DNA from: an uncultured Fluviicola sp.
Lineage (GTDB): Bacteria; Bacteroidota; Bacteroidia; Flavobacteriales_D; Crocinitomicaceae
Direction of reading: 5' to 3'
DNA length: 64,000 nt
Assembly (NCBI RefSeq): GCF_902168135.1
Contig: NZ_CABHOL010000054.1
Coordinates: 62,001 to 126,000 of the forward strand
In this document: piece after piece, positions 1 through 64,000 of the stretch
How positions within the stretch are numbered: position 1 is the first letter of the stretch
How the letters are laid out: each line of letters opens with the position of its first letter
Notes under the pieces: model-generated
The model's database searches: none
What the model was told of the DNA's origin: nothing
What the model saw: only the letters and a program-made list of their open reading frames with translations
Program-made: the position numbers and the translations under genes

Positions 1-1
1 G

Positions 2-1423
2 GTGCTGATTTATGGTGCCGGAGTTTCAGGGTTGATTGCAAAACGTATTATAGAGAAAGATGTCCGGATCAATTTGAAAGTTTTTGGTTTCCTGGATGAT
101 AATAGCCGTATTTCCGGAAATAGAATAGAAGGGGTTGAAGTGTTCCACACATCCAAGTTGGAAGAAATCCTTCAAAAAAATAAGATCCACCAAGTGATTA
201 TTGCCATCCAAAACCTGGAGCCAGAAAAAAGAAGCATCATTGTTGAAAAAAGCATTGAAGCCGGGGTTGAAGTGAAAAAAGTACCAAGTCCTAAAAGCTG
301 GATAAATGGTGCCTTTACCACTAACCAAATTGCGCAGGTAAATATTGAAGACCTGCTTGGAAGAACTCCGATTGTTCTGAACCAGGATAAACTCGTCGAT
401 GGTTTGAAAGACCAGGTTGTACTTGTAAGCGGTGCGGCAGGTTCTATTGGTTCGGGAATTGTTCGTCAGGTATTGGAATACAAACCGAAATTGGTTGTTC
501 TTTTGGACCAGGCGGAGTCGGCAATGTATGACCTGGAGTTTGAATTGAAACAATTGAAAGACATTCCTGCATTTGAAGTCGTAATCGGGGATATTTGTAA
601 CGAAGAACGCATGGAACGTTTATTCGACACATTTAAGCCTTCCTGGGTTTTCCATGCAGCTGCATACAAACATGTACCGATGATGGAGTTGAACCCGTCG
701 GAAGCTGTAAGGAATAATATCAAAGGGACTAAAATTCTGGTTGATTTGTCTAATAAGAAGGCTGTTCACAAGTTTGTCATGATATCAACGGATAAAGCCG
801 TGAATCCGACAAATGTAATGGGAGCAAGTAAACGTATTGCCGAGATTATTGCGCAAGCGGCTAATACCGGTCAAACACAATTTATTACCACGCGTTTCGG
901 AAATGTATTGGGGTCAAACGGTTCGGTGATCCCCTTGTTTAAGAAACAGATAGAACAGGGCGGACCTGTCACTGTAACTGACGAACGAATTACCCGTTAT
1001 TTCATGACCATTCCCGAAGCCTGCCAGTTGGTGTTGGAAGCAGGAATCATGGGAAGCGGTGGCGAGATTTATGTATTCGACATGGGTAAATCCGTTAAGA
1101 TTGTTGATTTGGCAAAAAAAATGATTAAATTATCCGGACTGGAATTGGGGAAAGATATTGAGATCCGTTATTCCGGGTTGAGGCCTGGTGAAAAACTGTA
1201 TGAAGAACTCTTGAATGATGCGGAGAACGTGCAGGAAACCCACCACCCGAAAATACTGATCGCATCGGAAAGAGAAGTTGATCCACGGGTTTACGATATC
1301 ATTGAAAAATTATTGGATTCAGTGGGAAAAACAGATAATTTTTCCCTGGTTGGCTTGATGAAAGAAGTTGTTCCCGAATTTATTTCGAACAACTCAGAAT
1401 ATAGTGTTTTAGATAAAAAATAG
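2..1423 (+). CDS. CapD/WbpM-type nucleotide-sugar dehydratase/epimerase (5' partial)
   Basis: C-terminal part of a polysaccharide-biosynthesis protein that modifies UDP-activated amino sugars for surface glycans. The frame is open at the window edge and the first codon is gtg read as an internal Val, so the true start and the N-terminal membrane helices usual in this family (about 620-650 residues) lie upstream. Visible first is a CoA-binding-like Rossmann segment (IYGAGVSG, residues 3-10). The catalytic SDR domain follows from about residue 138, with the glycine-rich nucleotide motif SGAAGSIGSG, then STDKAVNPTNVMGASK, then RPGEKLYEELL near the end. The motif order is that of CapD/FlaA1/WbpM proteins; which sugar is used cannot be told. 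A thioesterase gene follows after 3 nt. Confidence 0.9.
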   Translation: MLIYGAGVSGLIAKRIIEKDVRINLKVFGFLDDNSRISGNRIEGVEVFHTSKLEEILQKNKIHQVIIAIQNLEPEKRSIIVEKSIEAGVEVKKVPSPKSWINGAFTTNQIAQVNIEDLLGRTPIVLNQDKLVDGLKDQVVLVSGAAGSIGSGIVRQVLEYKPKLVVLLDQAESAMYDLEFELKQLKDIPAFEVVIGDICNEERMERLFDTFKPSWVFHAAAYKHVPMMELNPSEAVRNNIKGTKILVDLSNKKAVHKFVMISTDKAVNPTNVMGASKRIAEIIAQAANTGQTQFITTRFGNVLGSNGSVIPLFKKQIEQGGPVTVTDERITRYFMTIPEACQLVLEAGIMGSGGEIYVFDMGKSVKIVDLAKKMIKLSGLELGKDIEIRYSGLRPGEKLYEELLNDAENVQETHHPKILIASEREVDPRVYDIIEKLLDSVGKTDNFSLVGLMKEVVPEFISNNSEYSVLDKK

Positions 1424-1426
1424 CTC

Positions 1427-1834
1427 ATGTTAGATTCTTACAGACTGCAGGTTCGTTTTTCTGATTGTGATATGATGCAGCATGTGAATAATGCTGTTTA
1501 CCTGAATTATTTCGAAGAAGCAAGGATCCATTATTTCCGTCAGATGCTTGGTATGGACTGGGATTGGAAAAAGACCGGTGTGATCCTCCGAAAGAATGAA
1601 TTGGAATACCTGAAACCAGTATTCCTGCATGAGCCGGTCGAAATTTTTGTTTACCTGAAACATGTCGGAGAAAAAAGTTTTACCTTATCTTACGAAGTAA
1701 AAGTATTGAACGAAGTCAAAACAACCGGGAGCTCCGTGCTTGTTTGCTACGACAGCATTAATAAATGTTCTATTCCGATTCCGAAAAGAATGAGAGATGC
1801 GCTGTCAAAGCTTTCGTTGAAGTTGGAACAATAA
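1427..1834 (+). CDS. acyl-CoA thioesterase, 4HBT/YbgC hot-dog family
   Basis: A 135-residue single hot-dog-fold protein expected to hydrolyse acyl-CoA thioesters in the cytoplasm. The N-terminal motif RFSDCDMMQHVNNAVYLNYF matches the 4-hydroxybenzoyl-CoA thioesterase signature, with the catalytic Asp in the SDCD segment, and the length is normal for the family. It starts 3 nt after the sugar dehydratase stop, so the two are probably co-transcribed, although a metabolic link is not obvious. The natural substrate is unknown. Confidence 0.85.
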   Translation: MLDSYRLQVRFSDCDMMQHVNNAVYLNYFEEARIHYFRQMLGMDWDWKKTGVILRKNELEYLKPVFLHEPVEIFVYLKHVGEKSFTLSYEVKVLNEVKTTGSSVLVCYDSINKCSIPIPKRMRDALSKLSLKLEQ

Positions 1835-1845
1835 TTGATTAATTC

Positions 1846-1914
1846 AAGACTTTTAGACGTTAGACACAGGACAAAAGATGGGTCTTGCGTCTTGTGTCTT
1901 TAGTCTTAAGTCTT
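1846..1914. repeat. imperfect inverted repeat made of an AGAC word
   Basis: The gap between the thioesterase and the next gene is filled by a left arm (1846-1878) rich in AGAC words (AAGACTTTTAGACGTTAGAC and on) and a right arm (1883-1914) rich in GTCTT words. The reverse complement of the right arm begins AAGACTTAAGACTAAAGACA and aligns along the left arm with a few mismatches and small gaps. A TGGG loop separates them. The right arm ends 7 nt before the next ATG. It resembles the arms found around the GxxExxY gene at 32 kb, but with another word and no gene inside. Confidence 0.7.
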
Positions 1915-1921
1915 AGAAAAT

Positions 1922-3244
1922 ATGAGAATTTTAGTTGTAATTTTTTGTTTGTTTTCACTGGCAGTTGCCGCCCAGCCTGATTTTGGAGTAAAAAAAGAAT
2001 CTGTTCCGTGTTATCAAAAAGCTGCGGATCGTTCCAAGCAGCGCTATACCGAATGGGACTGCGGTAAGATCGCCGGAGTGGTAAACTGCAATGAAAAACT
2101 GGAAATGTCGCAGGATGGAAAACGCGTTGTGACAAGTTCTCAGAAAATGCCTTTCTCCGGGATGTGTGAAACATGCCATATGAACGGGATACTGGAACGC
2201 CGTGTTACTTTTGTTGACGGATATGCCAATGGAATTGATACAACCTATTACAAGTCGGGTTGCATCATGGTAATCCGCTCACATGTTCAGGGAGTAGAAG
2301 ACGGACACTGGACTTATTTCAATGATTCTACACAAATTCCTGCCTGGGAAAAAACGTATAGGCTCGGACAGCTGGAGGGACCACAATTGACCTACAATGC
2401 AAAAGGGGATACGGCAAAATTTGAGAAGTATACGGATGGCGTTTTAAACGGACCAAAAATCACTTATGATTCAAAAGGAGTGAGAAGCAAGCAGGTGAAT
2501 TATGTGAATGGCTTATTAGATGGTGCTTTCCTGGTTTATAACCGCGAAGGGAAAATCATTGAAGAGTTGAACTTCAAGGAAGGGAAGAAGCACGGTGTGC
2601 AGCATTATTATTATGATGATGGAAAGTTATTACGCACCGAAACCTGGGACATGGATTCCCGTAATGGAGAATTTAAGACTTTGTTTTACAATCAAACACT
2701 GCAATCCATTGAGAACTATAAAAAAGTGACGGCGAAGCCAAATCAGTATGTGACGGCTGAATTATACGGATGTCCTACAAAAGAGATTGCTGAAGCATTG
2801 GGGCAGATGTTGTACGATAAAAAGCCCAAAAAACAAGCTCTGGATAGTTTGAAAGACGCAAATATTGTAGTGAGCCAGCTTCGTGGAGAAGCCCTTAATG
2901 AAACTGTTCTAAAAGGAAATAACCTCGCAAAAGGTGTAAACAGGCCGATCAAATCGGGGAAATTGTATTACATAGCGGTGGTAAGCGAACTGAAGTCAAT
3001 GACTAAGATGGAAGTACGTGAAGGTGCATTCGAAGAACGTTTCCCGGATGGCAAAATTAAAAGCCGTGCAATCTATAAAAACGACATTTTGATAGAAGAG
3101 CACGTTTTCGACGAACAGGGAAGAGAAATCCGGACATTTGGAGGAACTCCCAATTCTGGTAAAGAAGACGATGCCATGCCGACAACTCCTAAGCAGAAAA
3201 AAGAGAAGGAAAAGAAGAAGAAAGAACCTAAAAAGGGTGAATAA
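1922..3244 (+). CDS. secreted YwqK/MORN-like repeat protein
   Basis: A 440-residue protein with a signal peptide (about residues 1-17, ending VAAQ) and repeated short units of the pattern G-x-x-x-G-x-x-x-x-Y between about residues 80 and 245, for example ANGIDTTYY, LEGPQLTYN, LNGPKITYD, LDGAFLVYN and KHGVQHYYY. These match the MORN-like repeats of the so-called YwqK antitoxin family. A further MORN-like pair sits near residues 365-385. The C-terminal 20 residues are almost all Lys and Glu. The name YwqK antitoxin is a family label and no toxin partner is seen here. Bacteroidota carry many exported proteins of this kind with no known function. Confidence 0.75.
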   Translation: MRILVVIFCLFSLAVAAQPDFGVKKESVPCYQKAADRSKQRYTEWDCGKIAGVVNCNEKLEMSQDGKRVVTSSQKMPFSGMCETCHMNGILERRVTFVDGYANGIDTTYYKSGCIMVIRSHVQGVEDGHWTYFNDSTQIPAWEKTYRLGQLEGPQLTYNAKGDTAKFEKYTDGVLNGPKITYDSKGVRSKQVNYVNGLLDGAFLVYNREGKIIEELNFKEGKKHGVQHYYYDDGKLLRTETWDMDSRNGEFKTLFYNQTLQSIENYKKVTAKPNQYVTAELYGCPTKEIAEALGQMLYDKKPKKQALDSLKDANIVVSQLRGEALNETVLKGNNLAKGVNRPIKSGKLYYIAVVSELKSMTKMEVREGAFEERFPDGKIKSRAIYKNDILIEEHVFDEQGREIRTFGGTPNSGKEDDAMPTTPKQKKEKEKKKKEPKKGE

Positions 3245-3254
3245 AAAAACATCT

Positions 3255-3282
3255 GTAGGGACGTGATACTTCGCGTCCCTAC
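3255..3282. repeat. 28-nt palindromic element, copy 1 (also a possible bidirectional terminator)
   Basis: Perfect 9-nt arms GTAGGGACG and CGTCCCTAC surround a 10-nt centre (TGATACTTCG). It lies between two convergent genes, and T-rich sequence follows on both strands (TTGTTTTATTTTG on plus, GATGTTTTTTT on minus), so it could end both transcripts. The same 9-10-9 design and arm consensus recur at 24124-24151 and 39523-39550. Confidence 0.75.
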
Positions 3283-3306
3283 TTGTTTTATTTTGTTATA
3301 ATTATT

Positions 3307-4062
3307 TTATTTCCATTCCAGCAATTTCGTTTCAAGTCCGTCGAATACCGCATAGGTATTGTAATGGATCCACTCACCCAGGTTGATGTATGTTGCACGT
3401 TCACTGATCCGGATAGTCATAGGAAGATGCCGGTGACCGAAAATGTAATAATCCTGTGGATTGATTCCTTCCTGTTCCTTACAATATTGAACAAGCCATT
3501 CGTTATCCTCACCCAGGAATTTACTGTCGGAATCACCGGTTGCGATTCTGCTTTTCCGGGAAAAATAATTTGCCAGAGCAATACCGAAGTTCGGATGAAG
3601 ACGTGCGAACATCCATTGGGACCACTTCGCTGCGAAAACCTTCTTGATAAACTTATAGCCGCGGTCTCCCGGTCCTAAACCGTCTCCGTGACCAATCAGG
3701 AATTTTTTGCTGTTGTAGTTTCTGTGAATGGGTTCTCTGTAGATTTTTACACCGAGCTCCTTTTCAAAGTAGTCAAACATCCACATGTCGTGGTTTCCGG
3801 TAAAGAAATAAACCGGAATGCCGGAATCGACCAATTCGGCTATTTTTCCCTGTATACGCACAAATCCTTTTGGGATGGCGTGTTTGTACTCAAACCAAAA
3901 ATCGAAGATGTCACCAACCAGGTAAATTTCAAAAGCATCCTGTCGGATATGATCCAGCCAGTCAATGATGCGTTTTTCGCGTTCAAAGCTTGATTTTCCG
4001 ACTGGTACACCTAAATGGAAATCAGAAGCAAAATATATTTTCTTTCCTGCGGGAATTTCCAT
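3307..4062 (-). CDS. lpxH: UDP-2,3-diacylglucosamine diphosphatase (LpxH-like)
   Basis: A calcineurin-like metallophosphoesterase that hydrolyses UDP-2,3-diacylglucosamine to lipid X in lipid A synthesis, on the cytoplasmic face of the inner membrane. The metal-binding blocks are in order: SDFHLG (residues 13-18), GDIFDFW, GNHDMW, GHGDG and GHRH. The length of 251 residues fits. It is the last gene of the minus-strand run gatB-tlpA-tlpA-lpxH and starts 1 nt after the previous stop. LpxK, a later step of the same pathway, is encoded at 12.2-13.2 kb. Confidence 0.9.
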   Translation of the reverse strand: MEIPAGKKIYFASDFHLGVPVGKSSFEREKRIIDWLDHIRQDAFEIYLVGDIFDFWFEYKHAIPKGFVRIQGKIAELVDSGIPVYFFTGNHDMWMFDYFEKELGVKIYREPIHRNYNSKKFLIGHGDGLGPGDRGYKFIKKVFAAKWSQWMFARLHPNFGIALANYFSRKSRIATGDSDSKFLGEDNEWLVQYCKEQEGINPQDYYIFGHRHLPMTIRISERATYINLGEWIHYNTYAVFDGLETKLLEWK

Positions 4063-4063
4063 C

Positions 4064-5170
4064 TTAGAATCCGAAGATCGTTTTAAGCGCCTGTTCTAAT
4101 TCTACCCCTCTCAGTTTGGTATCGATAACCTTTCCGTCTCTATCGATCAATACGGTAAATGGAATGGATGAAACCTGGTACATTTTTGCAACTTCGTTGG
4201 ACCAGTATTTCAGATCGGAAACATGGTTGGGCCAGATCAATTTATCCTTCTCAATGGCTGCTAACCAGGGAGTCTTGTCTTTGTCCAGCGAAACACTCAT
4301 AACCGTAAATCCGGCATCTTTGTATTTGTTGTACAATGCTACCACATTCGGGTTTTCTTTACGGCAAGGCCCGCACCAGGAAGCCCAAAAATCCAGAAGC
4401 ACCACCTTTCCTTTCAGATCAGACAGGGAAATAGGTTTGCCGTTCACATCATTTTGCGTGAAATTCGGAGCAGGTTTCCCGGAAGCCAGGAAGTTTTGTT
4501 TGTCTTTCTGTGCTTTCAGCTGATCGTAGTTTGTCTTTGCATTCTGAACACTTGGAGAAGATGGGAAAACAGCCAGTAACTGATTCACGATAGCTTCATA
4601 AGTTGTCAGTTCTTTATCTGTATCCAAAGTACTTACAACTGGAAGTAATGCCGGAGAATTGGGATGTTCGGCAATGAATTTTTGTCTGTATGCCGAGAAC
4701 TTGTAAAATTCTGTTTGATAGTATTTATTGATTGCTTCCTGGTTTTCAGGAGTAGCTTTCATAGCATTGATTGCAGAGTCTTTTTTGTGGTTGAAATATT
4801 GCATTTGACCTACAAACTCATTCAAAGCAATGCTTTCATCAGATCCGGTGATCGTATGGAATGCATTGATATTGTTGCCGTCTGCATTCACGCGGATAAC
4901 AGATCCTTCTTTCAGGATGAGATTGATATGCTGCTGCCCTAAGCGCAATACGTAATAGTCAGCTACAGGAACAGTCCCTTTCAGGCTGTAATTTCCTTTT
5001 TTGTCCAGTTTCCCGTTGATGAAATCCTGGTAGTGAGAACCGTAGAATTGCGATATTTTGATACTGTCTCCGTTGGTGTTGAAGATGTTTCCGCTGACTT
5101 CAACCTTTACAGGGTTCTGACCGAAAGCGAATCCGGATAAAAGTGTTAAACAAAGGATGAACTGTTTCAT
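4064..5170 (-). CDS. DUF4369 and TlpA-like thiol-disulfide oxidoreductase
   Basis: A 368-residue exported redox protein. The signal peptide is about residues 1-17 (GFAFGQ). A DUF4369-like beta-rich domain occupies the first third, a helical linker follows, and an AhpC/TSA-TlpA thioredoxin domain lies in the last 140 residues with the active site FWASWCGPC and the cis-Pro segment SSIPFTV. TlpA-like proteins reduce disulfides in the periplasm, for example in apocytochromes. It is a neighbour and paralogue of the lipoprotein encoded just upstream, and the two C-terminal domains align throughout. No lipobox is seen, so this one is probably soluble. Confidence 0.88.
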   Translation of the reverse strand: MKQFILCLTLLSGFAFGQNPVKVEVSGNIFNTNGDSIKISQFYGSHYQDFINGKLDKKGNYSLKGTVPVADYYVLRLGQQHINLILKEGSVIRVNADGNNINAFHTITGSDESIALNEFVGQMQYFNHKKDSAINAMKATPENQEAINKYYQTEFYKFSAYRQKFIAEHPNSPALLPVVSTLDTDKELTTYEAIVNQLLAVFPSSPSVQNAKTNYDQLKAQKDKQNFLASGKPAPNFTQNDVNGKPISLSDLKGKVVLLDFWASWCGPCRKENPNVVALYNKYKDAGFTVMSVSLDKDKTPWLAAIEKDKLIWPNHVSDLKYWSNEVAKMYQVSSIPFTVLIDRDGKVIDTKLRGVELEQALKTIFGF

Positions 5171-5248
5171 AGTTATTTTTTTATATAGCGATTTTTGTTG
5201 TAAGACTGTACTGACGCTTGTCTGTTACGGATCAAAAGATTCGCTGTT

Positions 5249-6427
5249 TTACTTTTTTGCGAGTTGTTCTATCAATTTTTGTTCCAATTGCTCACCTCTC
5301 AATCCAACTCCCACAATATTTCCTTCCCTATTTAAAAGAACGGTATGAGGAATGCCCTGGATTCCGTAAGATTGAACAAGCGGCGTCTGCCAACCCATTA
5401 AATCCGAAACATGGTTTTTCCAGATCAATCCGTCTTTAGCAATTGCCCCTTTCCATGCATCCGCATCCTGGTCCAGGGAAACGGAGAATACTTCGAATCC
5501 TTGATTGCGGTACTTTTGGTACATACGCACGACATTCGGGTTTTCTTTGCGGCAAGGAGCACACCAGGAAGCCCAGAAGTCAATAAGGACAACTTTTCCT
5601 TTTAAATTAGACAAACGCATTTCTGTTCCCGATGGATTTTTCAAAGCGATCTCAGGAGCTGCCATTGTTCCTGAGTTATACTGCTGGTAACTTTGGTATT
5701 GAGCATCAATTGCCGCGACCTGCTGGGATAACATACCTGTTATGGGTGAATCCGCATAATTTCGTTGGAAAGCAGTTTCAATCTTTCTCAAATCGTTCAG
5801 GTTTGCCGGATCCCAATTAGCAAAACCTTCTTCTTGCGAAGGCATGATTAGATTGATCAGGATAATGTTTACCGGGTTTGCCGGATCTTTTCGTATCTGC
5901 TGCTGTGAGAATTTCACAATGGGCTTTTTCAACTCTGCAAAAACTGCCAGTTGTTTTTCCGGATCTTCGATTTTAGGCAGTTGTTCCATTTGTTTTTTAG
6001 CAAAATCACTGAACAGCACCATGTATTTCGTTAAAGGCTTTGCCCATTTTGTGCCCGAAAAAACCGGGGTAATGGCAAATGTCTCTTTTGTAGCATGAAT
6101 GGTCACCTGGTCATTCACGTCCATCGGGATAACCACTGCATTTTTTCCGTTTTCACCAAGTGTTATGGAGTAAATCCCCATTCCGGGAATATTTCCGTCC
6201 AATTCAAAGTTTCCTGAACCGTCTGTCATGGTTTGAGCAACTTCAATAACACCTTGTTGAGACTGTGCTTCGATTTTCAATTTTTGGTTCGCAGCACCTT
6301 TTATCTGACCTTCTATGTGGAAGTTCTTTTCCAAACCTGTTTCTTCATCCAGGTTGCTGTCGCCGCAAGAAGTGAAAAGGAATACTCCTAAAAAAAGTAC
6401 GCTAAAAAAAGAAAATCGGTTCATCAA
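5249..6427 (-). CDS. DUF4369 and TlpA-like thioredoxin lipoprotein
   Basis: A 392-residue paralogue of the next gene. The N-terminus is a lipoprotein signal with lipobox LFTSC at residue 21. A DUF4369-like domain (about residues 35-130) and a helical middle precede a TlpA thioredoxin domain with FWASWCAPC and GIQGIPHTV. It probably sits in a membrane facing the periplasm and reduces disulfides there. Its start overlaps the gatB stop by 4 nt (ATGA), implying translational coupling. The 78-nt gap to the second paralogue shows no clear terminator. Confidence 0.88.
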   Translation of the reverse strand: MMNRFSFFSVLFLGVFLFTSCGDSNLDEETGLEKNFHIEGQIKGAANQKLKIEAQSQQGVIEVAQTMTDGSGNFELDGNIPGMGIYSITLGENGKNAVVIPMDVNDQVTIHATKETFAITPVFSGTKWAKPLTKYMVLFSDFAKKQMEQLPKIEDPEKQLAVFAELKKPIVKFSQQQIRKDPANPVNIILINLIMPSQEEGFANWDPANLNDLRKIETAFQRNYADSPITGMLSQQVAAIDAQYQSYQQYNSGTMAAPEIALKNPSGTEMRLSNLKGKVVLIDFWASWCAPCRKENPNVVRMYQKYRNQGFEVFSVSLDQDADAWKGAIAKDGLIWKNHVSDLMGWQTPLVQSYGIQGIPHTVLLNREGNIVGVGLRGEQLEQKLIEQLAKK

Positions 6428-7878
6428 ACGGTTTGTATTAATTCACGCAAAAGCGCATTAGTTGTTTTTGGATCTGCTTTACCACCGGAAGCTTTCATGA
6501 TTTGTCCCATGAAGAAGCCGGTTAATTGGTTTTCTCCTGCTTTAAAACGGGAAACTTCGTCCGGGTGTTGCCCGAAAACGCCTAAAATAACTTCTTTTAA
6601 CGAGTCAGCATTGGATTCCTGAATGATGTTCAAAGAAACTGCCAGTTCATCAATATCTGCCGTTGGGTTTTCGATCAATGCCGGGAAAAGCTTTTGTGCC
6701 GCTGCGGAATTTGAAACTTTACCACCTTCGATCATATTGATAATTCCGGCAATTTGTTTCGCAGAAACCGGTAAGTCTTCGATTTCTAACCCGTTTTGGT
6801 TTAGGTAGGATTTCACTTCACCCATTACCCAGTTGGCTGCCGATTTGTAATTTTTTGTATTTGAAATGACTTCCTCGAAGAACAATGCAATGGATTTGGA
6901 ATCGGTCAAAATTCCGGCATCGTAATCGGAAAGCTTTAAGTCTTGTGTGTATTTCGCGAACAATTCTCTCGGAAGGGCAGGCATTTTTGCTTTTACCTGA
7001 TTCACGTAAACTTCATCTACAACAATAGGTTGTAAATCGGGCTCCGGGAAATAACGGTAATCGTTTGCAGCTTCTTTGCTGCGCATAGAAATGGTAATTC
7101 CTTTCAAAGCATCAAAACTGCGGGTTTCCTGCGAAATACGTTCTCCGTTTTCCACAGCAGCGATTTGGCGCTCTACTTCGAATTCGATTGCTCGTTGTAC
7201 GTTGCGGATCGAGTTCATATTTTTAACTTCGACCTTTGTACCGAATTCGGAAGCACCTTTCAGCATCACCGAAATATTCGCATCACAACGCAATGAACCT
7301 TCTTCCATGTTACCGTCGCAGATGTCCAGGTAGCGCACCAAACGGCGTACTTCTGTCAAATAATTATATGCTTCCTGGCTGGAACGGATCTCAGGTTCGG
7401 AAACGATTTCCAGCAGTGGAGTTCCGGCACGGTTCAAATCGACCAAGGTATCGTATAGATCAACATCGTGGATTGATTTTCCGGCGTCTTCTTCCATGTG
7501 GATACGTGTCAGGCCCACTGTCTTTTCCTGTCCGTCGTCACCTTTGATGACGATGGCTCCTCCGGTACAAATCGGAGTAGTATCCTGTGTAATCTGGTAT
7601 CCTTTCGGAAGATCGGGGTAGAAGTAATTTTTACGGGCAAAATGCTGGTGTTCTGCAATCTTACAGCCGCAGGCAAGACCTAATCTCACCGCAAACTCGA
7701 TTGTTTTTTTGTTCATCACAGGCAATGTTCCCGGATGTCCCAGAGTAACCACACTCACATTGGTATTCGGGTGTGCCCCGTATTCATTGATATCTGAAGA
7801 GTATGCTTTGGTTTTGGTCAACAGCTGAGTGTGAACCTCCAAACCAATGATTACTTCGTATTTATCTCTTATCGACAT
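6424..7878 (-). CDS. gatB: aspartyl/glutamyl-tRNA amidotransferase subunit B
   Basis: Subunit B of the GatCAB complex, which amidates misacylated Glu-tRNA(Gln) or Asp-tRNA(Asn). The 484-residue length is typical. Family signatures are visible: YEVIIGLEVHTQL at the N-terminus, LGHPGTLPVMN, RKNYFYPDLPKGYQIT, EVKNMNS and DYRYFPEPDL. The C-terminal YqeY-like tRNA-binding tail ends in MKASGGKADPKTTNALLREL. It is the first gene of the minus-strand run and is coupled by an ATGA overlap to a TlpA-like lipoprotein. gatA and gatC are not in the window. Confidence 0.97.
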   Translation of the reverse strand: MSIRDKYEVIIGLEVHTQLLTKTKAYSSDINEYGAHPNTNVSVVTLGHPGTLPVMNKKTIEFAVRLGLACGCKIAEHQHFARKNYFYPDLPKGYQITQDTTPICTGGAIVIKGDDGQEKTVGLTRIHMEEDAGKSIHDVDLYDTLVDLNRAGTPLLEIVSEPEIRSSQEAYNYLTEVRRLVRYLDICDGNMEEGSLRCDANISVMLKGASEFGTKVEVKNMNSIRNVQRAIEFEVERQIAAVENGERISQETRSFDALKGITISMRSKEAANDYRYFPEPDLQPIVVDEVYVNQVKAKMPALPRELFAKYTQDLKLSDYDAGILTDSKSIALFFEEVISNTKNYKSAANWVMGEVKSYLNQNGLEIEDLPVSAKQIAGIINMIEGGKVSNSAAAQKLFPALIENPTADIDELAVSLNIIQESNADSLKEVILGVFGQHPDEVSRFKAGENQLTGFFMGQIMKASGGKADPKTTNALLRELIQTV

Positions 7879-8085
7879 GATTCATTTTAAATGAGTAGCA
7901 AATTTCGAGTTTTTTCGCCGAATAATGACCTCAAAAAGCAAATTAATGTGAATCAGATCCATTAAAATTCTTTAAAGTTAGGATGAATGGCTTTTTTCGC
8001 TAACAATGTTCGCCTAACAGATCTACTATTTGTCGGTGTCTTAAAAAGAAATACCAAAACTTCGTGCTATGCCGGTGACGATCGT

Positions 8086-8766
8086 CTAGCCCCCGATATT
8101 CACATTTTTCGGACCTATCCAATTGGGCGTATCTCCGTTTTTACAATTTGCCCGGACATAAAAGTCGTATTCGGTATTTTGAGTAAGAGAATAAGTCGGT
8201 GTTCCCTCGGAATAGCTAAAAGCCTGGATATTCCCATTATCAGGATTAGCTCCATCCGAAACCATTACACATTCAAATATAGATTCACCGTTGTGGTTCC
8301 AGGTCATGTTTGCCCCAACCGGTTCATTGAGAGCATTGTATTCAATAGTATACTGAACATTGCCTGGCGACAGGCACAGGTTATGATTTTCATTGCTGTA
8401 AAAGCTGAAAGGTCCTGCCCATTCGCTGTATCCACCTGTAGCGTCGCAATAACCTCGTACATAAAATTCGTAAGTATTTCCTGCAGACATCGAAATATTT
8501 GCACTGAATTTATTCGGTGTTATCAGTGTCGTTCCCGAGCCATGTGAAAATCCTGTCAGACCATATTCAAATTGATAATGACCAGAACCTGGAATATTCG
8601 GATCATCCCACTCGAAAAGTACATCCGGTCCGATTGCAAATACATTTAAATTAGTAGGTTTCCCACATGCATTGACGGATGTTTGTGTCTCCTTGGTAGT
8701 GTCTTTCTTTTTACATGCGGTTAAAACGAGAAATACAAAAAGTGTAAGGTATAATCCGGTTCTCAT
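8086..8766 (-). CDS. lipoprotein with two fibronectin III-like modules
   Basis: A 226-residue protein with a lipoprotein signal (lipobox VLTAC, Cys at residue 18, followed by KKKD). Two similar beta modules follow, each ending in a segment such as NTYEFYVRGYC or NTEYDFYVRANC and then W.GP, which is a fibronectin type III-like pattern common in Bacteroidota surface proteins. No T9SS tail is seen. The function is unknown; an envelope-attached binding role is only a guess. Confidence 0.75.
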   Translation of the reverse strand: MRTGLYLTLFVFLVLTACKKKDTTKETQTSVNACGKPTNLNVFAIGPDVLFEWDDPNIPGSGHYQFEYGLTGFSHGSGTTLITPNKFSANISMSAGNTYEFYVRGYCDATGGYSEWAGPFSFYSNENHNLCLSPGNVQYTIEYNALNEPVGANMTWNHNGESIFECVMVSDGANPDNGNIQAFSYSEGTPTYSLTQNTEYDFYVRANCKNGDTPNWIGPKNVNIGG

Positions 8767-8791
8767 AAGTTATAGATTGATTTTATTAGGA

Positions 8792-8799
8792 CAAAAGTA
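8792..8799 (-). promoter_or_regulatory. candidate -7 element (TACTTTTG)
   Basis: On the minus strand TACTTTTG matches the Bacteroidetes -7 consensus TAnnTTTG and lies 25 nt before the lipoprotein ATG at 8766. No -33 TTTG is seen at the usual distance. Confidence 0.4.
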
Positions 8800-8827
8800 A
8801 GTAAATCCCGAATGGAAAGTGCATTAG

Positions 8828-9373
8828 TTATTTAGGAGTTTTAACGGGTAAGCCGGTAATCAATGATTTCCCGTTTGAACTGATATCTGTCAGAACAAAG
8901 TCTCCGTTCAGAATCCTTGCGTGCACGAAATTTGTGTGTTCCCTATCTGTTGAAAGCCTGTCTTCGATTGTTATGGCTTTATTTTCTTCCAGGTAGAACC
9001 TTCTGAACGGAAGTTTTATGTAAACCGGATTTTGCGGTTGGCCATACAGCTTCAGCTTTAGGGAATGGGTTGTTTTTTTGTGAGACAGGGCAGTAACTTT
9101 CACTCCGGCTGTGTCTTGTGCAAATTCAACATAAACAATATCGTTTTGTTTGAAATTACCCGATTGGGAGGTTTTGTAGTACAAGGGCTGCACGTTCAGC
9201 CGCACATATCTTCCCTGGAAAAAATCATAAGGATCAACAGGCTGAATGCGGAAAAGGTATTCCTTCCCCGTTTCAATGACCTGTTCTTTGGCAGCGATGA
9301 AGAAAAGCGGAAAGCTCAGCTGAATAAGCGAAATGACAATGATCGCGATGAGTCTTTTAGTTCCTGTTTTCAT
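8828..9373 (-). CDS. GDYXXLXY domain protein
   Basis: A 181-residue protein with one N-terminal transmembrane helix or signal anchor (IAIIVISLIQLSFPLFFIA). The family motif is present as GRYVRLNVQPLYY, a variant of GDYXXLXY. In Bacteroidota this family is usually encoded beside a DUF2157 membrane protein, as here: the start overlaps the DUF2157 stop by 17 nt, so they should be co-expressed and may act together at the membrane. The biochemical role is not known. Confidence 0.82.
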   Translation of the reverse strand: MKTGTKRLIAIIVISLIQLSFPLFFIAAKEQVIETGKEYLFRIQPVDPYDFFQGRYVRLNVQPLYYKTSQSGNFKQNDIVYVEFAQDTAGVKVTALSHKKTTHSLKLKLYGQPQNPVYIKLPFRRFYLEENKAITIEDRLSTDREHTNFVHARILNGDFVLTDISSNGKSLITGLPVKTPK

Positions 9374-11216
9374 GCTTTCTGTTTTTTAAAATGAGGTAGT
9401 TGGCAACAAAAAAGGAACTTCCGATCAGGATGAACAGGACTCCTTTAACGGTTAAGGACATTTTCAGATCGAAGAAGCGGCATGCCATCACCAATCCGAT
9501 TAATCCAAGCGAAAGGTTTGCTACAGTCAGGTTGGATTTTATAGCGCTGTAAACCAGTAAGATAACTCCTAAAACCAACAGGAAGATGGAGTACATGTGC
9601 TGGAGACCTACAGAAGAAATACACCCGATCCAGATCAAAGCCGGAACTGCCAGACTGAAAAGCGCAAATAAGCCATTTACATGAGAAAATAACTGCTTAC
9701 GCAGTTTCACAACGTTCAGAATAAGTCCGAAGCAAATGATTCCGGTAAGTGCGGCCTGGAAAGGATTCATAGACGGAGGAACAAATGTTGCATGGATCGA
9801 CAGGTAAGGAGTGTAATCGAACAAGGCCCAAAATCCTCCGAAACTGGCAATGATCAGGAACAGGATTTGAAAAGAGAGAATCACAATCTGATCGGCACTT
9901 AAGGTGTTTTTTGACTTTTCATCAATTAATGCCGCCGGTACGAGGTAGTACATGCTCGGAATGAGAGACAAAAGGAAAAAACTCATAATTCCTCCGTTGA
10001 TGTAGGAGAAACTAAAAATAAGCATGGCTAATAGACCCAGGGCAGGATAAATTTGCCAGCCGTCTTTCCGTTCCTGGGCAAAATGAACAACGATAGCAGC
10101 ACCGATTAAAATCGCCACCTGGTAATAACGGAATGAATTAACCCCGAAATAGTCCATGACTATGAAAGGAACGGGTAAAAGCAAAAGCAATTTGTAAAGA
10201 TTACTTGCAGTAATTTTTTCTTTGGAAAAATAAATGAACAACTGAACAAGCCCCAGTGCAAAAAGAATCGGAATGAAAATCAATCGGTAATCGTCGTTTT
10301 CAGCCTGCAGGATTTTATCAAATCCCCATTTGTTATAAAGTAACAGGTAGGTTAAACTTAAACTCAAGCCTGTATAGCTCAGTATTGCCATCGCATTCGG
10401 TTGACGATTGGCGTTTCTCAGAAACCTGCTTGTTCCGAATAAATGGAAATTAGCAAGTAGTAAGAACAGGATCAGCCAGATAGAGGAGTCAGATCCGCGC
10501 ATACTGATTATTGCACTCAAACAGATGAGAAAAGGAACCACAATCTGGTGTGTAACAAACAATGATTCCGGCTGTCGAAGTGTGAATAAACGTTTCAAAT
10601 ACGGAACCAATGCAAAGAACATTATCAAACTTCCGAACCATGGAACCTGGTATATGGCGCTTTGGTCCATCGGGTAACTGAAGAGATTCATCAGCATGAG
10701 AGCCATGGCACAAAAAACTGCGCTGTGCGATCTAAGCAGGTAAACTACCGGTAAGCAAAGGATACACCAGTAAGTATAGAAATAGTTTTCAATTCCGGGA
10801 AGCTGGTAGACCTGGAGAATCAATCCAAGCATACTTCCTACGGCCAGGAAGGTGGAAATGGCCGTAGATTCCTGCCAAATCACATTGTCTTTGCGTTTTG
10901 TAACCGTGAAAATATTTGCAAGTGCCGAAAGGAATACAGGTAAAAGGCTAAGAATGGTTTTTGCAGGACGTGAAAGTTCGTCCCAATTATGAGCAAACAG
11001 GTAAATAACTCCGAAACCGATCAGGAATACCCCGATAATACTCACGGTAATAATTAACCCGTTTCCGGAACTTTGTTTAGAGACTGCCTGCAGATTTTGC
11101 GCCTGGATTGGTTGCTGTTCCTTTTTTACCAGGAAATGAGCATACATGCGATCCATAGTAGCCTGGTCGATGATGTTCTCTTGTTTACAATCCTCTAAAA
11201 AGTCTTTGAGGTTCAT
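9357..11216 (-). CDS. DUF2157 multi-pass membrane protein
   Basis: A 619-residue protein with a short cytoplasmic N-domain (residues 1-50) and then many hydrophobic helices (about 16-18) to the end. The family block FAHNWDELSRPAKT sits after the first helix (about residues 74-87), typical of DUF2157. The function is unknown. It is followed by the overlapping GDYXXLXY gene. A perfect 28-nt palindrome lies 60 nt upstream of its start. Confidence 0.85.
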   Translation of the reverse strand: MNLKDFLEDCKQENIIDQATMDRMYAHFLVKKEQQPIQAQNLQAVSKQSSGNGLIITVSIIGVFLIGFGVIYLFAHNWDELSRPAKTILSLLPVFLSALANIFTVTKRKDNVIWQESTAISTFLAVGSMLGLILQVYQLPGIENYFYTYWCILCLPVVYLLRSHSAVFCAMALMLMNLFSYPMDQSAIYQVPWFGSLIMFFALVPYLKRLFTLRQPESLFVTHQIVVPFLICLSAIISMRGSDSSIWLILFLLLANFHLFGTSRFLRNANRQPNAMAILSYTGLSLSLTYLLLYNKWGFDKILQAENDDYRLIFIPILFALGLVQLFIYFSKEKITASNLYKLLLLLPVPFIVMDYFGVNSFRYYQVAILIGAAIVVHFAQERKDGWQIYPALGLLAMLIFSFSYINGGIMSFFLLSLIPSMYYLVPAALIDEKSKNTLSADQIVILSFQILFLIIASFGGFWALFDYTPYLSIHATFVPPSMNPFQAALTGIICFGLILNVVKLRKQLFSHVNGLFALFSLAVPALIWIGCISSVGLQHMYSIFLLVLGVILLVYSAIKSNLTVANLSLGLIGLVMACRFFDLKMSLTVKGVLFILIGSSFFVANYLILKNRKHENRN

Positions 11217-11275
11217 AGTTATTTTTTTACTAATGTAAAAAACTTCCGGTACAGGCCATCATTCCTGATCAAAAT

Positions 11276-11303
11276 CATGAAAACAGGATATCCTGTTTTC
11301 ATG
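11276..11303. repeat. perfect 28-nt palindrome without spacer
   Basis: The arms CATGAAAACAGGAT and ATCCTGTTTTCATG are exact reverse complements and meet with no loop. The element lies between the punA terminator and the DUF2157 start, about 60 nt before that ATG. No T-run follows on either side, so it looks more like a protein-binding site or an mRNA hairpin than a terminator. Its sequence is unrelated to the GTAG palindromes elsewhere in the window. Confidence 0.7.
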
Positions 11304-11320
11304 CAGTATTAGCACCCAAC

Positions 11321-11348
11321 AAAAAGCCCCGGCGATAATGTCGGGGCT
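11321..11348 (-). terminator. rho-independent terminator of punA
   Basis: On the minus strand a 7-bp stem AGCCCCG/CGGGGCT with a 10-nt loop is followed by TTTTT. It begins 27 nt after the punA stop. Confidence 0.8.
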
Positions 11349-11374
11349 TACTATAATTAATTGATTTAACAGGA

Positions 11375-12190
11375 TTACAAACGAGCGATCAGCTGGCTCA
11401 TAATCAGAGTCATTTTAGGCTCCTGTCTGCTTGCAACGTCAATAACATCTTGTAGACTTACTTTTTGGATTTTTCCGGGAACACCCAAATCCGTAATGAT
11501 GGAAATCGCGAAACATGGAATTTCCATGTGGCGGGCCACGATTACTTCAGGAATCGTTGACATTCCAACTGCATCAGCTCCGATAGCGCGAACGTAACCA
11601 TATTCTGCAGGAGTTTCCAATGTTGGTCCTGTCAAAGCTGCGTATGTTCCAACGGAAACTTTGATGTTGTTTTCTGCTGCAATGTTTTTAGCAACTTCAA
11701 TCATTGCGTGATCGTAAGGTTCGCTCATATCCGGGAAACGAGGTCCTAATTCATCAATATTCTTCCCGATCAGCGGATGAGCAGGGAATAAGTTGATGTG
11801 GTCGTTTAAGATCATGATTTCTCCGACTTCGAAATCCGGGTTCACACCACCGGAAGCATTACTTACAAATAAACGTTCGATTCCCAATAGTTTCATTACA
11901 CGTACAGGGAAAGTAACCTGCTGCATGTTGTAGCCTTCGTAAAAGTGAAAACGGCCCTGCATGGCAACCACTTGTTTTCCGCCTAAATTTCCGAAGATCA
12001 ATTTCCCCGAATGGCTTTCTACCGTTGAAACCGGGAAATGCGGGATCTGCTCATAAGGAATTTCATCGATAATCTCGATTTCCTTTACCAATCCACCCAA
12101 TCCGGTTCCTAAAATGATACCGATGCTTGGTTTAACCTGTGTTTTGCTGTTGATATAATCAGCAGCCTCTTTCATTTGCTCTAACAACAT
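11375..12190 (-). CDS. punA: purine nucleoside phosphorylase
   Basis: A class I trimeric-type purine nucleoside phosphorylase (271 residues) that splits inosine or guanosine with phosphate to base and ribose-1-phosphate. Seen are GIILGTGLGGL near residue 26, GRFHFYEGY, VSNASGGVNPDFEVGEIMI, and GPTLETPAEY followed by GADAVGMSTIPEV, the substrate-site blocks of this family. The start chosen overlaps lpxK by 32 nt; the next ATG (12175) would reduce the overlap to 17 nt. A good terminator follows. Confidence 0.93.
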   Translation of the reverse strand: MLLEQMKEAADYINSKTQVKPSIGIILGTGLGGLVKEIEIIDEIPYEQIPHFPVSTVESHSGKLIFGNLGGKQVVAMQGRFHFYEGYNMQQVTFPVRVMKLLGIERLFVSNASGGVNPDFEVGEIMILNDHINLFPAHPLIGKNIDELGPRFPDMSEPYDHAMIEVAKNIAAENNIKVSVGTYAALTGPTLETPAEYGYVRAIGADAVGMSTIPEVIVARHMEIPCFAISIITDLGVPGKIQKVSLQDVIDVASRQEPKMTLIMSQLIARL

Positions 12191-13199
12191 AATTTTTGAG
12201 TAATGCTTTAAAATCTTCTTCTCTATCTATTTTTAACGAAATACTTTGCACAAAAAACGGGATTTGACTTTCCAAAATGACTTCCTGCCACTCTGCAAAA
12301 CGCACCGCGTCTTTTTCGGTTGTAACAACAGCACAACGTTGGTGCGCAAAAGTAGCAACTTTTTGTTGGATTTGTTGAATATCTTCCCGGGTAAAGCTGT
12401 GATGATCGGGAAAATTAATGGACTCAACGCGATGGTTCTCAGCTAAAAAACGATATAGTGGTTCAGGCTGAGCAATGCCCGTTACTAAAATTAATTGATC
12501 AAAATTTTCCCAAACAGCACCAAAAAGTCCTTTCAACTCTCCGTAAATGACCTCGCTGAAGAAAATATGCTCTGTTTTTAGAGGTATTTTCTTCCTGAAA
12601 AGCGTTTTTTTATTTTCGGGAAGGTCTTTCGGGCACTTGGTCACTAAAGCAATGTCGGCGCGTTTCATTCCTGCTCGTGGTTCCCTGAGATTTCCGGCTG
12701 GAAAAACAAAGTCCTTGAAAACGGGACGGTCGTAAGTCATGAGTAAAAGGTTTAATCCTGCCTTTACAGCTCTGTGCTGGAATGCATCATCCAGGATTAT
12801 CAATGAGTTCTTATGGTGTTCCCTGATCCAATTCACTCCGGTCTGCCGTTTTTCTGCAACAACTACCGGTATTTTGTGGTTGAAGCTGGTCCAGTACATC
12901 ATCGGCTCATCGCCAATATCACTGGCAGAACTATTCGGATCAGCAATATGAAGTCCTTGTGTTTTCCGTCCGTACCCACGCGATAAAATAACCGGGTTTT
13001 GTTCTTTGAATAATTGGGCGATATAAGCTGTTAGTGGCGATTTTCCTGTTCCGCCTACCGTAATATTGCCGATGCAGATTGAAGCTCCCGGAATCGATCG
13101 TGATTGGAAGACTCCAAGTTGATAAAACCAATTTCGTAGTCCAACAATGAGGCCGTAAAGCAGGGAAAAAGGAATCAGAACAATCCGCCATGAATACAT
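12159..13199 (-). CDS. lpxK: tetraacyldisaccharide 4'-kinase
   Basis: LpxK adds the 4'-phosphate to the lipid A disaccharide at the inner membrane. The protein has 346 residues, a hydrophobic N-terminal segment (IVLIPFSLLYGLIVGL) and the P-loop GNITVGGTGKSP (about residues 43-54). Family blocks ILSRGYGRK and ILDDAFQHR follow. It overlaps punA by 32 nt and the two probably share a transcript. Confidence 0.93.
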   Translation of the reverse strand: MYSWRIVLIPFSLLYGLIVGLRNWFYQLGVFQSRSIPGASICIGNITVGGTGKSPLTAYIAQLFKEQNPVILSRGYGRKTQGLHIADPNSSASDIGDEPMMYWTSFNHKIPVVVAEKRQTGVNWIREHHKNSLIILDDAFQHRAVKAGLNLLLMTYDRPVFKDFVFPAGNLREPRAGMKRADIALVTKCPKDLPENKKTLFRKKIPLKTEHIFFSEVIYGELKGLFGAVWENFDQLILVTGIAQPEPLYRFLAENHRVESINFPDHHSFTREDIQQIQQKVATFAHQRCAVVTTEKDAVRFAEWQEVILESQIPFFVQSISLKIDREEDFKALLKNYVVRANERGC

Positions 13200-13245
13200 A
13201 GCGATAAAGATAATAGAAATCCCTTATCCCGAAGTGCGTAAAAAA

Positions 13246-13276
13246 GAGAAGGGAACCCCGTTAAGAATTCCCTTTC
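13246..13276 (-). terminator. probable terminator of the coiled-coil gene
   Basis: On the minus strand a 7-bp stem AAGGGAA/TTCCCTT with a 12-nt loop is followed by CTCTTTTTT. It lies 24 nt after the stop of the 13300-13683 gene and before lpxK. Confidence 0.55.
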
Positions 13277-13299
13277 CTTTGAAACTAATGGATGGACCG

Positions 13300-13683
13300 T
13301 TACATCCATTTAGAAGCAAATCGATTAAAATTTTCACGTAACTCACTGAATAATTTTTCGAAGACTTGAAGCTCTTCTTTTTCGACTTGATGATATTCTG
13401 TCTTTCGATGGTCGGTTGCTACCGGATTTTTTTCAATTTCCCGTTGGAGTTTGTCTTCTGAAATAATCACATTATGCTGTATTTCATCAATTGCATTTCG
13501 ATGGATAAGCAGTTGGTTCTGGAATTGCTCTACCAAAGCAAGTACTTCTTTGCTGTTATTCTTACCTGCAATCTCTTCCAGCCTGTGCTGAATTATTTTT
13601 AGTTCGTCTTTGTAAAATTCCAATTTGTTCAACCATTCGGTATTTTCTTCGTGCTGCTTATAGATAAATTCCTTCTCGCTCAT
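13300..13683 (-). CDS. small predicted coiled-coil protein
   Basis: A 127-residue protein starting MSEKEFIYKQHEEN. It is charged, rich in Glu, Lys and Gln, has heptad-like patterns almost throughout, and has no signal peptide, so it is probably cytoplasmic. A longer frame starting at 13731 exists, but a -7 promoter match at 13716-13723 would place transcription start downstream of that codon, so the ATG at 13683 is preferred. I do not recognise a family. Confidence 0.65.
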   Translation of the reverse strand: MSEKEFIYKQHEENTEWLNKLEFYKDELKIIQHRLEEIAGKNNSKEVLALVEQFQNQLLIHRNAIDEIQHNVIISEDKLQREIEKNPVATDHRKTEYHQVEKEELQVFEKLFSELRENFNRFASKWM

Positions 13684-13715
13684 GGTCTGTATTATTATGT
13701 TGTGATTATTTGATT

Positions 13716-13723
13716 CAAAAATA
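13716..13723 (-). promoter_or_regulatory. candidate -7 element (TATTTTTG)
   Basis: On the minus strand TATTTTTG matches TAnnTTTG 32 nt upstream of the ATG at 13683. It favours that start over the upstream in-frame codon. No -33 element is evident. Confidence 0.45.
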
Positions 13724-13842
13724 AAGCGCATGTGCCTGGTAAAAAATGACTTAGATCATTCGGATGGATGATTTTTATCCGGAAATAACGGAATAGAGTT
13801 ATCTGGGAACTCTATGTTTTAATTTGCTGTTACTTTTACACC

Positions 13843-14826
13843 ATGTCGCGTATTTCGATTCTTACACCTTATAGAAACGCTGAAAAGTTTATCCGGGAAA
13901 CTGCGGAATCTGTTTTGAGGCAGACGCATACTAACTGGGAGTGGATTTTGGTCAATGACCACAGCGGTGAAAATGAAGCGGAAGCAATTGCCGGTTTATT
14001 GGATGATCCGCGGATAATGCTGCTTGAGAACAAGGGAAAGGGAATTATTGATGCACTTTGTACCGGAATGATGCATGCCGGTGGAGAATACATTACGCGT
14101 ATGGACGCAGATGATGTAATGCCGGATTTTAAATTGGAAGCATTTTTAAAAAGTCTGCAAAGTTCTAAGGAACATATTGTAACCGGAAAAGTGCGCTATT
14201 TTTCAGAGGAAGGCAGTATTTCAAAGGGATACCAGGGATATGAAAATTGGTTAAATGAGCGTGTCGATCGACAAGATTTCTACCGGCATATTTACCGGGA
14301 ATGTTCATTGGCATCCGGAAATTGGATGATGCGGAAAGCAGATTTGGAAGATTGCGGTGGTTTTAATGGTTTGCGTTATCCTGAAGATTATGACCTGTTG
14401 TTCCGCTGGTACGAAGCCGGGTTTTCCATCAAAGGACTGGATCTGGTGACTCATTTGTGGCGTGATCACGAACTCAGGACTTCTAAAACCAGTACTGACT
14501 ATCAGCAAAAGGCGTTTTTTTTGTTGAAGATCGATCGGTTTGTTCAATTGGATTGGGAACCGGAAAAGCAGTTGATTGTTAACGGAACGGGTCAGAAAGG
14601 GCGTTTGACAGCAAAGCTCTTGATAAAAAACCTGGTTCCATTCGTTTGGGTGTCGCACGAGCCTGAGAAATTTCCGGATGGGATTTTCGGTCATCCGCTG
14701 GTTGGATTGAATAGTTTGCCTGTTTGCAGTGAGGCTCAGATTTTAAATACGACTTTGGTTTCAGAATTGGAATTGGAAAAGGTTTACCAACCGGTAATTT
14801 CCGAAATTCGATTTTTCAATCTGTAA
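13843..14826 (+). CDS. family 2 glycosyltransferase with a Rossmann-like tail
   Basis: A 327-residue protein. Residues 1-230 are a GT-A fold glycosyltransferase of family 2: ISILTPYRNAEKFI at the start, VNDHSGE, and the metal-binding RMDADDV near residue 87, then the late acidic block YPEDYDLLFRW. No membrane segment is seen. The last 85 or so residues are unusual: VNGTGQKGRLTAKLL looks like a nucleotide-binding turn, followed by FVWVSHEP and FGHPLVGL, similar in layout to the N-terminal domain of PglD-type acyltransferases. The sugar and acceptor are unknown. It is read alone, divergent from the gene before it. Confidence 0.85.
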   Translation: MSRISILTPYRNAEKFIRETAESVLRQTHTNWEWILVNDHSGENEAEAIAGLLDDPRIMLLENKGKGIIDALCTGMMHAGGEYITRMDADDVMPDFKLEAFLKSLQSSKEHIVTGKVRYFSEEGSISKGYQGYENWLNERVDRQDFYRHIYRECSLASGNWMMRKADLEDCGGFNGLRYPEDYDLLFRWYEAGFSIKGLDLVTHLWRDHELRTSKTSTDYQQKAFFLLKIDRFVQLDWEPEKQLIVNGTGQKGRLTAKLLIKNLVPFVWVSHEPEKFPDGIFGHPLVGLNSLPVCSEAQILNTTLVSELELEKVYQPVISEIRFFNL

Positions 14827-14870
14827 TCAGTCTTTTAACTCAATATTCAGGCATTAATTAGGAATTCGTC

Positions 14871-14888
14871 TCCCGATGATTATCGGGA
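14871..14888. repeat. short hairpin TCCCGAT-4-ATCGGGA
   Basis: A 7-bp perfect inverted repeat with a GATT loop lies between the glycosyltransferase stop and the Nif3-like gene. There is no T-run, so it is only a weak terminator candidate. It sits 10 nt upstream of the -7 match for the Nif3-like gene. Confidence 0.45.
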
Positions 14889-14897
14889 TGGAATTTG

Positions 14898-14905
14898 TAA
14901 TTTTG
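14898..14905 (+). promoter_or_regulatory. candidate -7 element (TAATTTTG)
   Basis: TAATTTTG matches TAnnTTTG and lies 19 nt before the ATG at 14924. It argues against the upstream in-frame ATG at 14876. Confidence 0.45.
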
Positions 14906-14923
14906 AATGATAAAATCAGTCAC

Positions 14924-16018
14924 ATGCAAGTCAAAGAACTCGTTTCCTTTTTAAATCACATCGCGCCGTTTTCCTACCAGGAATCGTATGACAATTCCGG
15001 ATTGCTTGTCGGAGATCCGAACAACGAGATAAAAGGAGTTTTGGTAGCTTTGGACTGCATCGAATCGGTTGTTGATGAAGCCATTTTGCATGGTGCAAAT
15101 GTAATTGTGACACATCACCCGATCATTTTTAAAGGATTACGCCGCATTACGGGAGCAAATTACGTAGAACGCACGGTACTGAAAGCTATTAAGAACGATA
15201 TCAGCCTGATTGCAATTCATACCAACCTGGATAATGTGCATTTCGGGGTAAACCACATCATTTCCGAAAAGTTGGGATTGAAAAACTGCAAAATTTTGAG
15301 CCCGAAGGCGGCAACGAATTTCAAATTGGCTGTTTTTGCCCCTCAAACCCATGCAGATCTTTTACGTGAAGCCATGGCAAAAGCGGGTGCCGGGCATATT
15401 GGTGATTATGATTTCTGCAGTTTTTCTTCGGAAGGTGAAGGAAGGTTCCGTCCCGGTGCAGATGCCAGTCCGTTTTTGGGTAAATCCGGAGAACTGGAAG
15501 TCGTGAAAGAGGTGAAAATTGAAGTGATAGTTTCGGAACATGCACTAAATGCAGTTTTACATTCAATGAAAGCTACCCATCCTTACGAAGAAATTGCGTA
15601 CGATGTGATTGGACTTACCAATACCAATGAATATATCGGTAGCGGGATGATCGGAACATTGGAAAATGGGATGGAGGTTATGGAGTTTTTGAATTTTCTG
15701 AAAAAAACATTCCATTGCGGGACGGTACGTTATACGCATCCAACCAAATCCGTTGTCAAAACAATTGCTGTTTGCGGAGGTTCTGGAAGTTTTTTATTGA
15801 AAGATGCGATCAGGGCGAAAGCAGATGTTTTTATCACCGGAGACTTTAAATACCACGAGTTTTTTGATGCGGAAGATCACCTGATGATTGCAGATATCGG
15901 TCATTTTGAATCAGAACAATACACTTCTGAGTGGTTAGTAGCACAAATGAAGAAAAAATTTACTAATTTTGCGGTTCGTTTAACGAGTGTAAATACGAAT
16001 CCGATAAATTATCTCTAA
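14924..16018 (+). CDS. Nif3-like dinuclear metal-centre protein
   Basis: A 364-residue member of the Nif3/YqfO/DUF34 family, GTP cyclohydrolase I type 2-like homologues that form hexamers with two metals per subunit. Metal-ligand blocks are visible: VTHHPIIFKG (HH pair), AIHTNLDN, and near the end IADIGHFESEQY (H and E). Residues about 130-235 are the inserted PII/CutA-like domain (KLAVFAPQTHADLLREAM to MKATHPYEEIAYDV), as in the Bacillus YqfO form. The start MQVKELVSF was chosen from family alignment and the promoter match. The cellular role is unsettled. A zinc-ribbon gene follows after 3 nt, a frequent pairing. Confidence 0.92.
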   Translation: MQVKELVSFLNHIAPFSYQESYDNSGLLVGDPNNEIKGVLVALDCIESVVDEAILHGANVIVTHHPIIFKGLRRITGANYVERTVLKAIKNDISLIAIHTNLDNVHFGVNHIISEKLGLKNCKILSPKAATNFKLAVFAPQTHADLLREAMAKAGAGHIGDYDFCSFSSEGEGRFRPGADASPFLGKSGELEVVKEVKIEVIVSEHALNAVLHSMKATHPYEEIAYDVIGLTNTNEYIGSGMIGTLENGMEVMEFLNFLKKTFHCGTVRYTHPTKSVVKTIAVCGGSGSFLLKDAIRAKADVFITGDFKYHEFFDAEDHLMIADIGHFESEQYTSEWLVAQMKKKFTNFAVRLTSVNTNPINYL

Positions 16019-16021
16019 AGT

Positions 16022-16777
16022 ATGGCTGCAAAAGCAAGTACAAAAGAAACAACAGTTGCTGAAAAGTTGGACGCATTGTATGCGTTGCAAAAGATTGATT
16101 CTCAAATCGATAAAATTAGAACCGTACGTGGTGAATTGCCTTTGGAGGTTCAGGATTTAGAGGACGAGATCGAAGGGTTAGAGACTAGAATCAAAAACCT
16201 TCAGGATGAAGCGAAAGAATTGGATACTGAAGTTGCTGACCGCAAAATTGCAATGAAAGATGCTGAAGCTGCTATTGTGAAGTTCAAGGATCAACAAAAT
16301 AATGTACGAAACAATCGTGAGTTTGAATCTTTGGCAAAAGAGATCGAATACCAGGAGTTGGAGATCAAATTGCACGACAAGCGTATGAAAGAAGCTAAGA
16401 TCAAGATCACTGCTAAAAAAGAGGTTTTGGACGAGGCAAAAGAACGTTTGGAATTGCGTAAAGGCGATTTGAAAGTGAAACAGGATGAGTTGAACGAGAT
16501 CGTTGGTGAAACACAAAAAGAAGAGGAGGCATTGATTGCTCAGTCTGAAAAGGCAAAATCATTGATCGATTCCCGTTTGATCGCAGCTTACGACCGTTTG
16601 CGTTCCAACGCGAAAAACGGATTGGCTGTAGTGGGTGTTGACCGTGATTCTTGCGGTGGATGTTTCAATAAAATCCCGCCTCAGCGTCAATTGGATATCG
16701 ATACACGTAGAAAAGTAATCGTTTGCGAACACTGCGGAAGAATTTTGGTTCCTGCAGAGGTTGTAGACGCAGAATAA
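16022..16777 (+). CDS. coiled-coil protein with C4 zinc ribbon
   Basis: A 251-residue protein. A long antiparallel coiled coil spans about residues 15-190, rich in Glu and Lys. A C4 zinc ribbon follows: SCGGCFNKIP and VCEHCGRILVP supply four Cys. This is the C4-type zinc-ribbon (formerly DUF164) architecture, thought to bind nucleic acid or a partner protein. It starts 3 nt after the Nif3-like stop and a strong terminator follows, so the two form a bicistron. Confidence 0.9.
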   Translation: MAAKASTKETTVAEKLDALYALQKIDSQIDKIRTVRGELPLEVQDLEDEIEGLETRIKNLQDEAKELDTEVADRKIAMKDAEAAIVKFKDQQNNVRNNREFESLAKEIEYQELEIKLHDKRMKEAKIKITAKKEVLDEAKERLELRKGDLKVKQDELNEIVGETQKEEEALIAQSEKAKSLIDSRLIAAYDRLRSNAKNGLAVVGVDRDSCGGCFNKIPPQRQLDIDTRRKVIVCEHCGRILVPAEVVDAE

Positions 16778-16830
16778 GAGCCTGCGTTAGCGCAGTTATA
16801 AATATTCATCACTTTAAGTGATATGTTAGA

Positions 16831-16862
16831 AGGGGATTCATGAACGAATCCTCTTTTTTTTT
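16831..16862 (+). terminator. rho-independent terminator after the Nif3/zinc-ribbon bicistron
   Basis: A 9-bp stem (AGGGGATTC with GAATCCTCT, one G-T pair) and 6-nt loop are followed by an unbroken run of T to 16862. Confidence 0.85.
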
Positions 16863-16863
16863 G

Positions 16864-17041
16864 CCCGCAGAACGCATCTCGCAAATCGCGCGGATTTATA
16901 ATTAGTATATCCTCATCCTAAAGAGGAACGCAGATGATGAGCTGAACTTCGAATTGCAGCTAGAATTGCTGAATAAACTGTTCAAATTCAGTTGAGTCGG
17001 GAGAGAATATTTTTTCTGCGGAATCTGTGTGATCTGCGGGA
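16864..17041. repeat. inverted arms of a CTGCG word around 120 nt without a gene
   Basis: The 345-nt space between 16777 and 17123 holds, after the terminator, a left arm CCCGCAGAACGCATCTCGCA and on (16864-16895) and a right arm (about 17014-17041) whose reverse complement begins CCCGCAGATCACACAGATTC. The outer 8 nt of the arms match exactly and both repeat a degenerate CGCAGA/TCTGCG word. The middle (16896-17013) has no convincing reading frame. The layout is like that of the arms around the GxxExxY gene. Confidence 0.6.
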
Positions 17042-17086
17042 GAAATTATTGCGCCGTTAATTAGGCTGAAAACCCAAACGAATAGT

Positions 17087-17094
17087 TACTTTTG
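17087..17094 (+). promoter_or_regulatory. candidate -7 element (TACTTTTG)
   Basis: TACTTTTG matches TAnnTTTG 28 nt before the ccsBA ATG, just outside the right repeat arm. No clear -33 element. Confidence 0.45.
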
Positions 17095-17122
17095 TACCTG
17101 AAAATTATCAATCCGTTTTTAC

Positions 17123-20100
17123 ATGGAAAAACTAGCAAAAGCTCTTTTCTCGATGAGAGCAATGGCAATGGGATTATTCATATTCCTTACTGCAATCGCA
17201 ATCGCTACCTTTATAGAATCTTACGAAAATACGCAGGCTGCCAAATTGTGGATCTATAATGCGAAATGGTTTGAGATCCTTTTGGCTTATTTGTGTGTGA
17301 ACCTGGTTGCGAATATTTTCCGCTATCAAATGTGGAAACGCGAGAAAATTGCAGTTTTCCTTTTCCATATCTCATTTATCGTAATCATTATTGGCGCCTG
17401 GGTTACAAGGTACATCAGTTATGAAGGAATGATGATGATCCGCGAGGGTGCCGCGTCGAATGTGGTTTACACATCAGATCCATATTTGTGGGTCAATATC
17501 AACGACGGAAAGGAATTCCAGCTGACACACGATGTGAAGACTTTCCTGGCGGAATCCTATCCTTTTAACTCAGCAGATTTGGATATCGAATTTCCAAAAC
17601 ATAAAACACCTATTTCTATCGAATACGTTGATTTTAAATCAAAGCAGATCGATACCATAGAAATCAGCCCGAAATACAAAACAAGTGCTTTGGATATCGT
17701 TACGGACGGAATGAAGTCCAACTATGTGATCGATAATGAGATATTTAACCTGAATGGAGTTCCGGTAGCCTTCTCACCGAACCTGGTGAATGGAGTAAAT
17801 ATCTACCGCAGGAAGGATACTTTACGTTTGAAGCCGAACATGCCGCTGCAGTATATTCCGATGAAGGAAATGCAGAAAGCCCGCCAAAGCGGTATTGCTC
17901 CGCCGGATTCTGTTTTCGTGAAAGTAGCTCCGGGCCAGGAAGTGGTGTTTGCTACCACAACGCTTTACCAAATTGCCGGACAGCAATTCGTATTCAAACA
18001 GGAAATTCCGAATGTGGGGAAGAAGTTAATGTCTTCCGGAAGAAGAGATGTCGGTTCGGATTACCTGACGGTAAAAGTAACCGACGGTTCACATTCGAAA
18101 ATCGTGCGTTTGAGAGGTGGAGCAAAGGAAATCGGTGAATCTGCGTACTTTGAGCTGAACGGATTGAATTACCGCCTGGAATATGGAATGAAACGCATTA
18201 AAATTCCTTTCTACATGAAATGTAACGACTTCATTTTGGATCGTTACCCCGGGTCAGATATGCCTTCGTCTTATGCAAGCGATTTACAGGTTTTGGATAC
18301 GGCAAACAATGAATTCGGGACGAAACGTGTGTTTATGAATCACGTTTTGGATTATGGCGGTTACCGTTTCTTCCAGTCTTCTTATGATCCGGATGAGAAG
18401 GGAACTATTTTAAGTGTAAACCACGATTTTTGGGGAACGAATATTACTTATTTCGGGTATTTAATGATGTTTATCGGTATGGTGTTTAGTTTGTTTGCTC
18501 CAAGTTCCCGCTTCAGAGAGTTGATCGGAGTATTGAAAAAATCACATGCAAAATCAGTGATTGCTCTATTATTCACAGTGTTTTCAGCAGCAGCTTATGC
18601 ACAGGATTCTTCCGAACATGCTCATGATCACGAGCATACTCATGATCACACACACGAACACGAACAGGCGATGCCTGCTGCTCCGGTAAAACCGGTCGTT
18701 TACTTTATTTCGGAAGATCAGAGTGATGAACTGGCAACTTTGCTGGTTCAGGATAACCGTGGCCGTATCATCCCGATGCATACTCTGTGCGATCAGTTAC
18801 TGAGCAAATTATACCGTTCCAATAAATACGAAGGACGTAATGCCGTACAAACTGTAATCAGCATGCACATGTACCCGGATTACTGGCTGGACCAGAAGGT
18901 AATCCTTGTCCCGATGGCATTGTATGATGAATACAACCTGACGAAATATGCTTCTTTCCGTGAATTAACGGATGAAACAGGAAACTTCAGGTGGATCAAT
19001 GATTACAATGCGGCTTTGCAAAAACCGGAAGGCCAGCAATCGGAAGTACAGAAGAAACTCATCAAGTTAGGGGAGAAATACCAGGTGTTACTTGGAGTGA
19101 TCAACTGGAACTACATGAAGATCATTCCGATGAAAGGGGATAAAGCCAATCGCTGGTTTATGCCTTTCAACCAGGAATTGATGATGCACGACAGTATTTC
19201 AAGTCGTTTAGCCTTGACATACATTAGCTCGTTGAATGATGCGGCAAAATCCAATGGTGATTTTTCCAAATCAACGAAGTTGTTGAATGATCTGAAGAAC
19301 ATGCAGCGTTCGATTGCCCCGGCATCGATTCTTCCTTCCGGATCACATGTGAAAATGGAAGTTTCTTACAATAAAATGGGAATCTTTAAGAATGCAGGGA
19401 ATTCCTATATCCTGTTTTCATTGGTTTTGTTGATCATCTTCTTCATTCGGGTATTTTTCAATCCTTCTGAAAAATCGGATCGCCGTTATTCGATCATCGG
19501 GAAAGTGATTTTTGTTCTGATGGCGATTATCTTTCTGTATCATGGTGCAGGATTGGTCATGAGAAGTATGATTTCAGGGCACGCGCCGTGGAGTGACGGG
19601 TACGAAGCAATGGTTTTCATCGCCTGGGTAATTGTATTGGCAGGATTTATCTTCTCACGTGTTAGTGTGGTTATTTTGGCTGCAGCTGCTTTACTGGCTT
19701 GGTTCTTCATTTTTGTTTCCCAGTTGAATTTGCTGGATCCGGAAATTACTCCTTTGCAGCCGGTATTGAAAAGCTACTGGTTGATGATCCACGTAGCGAT
19801 TATTACGAGCAGTTACGGGTTCCTCGGACTTGGATTTATTATCAGTTTTGTCAATATTATTCTTTACCTGACAAGAAGCTCCGGGAATGGAAAAGAAGTA
19901 ACGAAGAATATTACTGTGCTTACAGCTGTCAGTGAAATGACCATTACAATTGGGTTGTTTATGCTCACAATCGGTACTTTTCTTGGAGGTATATGGGCAA
20001 ATGAATCCTGGGGAAGGTATTGGGGCTGGGACCCGAAAGAAACATGGGCGCTGGTTTCCGTATTGGTTTACGCAATTATCCTGCATTTCAGATACATTCC

Positions 20101-20338
20101 GGGATTGAAAGGTAAATTCGCTTTCAATGCTGCGGCTATGTGGGGGTATGCGGCTATTTTGTTCACCTTCTTTGGAGTAAACTTCATTTTAGTTGGATTA
20201 CACTCTTACGCTAACGGCGACGGATCTGTGAATTTACCGGGATATGTATGGGTTACGATTGCAATCTTCCTGTTATTAACGATAGTTGCAGGAGTTCGAA
20301 ATAAAAAGTACCTTAAGACTCAAAGAGAATTGTTATGA
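17123..20338 (+). CDS. ccsBA: fused cytochrome c synthetase CcsB(ResB)-CcsA
   Basis: A 1071-residue fusion carrying both halves of the System II cytochrome c synthetase, which attaches haem to CXXCH apocytochromes outside the inner membrane. The N-terminal half is ResB/CcsB-like: helices in the first 100 residues, a large extracytoplasmic domain, then a helix near residue 450. The C-terminal half is CcsA-like, with about eight helices and the haem-handling WWD signature as WGRYWGWDPKETWA near residue 970. Between them, a signal-peptide-like segment ending AAAYAQ (about 493) is followed by alternating His at residues 499-513 (eight His). The stop overlaps gpx by ATGA. Confidence 0.93.
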   Translation: MEKLAKALFSMRAMAMGLFIFLTAIAIATFIESYENTQAAKLWIYNAKWFEILLAYLCVNLVANIFRYQMWKREKIAVFLFHISFIVIIIGAWVTRYISYEGMMMIREGAASNVVYTSDPYLWVNINDGKEFQLTHDVKTFLAESYPFNSADLDIEFPKHKTPISIEYVDFKSKQIDTIEISPKYKTSALDIVTDGMKSNYVIDNEIFNLNGVPVAFSPNLVNGVNIYRRKDTLRLKPNMPLQYIPMKEMQKARQSGIAPPDSVFVKVAPGQEVVFATTTLYQIAGQQFVFKQEIPNVGKKLMSSGRRDVGSDYLTVKVTDGSHSKIVRLRGGAKEIGESAYFELNGLNYRLEYGMKRIKIPFYMKCNDFILDRYPGSDMPSSYASDLQVLDTANNEFGTKRVFMNHVLDYGGYRFFQSSYDPDEKGTILSVNHDFWGTNITYFGYLMMFIGMVFSLFAPSSRFRELIGVLKKSHAKSVIALLFTVFSAAAYAQDSSEHAHDHEHTHDHTHEHEQAMPAAPVKPVVYFISEDQSDELATLLVQDNRGRIIPMHTLCDQLLSKLYRSNKYEGRNAVQTVISMHMYPDYWLDQKVILVPMALYDEYNLTKYASFRELTDETGNFRWINDYNAALQKPEGQQSEVQKKLIKLGEKYQVLLGVINWNYMKIIPMKGDKANRWFMPFNQELMMHDSISSRLALTYISSLNDAAKSNGDFSKSTKLLNDLKNMQRSIAPASILPSGSHVKMEVSYNKMGIFKNAGNSYILFSLVLLIIFFIRVFFNPSEKSDRRYSIIGKVIFVLMAIIFLYHGAGLVMRSMISGHAPWSDGYEAMVFIAWVIVLAGFIFSRVSVVILAAAALLAWFFIFVSQLNLLDPEITPLQPVLKSYWLMIHVAIITSSYGFLGLGFIISFVNIILYLTRSSGNGKEVTKNITVLTAVSEMTITIGLFMLTIGTFLGGIWANESWGRYWGWDPKETWALVSVLVYAIILHFRYIPGLKGKFAFNAAAMWGYAAILFTFFGVNFILVGLHSYANGDGSVNLPGYVWVTIAIFLLLTIVAGVRNKKYLKTQRELL

Positions 20339-20799
20339 CGTTGTATGATTTTTCATTGAATTATTTAGATGGTAATCCCATCGATTGGAGTACTTTTAAA
20401 GGCAAGAAAATCCTTCTGGTGAATGTTGCTTCCCAATGCGGTCTTACTCCTCAGTATACGCAGCTGCAAGAGCTGAATGAAGAGTTTGGCGGGGATCGTT
20501 TCACTATACTTGGAGTTCCCTGTAATGATTTTGCAGGGCAGGAACCGGGAACGGCAGAAGAGATCGCGGCTTTTTGTTCTACGAATTATGGAGTAAGTTT
20601 CCCGCTTTCTGAAAAGGTACATACCATAGGTGAGGAGATCCATCCGATTTATGAATGGCTGAAGGAACAAACAGGTACGGAAGTAAGCTGGAATTTTCAG
20701 AAATACCTGATTGATGGAGAAGGTAAAATTGCCGGTTATTTTTCCCCGCAAACAGAACCTGCTGAGTCACACATTTTAGATTGGATCCAAAAATCATGA
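20335..20799 (+). CDS. glutathione peroxidase-family thiol peroxidase
   Basis: A 154-residue peroxidase of the GPx family, reducing hydroperoxides with Cys chemistry. The catalytic Cys is in NVASQCGLTPQY (about residue 36), the Gln in CNDFAGQEPG and the Trp in SWNFQKYLI, completing the usual triad. It lacks a signal peptide. Family members of this short Cys type generally use thioredoxin rather than glutathione. It overlaps ccsBA by ATGA at its start and bshB1 by ATGA at its end, which hints that bacillithiol could be relevant as a thiol source; that is inference. Confidence 0.9.
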   Translation: MTLYDFSLNYLDGNPIDWSTFKGKKILLVNVASQCGLTPQYTQLQELNEEFGGDRFTILGVPCNDFAGQEPGTAEEIAAFCSTNYGVSFPLSEKVHTIGEEIHPIYEWLKEQTGTEVSWNFQKYLIDGEGKIAGYFSPQTEPAESHILDWIQKS

Positions 20800-21515
20800 G
20801 TCAAATTGATGTTTTAGCAATCGGCGCGCACCCGGATGACGTGGAACTCTCAGCTTCGGGAACTTTACTGAAACACCGTGCAATGGGGTATTCTACCGGG
20901 ATAATTGATCTTACACAGGGTGAGTTAGGCTCACGCGGAACGAAAGAAACTCGAAAAGAAGAAGCTGATGCAGCAGCTAAAATCCTGGGGTTAACAGAAC
21001 GTGTTAACCTGAAAATGGCAGACGGTTTTTTTGAACACTCCGAAGAAAACCTGCGATTGATCATTGAACAAATCCGCCGTTTCAAACCCGAAATTGTTTT
21101 AATGAATGCTGTTTCCGACCGTCACCCGGATCATGGTAAAGGAAGTAAATTGGCTTCCGAAGCTTGTTTTTTAGCCGGATTGCGTAGAATTGAAACAACC
21201 TGGAACGGTGTATTACAGGAAGCTCACCGGCCAAAGTTTGTTTACCATTACATCCAGGACCGCTACCTCAAACCGGATTTTGTGATTGATGTCACAGATT
21301 TCGTAGAACAGAAATTCGATTCGATCAAAGCCTATAAAACCCAATTCTGGGATCCGAATTCTTCGGAACCAAAAACACCGATTTCAGGAGAAGAATTTTT
21401 TGAGTTCCTGCGTGGCAGAATGGCCGAATTCGGACGATCCATCGGGGCTCGTTATGCGGAAGGATACACGGTTGAACGCGTTATCGGAGTGGATTCCTTA
21501 TTTCAGCTTAGATAA
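20796..21515 (+). CDS. bshB1: bacillithiol biosynthesis deacetylase BshB1
   Basis: A LmbE/PIG-L family zinc deacetylase that removes acetyl from GlcNAc-malate in bacillithiol synthesis. The zinc motif AHPDD is near residue 12, with the second set SDRHPDHGKG near 111. TQGELGSRGTKETRKEEA is typical of the BshB1 branch. The ATG at 20796 overlaps the gpx stop and is preferred over one 15 nt upstream. The 3' end overlaps the convergent flavin reductase by 18 nt. bshA and bshC are not in the window. Confidence 0.93.
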   Translation: MSQIDVLAIGAHPDDVELSASGTLLKHRAMGYSTGIIDLTQGELGSRGTKETRKEEADAAAKILGLTERVNLKMADGFFEHSEENLRLIIEQIRRFKPEIVLMNAVSDRHPDHGKGSKLASEACFLAGLRRIETTWNGVLQEAHRPKFVYHYIQDRYLKPDFVIDVTDFVEQKFDSIKAYKTQFWDPNSSEPKTPISGEEFFEFLRGRMAEFGRSIGARYAEGYTVERVIGVDSLFQLR

Positions 21516-22031
21516 GGTTTCTTTCACATTTGAGATCAAATCATTGAATTCCTTTGCCAGTTCTTCGTTGATAATTCCGTCTTTGAAGTTTTCCTGGAAA
21601 CTCGGTAAGCTGAAATGCCCCAAAATGTTTGCAGAATGACGTGGAAAACGGCTTAAAGCAGCCTCCAGCGAGAATTTTGCGCCCAGTTTACCCGGAGAGG
21701 TAGATATCAATAACGTCGGTTTGTCATGGAACACGCTGTTATTCAATCTGGAACACCAATCCAGTGTATTCTTGAATGCTGCTGAGTAACTTCCGTTGTG
21801 CTCGGTCATGGAGATTACCAGGAAATCAGAACTTTCAATGATTTCGTGAAGTTCATGAGCCTGAACAGGGTAACCATCTTCTTTTTCTTTGTCTACTGAA
21901 AATACAGGCATTTCAAAGTCATTCAGATCTATCATGTTGACTTCTCCGTCAAACTGATGTGCTGCAAAAAGCGCAAATTGCTGATTGATAGAGGATTTAC
22001 TGGTACTTGCTCCGAATGCTAATATTTTCAT
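21498..22031 (-). CDS. NADPH-dependent FMN reductase-like flavoprotein
   Basis: A 177-residue flavodoxin-fold protein of the NAD(P)H-dependent FMN reductase family. ILAFGASTSKSSINQQFA at the start is the FMN phosphate loop, and SMTEHNGSYSAAFKNTLDW in the middle (about residues 75-95) is the family block contacting the isoalloxazine ring. The start at 22031 (MKILAFGAS) is chosen over a frame extending 27 nt upstream. The physiological acceptor is unknown. The last 18 nt overlap bshB1 on the other strand. Confidence 0.88.
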   Translation of the reverse strand: MKILAFGASTSKSSINQQFALFAAHQFDGEVNMIDLNDFEMPVFSVDKEKEDGYPVQAHELHEIIESSDFLVISMTEHNGSYSAAFKNTLDWCSRLNNSVFHDKPTLLISTSPGKLGAKFSLEAALSRFPRHSANILGHFSLPSFQENFKDGIINEELAKEFNDLISNVKETLSKLK

Positions 22032-22084
22032 GGTGTTTCTTTTTACGAAGATAGGCATATTCTCAAACTAATGAGGTGCTTTGA

Positions 22085-22110
22085 TTTACAGATTTTACAG
22101 CTTACAGATC
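22085..22110. repeat. three TTACAG words, possible solo arm
   Basis: The sequence TTTACAGATTTTACAGCTTA and on carries TTACAG three times within 26 nt in the gap upstream of the flavin reductase. No matching inverted arm was found nearby. Nothing else is recognised in 22111-22179. Confidence 0.4.
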
Positions 22111-22179
22111 CCGTTTTAGTTTCATGCCTTCATTATATAACGAAAATAGGATAGCATTTTATAGTAATTCAAGGATATT

Positions 22180-22213
22180 AAAAAAGGGCTTCCGCCGCAG
22201 CGGAAACCCCTTA
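22180..22213 (-). terminator. terminator of the beta-helix T9SS gene
   Basis: On the minus strand AAGGGG, a mismatch, TTCCGC, a 4-nt loop and the complements are followed by TTTTTT. It begins 35 nt after the stop at 22248. Confidence 0.8.
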
Positions 22214-22247
22214 AACTTTGCTATAAAACTAAACTAACAGAGAAAAC

Positions 22248-23864
22248 TTACTTCACTACGCTCAATTTAACAGTCTTAACTGCATCACCAGTTCTTACAA
22301 CTGCGTAGTACAATCCTTGAGCAAAATCAGCAGCGTTGATTGTGAACTCATGAGTTCCAACTTCCGCATATTTTGTACCAACTGTCTGCATTACTTGTCC
22401 GTTTGCGTTCATTACAGTTACTTCGATAGTGCTGTTTTGAGCTACGTCAACAAATAATTTTGCGTTTTCGTTTGTTGGGTTAGGGTATAAAGAAACACCT
22501 GCAATAGCTGAAACTTCTTTGATTCCCAAAAGACCTGTAAAGTCAGCTCCGCTCAAAAGTGGAGAACTGGCAGCCGGACGGTAGTCAGGAGCAAGGTAAT
22601 TATAAGGAGTTGTCAAAATACCAGCTGTAGAAGCGATAGAATCATTCATTCCGGCAGCAAACCAAGACTGGATATCAAATGTACTTGAAGCGGTTCTTTC
22701 CGTTACTTTACCAGGAGAGTTACCTGCAACGATGTTGTTCTTGTAAAGGATCAATCCGTTTGTTGCATTTGCTTCACAAGCAGTTCCGTCGATGAAAATA
22801 CCTCTTTGGAAATCCATAAAGATTGAATTGCGGATGTCAAGAGCTGAATTTTTACGAATACGTGCTCCACGACGGTAACCTGTAGCAATGGTGTTTGATG
22901 TGTTACCTCTGTATGGTCCAACTGCAGTGATATTAGAGAATGTTGCATTTGTTTGAGGAGTATTAGTAGAACCGGTTGCATCATTATCCGTTTCAAAACC
23001 TTCTGAAGTAGAGATAGCCGGGTTGTCAGCAAGATTCGGATCACGAACGATCAAACCGAATTGAACATTTCCGGTGTATCCAAAATCAGCATCAAAATCA
23101 TCATCCAAATTTCTGTATGAAACCAGGTGCTTCGCATTCATCGTTCCACCGAACCATTCAAATGCATCATCGTTACAGAAAGATACCTGAACAAAGTTTA
23201 CTTCTGTAGCATCACCAACAGAACCAAAAGTTATCCCGTTGATTTCTTTATCTGTTTGGTATGCATATCCAGGGAATTCTACACGAACGAAAGTCAGTTT
23301 ACCTGAATTGTCATGATCGTCCGGAGCAGCGCCTCCACCGAATTCCGTATCTGCAGTTGGAGCAAGACCTTCGATGTTTGCAACACCGTTTGTTTGGTTG
23401 TTAGCAGCTTTTCCTAAGAAGATCAATCCACCCCAGTCACCTGCTGCACGAGATCCTACAGGCTGGTTGGAAGTAAATACGATCGGAGCATTTACTGTAC
23501 CCTGAGCCATTAATTTTGCTCCTTTGGTAATAAACAAACCTGATCCCTGAACCGCTTTATCACCCATGATGATTGTTCCCGGCTCAATAGTCAACGTAGC
23601 GTTGTTTTTTACATAGATCTGACCTTGCAACAAGTAAACGTTTCCTGCTGTCCAGGTAGTGTTTGTTGTAATGTTTGTAGAGATCGTTTGGTTTGGAGTA
23701 CCGTAGTTTGTGTTCTGAGGATCCCAGTTAGCCCATCCTTCTGTCCACATTGCTGTTGGAGCTGGAGCGAAAGCACCGCGATACGTTGTTGGTTCGAACA
23801 ACTGTCCGAATGCTGCAAAGGTTCCTAAACCTGCGAATAATGCACTTAAGTAAATCTTTTTCAT
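22248..23864 (-). CDS. T9SS type A sorted beta-helix-like protein
   Basis: A 538-residue secreted protein. The signal peptide is about residues 1-20 (TFAAFGQ). A right-handed beta-helix-like body follows, with NNATLTIEPGTIIMGDKA, PIVFTSNQP and WGGLIFLGKA, a pattern seen in Bacteroidota proteins encoded next to TonB receptors. The last 80 residues (SLYPNPTNENAKLFVDV to VKTVKLSVVK) are a T9SS type A C-terminal signal, so it is exported by type IX secretion and anchored or released. The start MKKIYL was chosen for the signal peptide. The adjacent TonB receptor is probably its partner. Confidence 0.88.
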   Translation of the reverse strand: MKKIYLSALFAGLGTFAAFGQLFEPTTYRGAFAPAPTAMWTEGWANWDPQNTNYGTPNQTISTNITTNTTWTAGNVYLLQGQIYVKNNATLTIEPGTIIMGDKAVQGSGLFITKGAKLMAQGTVNAPIVFTSNQPVGSRAAGDWGGLIFLGKAANNQTNGVANIEGLAPTADTEFGGGAAPDDHDNSGKLTFVRVEFPGYAYQTDKEINGITFGSVGDATEVNFVQVSFCNDDAFEWFGGTMNAKHLVSYRNLDDDFDADFGYTGNVQFGLIVRDPNLADNPAISTSEGFETDNDATGSTNTPQTNATFSNITAVGPYRGNTSNTIATGYRRGARIRKNSALDIRNSIFMDFQRGIFIDGTACEANATNGLILYKNNIVAGNSPGKVTERTASSTFDIQSWFAAGMNDSIASTAGILTTPYNYLAPDYRPAASSPLLSGADFTGLLGIKEVSAIAGVSLYPNPTNENAKLFVDVAQNSTIEVTVMNANGQVMQTVGTKYAEVGTHEFTINAADFAQGLYYAVVRTGDAVKTVKLSVVK

Positions 23865-24123
23865 TTTTCGTTTTTTTTCTTGGTACAAAATTGCTGTTCA
23901 AACCTTGTTCTATCCTTTCCTTTAAGTTACGATTCGAGTAAATAAATGTTAAGCGAGGTTTAATTGATTTAGCATTGACTTAACATAGGTAAAAGGATTT
24001 AGTTTTTCGATTTAGGTTAGAGTAGAGCGGAGTAGAGGATTGGAAGCCTCAAGAGGTCGGACCGGGTATGTGGAGTTGATCGTTTATTTGATTATTGGTG
24101 CTGTTTAACTTTCCATTCATCTT

Positions 24124-24151
24124 GTAGTGCCGAAAAATTTTTCGGCACTAC
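24124..24151. repeat. 28-nt palindromic element, copy 2
   Basis: Arms GTAGTGCCG and CGGCACTAC with centre AAAAATTTTT make a perfect 28-nt palindrome. It shares the 9-10-9 design with 3255-3282 and the identical AT centre with 39523-39550. The rest of the 356-nt gap 23865-24220 holds AT-rich upstream sequence of the T9SS gene and the TonB receptor terminator. Confidence 0.8.
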
Positions 24152-24161
24152 TGGAAACCAT

Positions 24162-24197
24162 TAAAAAAGAAAAGCCATCAGTCAGCTGACTGATGGC
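24162..24197 (-). terminator. terminator of the TonB-dependent receptor gene
   Basis: A perfect 24-nt palindrome (arms GCCATCAGTCAG and CTGACTGATGGC, 24174-24197) is followed on the minus strand by TTTTCTTTTTT. It begins 24 nt after the receptor stop. Confidence 0.85.
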
Positions 24198-24220
24198 CTC
24201 TCAGGCGTTTTGACTATTTT

Positions 24221-27196
24221 TTACAATCTGAAACTGATAGAAGCACTGAATGTTCTTCCGAAGTTTGTTTTCCAAACTCGTTGGTCAATGTCTTTATCAA
24301 AACCTTTTGCATTGTTCTTATCTCCTATAAAAATGGTGTTGAAGAATCCGTTTAACCCATTCGCTTCGGATCTGGCAGTGAAGTTATTCTGATAGAAGAT
24401 CTGATCTTGTGCCAGGATATTTTGAATATTTAATTTGAATTGTGCACGTCCTTTCCAGAACCCTTTAGTGATTTGAAGATCAAGGAATGTTCTTCCCTGT
24501 TCCCATAAATCCGGTTCGTTCACGTTTCCAACAATGTAAATACGCTGTCCCACACGGTTCACATTCAAAGCTACTCCCCATTGGTTACGTGTATTGTCAT
24601 AACGTATACCTGCATTGAAGACATAAGGCGACTGCCCCTGAAGCGGTCTGGAATCAGCTACACTTCCCGCAACACCTGAAACATCCACCTGAGAACGAAT
24701 GATTGATAAATTGGAGTAAACCGTTAAATCATCAAATAAAGAAGAGGTGTCCATCCCAAAGATTGTTGATATCAATGATCTTGCCTCCAGTTCTAATCCG
24801 TAATTCGTTGCTGAAGGAACATTTTGGAAGGAAATTTCTCCTACTACGTCCGGACGCGATTTTTGCTCGATCGGATTAATGAAGTTTTTGTAGAAAATAG
24901 TTGCTGAGAACAATTGACCTCTTCCCGGGAATGTTTCATACCTCAAATCCAGGTTGTGGATCAAAGCACGTTTCAGAGAATCGTTCCCGGAAACAACGAA
25001 GTTAGTAGTGAAATCATAGAATGCAAACGGAGCCAATTCTCGGTATTCAGGTCTGTTCAAAGTTTGAGAGTAGCTCAAACGAACATTGGTACGTTTATTG
25101 GCTTCAAATATGGCGTTGATGGAAGGAAGTACATCCAGTTTTTTGGTGCTGATCTTTAATTCGGAAAGGTCATCTTTTAATGATGTCAGTTCTTGTTGGA
25201 AATATTCAGCACGAACTCCATAAATGAATCGGAATCGTTTACCAAATCGGTTGTCTAATTGCAGATATGCAGCATTTAAGACAGATTGGGCATCGTATTG
25301 ATCGGAAGGTTTTGTTCCGTCTGTTAGTTTGAATCCTCCTTTTCCTGGATTTCCGTTAGCTGCAGGCTCAATCAGTCCCATGTTTTGAGCAGCGAAAATC
25401 TCGTCTTCAGGAAGGTATAATAAGCTTTCATCAAACTGAACATTTCCTCCGCTCACGCCATACTTTGTATATCCCAATTGGCGCGCAGCAAATTTACGGT
25501 TACGCACCTGGTTGTAAACTCCAATTTTAAATTCACTTTTGAATTTTCCGAAAAGATCCGTCGCATAAGCTAAATCCAAACGGCTGTTAACGGAACTTTC
25601 TTTGTTTTCAGAGAAGAACATTCCACCGCCATAAGCCGGACCAACACTGGATGTGGAAATATTTGCAGAATACATGGTATCTCTCGAATCAGGATTGGAT
25701 GGATCGATAAATGTCTTGTTTCGGGAATATACCGAACGGCTTAGGTTTGGAATAGAACGGTTTACGTTACTGTAACCTGCCAACCAGTTTACTTTGAATC
25801 CCTTTGCTCTCAATCCGTGCTGTCCTTCAAGCTGTCCGGAATAAACCCGGTCTGAAGTAAACCAGCGCGCATTCGAACGGATAAGGATCGGATTTGATTC
25901 CATTGCATTTGTAGCACCTGTTCTATTGATTAATTTATCGGAGGAATTAATGCTGTAGATATTTTTGAAGCTGATGGTATTACGCTCATTGATCTTGAAT
26001 GCAAAATTCGCCAATGCACCAGCCAGTAAGTTCGTTACATTGTTTTTATCCAGGTAATCATTTTCCATTTGTGTTGACTGAGATGAGTTCGGGTCAGTAC
26101 TATTCAGGTAACTGTTTCGAACCGTCTCATTATAGCTGAAGCTTCTGCTGTATGTCAAGGCCGCAATCATTCCGAATTCACGTTTACCGAATTTTTTGTT
26201 GAAACCTCCGGATGCCTGAAGACTTAAGTTTGGAAGGAATTTACCTTCGGTTGTTCCCCAATTCGTAGATACTTGCTGAGCGACCTTTGCCTGTTCATGA
26301 ATATTTAACGGGTACTGTCCGAACGGCGCAACAGCAGCTGGAATTTTTCTGGAACCGTCATCAATTCCTAACCAGTCCATTTTTCCTCCTTTATAAGAAG
26401 TGCGGTCTTTGAATGTTGTAATGGTATTGTAACCGCCTCCGACCTGGAAGGAGAAAAAGTTCTTTTCAGGAATGCTTTTAGTATTGATCTGGATCAAACC
26501 ACCTGCAAATTCTGCGGGCTGTTCCGGTGTTGCAGATTTTGTGATTGTTAAATTATCAAGCATGTTCGAAGGGAACATATCGAATGAGAATGCTTTTCTG
26601 TCGCTTTCAGAACTTGGAAGCGGAGAACCGTTCAGGAAAGCTGCATTGTATCGGTCATTCAAACCGCGAATAACCGCAAATTTATTGTCCTGGATACTCG
26701 CACCACTCACCATTTTCAAAACATCACTGGTGTTGCTAGCCGTAGAACGCTGAATAGACTGGCTCGACATGACGTCGCCTACGCTGATCGCATTCTTTTG
26801 TGCCAAAACAACCCCCTGGTCAGTATCCGTGATCCTTTTTGCAGAAACGACAATTTCACCGATGGAAGTACTGTCCTCAGCCGGTGGTGACATAACTACA
26901 TCAATGGTGGTAATTTCTCCTGATTTAACCTGGATACCATTTACAATTTGAGTGGGCATTCCGGCGTACAATACTTTGACAGTATATGTTCCGTTTTCCA
27001 ATTTGTCGAAATTGTAAATACCTTCGATGTCTGACAGGATTCGTTTTGTTTTTTCAACCAATTCTACCTGGGCAGAAGGAAGCCCTTCTCCGGTTTCAGA
27101 ATCGATTACTTTTCCTTGAATTACTCCGGTGTTTTTGTCTTGCGAGAATGCAAAACCTGCAACTAATAAGGTAACAACGGAAAGAAATATCTTCAT
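24221..27196 (-). CDS. TonB-dependent outer-membrane receptor
   Basis: A 991-residue outer-membrane transporter. The signal peptide is about residues 1-18. A carboxypeptidase-regulatory-like domain follows (GVIQGKVIDSETGEGLPSAQVEL), then a plug domain (residues about 125-240, with VMSSQSIQRSTASNTSDVLKM and FAVIRGLNDRYN), then a 22-strand barrel ending in a Phe-containing strand (GRTFSASISFRL). This is not the SusC type and there is no SusD partner. It imports a ligand with energy from TonB; the ligand is not evident. The downstream beta-helix T9SS protein may feed it. Confidence 0.92.
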   Translation of the reverse strand: MKIFLSVVTLLVAGFAFSQDKNTGVIQGKVIDSETGEGLPSAQVELVEKTKRILSDIEGIYNFDKLENGTYTVKVLYAGMPTQIVNGIQVKSGEITTIDVVMSPPAEDSTSIGEIVVSAKRITDTDQGVVLAQKNAISVGDVMSSQSIQRSTASNTSDVLKMVSGASIQDNKFAVIRGLNDRYNAAFLNGSPLPSSESDRKAFSFDMFPSNMLDNLTITKSATPEQPAEFAGGLIQINTKSIPEKNFFSFQVGGGYNTITTFKDRTSYKGGKMDWLGIDDGSRKIPAAVAPFGQYPLNIHEQAKVAQQVSTNWGTTEGKFLPNLSLQASGGFNKKFGKREFGMIAALTYSRSFSYNETVRNSYLNSTDPNSSQSTQMENDYLDKNNVTNLLAGALANFAFKINERNTISFKNIYSINSSDKLINRTGATNAMESNPILIRSNARWFTSDRVYSGQLEGQHGLRAKGFKVNWLAGYSNVNRSIPNLSRSVYSRNKTFIDPSNPDSRDTMYSANISTSSVGPAYGGGMFFSENKESSVNSRLDLAYATDLFGKFKSEFKIGVYNQVRNRKFAARQLGYTKYGVSGGNVQFDESLLYLPEDEIFAAQNMGLIEPAANGNPGKGGFKLTDGTKPSDQYDAQSVLNAAYLQLDNRFGKRFRFIYGVRAEYFQQELTSLKDDLSELKISTKKLDVLPSINAIFEANKRTNVRLSYSQTLNRPEYRELAPFAFYDFTTNFVVSGNDSLKRALIHNLDLRYETFPGRGQLFSATIFYKNFINPIEQKSRPDVVGEISFQNVPSATNYGLELEARSLISTIFGMDTSSLFDDLTVYSNLSIIRSQVDVSGVAGSVADSRPLQGQSPYVFNAGIRYDNTRNQWGVALNVNRVGQRIYIVGNVNEPDLWEQGRTFLDLQITKGFWKGRAQFKLNIQNILAQDQIFYQNNFTARSEANGLNGFFNTIFIGDKNNAKGFDKDIDQRVWKTNFGRTFSASISFRL

Positions 27197-27367
27197 AGCT
27201 TTAATTTTGCCACAAAGGAACTACTATAACGTTATTCTAAATTAAGAGCAAAATTATTGCATTGTGAGGCTTGTGTGAATAAATTATGAAGTCACTTAAT
27301 ATTTAATTAACATTAAGCTAAAAGGTTTTGGCAGCACTCAAAAATAGCTTTTCCCTTCGGATTACAC

Positions 27368-27811
27368 TTAATAAATTTCTTCTACGATGAATTGCTGGTT
27401 ATTGAACAAAACACTTTCTCCTTTCTTTTTGTGAAGCAATAACTGTCCAAGTGGAGCACCCAATCCAATGCCTATTACATTCTTCCCTTCGAAAGCACTG
27501 TTTCCAATTGGAATTCCAATTAGGAATATCCCTTTATTGGTTTGGATTACAGCTCCCAATTGCACCTGATTTGCCTGATCTGCAGATTGATTGTCGACTA
27601 AGCTCTTTAAACGCTGCTGTTCGTTTAATTGTGTGTTGAGCTTGACTAATTCCTGCTGGGCCATTTCACGCGACGTTTCGAATTTGTCCCCGGCCGAACT
27701 TTTGCTGTCCTCGGCAATTCCTTTTTGAAGATCTGCAATATCTTCCTGTAAAGAAGTTATTTTCTCAGAAATAGTAGTTGATATATGCCGGAAGAATGCT
27801 TTTTTGTCCAT
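27368..27811 (-). CDS. GreA/GreB-like transcription factor
   Basis: A 147-residue protein with an N-terminal helical hairpin (residues 1-75) containing GDKFETSREMAQQEL, which resembles the acidic-tip region of Gre factors, and a small beta C-domain (GAVIQTNKGIFLIGI to QLLLHKKKGESVLFN). Such Bacteroidota proteins are distant GreA/GreB relatives and probably bind RNA polymerase in the secondary channel; several databases have misnamed them as 3-oxoacyl-ACP synthase. Cleavage-stimulating activity cannot be inferred from sequence alone. Confidence 0.75.
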   Translation of the reverse strand: MDKKAFFRHISTTISEKITSLQEDIADLQKGIAEDSKSSAGDKFETSREMAQQELVKLNTQLNEQQRLKSLVDNQSADQANQVQLGAVIQTNKGIFLIGIPIGNSAFEGKNVIGIGLGAPLGQLLLHKKKGESVLFNNQQFIVEEIY

Positions 27812-27816
27812 AGAGA

Positions 27817-27895
27817 GGGTTCAAGGGGTTCAAAAGTTTAAAATGTTCAAAGATAGTTTCTTTTAACTTTTTGAACGATCGAACATCTTGAACTA
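27817..27895. repeat. inverted arms of a TTCAA word
   Basis: The 81-nt gap between the GreA-like gene and the next gene is made of GGTTCAAGGGGTTCAAAAGT and on, facing CTTTTTGAACGATCGAACAT and on, so TTCAA words occur on the left and TTGAA words on the right. The last bases overlap the stop codon of the glycosyltransferase. Confidence 0.55.
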
Positions 27896-29032
27896 TTCAT
27901 AGATAATGAAGTGTTTATTAAACAATTCGATTAATTGCTTACGGACGCTTTCCTTTGAAAATTGCATCCCGAAAGCACGCATCAATTCTTTGTCGAACTG
28001 GAATTTCCCGTTCATCATATCTAAAATAGCGTGTTTCAGGTCGGCAATATTGTTGTGATCTATTTTGATACCCAATGCATCGGTCATATTCGCTGCAATT
28101 CCCACCGGGGTTGAAATGACCGGAGTTCCGGTTAACCAGGCTTCGGCAAGTACAATGCTGAATGTTTCGTACTCGGAGGTGAGGATCAACGCATCGTGTT
28201 CCTTTAATAATCTACTGACTTCGTCCCATTCACAAGGTCCGGTGAAAGTAATCGCTTCCCGGCAGCTGTTTAGTTTTGCCCACCTTTCCCACTCATCGGT
28301 ATCCTGATCGGAAACAACTGTCAAGCTGACCTTTTTCCCCGATTCCAGGTATGCATTTAAGAATCCGTCAAAAAGAAAGGCTGGATTTTTGGTGTTTTTA
28401 TCCAGTGTGGAAATATGAATGAACTTCGTGCGCTTCTCCGGATTGTTATCTCTTAAAGTAAAGATTTCCTCATCTACAAAATTGGGGATTACCTGGATTT
28501 TGGTAGTAGGGAAGAGCGGCTTCATATCACTTCTCAATACATTGGATACAGCAACGATTTCACTGGTATGCCTGCTTCCTCGTTTAATCAACTGCTGATG
28601 AAGCGAAATAAAACTTTTTACCAGTTTCTTATGGTAGTACGAACCATGTTCCATAACAATTAAAGGAACGTGGAAATAGTTCTGTACACGTGCAAACTGC
28701 ATGGCTCTGGGAAGAAAAACATGTGCAAAAATCAAATCAATGTGGTCCAGCATCAGCAATCCTTTTCGTAAGGCTTTTCGCTGAAGCCACCAATGAATGA
28801 AACGGTTTTTCGAAATATGATGATAAATACGAATGATACGCAGGTTGCCGTTCTGCTGGTCATCGACCTCGATAGAACTGCAGTTTTTATCTCCCATCGT
28901 ATGCAATACAGTCACTTCATAAGTGTCGGAAAGCAAGTGTGCAAAGCGTTCTACGAAATTTCCTGCGTATGGATCTATGCGTGTAGGAAACCAAGAACTC
29001 ATGATGAGTATATGTCTTTTCGTGCCTGACAT
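27893..29032 (-). CDS. family 4 glycosyltransferase
   Basis: A 379-residue GT-B fold retaining glycosyltransferase. The N-domain begins ILIMSSWFPTRIDPYAGNFV, typical for GT4. The C-domain has the donor-binding blocks FIHISTLDKNTKN and the E-x7-E region around LTSEYETFSIVLAEAWLTGTPVI (about residues 279-301). No membrane helix is seen. It probably acts in polysaccharide or glycoprotein glycan assembly. Its start codon has a near-match to a -7 box and there is no obvious operon partner. Confidence 0.9.
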   Translation of the reverse strand: MSGTKRHILIMSSWFPTRIDPYAGNFVERFAHLLSDTYEVTVLHTMGDKNCSSIEVDDQQNGNLRIIRIYHHISKNRFIHWWLQRKALRKGLLMLDHIDLIFAHVFLPRAMQFARVQNYFHVPLIVMEHGSYYHKKLVKSFISLHQQLIKRGSRHTSEIVAVSNVLRSDMKPLFPTTKIQVIPNFVDEEIFTLRDNNPEKRTKFIHISTLDKNTKNPAFLFDGFLNAYLESGKKVSLTVVSDQDTDEWERWAKLNSCREAITFTGPCEWDEVSRLLKEHDALILTSEYETFSIVLAEAWLTGTPVISTPVGIAANMTDALGIKIDHNNIADLKHAILDMMNGKFQFDKELMRAFGMQFSKESVRKQLIELFNKHFIIYE

Positions 29033-29056
29033 AGGCTAAATTTACTGCATTTTTCA

Positions 29057-30343
29057 CTAATTGCGTATGACGCGGAAAGTTTTTGCGTGTTTTTCTTTAC
29101 GAATTGTGAGAAAATAAACTCCGGATTGTAAATTTTTCAACGAAATTTCGTTTCCAAGTTGTTGAAACGGAACGGATTGCCCCAGCTGGTTTTTTAGTTC
29201 CATTTTTTCGTCTCCCTGAAGTTCGGAAATGCGGATTAATTCATTGGTCGGATTTGGAGAGATTTGGATCGCTTCCAATGATTGATTTTCGAGACTTGCA
29301 ACACACCCCAAACGATTCATATACTGCCAGATCGTATCATTGTACTGGGTCCCGACCAAACTGTTTCCCATAGTACTTCCCATACGCACCAACACCAAAC
29401 CTTCAGATGGTACAACATTAATGATCTGTCCGTTCTTTCCTTCTGCGGCGTACATGTCAGCTGGCGCATTGGGACATAATTCTCCCGGGAAAACAAACTG
29501 TGATTGAGGAATCATGAAAGAGGATTTTCCGTTTAACCAGGTCAAATAACCGTAAGAATTGTTGAGCGTTTGACTGCTGTTGCGCATTTCGTTTAGGTAA
29601 GTTACGTCCGGAAGAACCGCTGTTCCGTTCCAATAACCGTCTTGTGAAAGTAATAGTCCGAACCGCGCCATGCCGCGCGCTCTTGAAGCGAATACGTTGT
29701 TGTATCCCACCTGGATGTATAAACCGGTTAATCCTATTTTGGAAGAGATTTTTTGGTTGACCCATGCGTTGAGCGTCATTCCTGTAGCGGATTCGATGAC
29801 GGTATCAAGCAAGGTATACGGACCATTGTGGTACGCCCAGCGTGTTCCGGGGTCTGCTTTGTAAATCAGGCATGCCGGATCTGTGCAGTGAATATCGGCA
29901 ACACCATCGTCCAAACCGGTTGTCATTGTTAACTGGTGTTTGATCGTTATCGCATTTTCCTGGGGCAGGGTCAGACTTGTCCAGCCTGATCCCAAATAAT
30001 CACTGGTTGCATCGTCAATATCCAGGAATCCCTCATGCTGGGCAATTCCTACTGCGTAGGCCGTGAGTGTTTTACCGGCCGAATTCCAAACGTAAAAACT
30101 ATCTGCGGTAAAGGTCCCGAAATATTTTTCCAGGACTATTTTTCCATCTTTTAAGACGATGAATGCTTTTGAATCGGAGTTTTCCAGCCAATCGTACATC
30201 ATATCGATTGAATCCTGGCACCAGCCCAGTGTTGCGGGATCGGTTGTTGACCAGGTATTTCCTGTTAAAGGAGGAAAATAAGTTTGCGCTCTCAGGCTTG
30301 AGAATCCGATGATAGAAAGGAAGCAGATCAAAAGTAGTTTCAT
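29057..30343 (-). CDS. secreted serine hydrolase (beta-lactamase class C-like) with T9SS tail
   Basis: A 428-residue exported enzyme. The signal peptide is about residues 1-20 (SSLRAQ). The catalytic SxxK is in WNSAGKTLTAYAVG and the Tyr motif in WAYHNGPYTLLD. Members are esterases, DD-peptidases or amidohydrolases rather than true lactamases. The last 80 residues (QISPNPTNELIRISELQG to KTFRVIRN) are a T9SS type A signal. The start MKLLLICF was chosen for the signal peptide; an upstream ATG would add 15 residues before it. An 8-8-8 inverted repeat lies just upstream. Confidence 0.88.
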   Translation of the reverse strand: MKLLLICFLSIIGFSSLRAQTYFPPLTGNTWSTTDPATLGWCQDSIDMMYDWLENSDSKAFIVLKDGKIVLEKYFGTFTADSFYVWNSAGKTLTAYAVGIAQHEGFLDIDDATSDYLGSGWTSLTLPQENAITIKHQLTMTTGLDDGVADIHCTDPACLIYKADPGTRWAYHNGPYTLLDTVIESATGMTLNAWVNQKISSKIGLTGLYIQVGYNNVFASRARGMARFGLLLSQDGYWNGTAVLPDVTYLNEMRNSSQTLNNSYGYLTWLNGKSSFMIPQSQFVFPGELCPNAPADMYAAEGKNGQIINVVPSEGLVLVRMGSTMGNSLVGTQYNDTIWQYMNRLGCVASLENQSLEAIQISPNPTNELIRISELQGDEKMELKNQLGQSVPFQQLGNEISLKNLQSGVYFLTIRKEKHAKTFRVIRN

Positions 30344-30352
30344 GCTGTAGTT

Positions 30353-30376
30353 GTTATCTTGTATTGCTAAGATAAC
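30353..30376. promoter_or_regulatory. inverted repeat GTTATCTT-8-AAGATAAC
   Basis: Two exact 8-nt arms are separated by 8 nt, 9 nt upstream of the serine hydrolase start. The size and position suit an operator or a leader hairpin. No regulator gene is adjacent. Confidence 0.4.
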
Positions 30377-30432
30377 CAAAGACTTCAAAGGTTTAAAATT
30401 CTTTGAAAACTATTTTCTTTCAGCAGCCCGGA

Positions 30433-31572
30433 CTAAACCAATACTTTTTCATAGATTGCCTCCAATTGTTCAATGGCAAAATCTATTTCTTCTTTGGTTG
30501 TATATCTGGAAAAAGAGAAACGCGCATTCGGGCGGGAATTATCAGCCCGGATTCCTTCCAATACGTGAGAACCTTTAGCGGCACCGGAAGAGCAGGCAGA
30601 ACCTCCTGAACAGGCAACACCTTTCAGATCGAGTGTAAATAACAGCATTCCGGATTTTTCTGTTGGAGGCAGGCACACATTCAGAACCGTATACAAGCTT
30701 TTTTCAGGAGCAATTTCTCCGTGGAAACTTACATCGGAAAGGGTGGATCTCAAACGGTCAATCATATAGGTTTTCAATCCCTGGACATGATTTTGATGTT
30801 CTTCCAGGTGGCTGTAGGCCAATTCGATTGCTTTTGCAAGGCCAACAATCCCGTAAACATTTTCAGTTCCACCTCGTAATCCTCTTTCCTGGGCACCTCC
30901 GTGGATCAAAACATCCGTCTTGATACGTTTGTTTGCGTATAAGAATCCAATTCCCTTTGGTCCGTGGAATTTATGTGCGGCACAGGTAACAAAATCAATT
31001 CCTAAAGCATTCAGGTCAAAGGCATAATGGCCCATTGTCTGAACAGTGTCTGTATGAAAGTAGGCGTTGTATTTTTTACAAAGTACGCTCACTTTTTCAA
31101 TAGGGGTCAATGTCCCGATCTCATTATTGGCGTGCATTAAGGAAACCAAAGTTGGTTTTTCATCCTGCAGATAGGTTTCCAGTTCGTTGAGGTCGATATT
31201 TCCTTTTGAGTCTACTTTCAACCAACAGGCTTCAATGTTTTCGCGTTCCGCCAAATGTTCAATCGTATGACACACTGCATGGTGTTCAATGGTCGTTGAA
31301 ATAATGCGTTTTACTCCCAGCTGGAAAACAGCAGTATTTAATGCTATATTATCTGCTTCGGTCCCTCCGGAAGTGAAGATCAGCTCGTTCGGAGAACAGT
31401 TTAACTGCTTGGCGATCGAACGGCGTGAAGTTTCAATCAATGCTTTGGTCTGTCGACCATAGAAATGCGTGGAAGAAGGATTTCCGAATTCGTTTTGTAA
31501 AACAGGGATCATTGCTTCGGCAACTTCTTTTGCAAGAGGCGTAGTTGCAGCATTGTCTAAATATACTCGCAT
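30433..31572 (-). CDS. cysteine desulfurase (NifS/IscS family)
   Basis: A 379-residue PLP enzyme that takes sulfur from cysteine for Fe-S clusters or thiolated tRNA. Seen are YLDNAATTPL at the start, FTSGGTEADNIALN, the PLP-lysine segment AAHKFHGPKG (about residue 200), RGGTENVYGIVG and the catalytic loop GGSACSSGAAKGSHVL (Cys about residue 327). The short loop around Cys and the overall length fit the NifS/IscS group. No scaffold gene such as iscU is adjacent. Confidence 0.95.
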   Translation of the reverse strand: MRVYLDNAATTPLAKEVAEAMIPVLQNEFGNPSSTHFYGRQTKALIETSRRSIAKQLNCSPNELIFTSGGTEADNIALNTAVFQLGVKRIISTTIEHHAVCHTIEHLAERENIEACWLKVDSKGNIDLNELETYLQDEKPTLVSLMHANNEIGTLTPIEKVSVLCKKYNAYFHTDTVQTMGHYAFDLNALGIDFVTCAAHKFHGPKGIGFLYANKRIKTDVLIHGGAQERGLRGGTENVYGIVGLAKAIELAYSHLEEHQNHVQGLKTYMIDRLRSTLSDVSFHGEIAPEKSLYTVLNVCLPPTEKSGMLLFTLDLKGVACSGGSACSSGAAKGSHVLEGIRADNSRPNARFSFSRYTTKEEIDFAIEQLEAIYEKVLV

Positions 31573-31587
31573 TGACTTTTTTTATTG

Positions 31588-31595
31588 CAAATTTA
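31588..31595 (-). promoter_or_regulatory. candidate -7 element (TAAATTTG)
   Basis: On the minus strand TAAATTTG matches TAnnTTTG 15 nt before the cysteine desulfurase ATG, implying a very short leader. No -33 match. Confidence 0.4.
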
Positions 31596-31618
31596 ATAGA
31601 ATCAAGGGAAGAAAGGAA

Positions 31619-32128
31619 CTAATCTTTGCCAAGAAGGAACCGAAATGTCTCTTTTCCTTGGGGAGCTAAAAGCAGATTCGAAAGGAGCAGGTGCGTACGT
31701 TCCAGTCTTTTTTCGGCTGATTTTGCGGTAGAAACATGGTTCAGGATATAGCGTTTCATTGCAGGAGTCAATGCATCGAAACGGTCTTTTGATTCCGGTA
31801 CCTGTATCCAGTATTCTTCGATTTCTTCGGCAACAGGTACTCCGAATTCCGAATCGTCTTTTTCCAGTTGTACCTGCACGAAATCGCCCAAAGTCTTGCC
31901 AAGCTTTTTCAAACGGTCCTTTTGAACGGTAATGAGGCCGCTTCCATTGCCGAGAGCCAGAATTCCCGCCTGCCATCGGATTTTGGAGTCGAGGATAATG
32001 ATCAGCCGCTGATTGAAATCTCCTTTTTCTTTTCTACCGGGAAGCTGCGCCAGGATATCCGGTGTGATCTCAACGAACCAGTAATTCAGGTAATCGAGTG
32101 CTTTGATGTCGGTTTCAAATTCAATCAT
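31619..32128 (-). CDS. DUF1905/YdeI-OmpD-associated family protein
   Basis: A 169-residue cytoplasmic protein. The N-terminal half (FETDIKALDYLNYWFVEITP to VQVQLEKDDSEFG) resembles DUF1905, and the C-terminal half (FDALTPAMKRYILNHVSTAKSAEKRLERT) matches the YdeI/OmdA helical module. Such proteins are widespread, with no firm function. The start at 32128 (MIEFETD) is chosen because the longer frame adds a hydrophobic stretch not seen in relatives. Confidence 0.75.
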   Translation of the reverse strand: MIEFETDIKALDYLNYWFVEITPDILAQLPGRKEKGDFNQRLIIILDSKIRWQAGILALGNGSGLITVQKDRLKKLGKTLGDFVQVQLEKDDSEFGVPVAEEIEEYWIQVPESKDRFDALTPAMKRYILNHVSTAKSAEKRLERTHLLLSNLLLAPQGKETFRFLLGKD

Positions 32129-32159
32129 GAAGTATTCTTGGAAGCATAAAGATAATAAA

Positions 32160-32185
32160 ACCATATAGGAACATAGGGCACATAG
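32160..32185 (+). repeat. left inverted arm bracketing the GxxExxY gene
   Basis: A 26-nt arm (ACCATATAGG, AACATAGGG, CACATAG) built from a degenerate ACATAGG word. Its mate at 32667-32692 matches in reverse complement at 23 of 26 positions. Confidence 0.8.
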
Positions 32186-32247
32186 AAAGACTTAAGATAT
32201 TGTGGATTTTTTTGTTATCTTAAAGATATAATCATTATTCTATTTCT

Positions 32248-32655
32248 ATGACAAAGTCTTATTTAGATCAATTGACTTACGACATCATTGGAGCCGCTAT
32301 TAAGGTGCATAGTCAGCTAGGTCCTGGTTTACTCGAAAGTATTTATCATAAGTGCATGAAGATCGAATTGGCAGAAAGAGGTATTTCCTTTAAGACCGAA
32401 ATGACTGTTCCTATATTTTACAATGGCCAAGAATTGGAAACAGTACTACGGTGTGATTTATACGTTGAAAATTCAGTCGTAGTTGAATTGAAAGCTGCAA
32501 AGGCAATTGAACCAATATTTGAAGCACAGCTCTTAACTTACATGAAGCTTTTGGATTCACCCAAAGGTATTCTTTTAAACTTTAATTCTACTAACATCTT
32601 TCGGGAAGGCCAAAAGACATTCGTTAATGAGAAATACAGAGTTCTTCATGATTAA
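32248..32655 (+). CDS. GxxExxY protein (PD-(D/E)XK nuclease-like)
   Basis: A 135-residue protein with the namesake motif as GLLESIYHKCM (about residues 27-37), preceded by IIGAAIKVHSQLGPG. The later blocks LRCDLYVENSVVVELKAAKAI (D, then E-x-K) look like a PD-(D/E)XK nuclease core, and FEAQLLTYMKLLDSPKGILLNFN ends the fold. Family function is unknown. It is the only plus-strand gene in this minus-strand stretch and is bracketed by a 26-nt imperfect inverted repeat, so it may be a mobile or selfish unit. Confidence 0.9.
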   Translation: MTKSYLDQLTYDIIGAAIKVHSQLGPGLLESIYHKCMKIELAERGISFKTEMTVPIFYNGQELETVLRCDLYVENSVVVELKAAKAIEPIFEAQLLTYMKLLDSPKGILLNFNSTNIFREGQKTFVNEKYRVLHD

Positions 32656-32666
32656 TTATAATTTAA

Positions 32667-32692
32667 CTATGTGGCCTATGTTCCTTTGTGGT
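32667..32692 (-). repeat. right inverted arm bracketing the GxxExxY gene
   Basis: The mate of 32160-32185, with 23 of 26 positions matching in reverse complement. It begins 11 nt after the GxxExxY stop and reads CTATGTGGCC, TATGTTCC, TTTGTGGT. Confidence 0.8.
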
Positions 32693-32694
32693 AA

Positions 32695-32723
32695 AGAAAA
32701 GCCCTCAATATTACTTGAAGGCT
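32695..32723 (-). terminator. terminator of the VWA-domain gene
   Basis: On the minus strand a 9-bp stem (AGCCTTCAA with TTGAGGGCT, one G-T pair) and 6-nt loop are followed by TTTTCTTTA. It begins 8 nt after the stop at 32731. Confidence 0.75.
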
Positions 32724-32730
32724 CTTCCTC

Positions 32731-33852
32731 TTATTCAACCGTGAATCCTGTTTTTTGAGCGGTAGCAACTAACGATTCAATGATTGCTGATCCAAGATCT
32801 TTTTTTGCATTGGATTCGTTGATCTTTTTCGTTTCCTCTGCGATGTATTCTTCCCGTTTCTTCGAAAGTTCTCCTATCTTATTTTGGTATTTGGTCCGTT
32901 CGGTTTTCTTATTTTCAATATACTTCAATTGTTCTTCTTTGGATTTCCCTTTCAGTTCTTCCGGAAGATCTTCTTTGCGTAAACTGTCCAGGTTCACATT
33001 TCCCTGCTCCAAACCATCCACTAAATCCCAGTTGGCATTTTTGTAGTTCGATTTGGATTTTGCTTCTGCGCGCTCGCTCATTACCGCATAACCTTTGGAA
33101 CTCGCATTGTTGTCTTCTTCAGCTTGTTTACTAGCGCGGTAGGCACCTTCTCGTCCATATCCGATATAGGTCTTATTCAGGGAATCATTGATGGAGATAA
33201 TTTCTTTGTCGTAAGGAGTATCGATGTGTCTGATTTCATCGTCTGAATTGATATTGAAATAGGAACCCTGTGTTTGAAGAGCTCCGTCGTACCAGAATTC
33301 TTTGACTCCCTGGTCATAAGGTCCGCAGTAGATCGTGTTGACGATAATGTCTTTGGTTGCTGCGATTTTCAGGATCTTTTTGTAATCGATAGGTCCCTGG
33401 TTGAAAGGTTCGTTCCCGGCGATGTAGATTAAACGTAAATCACCTGGCTTGGCTGACCAAAGCAGATCATTGATGGAAGATTCGATAACAGCAGCGCAGT
33501 ATTCTGTTCCGCCATTGGTTTTAAGTGAGAAAAGCTGTCCGGAAATGGAATCCAGGTCTGAAATCAGGTCCGTGCGTTTGCGGATCCAATTCGGAACGGT
33601 AATTTCGTCGTTTCCATAGTCGTAAAGTGCAATTTCTAACTGGGGAGTTTTCCCTTTATCCGACATTTTGGATGCCATATTGACAATTTTCCAGATGGTA
33701 GATTTGGCTTGTTCGATCAAACCATCCATACTTCCGGAGGTGTCAAAAAGGATCGCAATCTGGATTTTTCGGGCTTCATCACTTGGATGGAGCAGCTGAG
33801 CAAAAGAGAATGAACTGATGCAAAGAAGTAAACTTACAAGGGATGTTTTCAT
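32731..33852 (-). CDS. secreted von Willebrand factor A domain protein
   Basis: A 373-residue exported protein with a signal peptide (about residues 1-18) and a VWA domain over about residues 28-215. The metal site DTSGSM (MIDAS) is near residue 37, with the threonine region NGGTEYC and later acidic residues. The C-terminal 130 residues are Lys/Glu-rich and predicted coiled coil. VWA domains bind protein ligands through a metal ion. No MoxR ATPase is adjacent. The role is unknown. Confidence 0.85.
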   Translation of the reverse strand: MKTSLVSLLLCISSFSFAQLLHPSDEARKIQIAILFDTSGSMDGLIEQAKSTIWKIVNMASKMSDKGKTPQLEIALYDYGNDEITVPNWIRKRTDLISDLDSISGQLFSLKTNGGTEYCAAVIESSINDLLWSAKPGDLRLIYIAGNEPFNQGPIDYKKILKIAATKDIIVNTIYCGPYDQGVKEFWYDGALQTQGSYFNINSDDEIRHIDTPYDKEIISINDSLNKTYIGYGREGAYRASKQAEEDNNASSKGYAVMSERAEAKSKSNYKNANWDLVDGLEQGNVNLDSLRKEDLPEELKGKSKEEQLKYIENKKTERTKYQNKIGELSKKREEYIAEETKKINESNAKKDLGSAIIESLVATAQKTGFTVE

Positions 33853-33893
33853 GGCTTTTGTTTTTTACCATTACACCCCGCTTTAAAAAAGGT

Positions 33894-34130
33894 TCATTTT
33901 TCTTTTTTGGAGTTTGAGACGAGCTTCTCAGTTAATTTTCTCGCGTTCGGTATAATAATGAATGCGGCACCATAAGCAATCGGAAACATAATACTCCATG
34001 ATTTTAGCAATAGTAAAAACCAGTCTTTACCGAAGCCATAGTTACGGATTGTTCCTGCAAAAGCCATGATGAATGTCATTGGAAAAACAACAAGCAGGGT
34101 GTTGATCAACTTGAAAGAATGCTTTTTCAC
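33894..34130 (-). CDS. DUF2798-like small membrane protein
   Basis: A 78-residue protein with two hydrophobic helices (LINTLLVVFPMTFIMAFAG and WSIMFPIAYGAAFIIIP), ending in a basic tail, the DUF2798 layout. It is the last gene of the rhodanese run, 27 nt after the rhodanese-thioredoxin fusion. The function is unknown. Confidence 0.65.
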   Translation of the reverse strand: MKKHSFKLINTLLVVFPMTFIMAFAGTIRNYGFGKDWFLLLLKSWSIMFPIAYGAAFIIIPNARKLTEKLVSNSKKEK

Positions 34131-34157
34131 AGTTCCGGATGAGGTAGCAGATAAAAA

Positions 34158-34856
34158 TTATTCCAATGCTTTCAAAACCGTTTCTTTTTCAATGAATCCG
34201 GTATTGGTCCACGTCATTTTTCTGTTTTTATAAACTTGTAATACCGGGATTGCGCTTATTCCTAATTTCTGACACAGTTCCTGATTTTCCTCTACATTGA
34301 TTCGAATGAGTGTGAGGGTATTTTTTTGCTCTTTTGAAATGTCATTCAGGTAAGGCTCCATTTTTTTGCAGGGAATACACCAATCGGCATAAAAATCGAT
34401 CAAAATAGTTTTATCCGAATTCAAAAGGGACTGGAAATCTTGTTCGCTCATACCCGTTGAAGAAACCTGATCGTTCGTCGTTTCAGGCAGGTTTTCATTT
34501 CTCCACTTCATCATTCCGCCCTCCAACTCGTACACTTCACTGAATCCGTCAGCCCGCATTTTTGAAGCTGCGGCAGCGCTTCGTCCTCCGCTCAGGCAAT
34601 AAACGAATACAGGTTTGGATTTGTCGAGTGTTTTGATTTGCGCTTCAAATTGCGAACCGTTCCAATCGTAATTTACGGCATTTTGCAAGTGCCCGCTTGA
34701 AAATTCCTCAGCGGTTCTTACATCGATAACCGGTGCTTCCGGAAGTGCTTTTAGTTTCTCGGCAAATGCTTTTGCAGAAAGAGAATTTTGTGTTTGACTG
34801 TGGGAGCAACTCATTAACAGAAGAGTTACAAGTGCTATGGAAAAAAGTTGTTTCAT
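34158..34856 (-). CDS. rhodanese-thioredoxin fusion lipoprotein
   Basis: A 232-residue envelope protein. The lipobox is LLMSC (Cys at residue 17). A rhodanese domain (about residues 28-125) has the active Cys in VYCLSGGRSAAAA, and a thioredoxin domain (about 130-232) has FYADWCIPCKKM and the cis-Pro ISAIPVL. The pair of domains suggests that sulfur carried on the rhodanese Cys is handed to or reduced by the thioredoxin, outside the cytoplasm. It is part of a minus-strand run with two single-domain rhodaneses. Confidence 0.9.
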   Translation of the reverse strand: MKQLFSIALVTLLLMSCSHSQTQNSLSAKAFAEKLKALPEAPVIDVRTAEEFSSGHLQNAVNYDWNGSQFEAQIKTLDKSKPVFVYCLSGGRSAAAASKMRADGFSEVYELEGGMMKWRNENLPETTNDQVSSTGMSEQDFQSLLNSDKTILIDFYADWCIPCKKMEPYLNDISKEQKNTLTLIRINVEENQELCQKLGISAIPVLQVYKNRKMTWTNTGFIEKETVLKALE

Positions 34857-34861
34857 GAAAT

Positions 34862-35104
34862 TTAAATTTTCGGGTTCATTTTATCAGTCTGTTCGGTAGC
34901 CGGCTTATTATCGATACTGCAGTTTCCATTATAACAATTTCCGGAAGCACATCCGAATGAAAATAATCCCATGGAAGCAAAATAGCTGCCAAATAAAATT
35001 CCCGGCCACTGCTGGTTCAAAATAGACTGAATGATGACCACACTTCCTAAAATCAGGAATAAGGCTCTGCTGAGTGTCCAGTTTTTTAAAATACGTTCTT
35101 TCAT
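34862..35104 (-). CDS. small membrane protein with Cys-rich tail
   Basis: An 80-residue protein with two hydrophobic segments (LSRALFLILGSVVIIQSI and WPGILFGSYFASMGLFSF) followed by GCASGNCYNGNCS, giving three closely spaced Cys. It resembles the YgaP-type membrane domain found beside rhodaneses. The stop is 5 nt before the rhodanese-thioredoxin fusion. A sulfur-handling role is inferred from the neighbours only. Confidence 0.65.
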   Translation of the reverse strand: MKERILKNWTLSRALFLILGSVVIIQSILNQQWPGILFGSYFASMGLFSFGCASGNCYNGNCSIDNKPATEQTDKMNPKI

Positions 35105-35190
35105 TTCATTGAAAAAAAGGAATGGATTTCATCGGATTGAATGTTGTAGTTGGAATCCGTCCGACAAAATCCATTTCGAATAAAGATAAT

Positions 35191-35508
35191 TTACCTGATT
35201 TTTTGTTGCAATCCGTACCAGCCGCCACCGTTGTACACCTGGGTGTATCCTTTTGATTTCAGGATGTTTTTAGCTGAAGCACTTCGCATACCACTTGCGC
35301 AGCAGGTAATAACAGGCTTGTTTTTATCTTTGAGTTTATCGAGGTTGTTCGCCAGTGTATCTACACTGATATTGACCGATCCCCGGATGTGTCCGCCGGC
35401 GTATTCTCCTTTGCTGCGCACATCTAAGATGATGGCTCCGTCTTTTACGAGTTGGGCGAAATCCGTTTTAGGCCCGATACCGAATAACTGTTTGATCGCG
35501 TTCATCAT
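35191..35508 (-). CDS. single-domain rhodanese (cytoplasmic)
   Basis: A 105-residue rhodanese with no signal peptide. The persulfide Cys is in ITCCASGMRSASA (about residue 70), and ILDVRSKGEYAGGHIRGSVNI is the N-terminal block. Rhodaneses move sulfane sulfur. Its start overlaps the stop of the preceding rhodanese by 4 nt, so the two are translationally coupled. Confidence 0.9.
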   Translation of the reverse strand: MMNAIKQLFGIGPKTDFAQLVKDGAIILDVRSKGEYAGGHIRGSVNISVDTLANNLDKLKDKNKPVITCCASGMRSASAKNILKSKGYTQVYNGGGWYGLQQKIR

Positions 35509-35795
35509 AGCGCTTGTGTTTGAAAATAATTAACATCCAGCCAAGAACCGCCATTGTAGCATTCGATCCCCATTTGAGACAGGAATTGAGTGGCTTGTCC
35601 GCTTCTTCCGCCGGAAGCACAACAAAGAACCAAAGGTTGCTTTAATTGCTTGATTTCTTCTAACCTTTCGGTAATTTCCTGTACCGGGATGTTGATGGAT
35701 TCTGCAACATGTCCTCCTCTGAATTCTGCTACTGTTCTTACGTCTACGATCGTACCCGCATTTTCTTTGATAATTTGTTCTACGCTCATCTGCAT
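35505..35795 (-). CDS. single-domain rhodanese (cytoplasmic)
   Basis: A 96-residue rhodanese, first gene of the minus-strand sulfur run. The Cys motif is LVLCCASGGRSGQA and the N-terminal block is IVDVRTVAEFRGGHVAESINI. It may start at 35795 or at the ATG 6 nt downstream (MSVEQ). It is a close relative of the next gene. A palindrome resembling a CRP/FNR-type site lies about 100 nt upstream. Confidence 0.9.
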   Translation of the reverse strand: MQMSVEQIIKENAGTIVDVRTVAEFRGGHVAESINIPVQEITERLEEIKQLKQPLVLCCASGGRSGQATQFLSQMGIECYNGGSWLDVNYFQTQAL

Positions 35796-35895
35796 GTGTT
35801 TTTGTTACTGAACTTATTCCTTGTTCCACCCATGAAAGGTGCTTTCACAAGTGAATTTCACTATGCAAAGTTGCAAGCTTATTCCGGAAGCCACA

Positions 35896-35909
35896 GTAAC
35901 ATTTGTTAC
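35896..35909. promoter_or_regulatory. GTAAC-4-GTTAC palindrome, possible CRP/FNR-type operator
   Basis: A perfect 5-4-5 inverted repeat (GTAACATTTGTTAC) lies between the rhodanese run and the gene upstream of it. Its symmetry and spacing are like FNR/CRP-family sites. No regulator gene is in the window. Confidence 0.45.
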
Positions 35910-35948
35910 ACGCGCTTTCTTTTTTGAAAAGAAGGTGTAACGTCTTTT

Positions 35949-36413
35949 CTAGTTGGTCTTTAAAAGTTGTTTGCGCTGAGTACGCAGTTCTGTCAGCAAT
36001 GGCTCCAATTGCGGGCCTTCTTTATTGAATTCGATTGTGACACGTTTTGTTCCATCGGTTGTTTTAATTTCGATGTATTCCGAACCGCCGTCAGCACAAT
36101 CCGGACAGCCATAGCTTTCATCCAGTTTTTCGAAGGTATTCCAGTCGATTTTATCAGCAATGCTTTTCCATTGATCTGCCGAAATGTCAAACTTTTCAGT
36201 TTTCACAGGATTCCTTGCAGAGTCGACACTCGATTCAAAATACATGATCTGATCCTGGGAAAATACCACTTCTTTCCGGCAGTATCCGCGGCAATGCCCA
36301 AAGTTGGTTCCGTGCGTGATGCTGATGATTGCATTGTCTGAAGCAGCCGGTTTGCTGGTATTACAGCCTAAAAGTACAGAAGCAGAAACAGCAATAAAAA
36401 GAAGAATTTTCAT
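35949..36413 (-). CDS. lipoprotein of unknown function
   Basis: A 154-residue lipoprotein (lipobox VLLGC, Cys at residue 17). The body has THGTNFGHCRGYCRKEVVF and YGCPDCADGGSEYIEI, so two Cys pairs that could form disulfides or bind metal. I do not assign a family. The start at 36413 gives a clean lipoprotein signal, and a longer frame from 36440 is less likely. Confidence 0.65.
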   Translation of the reverse strand: MKILLFIAVSASVLLGCNTSKPAASDNAIISITHGTNFGHCRGYCRKEVVFSQDQIMYFESSVDSARNPVKTEKFDISADQWKSIADKIDWNTFEKLDESYGCPDCADGGSEYIEIKTTDGTKRVTIEFNKEGPQLEPLLTELRTQRKQLLKTN

Positions 36414-36454
36414 GACTTGGATTTTATGTGAAGTTAGCAAGAATTTTGCCAGTG

Positions 36455-37387
36455 TTATTTTAATTTCATAGTACTTGAGAAAGTAACAAAGTCTTTTAGA
36501 TCGCTATCGTCTTCAGCATGAGTAATTCCACAAAAAACAATACTGATATCATCTTTTATAAATGCTAAATAGTAAACGGTCACTTTTTTTCGTTTGAAAT
36601 AACCTTTCACTATTTTTTCATACCCTTTGAATCCATTGATTGTTTTTTCGGTTGAAGATACAATTCCTGTCTGGATGAAAGAGTTTTGTTTTAAACCATT
36701 GATCATTGATTCAATGAGAGTTTCATAAGTGCTGTTTGCTTCCGCGGGTAATTGAGTAATCATTACGGTTGGAGAAAATGTGTCTTCGCTTTTTACTCCA
36801 TCCACAGAATAGGCATAAATGTTTGCCGCGTATTCTTGAAACTTATATTTTGTGGATGATTCATCAATGCTAAAGTATGCAGTTTCAAAAGGATCAATCT
36901 TTACGGAAGTATCATAATAGGCTGATAGTATGCATTCTTTGACTTGTTTTTCCATTTCCTTGTCATCAGGATAAAACGCGGACAGCATCATTGCTGAAAA
37001 AGTAGAATCTCCAAAAGTAAGCTGATAACTATTTAAAAGGTTTGTTCCCCTCAGGTATATATATTTAGCAGGATAGTTATCGAATTGGAATTCAGAGTAG
37101 TCGTACACTTTCATTCCCGCGGCCTCAAAATTTTCCCTGTTTATGGAACGAGCATTGGAATAAAAACTGCCGCCAACTAAATCGAAAATTTGAATGTATG
37201 CATCATCACCTTTGCGCAATCCAAGAAAACCTTTGGCAATAGTGAATCCTTTCGGCGGAATCAGAAATACTCGGGTGCCCGGAATACGGATATGCTGGTT
37301 GGTCTTTTCGTTAATAATTTCTGTTTGCTGTCCAAAGCAAGTAATTGCTAAAGAAGTCAGAATGTATGTGAGGAATAATTTAGTCAT
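36455..37387 (-). CDS. exported protein of unknown function
   Basis: A 310-residue protein with a signal peptide (about residues 1-19, ITCFGQ). The body is mixed alpha/beta, with a segment VFLIPPKGFTIAKGFLGLRKG near the start similar to DcrB-like modules, and no recognised catalytic motif. Start MTKLFL is chosen for the signal peptide. Confidence 0.6.
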   Translation of the reverse strand: MTKLFLTYILTSLAITCFGQQTEIINEKTNQHIRIPGTRVFLIPPKGFTIAKGFLGLRKGDDAYIQIFDLVGGSFYSNARSINRENFEAAGMKVYDYSEFQFDNYPAKYIYLRGTNLLNSYQLTFGDSTFSAMMLSAFYPDDKEMEKQVKECILSAYYDTSVKIDPFETAYFSIDESSTKYKFQEYAANIYAYSVDGVKSEDTFSPTVMITQLPAEANSTYETLIESMINGLKQNSFIQTGIVSSTEKTINGFKGYEKIVKGYFKRKKVTVYYLAFIKDDISIVFCGITHAEDDSDLKDFVTFSSTMKLK

Positions 37388-37463
37388 GATTGAGAAATGT
37401 TTTTTATCCTTCAATTCTTTCCAAAAGCCTTTTTGCGAGGTATTGGTTCGTCTTCAGGAGTAA

Positions 37464-37853
37464 CTATCTGTTTTTCGAATTCAAATAAGTAAAATAAGCT
37501 TTAAAAGACTTTGAGAAATAAAGATTGTAAGCCCCAAGTCCATAGATAATAATCATAACCAGAATAGGAATCTTTCCTGCAACTGGAAAGGGGATGAACA
37601 GTAGGATCAACCCACTGAGTATTGCCAGCAAGAACAAAACAAGCAGCGTGATTCTCGCCCAGTTTTTTCCCTGGAACAAGAAATAAAGCAGTGCCAGTGT
37701 GAGCACAAACCGCACGATTTGTTGAAAGAACTTTTTCGGATTTATCGAATCCTGGGGAATGTGGTAAAATGCAATAACGAACATGGAAATAAGAATGATA
37801 CTGATCGAGATAGCAATCGTTTGGCTTCTGCCTTGTCGGGCTAATTCATTCAT
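37464..37853 (-). CDS. small four-helix membrane protein
   Basis: A 129-residue protein with four hydrophobic helices (starting TIAISISIILISMFVIAF and FVLTLALLYFLF). The family is not recognised. It overlaps the preceding lipoprotein gene by 8 nt. Confidence 0.6.
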   Translation of the reverse strand: MNELARQGRSQTIAISISIILISMFVIAFYHIPQDSINPKKFFQQIVRFVLTLALLYFLFQGKNWARITLLVLFLLAILSGLILLFIPFPVAGKIPILVMIIIYGLGAYNLYFSKSFKAYFTYLNSKNR

Positions 37854-38517
37854 GGTGGATGCGATTTTTTATAAAGATAGCTGATTCATTTTTATTGGCT
37901 GTTGGTTCAAATTGGAATTGAATTTTTCGATGCGTCCTCACATCCTTGTAATAATACGCATCACTCATGAAATAATCCCATTGTTTGGAGTTCAGTGTAT
38001 GGTAAATGGTTGGATATATTTTTGGGAATTGACCGGGATTCAGTTTGATTTCTTTCCAGTGGTAATGCCTCGACCACTCATAATAATCCATATAAGTAAA
38101 TAGCCCGAAATTCAGTGTCTCACTCTTCCTCGTGAGGAAATAACCATTCGGAGCACAGGTTCCTTCATATCCGTTTTTCTCCATGACTTTCAATTGCTCA
38201 TTCAGTGAAAACTTATCGTATTTTTCGAATAAGGATTCCAAACTGTCTTTTCCGTTTCTGCGGCATTTCAAATAGAAATAAGCGGGTTGTTTGTCACTGA
38301 TCTGAACCTGAAAAATAGTGTCATGGTATAGAAATAAAACATAATGAATCGTTGGAGAATTCATATAGACTTCATTTCCTAATCCGATTTCATCACCATT
38401 ACTTACAAAGCAAATAGCCTGATAATCCTCACTTAAAACTTTTGGCTCATGCTTACAAGATATCAAAGCAAGTATTAAAAATGGTATGATAAAAATGAAT
38501 TTCATATTTCTTTTCAA
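37846..38517 (-). CDS. lipoprotein of unknown function
   Basis: A 223-residue lipoprotein (lipobox LALISC). An ATG 12 nt inside (38505, MKFIF) is an equally good start. The body is rich in Tyr and charged residues, with no motif recognised. The start overlaps the SRPBCC gene stop by 4 nt, so they are coupled. Confidence 0.6.
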   Translation of the reverse strand: MKRNMKFIFIIPFLILALISCKHEPKVLSEDYQAICFVSNGDEIGLGNEVYMNSPTIHYVLFLYHDTIFQVQISDKQPAYFYLKCRRNGKDSLESLFEKYDKFSLNEQLKVMEKNGYEGTCAPNGYFLTRKSETLNFGLFTYMDYYEWSRHYHWKEIKLNPGQFPKIYPTIYHTLNSKQWDYFMSDAYYYKDVRTHRKIQFQFEPTANKNESAIFIKNRIHHE

Positions 38518-38969
38518 TTTTCAATTCTCCATTTGATAATTTGCAAGGTTCCATTCCAATAAAACTCCAAATGCTTATAAATCTCAAATGTCGGAAAGTT
38601 AGTTGCTTCAACCCGCAGTTCTGTTCCGCCAGCTTTGGGAATTAAACAGAAAGAAATCGTGGTATAATTCTTCGTTTCATCCTCCAGACCGGATAAAGAA
38701 CTCAAATAGGCATAGCTGAAAACGCTTTCCGGATCGAGCTGCAGGATGGTTCCCCGGTTCTCGAACTGCTCATGGTGAAATCCTTTGATTGCAAAAGAAC
38801 TTCCTGTTTTCCAATCGCTGATAATGTCGATTTTCATTTCTTCGTCGCCCATCCATCCTTTCATGAAAGCAGGAACGGTCAAATAAGCCCAAACTTCTGA
38901 AGAATTGGCAGCAATCAGGATACGCTTTTCGATCCGCTGAGGGAAATTCGGTAATTCGGATTTCGGCAT
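38514..38969 (-). CDS. SRPBCC/AHSA1-like domain protein
   Basis: A 151-residue START-like fold protein without signal peptide. IEKRILIAANSSEVWAYLTVPAFMKGWMGDE is the typical N-terminal block of activator-of-Hsp90 (AHSA1)-like SRPBCC proteins, and the C-terminal helix ends in WNGTLQIIKWRIEN. Such proteins bind hydrophobic ligands; no ligand is known here. Confidence 0.8.
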   Translation of the reverse strand: MPKSELPNFPQRIEKRILIAANSSEVWAYLTVPAFMKGWMGDEEMKIDIISDWKTGSSFAIKGFHHEQFENRGTILQLDPESVFSYAYLSSLSGLEDETKNYTTISFCLIPKAGGTELRVEATNFPTFEIYKHLEFYWNGTLQIIKWRIEN

Positions 38970-38982
38970 TCTTAACCAGGAA

Positions 38983-39468
38983 TTAGTGCTGGTGATCGTA
39001 ACTCAATCCCGACTTCAATTTCCATTTCCCGTCTTCGATGATCCATACATGTGTAAACTTTGCGGTACTGGCATATTGTTCTGCTTTTCCTTCCATTTTC
39101 TCATAAAAGCGGTGTTCTCCATACTGAATTGCTCCGTAAAGTTCGCCCTGGTTGTAAAGTGGGAAAACAAGTGTTTTTTCAGTAAGCAGTTCTCTTCGCG
39201 ACTGGTAGGTTTCCGGAGACTTGCACAGACCGTTCTTCAAATCAGTCAGGAATTTTTTGCGGTCGGAGATTCCCGATTTGTCGTGAAAAAACTCAAAGTT
39301 TGTGCTCAATAGCTTTTCAAACTGCGAAATATCACAGGTATTGAAACCAATGTTGAACAGCAGGCTGTCTTTTTCCAGAATGGTTTTGTGCAAGACGGAA
39401 TTCGGTTCAACCTGTGCGAAAGAAAAACAACTGATTGTAAGCCAGCAAAAAAGGAATAGGTTTTTCAT
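38983..39468 (-). CDS. exported NTF2-like (DUF4440-type) protein
   Basis: A 161-residue protein with signal peptide (about residues 1-18, SCFSFAQ) and an NTF2-like fold: LFNIGFNTCDISQFEKLLSTNFEFFHDKSG is the DUF4440 start, and FTHVWIIEDGKWKLKSGLSYDHQ the end strand. The function is unknown. It is divergent from recF, with repeat arms between. Confidence 0.75.
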   Translation of the reverse strand: MKNLFLFCWLTISCFSFAQVEPNSVLHKTILEKDSLLFNIGFNTCDISQFEKLLSTNFEFFHDKSGISDRKKFLTDLKNGLCKSPETYQSRRELLTEKTLVFPLYNQGELYGAIQYGEHRFYEKMEGKAEQYASTAKFTHVWIIEDGKWKLKSGLSYDHQH

Positions 39469-39494
39469 TCTTCTGAAATTGGAGTTTCATTTGG

Positions 39495-39605
39495 AAAATT
39501 ACGAATATTAATTCCGAATTCAGTAGGGCCGAAAAATTTTTCGACCCTGCGTCATACAATTCACGATCAGCAATTCGGGATTCGTCATTCGGAATTCGTA
39601 ATTTT
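39495..39605. repeat. ATTCG-word inverted arms around a 28-nt palindrome
   Basis: The left arm (39495-39521) reads AAAATTACGAATATTAATTC and on. The right arm (39571-39605) in reverse complement reads AAAATTACGAATTCCGAATG and on, so the outer 12 nt agree exactly. ATTCG words recur in both. The 28-nt palindrome copy 3 sits between. The right arm ends in the -7 element of recF. Confidence 0.6.
39523..39550. repeat. 28-nt palindromic element, copy 3
   Basis: Arms GTAGGGCCG and CGACCCTGC with the same AAAAATTTTT centre as copy 2 and two arm mismatches. The 9-10-9 layout is the same as copies 1 and 2. Confidence 0.75.
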
Positions 39606-39606
39606 G
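39599..39606 (+). promoter_or_regulatory. -7 element of recF (TAATTTTG), possible leaderless start
   Basis: TAATTTTG matches TAnnTTTG and ends 4 nt before the recF ATG, so transcription would begin at or next to the start codon. It forms the end of the right ATTCG arm. Confidence 0.5.
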
Positions 39607-39610
39607 CAGG

Positions 39611-40705
39611 ATGTTCGTCGAATCCCTTTCATTAGTCAATTTCCGCAATCACAGCGAAGCTGAATTCCAGTTCGAATCCGGTGTGAATTGCATTGTGGGG
39701 AAGAACGGCTCGGGAAAAACGAATGTGCTCGACGCGGTTCATTATTTGAGCATGTGCCGTTCTTATTTAAATCCCATCGACCGCCAGAATATCCGCTTCA
39801 ATGAGCAGTTTTTTGTGATCCAGGGATGCTGGATGAAAGACGAACAGCCCTTTAATCTGTATTGCGGGGTAAAATCGGGTTCCAAAAAGGTTTTCAAGAA
39901 AAATAAAAAGGAATACGACCGGTTGGCGGACCACATCGGGCATTTCCCGGTTGTTATGATCTCACCTTACGATACGGACTTAATTTCCGAAGGAAGCGAA
40001 GTGCGCAGGAAATGGATGGATGGGATCATTTCGCAGTTCGACCATGAGTATTTGAATGATCTGCAACGCTATAATAAAGTGCTCGATCAGCGAAATGCTT
40101 TGTTGAAACTGCAATTCGAAAACGGTTTCTTCGAGCGGGAATCTATCGAGATATGGGACGAGCAATTGATCCGCTACGGAACAGCAATTCACCATAAGCG
40201 CGTAACATTTATTGAAGCATTCATTCCTTTGTTCCAGCATTATTACAAGTGGATTTCGCAGGAACAGGAGGCAGTTTCTTTGAATTACGAATCCAAATTG
40301 ACCGAAACGGATTTCAGGACTTTGCTGCAGCAGGCTTATCCGAAAGACATGCGGGTCCATTATACCTCTGTTGGAATTCATAAAGACGATATTACCTTCC
40401 TGTTGGAAGGATTGCCTATCAAGCGTTTCGGTTCCCAGGGACAACAGAAAAGTTTCCTCATCGCTTTGCGTTTGGCCCAGTTCGACTGGTTGAAAGAACG
40501 CCTCAAACAGACTCCGATTCTTTTATTGGACGATATTTTCGATAAGCTGGACAATCTTCGTGTAGCGCAATTGATGGAATTGGTTTCCAAAAACACCTTC
40601 GGGCAGGTTTTAGTAACAGATACCGACGAGAACCGCGTTTCTGCTATTTTTGATACGATACAGGTAAAACCGAATATGATCATTTTTAATTCCGAATTAG
40701 TATGA
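39611..40705 (+). CDS. recF: DNA replication/repair protein RecF
   Basis: A 364-residue SMC-like ATPase that loads RecA at gaps with RecO and RecR. Walker A is GKNGSGKTN (about residues 30-38), the ABC signature region is FGSQGQQKSF and Walker B is ILLLDDIFDKLD. The first residues MFVESLSLVNFRNHSEA fit the family start, confirming this ATG even though it leaves almost no leader. It overlaps the DUF721 gene by 4 nt. Confidence 0.96.
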   Translation: MFVESLSLVNFRNHSEAEFQFESGVNCIVGKNGSGKTNVLDAVHYLSMCRSYLNPIDRQNIRFNEQFFVIQGCWMKDEQPFNLYCGVKSGSKKVFKKNKKEYDRLADHIGHFPVVMISPYDTDLISEGSEVRRKWMDGIISQFDHEYLNDLQRYNKVLDQRNALLKLQFENGFFERESIEIWDEQLIRYGTAIHHKRVTFIEAFIPLFQHYYKWISQEQEAVSLNYESKLTETDFRTLLQQAYPKDMRVHYTSVGIHKDDITFLLEGLPIKRFGSQGQQKSFLIALRLAQFDWLKERLKQTPILLLDDIFDKLDNLRVAQLMELVSKNTFGQVLVTDTDENRVSAIFDTIQVKPNMIIFNSELV

Positions 40706-41013
40706 GCGAATGGGACGAACGTAAAAGATCGGGGAATGCCCAGCCGATGAAAGAATTGGTGGACAAACTCATGAGTGCTTACCAATTGCAGGGAAAAATG
40801 ACCGAAATGGAAGTTTTGAGCAAGTGGGAAGAAATGATGGGAAAAGCCGTTGCCAGCAGGACAACCAACCTTCAGATCCGCCATAGAGTTTTGATCGTTG
40901 CCCTGAATTCTTCCGTTATGCGCGATGAACTGCTGCATGGAAAACAGATCATTATCCAGCGGGTAAATGAAACCGCCGGTAAGCAGATCATACACGATGT
41001 GTGGTTCGAGTGA
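40702..41013 (+). CDS. DUF721 (DciA-like) protein
   Basis: A 103-residue protein of the DUF721 family, which includes the helicase-loading factor DciA. The KH-like core is LSKWEEMMGKAVASRTTNLQIRHRVLIV with SSVMRDELLHGKQIIIQRVN. Its place directly after recF with a 4-nt overlap agrees with the usual location and a role in replication. Confidence 0.85.
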   Translation: MSEWDERKRSGNAQPMKELVDKLMSAYQLQGKMTEMEVLSKWEEMMGKAVASRTTNLQIRHRVLIVALNSSVMRDELLHGKQIIIQRVNETAGKQIIHDVWFE

Positions 41014-41032
41014 TAATCTCATTAACTCCGGC

Positions 41033-41321
41033 TTACTTTATTTTCTTTGGATTGTTTCTATTATCCCAAAACAAAAGTAATTCAATTCTCTTTTGCTTTT
41101 GATACGATAAAACAAAGTACTGTGCGGATGAATAACAGCTTTTCTTGCTTGTTTCGGCTTCTTGCATTCTGGAAAACCTTTTGGAAAAGTATTTATCGAT
41201 TGGATAGTTTGGATAACCTGATTTATGAATTCCAATTCTTCTTTAGAGGTAAAATGAGTTCGAATATGCAAACGAATGATTCCCAGAGTTTTTTTGATCG
41301 GGCACTCCAGATAATTTGCAT
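41033..41321 (-). pseudogene. RelE/ParE-family toxin disrupted by two frameshifts
   Basis: The toxin begins with an ATG at 41321, 4 nt after the antitoxin stop, as MQIIWSARSKK. It then leaves frame at a run of seven A on the minus strand (41289-41295): eight A would continue into TLGIIRLHIRTHFTSKEELEF. The middle frame has KAVIHPHSTLFYRIKSKR, a ParE hallmark. A second shift at a GAGA (41087-41090) moves the true ending RIELLLFWDNRNNPKKIK into a third frame, which stops at 41033. Three frames together rebuild one ParE protein, so the toxin is probably inactive. A poly-A error alone could not explain both shifts. Confidence 0.85.
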
Positions 41322-41325
41322 GGGA

Positions 41326-41586
41326 TTAAATCTTTAAACCAGGGAATTCTTTCCTAAACTGCTCCAACATCTCTTCATGAGGCGTGCCAGGATCTGAACC
41401 ATTATCGAGTTCTTCCATAGCTAATTGAACTTCTTTCACGACATAATCCGGAATATCTTCTTCCAGGACGTTCGATTTTTGAATCTTAAGACTACGCGCA
41501 TATTCCAACATTTTAGCCACAAAAGTTTTATCTTCTGACTCTATGATCATCTGAACTAAATGTAATTTGTTGTCTGCCGTACTCAT
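41326..41586 (-). CDS. RelB/ParD-like antitoxin
   Basis: An 86-residue protein in front of the broken toxin. The C-terminal half (IPDYVVKEVQLAMEELDNGSDP, then TPHEEMLEQFRKEF) matches Bacteroidota antitoxins of RelE/ParE systems, where the tail wraps the toxin. The frame is open from an upstream codon at 41721, but MSTADNKLHL at 41586 is preferred because a promoter lies just in front. It is intact, so it may be a relic or serve against other toxins. Confidence 0.8.
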   Translation of the reverse strand: MSTADNKLHLVQMIIESEDKTFVAKMLEYARSLKIQKSNVLEEDIPDYVVKEVQLAMEELDNGSDPGTPHEEMLEQFRKEFPGLKI

Positions 41587-41591
41587 AAAAT

Positions 41592-41625
41592 CAAAGATAA
41601 GAAGAAAAATAGTTGTGATTACAAA
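41592..41625 (-). promoter_or_regulatory. promoter of the toxin-antitoxin operon
   Basis: On the minus strand TTTG (41625-41622) and TATCTTTG (41599-41592) are separated by 22 nt, close to the Bacteroidetes -33/-7 arrangement. The -7 element ends 5 nt before the antitoxin ATG at 41586, so the mRNA may be leaderless. Confidence 0.55.
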
Positions 41626-41769
41626 CCCAAAACCCTGAAAACCAATTTTAACAGCTTTCGATATAAATAAGGGATAGTGCTGTTTTAGATGTATTTTGGC
41701 AACCGAACAAATCACTCTCAAAATTTACGAATAGATATCTGTCTATTTTGCCCGGAGTATGTTTCATGG

Positions 41770-41785
41770 TTTGCCATTTGGCAAA
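41770..41785. repeat. hairpin TTTGCC-4-GGCAAA within the TA-panB gap
   Basis: A 6-4-6 inverted repeat in the 311-nt gap 41587-41897. A further GGCAAATTTGC lies beside it. Besides this, the gap holds the TA promoter, an ATTCG repeat and the panB promoter. Confidence 0.4.
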
Positions 41786-41826
41786 CTGGCAAATTTGCAT
41801 GAGGTATGAAGAAACGATCGCTAATC

Positions 41827-41870
41827 CACAATTCCAATGCGTAATTCGGTATTCGTAATTCGGAATTACT
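41827..41870. repeat. ATTCG-word repeat upstream of panB
   Basis: GTAATTCGGTATTCGTAATT and neighbouring bases repeat ATTCG/AATTCGG units. The same word is used upstream of recF (39571-39605). It ends at the panB -7 element. Confidence 0.5.
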
Positions 41871-41878
41871 TAACTTTG
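41871..41878 (+). promoter_or_regulatory. -7 element of panB (TAACTTTG)
   Basis: TAACTTTG matches TAnnTTTG 19 nt before the panB ATG. No good -33 element; the ATTCG repeat occupies that place. Confidence 0.5.
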
Positions 41879-41897
41879 TTAGCTAAATTAATCGCTC

Positions 41898-42713
41898 ATG
41901 TCTGTGCATAAAAATGTAAAACGCGTTACTACGAATGTTTTACAAGAAATGAAGAATTCCGGGACGAAGATTTCCATGCTGACCGGCTACGACTTTTCCA
42001 TGGCCCGAATCATTGATTCAGCCGGAATTGATGTTATTTTGGTAGGAGATTCCGCTTCCAATGTCATGGCCGGACATGAAACGACGCTTCCCATTACTTT
42101 AGACCAAATGATTTACCATGCCGGGTCCGTTGTTCGCGCAGTCGAAAGAGCATTGGTAGTGGTGGATATGCCTTTTGGTTCTTACCAGGGAAATTCCAAA
42201 GAAGCGCTGTCGAATGCGATCCGTATTATGAAAGAATCCGGTGGACATGCCGTGAAACTGGAAGGCGGGATTGAGATCATAGAATCCATTAAACGGATTC
42301 TCACGGCCGGAATTCCGGTGATGGGACATTTGGGATTGACCCCGCAATCCATTTATAAGTTCGGAACATACGTAGTTCGTGCCAAAGAAGAAAACGAGGC
42401 TCAGCGCCTGATTGAAGATGCGAAAGCATTGGAAGAAGCCGGTTGTTTTGCCATTGTATTGGAGAAAATACCTGCGGCATTGGCAGAAAAAGTAGCGAAA
42501 TCCGTTTCTGTACCGATTATTGGTATCGGAGCAGGAAATGGGGTGGACGGACAAGTGTTGGTTGTTCACGACATGCTCGGGATCAACAACGAATTCTCTC
42601 CGCGCTTCCTGCGCAAGTACGCCAATCTCTACGATATCATGACGGAAGCTGTCAAGAACTACATAGATGACGTGCGCAGCGGTGATTTCCCGAACCAAAA
42701 CGAACAATATTAG
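41898..42713 (+). CDS. panB: 3-methyl-2-oxobutanoate hydroxymethyltransferase
   Basis: PanB makes ketopantoate from alpha-ketoisovalerate and methylene-tetrahydrofolate, first step of pantothenate synthesis. The 271-residue length and blocks are standard: [63 protein letters not shown], and [10 protein letters not shown]-like [18 protein letters not shown]. The pseudouridine synthase gene follows after 3 nt. Confidence 0.97.
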
Positions 42714-42716
42714 TAG

Positions 42717-43433
42717 ATGGAGCAAATCCGCCCGGAAGATGTACTGTATGAGGATAACCATTTGATGGTGGTGAATAAGCACGCAGGAGAAAATGTGCAG
42801 GGAGATATTTCAGGGGATTTCCCGCTGGTGGAAAAAGTCCGGGAATACATCCGTCATAAATTTGAAAAGCCCGGAAATGTTTTTTGTGGTTTGATCCACC
42901 GTTTGGACCGGCCTGTTTCGGGGGCAATTACCTTTGCACGTACAAGTAAGGCTTTGACACGAATGAATAAGCTTTTTGCCGAGAAACATCCGCGAAAGAT
43001 CTATTGGGCGGTCGTAGAAAAAGCACCGAAAGAGAAATCAGGTTATTTGGTTCACCACCTGGTGCGTAACGAAAAGCAAAATAAAACTTACAGCTATAAT
43101 GAGGCGCGTAAGGATTCGAAAGAAGCACGACTGAAATACCGGCTTTTGCTCAGTTCCGACAATTACACCTTATTGGAAGTAGAATTAGAAACGGGCAGAC
43201 ATCACCAGATTCGGGCACAGTTGTCCGCAATCGGATGTATTATTAAGGGCGATCTGAAATACGGTGCGAAACGCTCCAATCCTGATGGCTCTATCTATTT
43301 GCATTCCAGGGAGTTGGAATTTGAACATCCTACAACGAAAGAAACAGTAAAAATAACAGCGCCCGTGCCAAAAGATAAGTTGTGGCAATGGTTTGAAGAA
43401 TCCGTAAAACGGACGATAAATGACAAGCGTTAA
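42717..43433 (+). CDS. RluA-family pseudouridine synthase
   Basis: A 238-residue RNA modification enzyme. The catalytic block HRLDRPVSGAITFARTSKAL (Asp near residue 64) and LETGRHHQIRAQLSAIG are those of RluA/RluD enzymes. There is no S4 domain at the N-terminus, so it resembles short Bacteroidota forms. The target uridine is not known. It starts 3 nt after panB and may share its promoter. Confidence 0.93.
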   Translation: MEQIRPEDVLYEDNHLMVVNKHAGENVQGDISGDFPLVEKVREYIRHKFEKPGNVFCGLIHRLDRPVSGAITFARTSKALTRMNKLFAEKHPRKIYWAVVEKAPKEKSGYLVHHLVRNEKQNKTYSYNEARKDSKEARLKYRLLLSSDNYTLLEVELETGRHHQIRAQLSAIGCIIKGDLKYGAKRSNPDGSIYLHSRELEFEHPTTKETVKITAPVPKDKLWQWFEESVKRTINDKR

Positions 43434-43475
43434 CACGGTCATCAACTAGAAATTACAAATAAACTCTTCTACATA

Positions 43476-45623
43476 ATGAAATTAGTTCCGGTCTTTCTGC
43501 TCTTCACTTCCTTTCTGTTTGCCCAAACAAAATTTTACTATTACCCGGTTGCAACATCTTTGGGAGATCACCATATTATGGCTATTGAAGAAGATGCATT
43601 CGGGCGTTTGATAGTGGGAACTGATAAAGGTGTTTTTAGCTTCAACGGGTTCCAGTCAAAACAGATTGCTTCTTCTAAATTGTATTCCCAGGACATTATT
43701 CAGCTTTTGAAATTGAAGAATAAACTGGTCGGTTTAACCAAAACAGGGCAATTGTTTGAGATCAAAGGAGAAAAAGTCTTGCCAGTGCCTTTGCCACAGG
43801 TTAAAAGCCAGATTTTGAAGCTGGAAAACACGAAAGAAGGGAATTTGAGGTTGCTTTGTCCGGATGCCGTTTATTCCTTTAAGCCAAATCCGTTTACCTT
43901 CATTTCAAAAACGGAAATTCCGTTCTTTGAAAAAGGAAAATCGGAGCTGATCGATTATGTGGAGAACGATAAAGGACGTTTTGCGCTGCTTTCAAGCAAC
44001 GAATTGATTGATGTGAATGAACAGACAGCGCGTACTTTACCCGGAATGACCGGAAGATGGCTGATCAATCAGGATAATAAAGTGATCATTTTTCCTGTAA
44101 AACCGAATTCAGCCATTTCGCTGCAGTATATCAATAAGCGTTTTAAGAACCTGAATAAATTAATTGGTGCTTTCAATCATTCCATCCAAAAAGTGGTGCA
44201 CATTGATGAAAAAGTATACCTGCTTTCAGAAACGGGGATGATTGTGTTGAAAGCCGGCGATATGCGCGTGAAATCCATTATTGTGGGACTGCATGTAACG
44301 GCTGTTTTTAAGGATAGGAACAGCAATATCTGGCTCGGAACAAAGTCGAAAGGCCTGTATTGTATCCCGGCAGGATCTTACAAATTGGTAAATTCAACGG
44401 AATTCAACTTTCTTGACCTGTACAAGGATGGAATTGTGGCACGCAGTAATTCCGGGGAAATGATGGTCCTGAATAAATTTGGACGCAAAGTGCGAAATGT
44501 GGTTCAAAAAGAAGGGACCACTCAGAAAAATTGGAAGCCAGGGGGAGCATTCTCCGTGCCTCTGATCCTGGGAGACGAGTTTGTGAAAGAACTTATTCCA
44601 CTTCAAAATGAGGATTTCCTGATTGTTTCTTCCAAAGGATTATTCACAATACAAGCGAAAACAGAAAAAGAATTACGTGAAAAACTCGTAAAAGGCAAGG
44701 AGCGACAGGTGATTTTGGAAAGCCCGGTGAAATTATTTCAGCAGTCGGATACGAATGAAGTGCTGTTCTCCAACCTGGAAGGATTGTTTACACTCAATCT
44801 GAGCACCCTGGAATACCGTTCGATCCGTTATTTCAATGAAATTATCGACCCTTCGGAAATTCTTTTTCACAAGAATTGCTGGTATGTTCTGAGTGCTGCT
44901 AATAAGATTTTTACGATTAAAAACGGGAAAGTAGCCCACGAAGTGAACTTCCGTGAGAACGGGAGTAATCTGTTGGTTTCCAAACTAAAAATTTTCAATG
45001 ATCAATTCTATATCCTTTCGGATAAAACACTTTACCGAACGAAGAAGCTCACTGGTAATCTGGAGCGATTGGAAGAACTTTCCCGCATGAATAACTTGTT
45101 CTTAAGGGATTTTGTAGTTCTCGACGACAAAGTCTATGTTGCTACTCAATTCGGCTTGTTTGCATTCAAATGGGAAAAGATGAAAACAGACTTTCCATCT
45201 TTTATTCTGGGAAAACCGAGCGGGGATCACCAGGAGGAAAACGGAAATAAGTTTGAAGCTGCAAATACGGAGGTAACAATTCCATATGAATTGGTAGAAT
45301 TAATGGGGAACCACCCGTATGAATTGCAATACCGTTTGATCCGGAATGGGGAAAATGATCAAATTCATTGGTCGAATACTTCCCTTGGTCTGACCAAACT
45401 TACCTTCGAGCATTTGAGTTCAGGTTCTTATTCATTGGAACTGCGATTGTTTGATCCCGGGACCGGCCGCTACTCCGATCCGGAAAGCACTCGTTTTAAA
45501 ATTCGGGCTTCCTGGTATGAAGATACATTGATTTGGTTCATAGCAGGTATTTTAGTTGGCTTCTTCGGCCTGCTTTATTTGAAACGCAGAAAACGTCTGA
45601 AAAAACTCGAACTCAACAAGTAA
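43476..45623 (+). CDS. membrane-anchored propeller sensor protein with Y_Y_Y-like domain
   Basis: A 715-residue protein. The signal peptide is about residues 1-16 (LFAQ). Repeated blades such as EDAFGRLIVGTDKGVFSFNG and RNSNIWLGTKSKGLYCI give the two-component-propeller pattern, covering the N-terminal half. Near residues 595-675 there is a Y_Y_Y-like beta domain (TIPYELVELMG to TRFKIRASWY). It ends with one helix (LIWFIAGILVGFFGLLYL) and a basic tail. Hybrid sensors of this type normally continue into a kinase; here there is none, and the kinase is the next gene, 10 nt away. Confidence 0.78.
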   Translation: MKLVPVFLLFTSFLFAQTKFYYYPVATSLGDHHIMAIEEDAFGRLIVGTDKGVFSFNGFQSKQIASSKLYSQDIIQLLKLKNKLVGLTKTGQLFEIKGEKVLPVPLPQVKSQILKLENTKEGNLRLLCPDAVYSFKPNPFTFISKTEIPFFEKGKSELIDYVENDKGRFALLSSNELIDVNEQTARTLPGMTGRWLINQDNKVIIFPVKPNSAISLQYINKRFKNLNKLIGAFNHSIQKVVHIDEKVYLLSETGMIVLKAGDMRVKSIIVGLHVTAVFKDRNSNIWLGTKSKGLYCIPAGSYKLVNSTEFNFLDLYKDGIVARSNSGEMMVLNKFGRKVRNVVQKEGTTQKNWKPGGAFSVPLILGDEFVKELIPLQNEDFLIVSSKGLFTIQAKTEKELREKLVKGKERQVILESPVKLFQQSDTNEVLFSNLEGLFTLNLSTLEYRSIRYFNEIIDPSEILFHKNCWYVLSAANKIFTIKNGKVAHEVNFRENGSNLLVSKLKIFNDQFYILSDKTLYRTKKLTGNLERLEELSRMNNLFLRDFVVLDDKVYVATQFGLFAFKWEKMKTDFPSFILGKPSGDHQEENGNKFEAANTEVTIPYELVELMGNHPYELQYRLIRNGENDQIHWSNTSLGLTKLTFEHLSSGSYSLELRLFDPGTGRYSDPESTRFKIRASWYEDTLIWFIAGILVGFFGLLYLKRRKRLKKLELNK

Positions 45624-45633
45624 TCCCAAAACA

Positions 45634-47514
45634 ATGAAACGGTTACTACTACTCACTTTACTGTTGAGCTTTTCTTTTTTGAAGGGGACTGCACAGTGTG
45701 ATACTAACAAGATCAATACAAGGAATGACAAAGTATTGAACCTGTGCTATGAAAACCCTAAAGCTGCAATTGCAGAATGCCGGAAGATTGCTGCTCAGGC
45801 AAATACCTGTAAATTTCACATCGGAGAGATCCGCGCTTATATCCGTATCGGTATTGCTTACGATGTGCTCTCTCAAACAGACTTGTCTATTGATAATTAC
45901 AAAAAAGCGCTGGCAATTTCAGAGGAACAAAAATACCTGAAAGGAATTGCTTCGTGTCAGAATAACCTGGGGCTCATTTATTGGAGAAAGAATGAACTGA
46001 ACCGAGCGATCCGGTCCTTCCACCAGGCGAAATTGTATTTCGAGAAAATGGCTGATTACATCAACGTTGGAGCTACCCAAAATAACCTTGGCCTGATCTA
46101 TGAAGAGTTGGACCTTGAAAAAACAGCTTTATTTTGGTACCGGAAAAGTATCGCTTCTTACAAAAAGGGGAATGACAAAGATCAGATCCTGGATACCTAT
46201 TCCAATATGGGTACGGCTTTCAATGCCCTGAATAAAGGAGATTCCAGTTTGCATTATTCGGAATTGGCCATTCAGGGATATAGAAGAACTTCCAACAAGT
46301 ACGGGCTGGCTATTGTTTTGTGCAATAAAGCAATGATCCTCGATGATTATAAGCGTTATGAAGAAGCATTGAAAATATATGAGGAAAGTGCAGCATTGTC
46401 GAAAAAGATCGAGAACGAATATTTGTACCTGAGTGTCCTTATTAATTGGGCAAGATTGAACAGGGATATGAAAAATACCCCGAAAGAAGAAAAAATCCTT
46501 TTGGAAGCATTGCCAATCGCTGAAAAACTGAAAGCGAATGAACAGCTGTATAAAGTTTATAAGGCCTTGGGTGAAATATACCTGGACCGGAACGAAAACC
46601 AAAAAGCGAAGCTTCTGTGGAATAAATATGAAATTTATCACCAGCGTTATTATATGGATCTGCGCGATCGTACAATAGCTAAAACAGATGCCATTTACGA
46701 TATCAAATCCGAAAAACAACAGACAGAATTATACCGGAAGAAAAAAGATGCAGAACTGCTTCAGCAGCAATTGAAAAGGAAAGCGGAAAATACCTGGTGG
46801 ATTGTTTTGGTATCGTTATTGGCCCTGACAGTGATAACCCTGGTCTTTTACTTCGTCAGACGTTCGTTGAAAAAAGAATTACTAACTCAGCAGCAAGTGT
46901 TCCATGCTACGAACGAAGAACGGAAACGTATTTCTTACGATTTGCATGATTTGGTAGGTTCACAATTGAGTTTTGTGGTCAATAACCTGGAATTGCTTGC
47001 ATTTAGCGACAAGGAAAACAAACGTATCAACAGAACATTTATGATGAGCCAGGAAGCCATGAGTTCTTTGCGGGATACTGTTTGGGCTTTACATTCTGAA
47101 AATATGTCTTCAAAGGTGTTGTTAGACCGCATGAAGAACGTGGCTAAGAAATGGCTGGAAGATAATTCCATTGAGGTTAAATTTAACGTTCAGATGGAAG
47201 ATTGCGTTCTTGATCCCGGAGTTTCGCTGCATGTTATGCGCATTTTCCAGGAAGGAATCAGCAATATCTACAAACATGCCAAGACCAAAAAAGTGGAAAT
47301 AAACCTGAAAGAAGATGGAGATTACCTGGTGCTTTCCATGGAAGACTTCGGAGTGGGATTTGATCCGGAAATAAAACCGGAATTCCACTACGGACTAAAA
47401 AGCATCGAACAGCGTGTGGAAAAGATAGGTGCAGTTTATTCCATGACCAAAAGCCCGGATCACAGCGGTATGGTCTTGTTGCTCCGCTGGAAGAAAAATA
47501 GCACAATTGCGTAA
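45634..47514 (+). CDS. TPR sensor histidine kinase (HisKA_3 type)
   Basis: A 626-residue membrane kinase. The signal peptide is followed by five to seven TPR units (for example ASCQNNLGLIYWRKNELNRAIRSF), then a transmembrane helix (TWWIVLVSLLALTVITLVFYFV, about residue 388-409). The dimerisation/phosphoacceptor helix is ERKRISYDLHDLVGSQLSFV (His about residue 438), and the ATPase has N-box RIFQEGISNIYKHA and G1 EDFGVGF. It is followed by its likely LuxR-type partner. It may also receive a signal from the propeller protein upstream. Confidence 0.93.
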   Translation: MKRLLLLTLLLSFSFLKGTAQCDTNKINTRNDKVLNLCYENPKAAIAECRKIAAQANTCKFHIGEIRAYIRIGIAYDVLSQTDLSIDNYKKALAISEEQKYLKGIASCQNNLGLIYWRKNELNRAIRSFHQAKLYFEKMADYINVGATQNNLGLIYEELDLEKTALFWYRKSIASYKKGNDKDQILDTYSNMGTAFNALNKGDSSLHYSELAIQGYRRTSNKYGLAIVLCNKAMILDDYKRYEEALKIYEESAALSKKIENEYLYLSVLINWARLNRDMKNTPKEEKILLEALPIAEKLKANEQLYKVYKALGEIYLDRNENQKAKLLWNKYEIYHQRYYMDLRDRTIAKTDAIYDIKSEKQQTELYRKKKDAELLQQQLKRKAENTWWIVLVSLLALTVITLVFYFVRRSLKKELLTQQQVFHATNEERKRISYDLHDLVGSQLSFVVNNLELLAFSDKENKRINRTFMMSQEAMSSLRDTVWALHSENMSSKVLLDRMKNVAKKWLEDNSIEVKFNVQMEDCVLDPGVSLHVMRIFQEGISNIYKHAKTKKVEINLKEDGDYLVLSMEDFGVGFDPEIKPEFHYGLKSIEQRVEKIGAVYSMTKSPDHSGMVLLLRWKKNSTIA

Positions 47515-47550
47515 TTGGAAATAGCAGAATAAATTACCACATTTGTTACT

Positions 47551-48204
47551 ATGGGAATTTGTCCAATTGGAATTGTCGATGACAAAGTGTACAATGTACA
47601 AATCCTGACTGAAAAGCTGGAAGCGAAGTCGGGAGTGAAAATAACGATGTCTGCATTTAACGGTCAGGCATTCCTGCACTTACTTCCGACCCTGAACCCG
47701 CTTCCGGAAATTATATTCATGGATATCGATATGCCGCTAATGGATGGGATCGAAGCTGTAAAACAAGCGAAAGTACTTTATCCGCAGATCCATTTTATCA
47801 TGATCACCGTTTTTGACGATGAAGAGCGTATTTTTTCAGCTATCCAGGCCGGAGCAAGCGGTTATCTGCTCAAAGATGAATCCATAGCGAATCTGCATCA
47901 GGCAATTGACAACGTACTGCAATTCGGGGCGGCGCCATTAGCTCCGGCGATTGCCAAAAAAGCATACAATTTTATCCAAAACCAACCTACGGAAACATCC
48001 AGTCAGGAAACAACTCCATTAAGTTCACGCGAAATGGATATCCTGAACTGCCTGGCTCAGGGAAAAAGCTATACTACGATTGCAGATGAATTATTCATTA
48101 GTCCGCATACAGTGCGTAAGCACATGACCAATATCTACGAAAAACTGCACGTAAACTCCAAAGTAGAAGCCGTTCGACTGGCCATGCAAAAGAAATGGGT
48201 TTAG
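47551..48204 (+). CDS. LuxR-family response regulator
   Basis: A 217-residue regulator. The receiver domain has VDDK at residues 9-12 and the phosphoacceptor Asp in EIIFMDIDMPLMDG. The HTH is LSSREMDILNCLAQGKSYTT to EKLHVNSKVEAVRLA, a NarL/LuxR type. Cognate to the kinase gene 36 nt upstream. The targets are not identified. Confidence 0.94.
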   Translation: MGICPIGIVDDKVYNVQILTEKLEAKSGVKITMSAFNGQAFLHLLPTLNPLPEIIFMDIDMPLMDGIEAVKQAKVLYPQIHFIMITVFDDEERIFSAIQAGASGYLLKDESIANLHQAIDNVLQFGAAPLAPAIAKKAYNFIQNQPTETSSQETTPLSSREMDILNCLAQGKSYTTIADELFISPHTVRKHMTNIYEKLHVNSKVEAVRLAMQKKWV

Positions 48205-48206
48205 AG

Positions 48207-48347
48207 GAATAATTATCAATTATCAGCGAGTTAATTATCAAGTTTAAGATCTTGGTAATTTAAAAGACTAAAAACAGATAGTACTAGCCCAACTGAAATG
48301 ATATTTGATACTTGATAATTCATCCATTCATCATTGATAATTATTTC
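48207..48347. repeat. 141-nt element with inverted ATTATCAA-word arms
   Basis: The left arm (48207-48242) reads GAATAATTATCAATTATCAG and on, and the right arm (48311-48347) in reverse complement reads GAAATAATTATCAATGATGA and on; both end AATTATCAAG. They enclose 68 nt with no reading frame. The element fills the space between two convergent genes. Confidence 0.7.
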
Positions 48348-49392
48348 AGAATCCGCTAAACTCCTTCGGACACTGATACCTTCTGCGCATACTCTTGCTG
48401 TTCACATTCTTGGAGAACAATACCTTTGTCGGGATTTCGAACAGGAGAGAAATTTCATGACTTCCGTAACTACTGGTTTTCAAACGGGAAATCGTCATGT
48501 CAAAATTATAAGTTACCCGCCACAAAGTTTCATACTTGGTACGCAGGTTCAAGCCAAGAGTAAAAATAAACGAATCGTATTGTTTGAAACTCATTGCTGC
48601 AGTTCGGTTGCGCATCCAGATCCCGATAATAAACGGCTGGCTGATGAAATTACTACCCACACTGAAAGTTCTGAATTCGTTCTGCATTTCGTAAACAATT
48701 CCCGGAGAAACCACAAATTCATTGAAAAGCAGGTTGGATGAACCATGGAATACCAATTTAAAGGGCAATTTTTCCGCATCTGCCAGGAAAGCATCCTTTG
48801 GCTGGGATAAATGATGAATCGCACCTCCAAGTGTTACGTTAAAGCGTTTAAATGCGCCTCTTTGTTTCCGGGTCGAACCGTTGAACCGAGCCACTAGCCC
48901 TGCGTTGAAGTCTGCATAGGAAACACTGTTGTAATTGGGTCTGTTGAAACTGCTTTCTTTAATTTTTCCCATCGTTTCGTCCAACTGATCGGAAAAAGTC
49001 AATTTCGACCAATCGATATTCTTAGTGATAAACCCGCCGCTCACACCGGCCTGCAGGATAAAATTCTTCGTATCAACAGGTCTGTATGAGTAATTGACAT
49101 ATCCGCCTGCCGTTCTCAGTAATGCTTCACCACCCACATCTGAATAAGCCATGATCCCAAGTCCCATTTTATACATGGTTTGTGCTTCGGCAGAGAAGGA
49201 AAAGGTATTGAACCTTCCGGGAATAGGTCCCCACAAAGAACGTGCGTTCAGTCTTATTCCAATTCCATTGTTGACAGCGGTCATGGAAGGATTGTAATAG
49301 ATCGGGTTGTTGTAGAACTGCGAAAAATTGGGGTCTTGCGCGTATGCGGATCCGGCAGTAATGAACACTATGAATAAAATCAGTCCTTTCAT
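48346..49392 (-). CDS. PorP/SprF-family T9SS membrane protein
   Basis: A 348-residue outer-membrane protein. The signal peptide is about residues 1-18. QDPNFSQFYNNPIYYNPSMTAV is the characteristic start of PorP/SprF proteins, and the rest shows beta strands of a barrel. Family members help export or hold partner T9SS adhesins with type B C-terminal signals. It starts 3 nt after the giant adhesin stop, so the pair is one transcription unit. Confidence 0.94.
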   Translation of the reverse strand: MKGLILFIVFITAGSAYAQDPNFSQFYNNPIYYNPSMTAVNNGIGIRLNARSLWGPIPGRFNTFSFSAEAQTMYKMGLGIMAYSDVGGEALLRTAGGYVNYSYRPVDTKNFILQAGVSGGFITKNIDWSKLTFSDQLDETMGKIKESSFNRPNYNSVSYADFNAGLVARFNGSTRKQRGAFKRFNVTLGGAIHHLSQPKDAFLADAEKLPFKLVFHGSSNLLFNEFVVSPGIVYEMQNEFRTFSVGSNFISQPFIIGIWMRNRTAAMSFKQYDSFIFTLGLNLRTKYETLWRVTYNFDMTISRLKTSSYGSHEISLLFEIPTKVLFSKNVNSKSMRRRYQCPKEFSGF

Positions 49393-49395
49393 AAT

Positions 49396-52300
49396 TTATC
49401 TTATTACTGTTACAGTTCCCGAACGCTTGATCCGCCCTTTCGGATATTCCTTTCCTTCCCAAACGTTCGAATTTCTGAAAGTTGCACTTGCTTTCCAGAC
49501 GTATGCATCCTGCTGCACAGGTTCTCCGCGATAAGTTCCATCCCAGTATTCTGTCGGTCGGCCGTTTTCATCCAGGGCAGTTGTTGACCAGATCAGGTTC
49601 CCCCAATCATCATAGATCAACAGCTCAAAATCTTTCATATTTACACCTTTCGGAACAAAATTCGCCACTTCAAAATCAGTGTGTCCCGGACTCATGGCAT
49701 TTGGAATAAATAATCCATAGAAGAAATCCACTGTAATTGGTTTTACAAGCGTGTCCGCACAGCCGTAAATTGTTGACGCGATCAATGTTACCGTGAACTC
49801 TCCGTTTTCCTCGTAACGGATAGTTGGATTTTCTTCCGATGATGCAGTTCCGTTGCCAAATTCCCACGAATAGTTATCTGCCAGACTGCTCAGGTTTGTA
49901 AAGTCTACAATCCCGCTCAATGGTTCCGGGCCTTCCACATTGGTATAGCTGAAATCCGCAGTAGGCTGGGGGAGCACTGTAATGGATGTTCCTGAAGAAA
50001 CGGTGTCATTACAACCTCCGTTTCCATAAGCAATGAATGTTACCGGATAACTACCGCTGGTATCGAATGAAGTCACCACCGGATTTTGGGTCAGAATCGT
50101 TCCATTGCCTAGGAACCAGGAAACCGAACTTGCGAATTGGGTATTGGCCTGGAGAGTAATTTCCTCACCGACACATAAGGAATCAGTTGGTAATACAAAC
50201 GAAGCTGTCGGCATTTGGTAAGACGATACTGTTTTTTGAATGCTGTCAATACAGCCATGAATAGTTGTTCCGACTAATGTTACGGTATAATCACCAACCT
50301 GCTGATAGGTTGAACTCGGGTCCGTTAGCGTAGAAGATAAACCATTCCCGAAGTTCCAGTTATAGCCTGCCGCATTCGTACTTTGATTGGTGAAATTAAC
50401 CACTGTCGGCTGAACACAAGGATCTACCGTTGTAAATGTAAAATCAACCACAGGCAGCGGATGAACCGTAACAACCTGTGTTGCAGTATCCGGGCAGCCG
50501 ATATTATCCAGCACGATCAATTGAACAGCATATGATCCGGGGGTTGTAAAAGTATGACTTGGATTATTCAGCAAAGAGGAATTCCCGTCACCGAAATTCC
50601 AGACCTGACTGACAATGCCGGTGCTGTTATTGGTCATTTGAACAGTTAGCTCCACACAGCCGGCATTGGGTCCGAGTGATAATTGGGAAGTTGGTCCCTG
50701 GTTGACTTTGATAATTTTCGTTGCCTGGGTTGTACAGCCATAACTTTGACTGATTCCGGATAAAGTCACGGTGTAAAAGCCTGGGGTCGAATAAACATGT
50801 ACCGGGTTGGTTAAGGAAGAACCGGTTCCGTCCCCGAAATTCCAGTTCATGGATGCAATATTGGTGCTTAAATTCGTGAATGCAAGTCCTGCGTTGAGAC
50901 AAACGGAATCCAGCGAAGTGAAATCAATTTGAGGCAAAGGATGAACAGTTACGACGGTCGTAGCAGTATCAAAGCCGCATCCGGCAGCAAAAAGTGAAAC
51001 CACGTAAGTTCCCGGAGAAGTAAATGTATGAGAAGGGTTATAAGTTGTAGAAAGGTTTCCGTCTCCGAAATCCCAGGAAGAGAAGCTTGCTCCTTGTGAG
51101 AATTGTGTCAGGTTGATGGTATGCGGAACACATCCGTCCGGAGCATCAATATTGAAAAATGCATTAACCTGTGGCGGAAGTACCGTGATTTGATGCTGGA
51201 CCGTGTCTGAGCCGCATTCGTTAGTGACGATCAGCTGAATGGTATAAGTAGTATCCTCTGTTCTTGTATAAAACGTATGCTGAAGTGTTGCTGCGGAATC
51301 CGTTGAAGTGTTACCATCACCGAAATTCCATTCAAAGGTGTCGGGAAGTCCGAAACTGTTGTTTACCATATCCAGTACAAGTGGTGTACATCCGATATCG
51401 ACCAGAGTCCCGAAAACAGCAGTTGGTGAAGGCATTACCGTAATTTCCTCGGAATGACTGCTGCTTCCGCAAAAATTGGTCAGACTCAATGTGATGGTGT
51501 AACTGGTGTCGCTGGTATTGCTTGCCGGATATGTTTGTGAAACCGGAACAGCATTGGTACTTGACTGACCATTTCCGTAATCCCAGTTATAAGTTAAGCT
51601 TTGGCCTAAAGACAGGTCTGTGAAATCTACTAACATGGGGCCGCAGGCGGAATCCGGAGTTAAGCTGAAATCTGCAACAGGTGGAATCCGTACCTCAATT
51701 TGCTGTGTAATTGAATCCAGGCATCCGAAAGAAGTGCTGACAACTAATTCGATATCGAAAAATCCGGCGGATGCATATCCATGAGTCGGACTAACCAGTG
51801 AAGAAGTACTTCCGTCGCCAAAGCTCCAGTTGTTTTGGTCGGCCAGGTTACTTGTATTCGTGAATAACTCGTTTGTCCCGATACAGGTAATCGGATTGTA
51901 TGTAAAGTTTGCAACCGGCATCGGGTGAATGATTGCCTGTAAAGTGTCCCGGTTAATGCAGCCGGTTACCGGATCTGTATAAGTGTAGACAATTGTATTC
52001 GTTCCAACCGGAGCTATTCCAGGGTCGAAAGTTCCTAATGAAGCATCGGTTATACCATTTCCACTCCAAACACCGTTTGCCGGAGTTCCTGAAAAATTAA
52101 CCGGATTTTCGCTGGGACAGAATGCTTCATCGGTTCCAATATTCACAACAGGCAGCGGATGAACTGTGAAAAGCATCGTATCACGAGTCAGGCAGTTCCC
52201 GGCGCCATTGGAAATAACCAGTGGGAAAGTTCCCGCAGTCGTTGGATTGAATAATCCGCCGGAGCTTACAAAACTTCCGGTCCATGTGCCACTGACAGGT

Positions 52301-55300
52301 GTACCGTTCAAGGGAACATCCGGAGCATCGATACAGGCTTCCAGATCCGGACCCGCATTTGCAAGAGCCGGATTGACAACCGTTACAGCACGCGCATCCA
52401 AGTTTGTACAGCCATTTGCATTTGTAAACGTATAAGTGAGATTAAATACTCCAACTGAAGCCGGGGTAAATAATCCCGAAGAAGTTATACCTGTTCCTGC
52501 CCAGGTTCCCCCGGGTGGTGTTGCTGTAAACTGGATAGGGAAAGGCTGGTTACATAAAGTGGTGTCGTTTCCGGCATTAACAATAGGTAATGGATTTACG
52601 GTGATTACCAGGTTGTCTGAATTCGTGCAGCCGTTAAGGTCCGTGAATGAATAAGTAAGCGTCTTATTTCCGGTTCCGGCAATGGAAGGAGTGAACTCTC
52701 CCACGGGATTGGTGATTCCCGTTCCTGTCCAGGTTCCGCCCACCGGGGTTCCGTTCAGCGTCTGTATTCCTGCATCTATACAAATAGGGAAGTCAGTTCC
52801 GGTGTTTACAACCGGTAGTGGATTGACTATTGCAACAAGTGTATCGCGTAGCAAGCAGGCTCCGGAACCCAAAGTATAAACCAGGTTAAAGCTCCCTGCA
52901 GTTGTGGGGTTGAAGATTCCGGCCGGAGTAGTGGAAGAACCGCTCCAGGTTCCGCCGGTCGGAGTAGGAGATAAGGTTACATTCGGCGCATCGATACAAA
53001 CCGCAAAATCAGGACCTGCATCCGGTTGTGTAGGACTGATGATCGTTACGACCCGTGTATCCGAATTGGTGCAGCCATTCGTATTGGTAAAGGTATATGT
53101 AAGCGTAAAAGTTCCCGTTCCGTTCGGTGTGAAAAGCCCACCCGAAGTAACGTTGGTACCTGTCCAGATTCCGCCGGTCGGAGAATAACTCAACTGGAAC
53201 GGATTCGGCTGATCACAAGCAGTTGTATCCGGCCCGGCATTGACGATAGGAAGCGGGTTCACGGTTATTACTAAATTATCAGTCGCTGTACAAACATTTC
53301 CGTCGGTAAATGAATAGGTCAGTGTTTTGTTTCCGGTTCCGGCAACGGAAGGTGTAAATTCCCCGGCTGTATTTGTAATTCCGGTTCCAGCCCATGTTCC
53401 TCCTGCGGGTGTTCCGTTTAATGTTTGAATACCTGCATCGATACATACAGAGAAATCAGGGCCTGCATCTACAACAGGTAATGGATTTACTGTCATCAGC
53501 ATGGTATCTCGTGAAAGACAGGTCCCTGTTCCGAAAGTGTAAACCAAAGCATGTGTTCCAACTACATTTGGAGTAAATACTCCGGCGGCCGTAATGCTTG
53601 TTCCGCTCCAGGTTCCCCCGGATGGTGTTCCGATCAGTGTAATAGTTCCCGAACCGAAACATCGCGATGAATCAGGTCCCGCAAGTGCTGGTGTCGGACT
53701 AACAACCGTTACCAGAACCGTGTCAGTATTTGTACATCCGTTTCCATTGGTGAAAGAATAGACCAGCGGGAAAGTTCCGGTTCCGTTTGGGGTGAATACT
53801 CCACCAGGAGTGACATTCGTTCCTGTCCACGTACCGCCGTTTGGCGTTGGAGTAAGTGAGAAAGGAATGGGCTGGTCACAAAGCGTCACATCTGGGCCGG
53901 CGTTGACAACCGGTAAAGGATTTACGGTAATGGTTACTGTTGCAGATCCGGAACAGGTTCCGTCGGATCCGATAACAGTATATGTTTGTGTAGTTGTTGG
54001 ATTCGCAGTAACAGTTGCTGTATTCGTTGCTGAAAGACCGGTTGACGGGCTCCACGTGTAGCTGCTTGCTCCTGAGGCTGTTAAAGAAACAGATTGACCG
54101 TTGCAGATTGTTGCATTGGGTGGTGTTACCGATATGACCGGGATAGGATTTACGACTAAAGTAACGGAAGCGCTTGGCCCGGTGCAGCCGTTCATCGTTC
54201 CAAATACGGTATAGGTTCCGCCTTGTGCTGCTGTTATGTTAGTCAGATTAAAATTTTGCTGATTACTGGTAAAGGAATTCGGTCCGGACCAGGAGTATGT
54301 AGTTGAAGCAGATGAACTGGAAGTGAAATTCGCTGTTCCGCCTGCACAAACAGGGGTGTTTACTTGTGGATTGAGCGCTGGAGGGATGGGGTTGATTACA
54401 ACGGAAGTATTAGCCGTTGTTGTACCGCAGGCATTCGTAACTGCCAGTGAAATTGGAAAAGTTCCGGCTGTTGAATAAGAAACCGTTCCCGGAATAAGTG
54501 TTGTTGCACTTGCAGGAGTTCCACCGGTAAATGACCAGTTATAAGTATCCGAAGGTTCCAGGCAGTCATTGACAACAGCTGCCGGATTCACACTCAACCC
54601 TGCACAAACACTCGGAACAGCATTGATTGTTACCTGTGGCGGAGCCTGTGCTACAACTGCCTGATTGGCAATGAAAGAACCACAGGAATTCGTTAAGGTT
54701 AAACGGATCGTATAATTTCCGGGTTGGGTAAATTGAATTTGGGGGTTGACAGATGAAGCATTCGTTCCTCCGACAAATGAAAATGCTCCGGAAGAAGGAA
54801 GGCATGGGCTTCCATTGAAAAGTACGGTCCAAACACCTGTCACATTACAGGTGTTTGTCAGGTTGGATGTATTGGTTACCTGCGCTGTAAAAGGAATACA
54901 AGCTGAAGTCGGTGTGACAGTAAATGCCGGAGTCGGTGGATTTTCGATACAAACGGTCCTTGTAATTACATTTACACTGCAATTGTTGGTAGTTGTTAAG
55001 GTTACCGTATATGTTCCCGGAGCAGTGTAAATGTGCGTCGGATTGGTTGCCGTTGTGGTGGTGAGTGTTTGTCCGTCACCGAAATCCCATTGGAACAGTG
55101 TGCTGGAACTACAGGCGCTGTTGAAACCCGTTTGTGTAGTGTTTAAGAACAATACGGAAGAACCCACGCAGTTATTGGGTGCCGCAACGTTAAAGTTTGC
55201 TGTTGGCCCCGTATATACACGAATTGGTGAGATTGAGGCCTCACTGCTGTCGCATAAATTAATTGCTTTTATACGGAATATGAACTGATTTCCGGGGCGC

Positions 55301-56352
55301 CCGCAGGAAGAAGTGGTGTAGGTATGACAAATGGTTGCCGGAGGCGGATGTGAAAGGGTATCTGTTGGCGAGCCGTCTCCATAATCCACCACATAAAAAG
55401 TAGTATTGTGATTGGATGAATAATTACTCAATGGAAAGCACAATGTTATGGGGCCGCATCCGGTAGTTGCTCCGGGGTTTGCCGCTCCGATTGCCGGATT
55501 GGTAATGTTTGCAATATTATAGGATGTCGACTGGACACATCCGTTGTCTCCGGTAATGGTGTAAACCAGCGAAAAAATCTCTGCAGTGGTGTAGGTGTGA
55601 GATACACCTCCTCCGGGAAAGGTGCCTGAGTTAAAATCGGGAGAACCGTCTCCCCATTGAATGGTATAATTTGAAACAAGGGTCGTTGAAGAGGCATCAT
55701 AGACTGTTAAAGCGAAGTTCGAACCATCACAGTTGCGCATTCCTGCAATCGGATCGACCAGGGTGGGATTTGGAAGCGCATTTACAGTTACTGTCTGGCT
55801 GATGCTCGCCGTGCATCCGTTTGAATTAGTAACCACAAGGGTTACGGTGTAATTTTGAGATCCGGATCCAACAGCATTGTATTGGTGAACCGGGTTGATA
55901 AGATTACTTGTGTTTTGTGCACCGGACCCGGGATCACCAAAATTCCAGGAATAACTTAATCCTGTTCCGGATGAGGTGTTTGTAAATTGAATAGGAACAC
56001 TGGAACAGCTGTTATTTCCTGTAATAGTGAATGAAGCCGTTGGAGGAGGCGCTACAGATATGTTTACGGTACTATTGTCTGTACACCCCAAAGATGAACT
56101 TACGGTGAGCGTATAAGTTTGGTTCGTTGCTGCTGTCAGTGTAGGATTCGGGCAGTTGGTACATGAAAGTCCCGCAGCAGGAGACCAGGAATAGGAGAGT
56201 GTTCCGGCTCCGGTTCCTGATGGGGTTCCCCCCAATTGAATGGAAGCACCGATGCAAACCGTAGAGTCCGGTCCTGCATCTGCAGTACACTGAGCATAAG
56301 CTGCTGTAAGGAGCAATAACTGTGCAGTAACAAGGAGTAATAGTTGCTTCAT
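49396..56352 (-). CDS. giant PKD-repeat adhesin with type B T9SS C-terminal domain
   Basis: A 2318-residue secreted protein, probably a surface adhesin. The signal peptide is about residues 1-20 (AAYAQ). Residues 20-810 carry PKD and Ig-like modules with WxFGDG motifs (for example FQWDFGDGQTLT). Residues about 810-1481 hold nine modules of about 73-76 residues with GGTWTGTxIT motifs, arranged as three copies of a three-module set. Residues 1485-2190 are about nine more PKD modules (SWNFGDG, NWDFGNG). The last 110 residues, from FFYGLFIPNAMSPGH, are a gliding-motility-type C-terminal signal. It is paired with the PorP/SprF gene. Confidence 0.93.
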   Translation of the reverse strand: MKQLLLLVTAQLLLLTAAYAQCTADAGPDSTVCIGASIQLGGTPSGTGAGTLSYSWSPAAGLSCTNCPNPTLTAATNQTYTLTVSSSLGCTDNSTVNISVAPPPTASFTITGNNSCSSVPIQFTNTSSGTGLSYSWNFGDPGSGAQNTSNLINPVHQYNAVGSGSQNYTVTLVVTNSNGCTASISQTVTVNALPNPTLVDPIAGMRNCDGSNFALTVYDASSTTLVSNYTIQWGDGSPDFNSGTFPGGGVSHTYTTAEIFSLVYTITGDNGCVQSTSYNIANITNPAIGAANPGATTGCGPITLCFPLSNYSSNHNTTFYVVDYGDGSPTDTLSHPPPATICHTYTTSSCGRPGNQFIFRIKAINLCDSSEASISPIRVYTGPTANFNVAAPNNCVGSSVLFLNTTQTGFNSACSSSTLFQWDFGDGQTLTTTTATNPTHIYTAPGTYTVTLTTTNNCSVNVITRTVCIENPPTPAFTVTPTSACIPFTAQVTNTSNLTNTCNVTGVWTVLFNGSPCLPSSGAFSFVGGTNASSVNPQIQFTQPGNYTIRLTLTNSCGSFIANQAVVAQAPPQVTINAVPSVCAGLSVNPAAVVNDCLEPSDTYNWSFTGGTPASATTLIPGTVSYSTAGTFPISLAVTNACGTTTANTSVVINPIPPALNPQVNTPVCAGGTANFTSSSSASTTYSWSGPNSFTSNQQNFNLTNITAAQGGTYTVFGTMNGCTGPSASVTLVVNPIPVISVTPPNATICNGQSVSLTASGASSYTWSPSTGLSATNTATVTANPTTTQTYTVIGSDGTCSGSATVTITVNPLPVVNAGPDVTLCDQPIPFSLTPTPNGGTWTGTNVTPGGVFTPNGTGTFPLVYSFTNGNGCTNTDTVLVTVVSPTPALAGPDSSRCFGSGTITLIGTPSGGTWSGTSITAAGVFTPNVVGTHALVYTFGTGTCLSRDTMLMTVNPLPVVDAGPDFSVCIDAGIQTLNGTPAGGTWAGTGITNTAGEFTPSVAGTGNKTLTYSFTDGNVCTATDNLVITVNPLPIVNAGPDTTACDQPNPFQLSYSPTGGIWTGTNVTSGGLFTPNGTGTFTLTYTFTNTNGCTNSDTRVVTIISPTQPDAGPDFAVCIDAPNVTLSPTPTGGTWSGSSTTPAGIFNPTTAGSFNLVYTLGSGACLLRDTLVAIVNPLPVVNTGTDFPICIDAGIQTLNGTPVGGTWTGTGITNPVGEFTPSIAGTGNKTLTYSFTDLNGCTNSDNLVITVNPLPIVNAGNDTTLCNQPFPIQFTATPPGGTWAGTGITSSGLFTPASVGVFNLTYTFTNANGCTNLDARAVTVVNPALANAGPDLEACIDAPDVPLNGTPVSGTWTGSFVSSGGLFNPTTAGTFPLVISNGAGNCLTRDTMLFTVHPLPVVNIGTDEAFCPSENPVNFSGTPANGVWSGNGITDASLGTFDPGIAPVGTNTIVYTYTDPVTGCINRDTLQAIIHPMPVANFTYNPITCIGTNELFTNTSNLADQNNWSFGDGSTSSLVSPTHGYASAGFFDIELVVSTSFGCLDSITQQIEVRIPPVADFSLTPDSACGPMLVDFTDLSLGQSLTYNWDYGNGQSSTNAVPVSQTYPASNTSDTSYTITLSLTNFCGSSSHSEEITVMPSPTAVFGTLVDIGCTPLVLDMVNNSFGLPDTFEWNFGDGNTSTDSAATLQHTFYTRTEDTTYTIQLIVTNECGSDTVQHQITVLPPQVNAFFNIDAPDGCVPHTINLTQFSQGASFSSWDFGDGNLSTTYNPSHTFTSPGTYVVSLFAAGCGFDTATTVVTVHPLPQIDFTSLDSVCLNAGLAFTNLSTNIASMNWNFGDGTGSSLTNPVHVYSTPGFYTVTLSGISQSYGCTTQATKIIKVNQGPTSQLSLGPNAGCVELTVQMTNNSTGIVSQVWNFGDGNSSLLNNPSHTFTTPGSYAVQLIVLDNIGCPDTATQVVTVHPLPVVDFTFTTVDPCVQPTVVNFTNQSTNAAGYNWNFGNGLSSTLTDPSSTYQQVGDYTVTLVGTTIHGCIDSIQKTVSSYQMPTASFVLPTDSLCVGEEITLQANTQFASSVSWFLGNGTILTQNPVVTSFDTSGSYPVTFIAYGNGGCNDTVSSGTSITVLPQPTADFSYTNVEGPEPLSGIVDFTNLSSLADNYSWEFGNGTASSEENPTIRYEENGEFTVTLIASTIYGCADTLVKPITVDFFYGLFIPNAMSPGHTDFEVANFVPKGVNMKDFELLIYDDWGNLIWSTTALDENGRPTEYWDGTYRGEPVQQDAYVWKASATFRNSNVWEGKEYPKGRIKRSGTVTVIR
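51910..53923 (-). repeat. three-module higher-order repeat inside the adhesin gene
   Basis: Nine modules of about 220 bp follow in the order ABC-ABC-ABC with a period of about 660 bp. A modules have CDQP or CNQP, B modules end in LSRDTMLM-like blocks, and C modules 1 and 2 share CIDAGIQTLNGTP and AGTGNKTLTYSFTD, while the last C is diverged. Confidence 0.8.
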
Positions 56353-56372
56353 TCGTAGTTTTGTAGCCGATA

Positions 56373-56403
56373 CAAAGGAAGAATATAAATTTCAAACCTC
56401 AAA
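56373..56403 (-). promoter_or_regulatory. promoter of the adhesin-PorP operon
   Basis: On the minus strand TTTG (56403-56400), 19 nt, and TTCCTTTG (56380-56373; one mismatch to TAnnTTTG) fit the Bacteroidetes promoter spacing. The -7 element ends 20 nt before the ATG. Confidence 0.5.
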
Positions 56404-56498
56404 TACCTCAATTGTAGTAATAGCAATTGTCTTTCAAGCTATTGGTGAGCTAATTTATGAAATAAAACGCAGAAAAGAAACAGAAGTTGCCTGCAAAA

Positions 56499-56535
56499 AA
56501 AAATCCCTTCCCGGTTTAACCGGGAAGGGATTTTT
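56499..56535. terminator. strong hairpin terminator after the T9SS gene
   Basis: A stem of about 14-16 bp (AAATCCCTTCCCGG paired with CCGGGAAGGGATTT) with a 5-nt loop has A and T tracts on both sides, so it can stop transcription of the minus-strand gene ending at 56557 and possibly act both ways. It lies 22 nt after that stop. Confidence 0.9.
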
Positions 56536-56556
56536 AAGTATCAAGCTGACTATTTC

Positions 56557-57576
56557 TTAGTTGATAGTCAATTTTTTTGTTGATTTGATTCCGTTAGCAG
56601 TAACAACTACGTTGTAAATACCAGCCTGGAAATCAGCTACGTTCAATGTTTGAGAAGTTCCGTTGTTTTGAGCTGTCAAAACTGTTCTTCCCGCCATGTC
56701 AACGATTGAGATCTGTTCGTTTCCGGTCAATCCTGAAATAACAACTGATTCATTTGCAGGGTTCGGATACATACCGAATGCGATTTGATTGTTTTCGGAT
56801 ACGCTCAAATACTCATCCGGAGCAACGCTGCTCATAGCAATTGTTTGAGTTGTTGGACTACCTCCAAGGTTAATTACCAGCGTAGCGTGAACAAACACCG
56901 GTAAGTTAGATGTTGCGTGGTGGTAGTACTCGTATTGTGTGCGGTCCATAGTGATAGTTCCTATTAAAGGAATCGATACAGAAGCCACATCATGCGATTT
57001 GTAGCGTAAAACACCTGTTAAAGTTGTTGCAGCATTCAATATCAATGTTCCTGTACCATCTACAGATGTTGAAACCGTTCCCGTAGTCGGATAATCATTA
57101 CCCATTACATTTGCGTCTCCTGAAAAAGGATCAGAAGCAATTGGAGTACTTCCGAAATCATACGGGTAGTTCATTAACAACTCATCGTTTGAATTCAATT
57201 TTACGATTGCTGTTCCTCCGAAAGAACCGGCGTCAAACACAAATCCTTGTGAATTGCGGTTGCTTGCAGTTGATGTGTAGAATGAAGTAACGAATCCTGG
57301 GATTTCAACCGCAAATGTAGAAGAAGGATAATCTCCCGAATAAGCAGTAGAAGACGGAGCTACAACAGCAACATCTCTTGTTTCACCGTAAATTCCCGGA
57401 GTAGTACTGTAATCCCATGTTTGATTTGTTCCCGTCATTGCAGCGAAATCAACTGTGTTGGAATCCATCACATACATGGTAACTGTGGTTCCGATTGCAG
57501 GTTTATTTGCATCTGTGAACTGACCGAAAGCAGCTCCTGCAATCAAGCTAGTAGCTAAGAGTAAATTTAATTTCAT
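56557..57576 (-). CDS. T9SS type A sorted protein of unknown function
   Basis: A 339-residue secreted protein with signal peptide (about residues 1-18, GAAFGQ) and a beta-rich body without a recognised catalytic motif (Ser/Thr-rich, with several TG and DYS segments). The last 70 residues (MYPNPANESVVISGLTG to KSTKKLTIN) are a T9SS type A signal. It ends at a strong terminator and probably has its own promoter. Confidence 0.85.
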   Translation of the reverse strand: MKLNLLLATSLIAGAAFGQFTDANKPAIGTTVTMYVMDSNTVDFAAMTGTNQTWDYSTTPGIYGETRDVAVVAPSSTAYSGDYPSSTFAVEIPGFVTSFYTSTASNRNSQGFVFDAGSFGGTAIVKLNSNDELLMNYPYDFGSTPIASDPFSGDANVMGNDYPTTGTVSTSVDGTGTLILNAATTLTGVLRYKSHDVASVSIPLIGTITMDRTQYEYYHHATSNLPVFVHATLVINLGGSPTTQTIAMSSVAPDEYLSVSENNQIAFGMYPNPANESVVISGLTGNEQISIVDMAGRTVLTAQNNGTSQTLNVADFQAGIYNVVVTANGIKSTKKLTIN

Positions 57577-57688
57577 AGTTTATTTTTTTCTAAAATTACA
57601 ATTTTACATGATTTACCAAATCGATTTTACTTGAATGGTAATCTTTATTTACCTAATGAATACTTATTTAACAAAAAGGTTGGAAAAT

Positions 57689-57713
57689 ATTCAAAATTCA
57701 AAATTCAAAATCA
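57689..57713. repeat. three ATTCAAA words
   Basis: ATTCAAAATTCAAAATTCAA and following bases lie in the gap between the T9SS gene and the barrel-like gene. No inverted mate was found. Confidence 0.4.
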
Positions 57714-57752
57714 TGCCTGTTAGTTATTTGGAATAAAATGGGGTTTTAGCAT

Positions 57753-58586
57753 TTATAGCATGATGACCAGTCCGGTCCGCAGACTGAATAAATTCTGAAA
57801 ACGATGAAGGGCTAACTTTCGATGCTGATCTCTTTCACTTGTGAAATAAGGTGAATCATCTATGTAAGAAGGGAAAAGTGCCGGTAAATTTGCATGCAGG
57901 TAACCTCCGAAATTCCATGCGAAAGATCTGGATAGCGGGATGCGGTATTCCATTCCGTACATCAGTGTAATGTTAATGGCGTTCTCTTTTCCCAGCCTGA
58001 TATAGTCTGTGGTGATCAGAATAGAGTCGGGAGAGAAAGTGGTTCCGCTGTAATTGGAATCAATACACCGGTAATTCCCGGATTTTAATTGGGAGATTTC
58101 TACTCCAATTCCAAGTATATGTGTCAAGCCGGTCGGGGCATTCGAGTTTTCGGAACTGATTTCGATGCGCGGCATCAACCGGATGGTATTGTAGTTGACA
58201 AGACAGTCGTATGTACTGGTGTAATAATAGCCTCCTCCCGGATAGGATGATTCATGGTATTCGATACCCAGGTCGCTGAAAAAAATCTTTCCGTAATAGC
58301 ATTGAAAATCAAGTGAAAAGCTAACTCCTTCCTTTAGAACAACTCCCATGCAGGCATAGAAGCTGTAGTTGAATGGATTGGTTCCTGTTTGTTTTCGGTA
58401 ATTCCGGTAATAGTCGTTCTTCAGAAAAGTTCTTTCGGAACGGCTTGCCAGCTTCAGTAAAGTGTTATGATGTGCACCTGCTCCAAGCTGTAATGTGAAA
58501 CGCTTTCCGTAAAACCCGGTTTCCGATTGACCGGATGCCGTTAATGCCAGGCATAAACCTATCGACATGCATAGTGATTTCAACAT
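57753..58586 (-). CDS. barrel-like outer-membrane protein, paralogue 1
   Basis: A 277-residue protein with signal peptide (about residues 1-19) followed by GKRFTLQLGAGAHHNTLL, which is also present in the gene upstream. Alternating strands suggest an outer-membrane beta barrel, with a final strand LHRFQNLFSLRTGLVIML. No named family is assigned. It is encoded 76 nt after its paralogue. Confidence 0.7.
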   Translation of the reverse strand: MLKSLCMSIGLCLALTASGQSETGFYGKRFTLQLGAGAHHNTLLKLASRSERTFLKNDYYRNYRKQTGTNPFNYSFYACMGVVLKEGVSFSLDFQCYYGKIFFSDLGIEYHESSYPGGGYYYTSTYDCLVNYNTIRLMPRIEISSENSNAPTGLTHILGIGVEISQLKSGNYRCIDSNYSGTTFSPDSILITTDYIRLGKENAINITLMYGMEYRIPLSRSFAWNFGGYLHANLPALFPSYIDDSPYFTSERDQHRKLALHRFQNLFSLRTGLVIML

Positions 58587-58662
58587 ACATCGTGGAGTTT
58601 GGTTAGAACCCGCTGGTCGGATTTTGTAATCTGATGAATTGTTTTTCGAAAAGTTGGAAATG

Positions 58663-59562
58663 TTACAACATAATCACCACCCCGGTACGCAGACTGAATA
58701 AATTCTGAAAACGGTAACGCGACAATTGATTTTTATGTTCTTCCGAGTAATTCGTTACTCCATAAGGATAATAGTAGTAATCCACCGAACCGATAAAATC
58801 GTCAAGTGCTGACTGGATGGGTAGGTTCAGATGAACATATCCGCCAAAGTTCCAGGCAATGTTTTTCGATATGGGAAGTCGGTATTCCAATCCATACATG
58901 ACCGTCAGGTTAACGACCATTTCGTCTGCGAAACGAATATCCTGGTTGCTGATTGCAATAGAGTCAGTTGGGTAGAAGCCATAATCGACAGCTTCCGAAG
59001 CTGTAATAGCCTTGTAGTTCCCTGATTTTAATTTGGAAAGTTCAACACCAAGTCCCAGCACATGTACTAATCCGGCAGGCATGTTGGAACCTTTTGATCC
59101 AATCTCAATCCGGGGCATGATACGGAAGGTGTTGTACTTCACCCTTGCGTCATATCCACCGATAGTTGTAACATAGTATCCCCATTCGTCATAAATTGCC
59201 TTGGTTTCCAAATTCTGCAGGAAGATATTGCCTGCATAGTAATTGAAATCCAGGGACAATGCCACACGTTCTTTTAACGTAAATCCGAGGTTGGCGTAAA
59301 GGCTGTAGTTGAATTGATCGCTTTTGATCTGATTCCTGTATTTGCTGTAATAAGCATAAGTACGGAGTTTTGATTCATTATAGCTGATCAGCTTTAAAAG
59401 TGTATTGTGATGAGCTCCTGCTCCCAACTGAAGTGTGAAGCGTTTTCCGTAAAATCCGGTTAGCTGGCTTTTTTTCTTTGCAGCATCACTTTTGGTTGTT
59501 TGGGCAAAAGAAACTGCGCTGATTAAAGAAACAGTAAGGATTAGAGATACTATTCTTAACAT
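58663..59562 (-). CDS. barrel-like outer-membrane protein, paralogue 2
   Basis: A 299-residue paralogue of the next gene with a signal peptide (about residues 1-20), the same N-terminal block GKRFTLQLGAGAHHNTLL (about residues 39-56) and the same ending RFQNLFSLRTG. Middle parts such as YNTFRIMPRIEI and GNYKAI differ moderately. It starts 6 nt after the M48 peptidase stop, so it belongs to that unit. The function is unknown. Confidence 0.7.
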   Translation of the reverse strand: MLRIVSLILTVSLISAVSFAQTTKSDAAKKKSQLTGFYGKRFTLQLGAGAHHNTLLKLISYNESKLRTYAYYSKYRNQIKSDQFNYSLYANLGFTLKERVALSLDFNYYAGNIFLQNLETKAIYDEWGYYVTTIGGYDARVKYNTFRIMPRIEIGSKGSNMPAGLVHVLGLGVELSKLKSGNYKAITASEAVDYGFYPTDSIAISNQDIRFADEMVVNLTVMYGLEYRLPISKNIAWNFGGYVHLNLPIQSALDDFIGSVDYYYYPYGVTNYSEEHKNQLSRYRFQNLFSLRTGVVIML

Positions 59563-59568
59563 GTGATT

Positions 59569-61773
59569 TTAGTTAGTTGATTTGAAAATTTCATAAATTT
59601 TAGACCCAAGCAAAATTCTGGAAGGTCTTCCGCTGATCATGTAAACATTGGATTGGTCAGCATGACCATTCTTCAGGTCCACTCCGACAAACTGGATCGC
59701 TGTTTTTTGTGAGTCAAGCAGTTTTCCTGTTAAAAGGATCACAGCCATTGGTGGGACATACCAGGTTGCAATAACCGGTCTTGCAATGTCCATCGGTGCG
59801 CTTTTCTTACTGTCGACGTAAAGGATGCTCGGGATCATGATCACATCGGAACTGTATTTCTTAGCCATGCTTTGCAATTCTAAATAATCAACAGGGAAGA
59901 AGTTTACTTTGGAGTATCCTTTCGTTTGTATTAACGCTGTTTTCAGGAATGTAAAAGCCTGGATACCTTCTATGGTCAGCTCGTTGGGAGCATTGTCTGT
60001 ATTTATATTGTATCCGTTGTCTGCCGCCTCTGCAACGACCAGCTCTGTGGCATTGGCTTTAATAGACTCAGAAACTTTTACAGTTTTTTTGGATGATTCT
60101 AAAATTTCCACATCCGGTTCAACCAGGGCTATGCTTTTGTTCTTCAGGTCAGGGATCGCCGGAATTAACCTCGAATTGTTTTCGCTGTTTTTCGAACTAT
60201 TTGTGGATTTGTTCTGAAATTCCTTAAAAGTTTTTACAAAGCTGCTGTCGGACATAATATCCTGCATCCCGTAGAGGTAATAAGCGGTTGAATCAAAAAC
60301 CTGCAGGTCAATATTTCCGTCTACCGATCTTTTTTTCTTGATCTTGTCATACTTGGATTCGTTTACTGCTGGCGGAGTTGCTTTTGACAAACTGTCAACC
60401 GGAATTTTAGCGATCGAATCATTGTAGGATTTGTTGCGCTGAACAGCCTGCTGGTAATTGTACTTTGAAAAGGATTCCAGAGAAAATTGTTTTGTGTTAG
60501 CTGCTGTTTCAACCATTCGTTCATAGATCGCCTGAATTTCCTGGTTTGCCGGTTGGGCAGCACGGATATCATAGATTTGTCTGAGCGCAATGGAAGCAAG
60601 CTCCAGCTTGTCCATTTTCTTTAATATGGAATGAAGTGCCGCTATTTCACCTTCTTTATGCTTGCGTGATTCATAAGGTTTTGACATGCTTTGAGACTTG
60701 GTCTGTGCAAGTGCCAGCCAGGTTTTTGCCTTCATGGAAGTGAGGTAGTTCGACTGCGGAAATTCTTTTTCCAGGATGTAAATGGAATACAAAGCATTCG
60801 TCAGGTCCAGGGAAATAATGCTGTTTCTAATCGATTCAAAACGGGCAATAGTACGGATCTCATTGAAACGGTCCGCACCTAAAATAGTTGGACTTCCCGT
60901 CCAGCCGCTGCCTTTTTCAAGTACCTCCAAAACCTGTTTTTTCCTTTTGGAAATATTCGGATGGGAGCTTTTGCTGTCGTTATAGTTTTCTTCTGCAGTG
61001 ATTGCAAAAACTTCTTTTGGGAATTTGAAATCGGGTACGTAAAATTCGTTGGAATTGAAAAAGTTTTCCGGGATTCTGACTTCGTCAAACGGAAGGTAGG
61101 AGTACATCAACACATCGAAAGTAGGTTCGATCAATGCTTCATCGTATCCGGCTTTCTTGTAAAGTTCGATGGCATCTGCATCTGCTTCCAATTCACGTTC
61201 CTTACTGTATGTGCTTAATTCATAATAGTCGGCATTTTTCAGGGTAACGTTTTGTTTGAAGCGTTCCAATACGTGTTTACGCTTATAATGTGCTATTTCG
61301 TGCGCCAGTATATAAGCAATCTGGGCTTCCGAGCTAACCTGTGATATCAATCCGGTAGTTACGAAAATAATTCCCTGATCGGTAGAAAATGCATTCGTTT
61401 CGTTGGATTTTAAGGTATAAAAACGCAACTGGCTGAAAGTTTCCGCATCATCCTTCAATAAATTCTTCGCAATGTCTTTAACGTATGTTGAAATCGGGTC
61501 TCCGAACACACAATCTTCCGAATGAAGGATTCTATCAATGGAAGTATGAATCCCGACATAGAATTTCCGTTTTACGGAAGAAGCAAGTTCAGGGCGGCTT
61601 ATCTGCATATCACGCTCCACTTTTTCAGGGGTGGTAAGACGAATGTCATCCGGAATGGAACCGTTGGAAAGAAGCGTTCTGTAGTTATTGAAGTCCGTTT
61701 TGGATTGAGCAAACAAAGCACCCGAAACAGATAGTGATAATAGGAAAGTTAGAATGAAAGTCTGTTTTAACAT
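59569..61773 (-). CDS. exported M48-family metallopeptidase
   Basis: A 734-residue protein. The signal peptide is about residues 1-22 (LFAQ). The M48 domain is at about residues 80-260, with the zinc site HEIAH (158-162) and the third ligand Glu194 in SKERELEAD, and the TDQGIIFVTTGLI block before it. The remaining 470 residues are not a known M48 part and include a helical, TPR-like stretch and a C-terminal mixed domain. M48 proteins of this type (BepA/LoiP-like) clear or help assemble outer-membrane proteins; that role is inferred. The two barrel-like genes follow immediately. Confidence 0.9.
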   Translation of the reverse strand: MLKQTFILTFLLSLSVSGALFAQSKTDFNNYRTLLSNGSIPDDIRLTTPEKVERDMQISRPELASSVKRKFYVGIHTSIDRILHSEDCVFGDPISTYVKDIAKNLLKDDAETFSQLRFYTLKSNETNAFSTDQGIIFVTTGLISQVSSEAQIAYILAHEIAHYKRKHVLERFKQNVTLKNADYYELSTYSKERELEADADAIELYKKAGYDEALIEPTFDVLMYSYLPFDEVRIPENFFNSNEFYVPDFKFPKEVFAITAEENYNDSKSSHPNISKRKKQVLEVLEKGSGWTGSPTILGADRFNEIRTIARFESIRNSIISLDLTNALYSIYILEKEFPQSNYLTSMKAKTWLALAQTKSQSMSKPYESRKHKEGEIAALHSILKKMDKLELASIALRQIYDIRAAQPANQEIQAIYERMVETAANTKQFSLESFSKYNYQQAVQRNKSYNDSIAKIPVDSLSKATPPAVNESKYDKIKKKRSVDGNIDLQVFDSTAYYLYGMQDIMSDSSFVKTFKEFQNKSTNSSKNSENNSRLIPAIPDLKNKSIALVEPDVEILESSKKTVKVSESIKANATELVVAEAADNGYNINTDNAPNELTIEGIQAFTFLKTALIQTKGYSKVNFFPVDYLELQSMAKKYSSDVIMIPSILYVDSKKSAPMDIARPVIATWYVPPMAVILLTGKLLDSQKTAIQFVGVDLKNGHADQSNVYMISGRPSRILLGSKIYEIFKSTN

Positions 61774-61883
61774 AATAGGCTTTTTAGGTAACCAGCCGTA
61801 AAAGTAATGAATCCGGCAGATATCTGTAATCTTCGATTAAAGATTTATCGATTCAAATAATATCAAGGTACTTACGTTTGGCA

Positions 61884-62097
61884 TATCAAAAGCTGATACT
61901 TCTATGGGTAAAAAGTAGAGGGAAAAGGTTTTGTTTTGTTGAGTTTGGATAAATTCTGGCCGCACTAACGTTTGCCAGTTATCAAAAGCTAAAGCTTCTA
62001 AGGGTAAAAAACAAGAGAAAAGGTTTTTGTTTTGTTGAGTTTGGATAAATTCTGGCTGCTCTAACGTTTGCCAGGTATCAAAAGCTAAAGCTTTTTC
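61884..62097. repeat. 96-bp tandem repeat, about 2.2 copies, upstream of the permease
   Basis: Copies start with TATCAAAAGCT at 61884, 61980 and 62076, each 96 nt apart. Copy 1 and copy 2 share TTTTGTTGAGTTTGGATAAA and CTAACGTTTGCCAG, with small differences. The third copy is cut after about 22 nt. The 351-nt gap 61774-62124 otherwise holds only AT-rich sequence. Confidence 0.85.
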
Positions 62098-62098
62098 T

Positions 62099-62106
62099 TA
62101 TTTTTG
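62099..62106 (+). promoter_or_regulatory. candidate -7 element (TATTTTTG) of the permease
   Basis: TATTTTTG matches TAnnTTTG and ends 18 nt before the permease ATG. It directly follows the partial third repeat copy. No -33 at the expected spacing. Confidence 0.4.
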
Positions 62107-62124
62107 TTTCCCTTGCGAAATACT

Positions 62125-64000
62125 ATGAAACAAAATTCCCTCTTCCGTAAAAAAACTGTCCAGGACATTCTGGCATCGACACAACAAGGTCAGTCTGACG
62201 GTCATGAGTCACTTGGAAAACATTTGAAAGTACGAGATCTGGCGGCTTTTGGAATTGCGGCGATTATTGGGGCCGGTATTTTTTCTACCATTGGTGAAGC
62301 GAGTTCAAACGGCGGTCCGGCAGTGATTTTTTTATTCATTTTCACTGCGGTTGCCTGTGGATTTGCAGCTTTTGCCTATGCGGAATTTGCATCCATGGTA
62401 CCGGTTGCCGGATCTGCATATACTTATTCTTATGTCGCCTTCGGAGAAATCATTGCCTGGGTGATCGGCTGGGCGCTGATCATGGAATATGCCATCGGGA
62501 ATATCACCGTTGCTATCAGTTGGAGTGATTATTTTACGGGGATGCTCGAAGGGCTGAACATCCACCTTCCGCAATGGATACAAACAGATTACCTGACGGC
62601 TCATAACGGCTATGAAGAAGCATATGCCCTGATGCAGGGAGGGAAGAGTATTGAGAACCTGGATAGCGGTTTGCAGGCAGCTTATACCGCCTGGAAAACT
62701 TCCCCCACGATTTTCAACTTTCACATTATTTTTGACCTGCCGGCTTTGTTTATCATTGTATTGATTACCTGGCTGGTATATCGGGGAATGAAGGAAAGTC
62801 GGAATGCCAGCAACGTAATGGTAGTCATTAAGCTGGCAATAATTCTGTTGGTAATTGCTGTGGGAATCTTTTATGTAGATACTGAAAACTGGAGCCCATT
62901 TGCACCGAACGGAGTTTCCGGTATCTTAAAAGGAGTTTCTGCCGTTTTCTTTGCCTATATCGGTTTTGATGCGATTTCTACTACTGCCGAAGAGTGTGAG
63001 AACCCGCAACGCGATCTTCCGCGTGGAATGATGTGGGCAATCATTATTTGTACCATTTTGTATGTTATCATTTCATTGATCCTGACCGGATTGGTGAATT
63101 ATAAACTGTTGGGTGTCGGTGACCCGCTTGCATTCGTTTTTCGTGAAATCGATCTGAAATGGATGTCGGGAATTATTGCTGTTTCTGCTGTCATTGCGAT
63201 GGCCTCCGTGCTGTTGGTTTTCCAAATGGGACAGCCGCGTATCTGGATGTCAATGAGCAGGGATGGTTTGCTGCCTAAGAAATTCTCCAAAGTTCACCCG
63301 AAATACAAAACGCCTTCATTCGCAACAGTTGTTGTTGGGTTTGTAGTTGCAGTTCCGGCCTTGTTCATGAACTTAACAATGGTTACGGACCTTTGCAGTA
63401 TCGGTACTTTATTTGCTTTTGTATTGGTTTGCGGCGGAGTATTGATCCTGCAGAACAAAACGGATATTCCGCGAGGGAAGTTCCGTACACCTTATGTCAA
63501 CGGAAAATATGTATTGCCATTCCTGGTAGTCGGAGGAATTGTTTTCGGGTTTGTTCAATATAAAAGTGAGCTCATGGCTTTCCTGAAAAACGAATCGGAA
63601 CTCAAAGAGACGAAAGACCTGATAGTGGATTTATCGGAAGCTGAGTCAGCACAGCTGAACAAAACAGTTGCAGCTGTTGACAAAGAAGGATTGGAGCGTT
63701 TAGGCTCCGATTTATTGGCTTATTTTGAGCAAGCCCCGAAAATCGACCTGAAAACATGCCTGAAGGGAATCAAAAGCACCTCAGGAGCGGAGACCGTTGC
63801 CGAACTAGATACGGAAACCAAAGAACAATTGGTCCATTTCCTGGAAGGGTACGATGAAAAAGGATTTAAATTAATGGATTCTGATTTGGAGGACTACTAT
63901 GCCCAGGGGCCTAAGATTGACATTGAAAATGCATTAAGACCAATAGGTGTTACCGGTAAACGATTATACAATAGTGGTTTTTCTCATTTTGCACATAAGA
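62125..64000 (+). CDS. APC-family amino-acid permease (3' partial)
   Basis: The frame starts at ATG 62125 and is open to the window end (625 residues visible). The N-terminal part is a cationic-amino-acid-transporter-like APC permease: VRDLAAFGIAAIIGAGIFST (the first helix with the substrate-binding unwound loop), then YAEFASMVPVAGSAYTYSY and FFAYIGFDAISTTAEE. About ten helices are seen up to residue 480. After that the family continues with more helices, but here at least 145 residues are hydrophilic, and residues about 519-541 and 577-599 repeat the pattern GxxxxxSDLxxYxxQxPKID. The substrate is unknown. Confidence 0.9.
   Translation, partial: MKQNSLFRKKTVQDILASTQQGQSDGHESLGKHLKVRDLAAFGIAAIIGAGIFSTIGEASSNGGPAVIFLFIFTAVACGFAAFAYAEFASMVPVAGSAYTYSYVAFGEIIAWVIGWALIMEYAIGNITVAISWSDYFTGMLEGLNIHLPQWIQTDYLTAHNGYEEAYALMQGGKSIENLDSGLQAAYTAWKTSPTIFNFHIIFDLPALFIIVLITWLVYRGMKESRNASNVMVVIKLAIILLVIAVGIFYVDTENWSPFAPNGVSGILKGVSAVFFAYIGFDAISTTAEECENPQRDLPRGMMWAIIICTILYVIISLILTGLVNYKLLGVGDPLAFVFREIDLKWMSGIIAVSAVIAMASVLLVFQMGQPRIWMSMSRDGLLPKKFSKVHPKYKTPSFATVVVGFVVAVPALFMNLTMVTDLCSIGTLFAFVLVCGGVLILQNKTDIPRGKFRTPYVNGKYVLPFLVVGGIVFGFVQYKSELMAFLKNESELKETKDLIVDLSEAESAQLNKTVAAVDKEGLERLGSDLLAYFEQAPKIDLKTCLKGIKSTSGAETVAELDTETKEQLVHFLEGYDEKGFKLMDSDLEDYYAQGPKIDIENALRPIGVTGKRLYNSGFSHFAHK

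Follow-up and report, generated by a model that had tools for sequence, protein, structure and literature searches.

The window, i.e. the whole 64,000-nucleotide stretch of DNA analyzed here, contains a GxxExxY gene of 135 aa at positions 32248–32655 of the plus strand, assigned to the PD-(D/E)XK (Cas4-like) nuclease family by its open reading frame, its TIGR04256 and PF13366 matches, conserved columns and predicted fold. The open reading frame is intact; on both sides, its largest neighbors are minus-strand open reading frames. Two inverted arms bracket the gene. The left arm, positions 32160–32185 of the plus strand, consists of ACC followed by three degenerate ACATAG words whose starts are 8 and 9 nt apart (ATATAG at 32163, ACATAG at 32171 and ACATAG at 32180, as read from the sequence). 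The right arm, positions 32667–32692, is an inverted copy of the left arm; on the minus strand it shows the same spacing and also carries three degenerate words, the outermost being ACAAAG. The arms are 26 nt long, match at 23 of 26 positions (88% complementary) and lie 481 nt apart. The unit as a whole is intergenic and situated between minus-strand protein-coding open reading frames.

The arm pair is on top of the inverted-repeat list for the 1-kb region and ranks second among gapless inverted repeats within 1.5 kb in the whole window. The top gapless hairpin, ahead of the arms, is a perfect 18-nt inverted repeat with a 1-nt loop at positions 56499–56535 and is probably a terminator. The gapped score of the arms is 18.5, and 0 of 2000 dinucleotide shuffles of both flanks reach it (maximum 14.5), which argues against a chance inverted repeat at this locus. 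The initial annotation of this DNA had described the arms, the degenerate repeated word in both of them and a lone plus-strand GxxExxY gene amid the minus strand. All three points stand, and the main observation, arms bracketing a GxxExxY gene, is confirmed.

The putative peptide chain matches TIGR04256 with 139.4 bits (cut-off 35, E-value = 6.4e-41) and PF13366 (PDDEXK_3) with 137.5 bits (cut-off 22, E-value = 3.3e-40); PF13366 is its sole Pfam match at E ≤ 0.001. Among 42 sequences, E30, D70, E80, K82 and Y98 are invariant and Q94 is present in at least 90%. The PD-(D/E)XK motif consists of a catalytic D...ExK with an upstream E and a downstream Q..Y, and the window protein displays each of these elements (E30, D70, E80-x-K82, Q94, Y98). 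An AlphaFold2 model shows a mean pLDDT of 95. In Foldseek the top matches are 4ic1 chains (SSO0001, which we take to be a Cas4), with an E-value of 5.9e-4, a probability of 1.00 and a TM score of 0.52 by query. Weaker matches (E-value 0.018 and above) include lambda exonuclease and the Argonaute-associated Cas4-family protein ACE1. PADLOC Cas4 profiles give a weak match (E-value = 0.0018), and a PDB sequence search with the window protein gave nothing. Family and predicted fold support a predicted PD-(D/E)XK nuclease of the Cas4/RecB-like type. Cas4 proper carries a four-cysteine iron-sulphur site. There is no such site here because the window protein has two cysteines only, C36 and C69, which sets it apart from Cas4 proper. 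The dN/dS ratio is 0.00–0.08 in 16 of 17 pairs, the exception (L202/L005) having very few changes. As these ratios show, the protein is maintained by strong purifying selection.

Word arms are found at GxxExxY loci well beyond the window. PF13366 matches fall at seven places in the genome that holds the window; at one of these the gene is broken and gives two partial matches. Inverted word arms are seen by eye at all seven. The words differ: CACATAG (window locus and broken copy), CGCAGAT, CGCAGAG, CGCAAAG/CACAGAG, CGCAAAT/CACAAAT and CACAGAT. A survey drew loci from 59 genomes (the same genome, genus, family and order; fragments and some weak places omitted) and from the best 80 of 548 named loci on genome contigs. 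There were 176 loci with a profile match and 174 after one duplicate and one locus without flanks were dropped. For the arm score, the 350 nt upstream of each open reading frame were matched, gaps allowed, to the 350 nt downstream in reverse complement; the best match gave the score, and the threshold was at least 14. This threshold is reached at 126 of the 174 GxxExxY loci, the best 80 of 548 named loci included, vs 3 of 181 control open reading frames. The controls are open reading frames of 90–220 aa, of which 4 of 182 reach the threshold; the figure of 3/181 is used because one of the four (L055) is itself a GxxExxY locus. Among the 48 of 174 loci below the threshold, some show words by eye (e.g. 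L001, L002 and L023) and others none. Other genomes of the phylum supplied an additional 29 loci in a ranking by likeness to the window protein (30 minus the window's own, possibly sharing species with the named loci), and 25 of these score at least 14. In both sets most loci carry arms, so the outcome that the initial annotation had named as a refutation, most loci being armless, did not occur.

Eight distant plasmid-borne homologues, from five phyla, were also scored. Three reach at least 18 (L379 from Gemmatirosa, L380 from Bacteroides and L381 from Bernardetia) and the remaining five score 10.5–12. The genes of L379 and L382 are unannotated in their records and their ends were set by hand. 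In L379 the gene is flanked by two complete palindromic CGCAGAG units rather than by two single arms. The GxxExxY gene is co-directional with its neighbors in L380, between radA and a gene for an FAD-dependent protein, in L381, between the adenine deaminase and mannose-1-phosphate guanylyltransferase genes, and in L383, between fabD and fabG. Tandem pairs of GxxExxY genes are found at G031:C10:165220 and 165919 and at G148:C4:68698 and 69441. Phage or plasmid cargo is disfavored as an account of the gene: at E = 1e-5, tblastn finds matches in 8 plasmid records out of 72,556 and in 2 phage records out of 50,697 (both one virus), and no GxxExxY gene was confirmed in viral contigs.

The arm word follows the protein. 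In a tree of 170 proteins, neighbors have common words, and the words found along the tree are CACATAG; the sisters CATATAAG and CACAAAAG; CRCARAG; CGCAGAT; CACGAAT/CACAGAT/CRCAAAT; and CACGGAG. At the 140 loci with arms, the proportion of different-genome pairs with an arm similarity of at least 12 is 84% above 75% protein identity, 54% at 60–75%, 18% at 50–60%, 4% at 40–50% and 1% below. The 68 loci from the G-numbered genomes alone show a steeper fall, from 82% to 21% (of 191 different-genome pairs at 60–75% identity) and then 11%. A Mantel test on these 68 loci gives rho = 0.34, a value reached in 0 of 500 permutations. In these genomes, none of the 54 same-genome pairs with less than 40% protein identity have arms in common, which argues against a genome-wide word habit. 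Four word classes, defined after the arms were seen, label 130 of the 140 loci; over these 130 the tree shows 9 changes of class, against 50 or more in 1000 shuffles. For the 60 labeled loci of the G-numbered genomes the number of class changes is 6; free shuffling gives 16 or more and shuffling within genomes 12 or more. Paralogues that share a genome therefore each retain the word of their own clade. These comparisons show that the word is specific to the clade of the protein and not to the host genome. The use of a different word by each unit, which had been called odd, has an ordinary explanation: on the protein tree, each word goes with a single branch.

Arms are also conserved between distant homologues while the adjacent DNA is not. 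For the 489 pairs at 60–70% protein identity, arms are shared in 45%, the inner spacer (26 nt inside) in 0.2% and the outer flank (26 nt outside) in 0%. The corresponding values for 103 pairs at 70–80% identity are 72%, 1.9% and 1%. The CACATAG word is common to Bacteroidota and to MAGs labeled Acidobacteria, Pyrinomonadaceae and Ignavibacteriaceae. Covariation of this kind supports a putative recognition of the word by the nuclease.

Copies of the arms without a gene are found in other genomes. The exact pattern CACATAGNNACATAG is present in 20 of 247 genomes of the phylum, and its backward control is found at most once per genome. Because the gene's own arms can match the pattern, a cut of at least 5 hits was applied, chosen after the counts were seen. 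This cut is reached by the CACATAG pattern in 9 of the 15 genomes with a gene at least 53% identical to the window protein (up to 87 matches) vs 2 of 232 others; these two exceptions are G248 with 21 matches and G167 with 7. Seven of the 9 gene genomes over the cut belong to one genus, g47, and within g47 the cut is reached by 7 of 10 genomes with the gene and 0 of 4 without. In G132, many of the CACATAG matches fall in two local clusters. G124 and G210 have zero CACATAG matches and G198 has one; all three carry CATATAAG arms at the gene and give 33, 11 and 33 CATATAAG matches, respectively, in a search that allowed one mismatch and whose backward control gave at most 2 per genome. At least 5 CATATAAG matches are found in 9 of the 15 gene genomes vs 2 of the 232 others, all in g47. 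G079 and G230 have 17 and 8 CATATAAG matches without a gene at least 53% identical. Twenty regions were examined, 18 without and 2 with a GxxExxY gene (L317 and L325), and several g47 genomes display an approximately 130 bp gene-less unit with inner motifs in common, by eye, with the gene-bearing L317. The counts show that gene-less units bearing the gene clade's word reach tens of pattern matches in several gene-carrying genomes, mostly of one genus.

In several genomes pattern matches far outnumber genes. This argues against the arms being operator, protective or regulatory sites, rather than ends, of a selfish or host-serving nuclease that is restriction- or addiction-like. Such a role would suit a fold near Cas4, lambda exonuclease and other nucleases, and DNA words that are clade-specific; however, the neighbors of the gene vary from record to record in six annotated plasmid records, and the explanation is improbable.

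Four further sites in the window, 1846, 16864, 27817 and 48207, had been proposed to show the same layout without a gene. Three of these are upheld: an AGACTTA-type unit at positions 1846–1914 (3 of 1000 shuffles as good), a TTCAAA-type unit at 27819–27893 (0 of 1000) and an AATTATC-type unit at 48208–48345 (0 of 1000). The fourth, at 16864–17045, is a possible decayed unit of the RCAGAT type (GxxExxY class) but is not significant, with 512 of 1000 shuffles as good; by eye it shows only degenerate RCAGAT-like words. At the sites orthologous to 16864, G008 and G001 have another repeat-like sequence common to both (TGTCAGTTCGAGTGTCC...).

The words of the three units are those of a second gene family, PF05635 (23S_rRNA_IVP), the four-helix-bundle protein of 23S rRNA intervening sequences (IVS). 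PF05635 genes have arms scoring at least 14 in 18 of 33 and 9 of 20 loci, counts that stand without a control set of their own and are read against the 3/181 control open reading frames of the GxxExxY survey. About half of the PF05635 loci in the series L009–L011, L221–L250 and L359–L378 display inverted arms of tandem 7–9-nt words, which vary by locus. PF05635 words of the genus include AGACTTA, AGGATTTTAA, AATTACG and TTCAAAT, and those of the window's own genome are AATTATC/AATTACC. The AGACTTA word of 1846 is that of four-helix-bundle loci of the genus, not of GxxExxY loci; the TTCAAA word of 27819 is found at L372 and L375, and the AATTATC word of 48208 at L009 and L011 of the same genome. 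Given this agreement in word with PF05635 genes from the genome itself and its genus, the units at 1846, 27817 and 48207 probably belong to the PF05635 class and are not offshoots of the window GxxExxY gene. The earlier proposal that gene-less copies had been left behind finds support at an orthologous site and, in high copy, in some other genomes, where the word is the same, but probably not at these three sites. Since the PF05635 class has a like anatomy without the GxxExxY nuclease, word arms in general cannot be put down to this nuclease.

Most of the species examined (G001, G007, G008, G012 and G013) carry units at the sites of 1846, 27819 and 48208, with the word differing. The swaps are TTCAAA vs AGACTTA, AGACTT vs AGGATTTT and AATTATC vs AATTACG, and both arms change together. 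A unit kept at a site while its word changes may reflect repeated insertion at favored sites, homing or template switching between arms. Of five gene-less units whose folding was predicted as single-stranded DNA, four are far more stable than shuffles (z = −4.7 to −7.4) and the one at window positions 48205–48348 is only mildly more stable (z = −1.9).

A second family with arms of like kind, unrelated to GxxExxY, could also mean that word hairpins are spread by host replication, repair or another transposase, the protein merely binding or riding along. The joint change of word in both arms at one site between species, as template switching could produce, fits this explanation, as do the lack of a known transposase within the unit and of a clear target duplication. 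It is nevertheless distinctly unlikely, in that within genomes the word class tracks the protein clade, and the protein is under strong purifying selection with its catalytic residues conserved.

The PF05635 link also brings in the RNA level. The 23S rRNA IVS is described as a small open reading frame between inverted ends, with terminal inverted repeats, and is proposed there to be selfish or mobile (PMC4990558). GxxExxY units resemble it in having a small open reading frame between inverted ends, and the PF05635 word class carries the IVS protein family itself. An element of this kind, in which the arms pair in the transcript around the open reading frame, is highly improbable for GxxExxY. 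The unit in the window is intergenic, between protein-coding open reading frames and not in rRNA, its protein is PF13366 and not S23, and G-U-compatible arm mismatches on the sense strand are not in excess (103 vs 127), which weakens RNA-sense selection on the arms.

Comparison of related loci bears on mobility. There are 64 pairs above 84% protein identity, many at orthologous places. DNA homology stops at or within approximately 10 nt of the arm edges in L091/L065 (two places in one MAG), L201/L193, L201/L005, L202/L193 and L193/L005. No clear target-site duplication is seen in five junction alignments of moved pairs. The moved pairs are old, with dS = 1.0 for L091/L065 and 0.84 for L201/L193, and therefore transfer or rearrangement could contribute.

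At the site orthologous to the window locus, G008 has ACATAG arms around the 3′ end of the gene, visibly a deletion derivative of a gene-bearing unit. G007 has ACATAG arms and no gene, and G002 has a unit with a different, CACGGAG-like word. G013, G001 and G012 have no unit but approximately 95 bp of other, partly common, sequence (all by eye). The initial annotation had pointed to empty sites in related genomes; among relatives, no clean one was found at the window locus or at L003, where replaced sequence is present instead. At the L006 site, the relatives searched gave flank matches and many short dispersed-repeat matches. Orthologous sites are often occupied by units with a different word, which is not expected of random insertion.

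Homing would account for an intergenic site that is filled in several species, in some with the gene and in others without it, and with differing words. In that case the nuclease would cut allelic or related sites that hold gene-less arms, recombination would copy the gene in, and the units would not transpose themselves. A gene relic at G012:C12:143866-143967 is reversed with respect to the intact gene that G000 carries at the orthologous site (L003), and inverted arms would permit such a reversal. Two findings make this reading unlikely: copies are present in unrelated contexts, where their homology stops near the arm edges, and some genomes have pattern matches in the tens, beyond what homing alone would give.

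The reading preferred here, with a probability of roughly 0.6, is that of a miniature mobile element with a RAYT/REP-like layout built on an unrelated enzyme, in which the Cas4-like nuclease would recognize the word arms and probably move the units. The element would end in the two inverted arms, each made of two or three copies of a 6–8-nt word, with the nuclease as its sole gene. The nuclease may recognize the word of its clade within the arms, possibly when the DNA is single-stranded and folded into a hairpin. It may nick or cut at the arms, releasing or copying the unit. The unit would then be placed into new A/T-rich intergenic sites, and gene-less arm pairs would be mobilized in trans, much as RAYTs are believed to mobilize REPINs. 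Recognition of the word is the step to which the covariation speaks; we infer the cutting at the arms and the movement of the units by the nuclease. The earlier idea of a mobile unit with a PD-(D/E)XK-like protein is borne out as far as a general, apparently mobile gene-plus-arms module and a nuclease by family and predicted fold.

In RAYT/REP systems, a small gene is found between two inverted repeats, repeats and protein coevolve, the abundance of gene-less repeats goes with the gene, and inverted gene-less doublets form hairpins (PMC2817692, PMC3116915). The GxxExxY gene likewise is found between coevolving inverted cognate repeats, by analogy and with arms in 126 of 174 loci, not all. Its gene-less repeats likewise track the gene (9/15 vs 2/232 genomes, 7 of the 9 in one genus). 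However, the enzyme is unrelated: it is a PD-(D/E)XK nuclease, and no HxH motif, the signature of HUH tyrosine transposases, is present in the window protein sequence. The arms are direct repeats of a 6–8-nt word, whereas a REP is a single palindrome with a GT(A/G)G head. Toward Cas4/RecB-type nucleases, the likeness consists of the E..D..ExK..Q...Y residues and 4ic1 as the nearest solved fold, and the difference from Cas4 of a length of 135 aa with two cysteines. MITEs of DDE insertion sequences also place short gene-less inverted-repeat copies beside a longer gene-bearing element, but the sole gene of the GxxExxY unit is not a DDE transposase and its copies show no clear target-site duplication. 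The STRR of cyanobacteria are 7-bp tandem repeats able to form hairpins (PMC2670836), and heptanucleotide repeats are reported in Geobacter metallireducens (PMC2700814). In the portions of these two papers at hand, their function is given as unknown or putatively regulatory and no cognate gene is proposed, whereas the words described here are tied to two protein families.

A wider reading is held tentatively, at somewhat under even odds. The units may represent an unnamed class of prokaryotic mobile DNA whose sole gene is Cas4-like with clade-specific word recognition. The same arm design would serve the unrelated PF05635 protein, so that two lineages would have converged, jointly seeding hairpins intergenically across several phyla.

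GxxExxY is a named protein family, with no function stated in the parts of the literature found. A literature search, with most subscription journals outside its scope, gave no paper linking GxxExxY to word arms; six of the word strings are absent from the literature searched, and PDDEXK combined with miniature inverted repeats turned up only REP work in the text available. Cognate arm words suggest a direct hypothesis for GxxExxY, in which it is the sequence-specific nuclease of a mobile element; substrates are already at hand, as are natural controls of specificity. If correct, it would add a second, unrelated enzyme to REP/RAYT-type systems, connect proteins with the intergenic word repeats of bacterial genomes and make available a set of Cas4-like nucleases that have diversified in nature and whose specificities can be read.

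Some units are associated with other repeats. In L006 and L210, a palindrome (GGCGCCTACCGGTCGCC) within the RCAGAT arms is part of a dispersed repeat with many matches in several genomes of the genus. L322 and L323 are two similar CACATAG units in one genome that lie within a longer inverted repeat (about GTCAAACGCATTA) flanked by short direct repeats, the latter possibly a target duplication of a carrier element.
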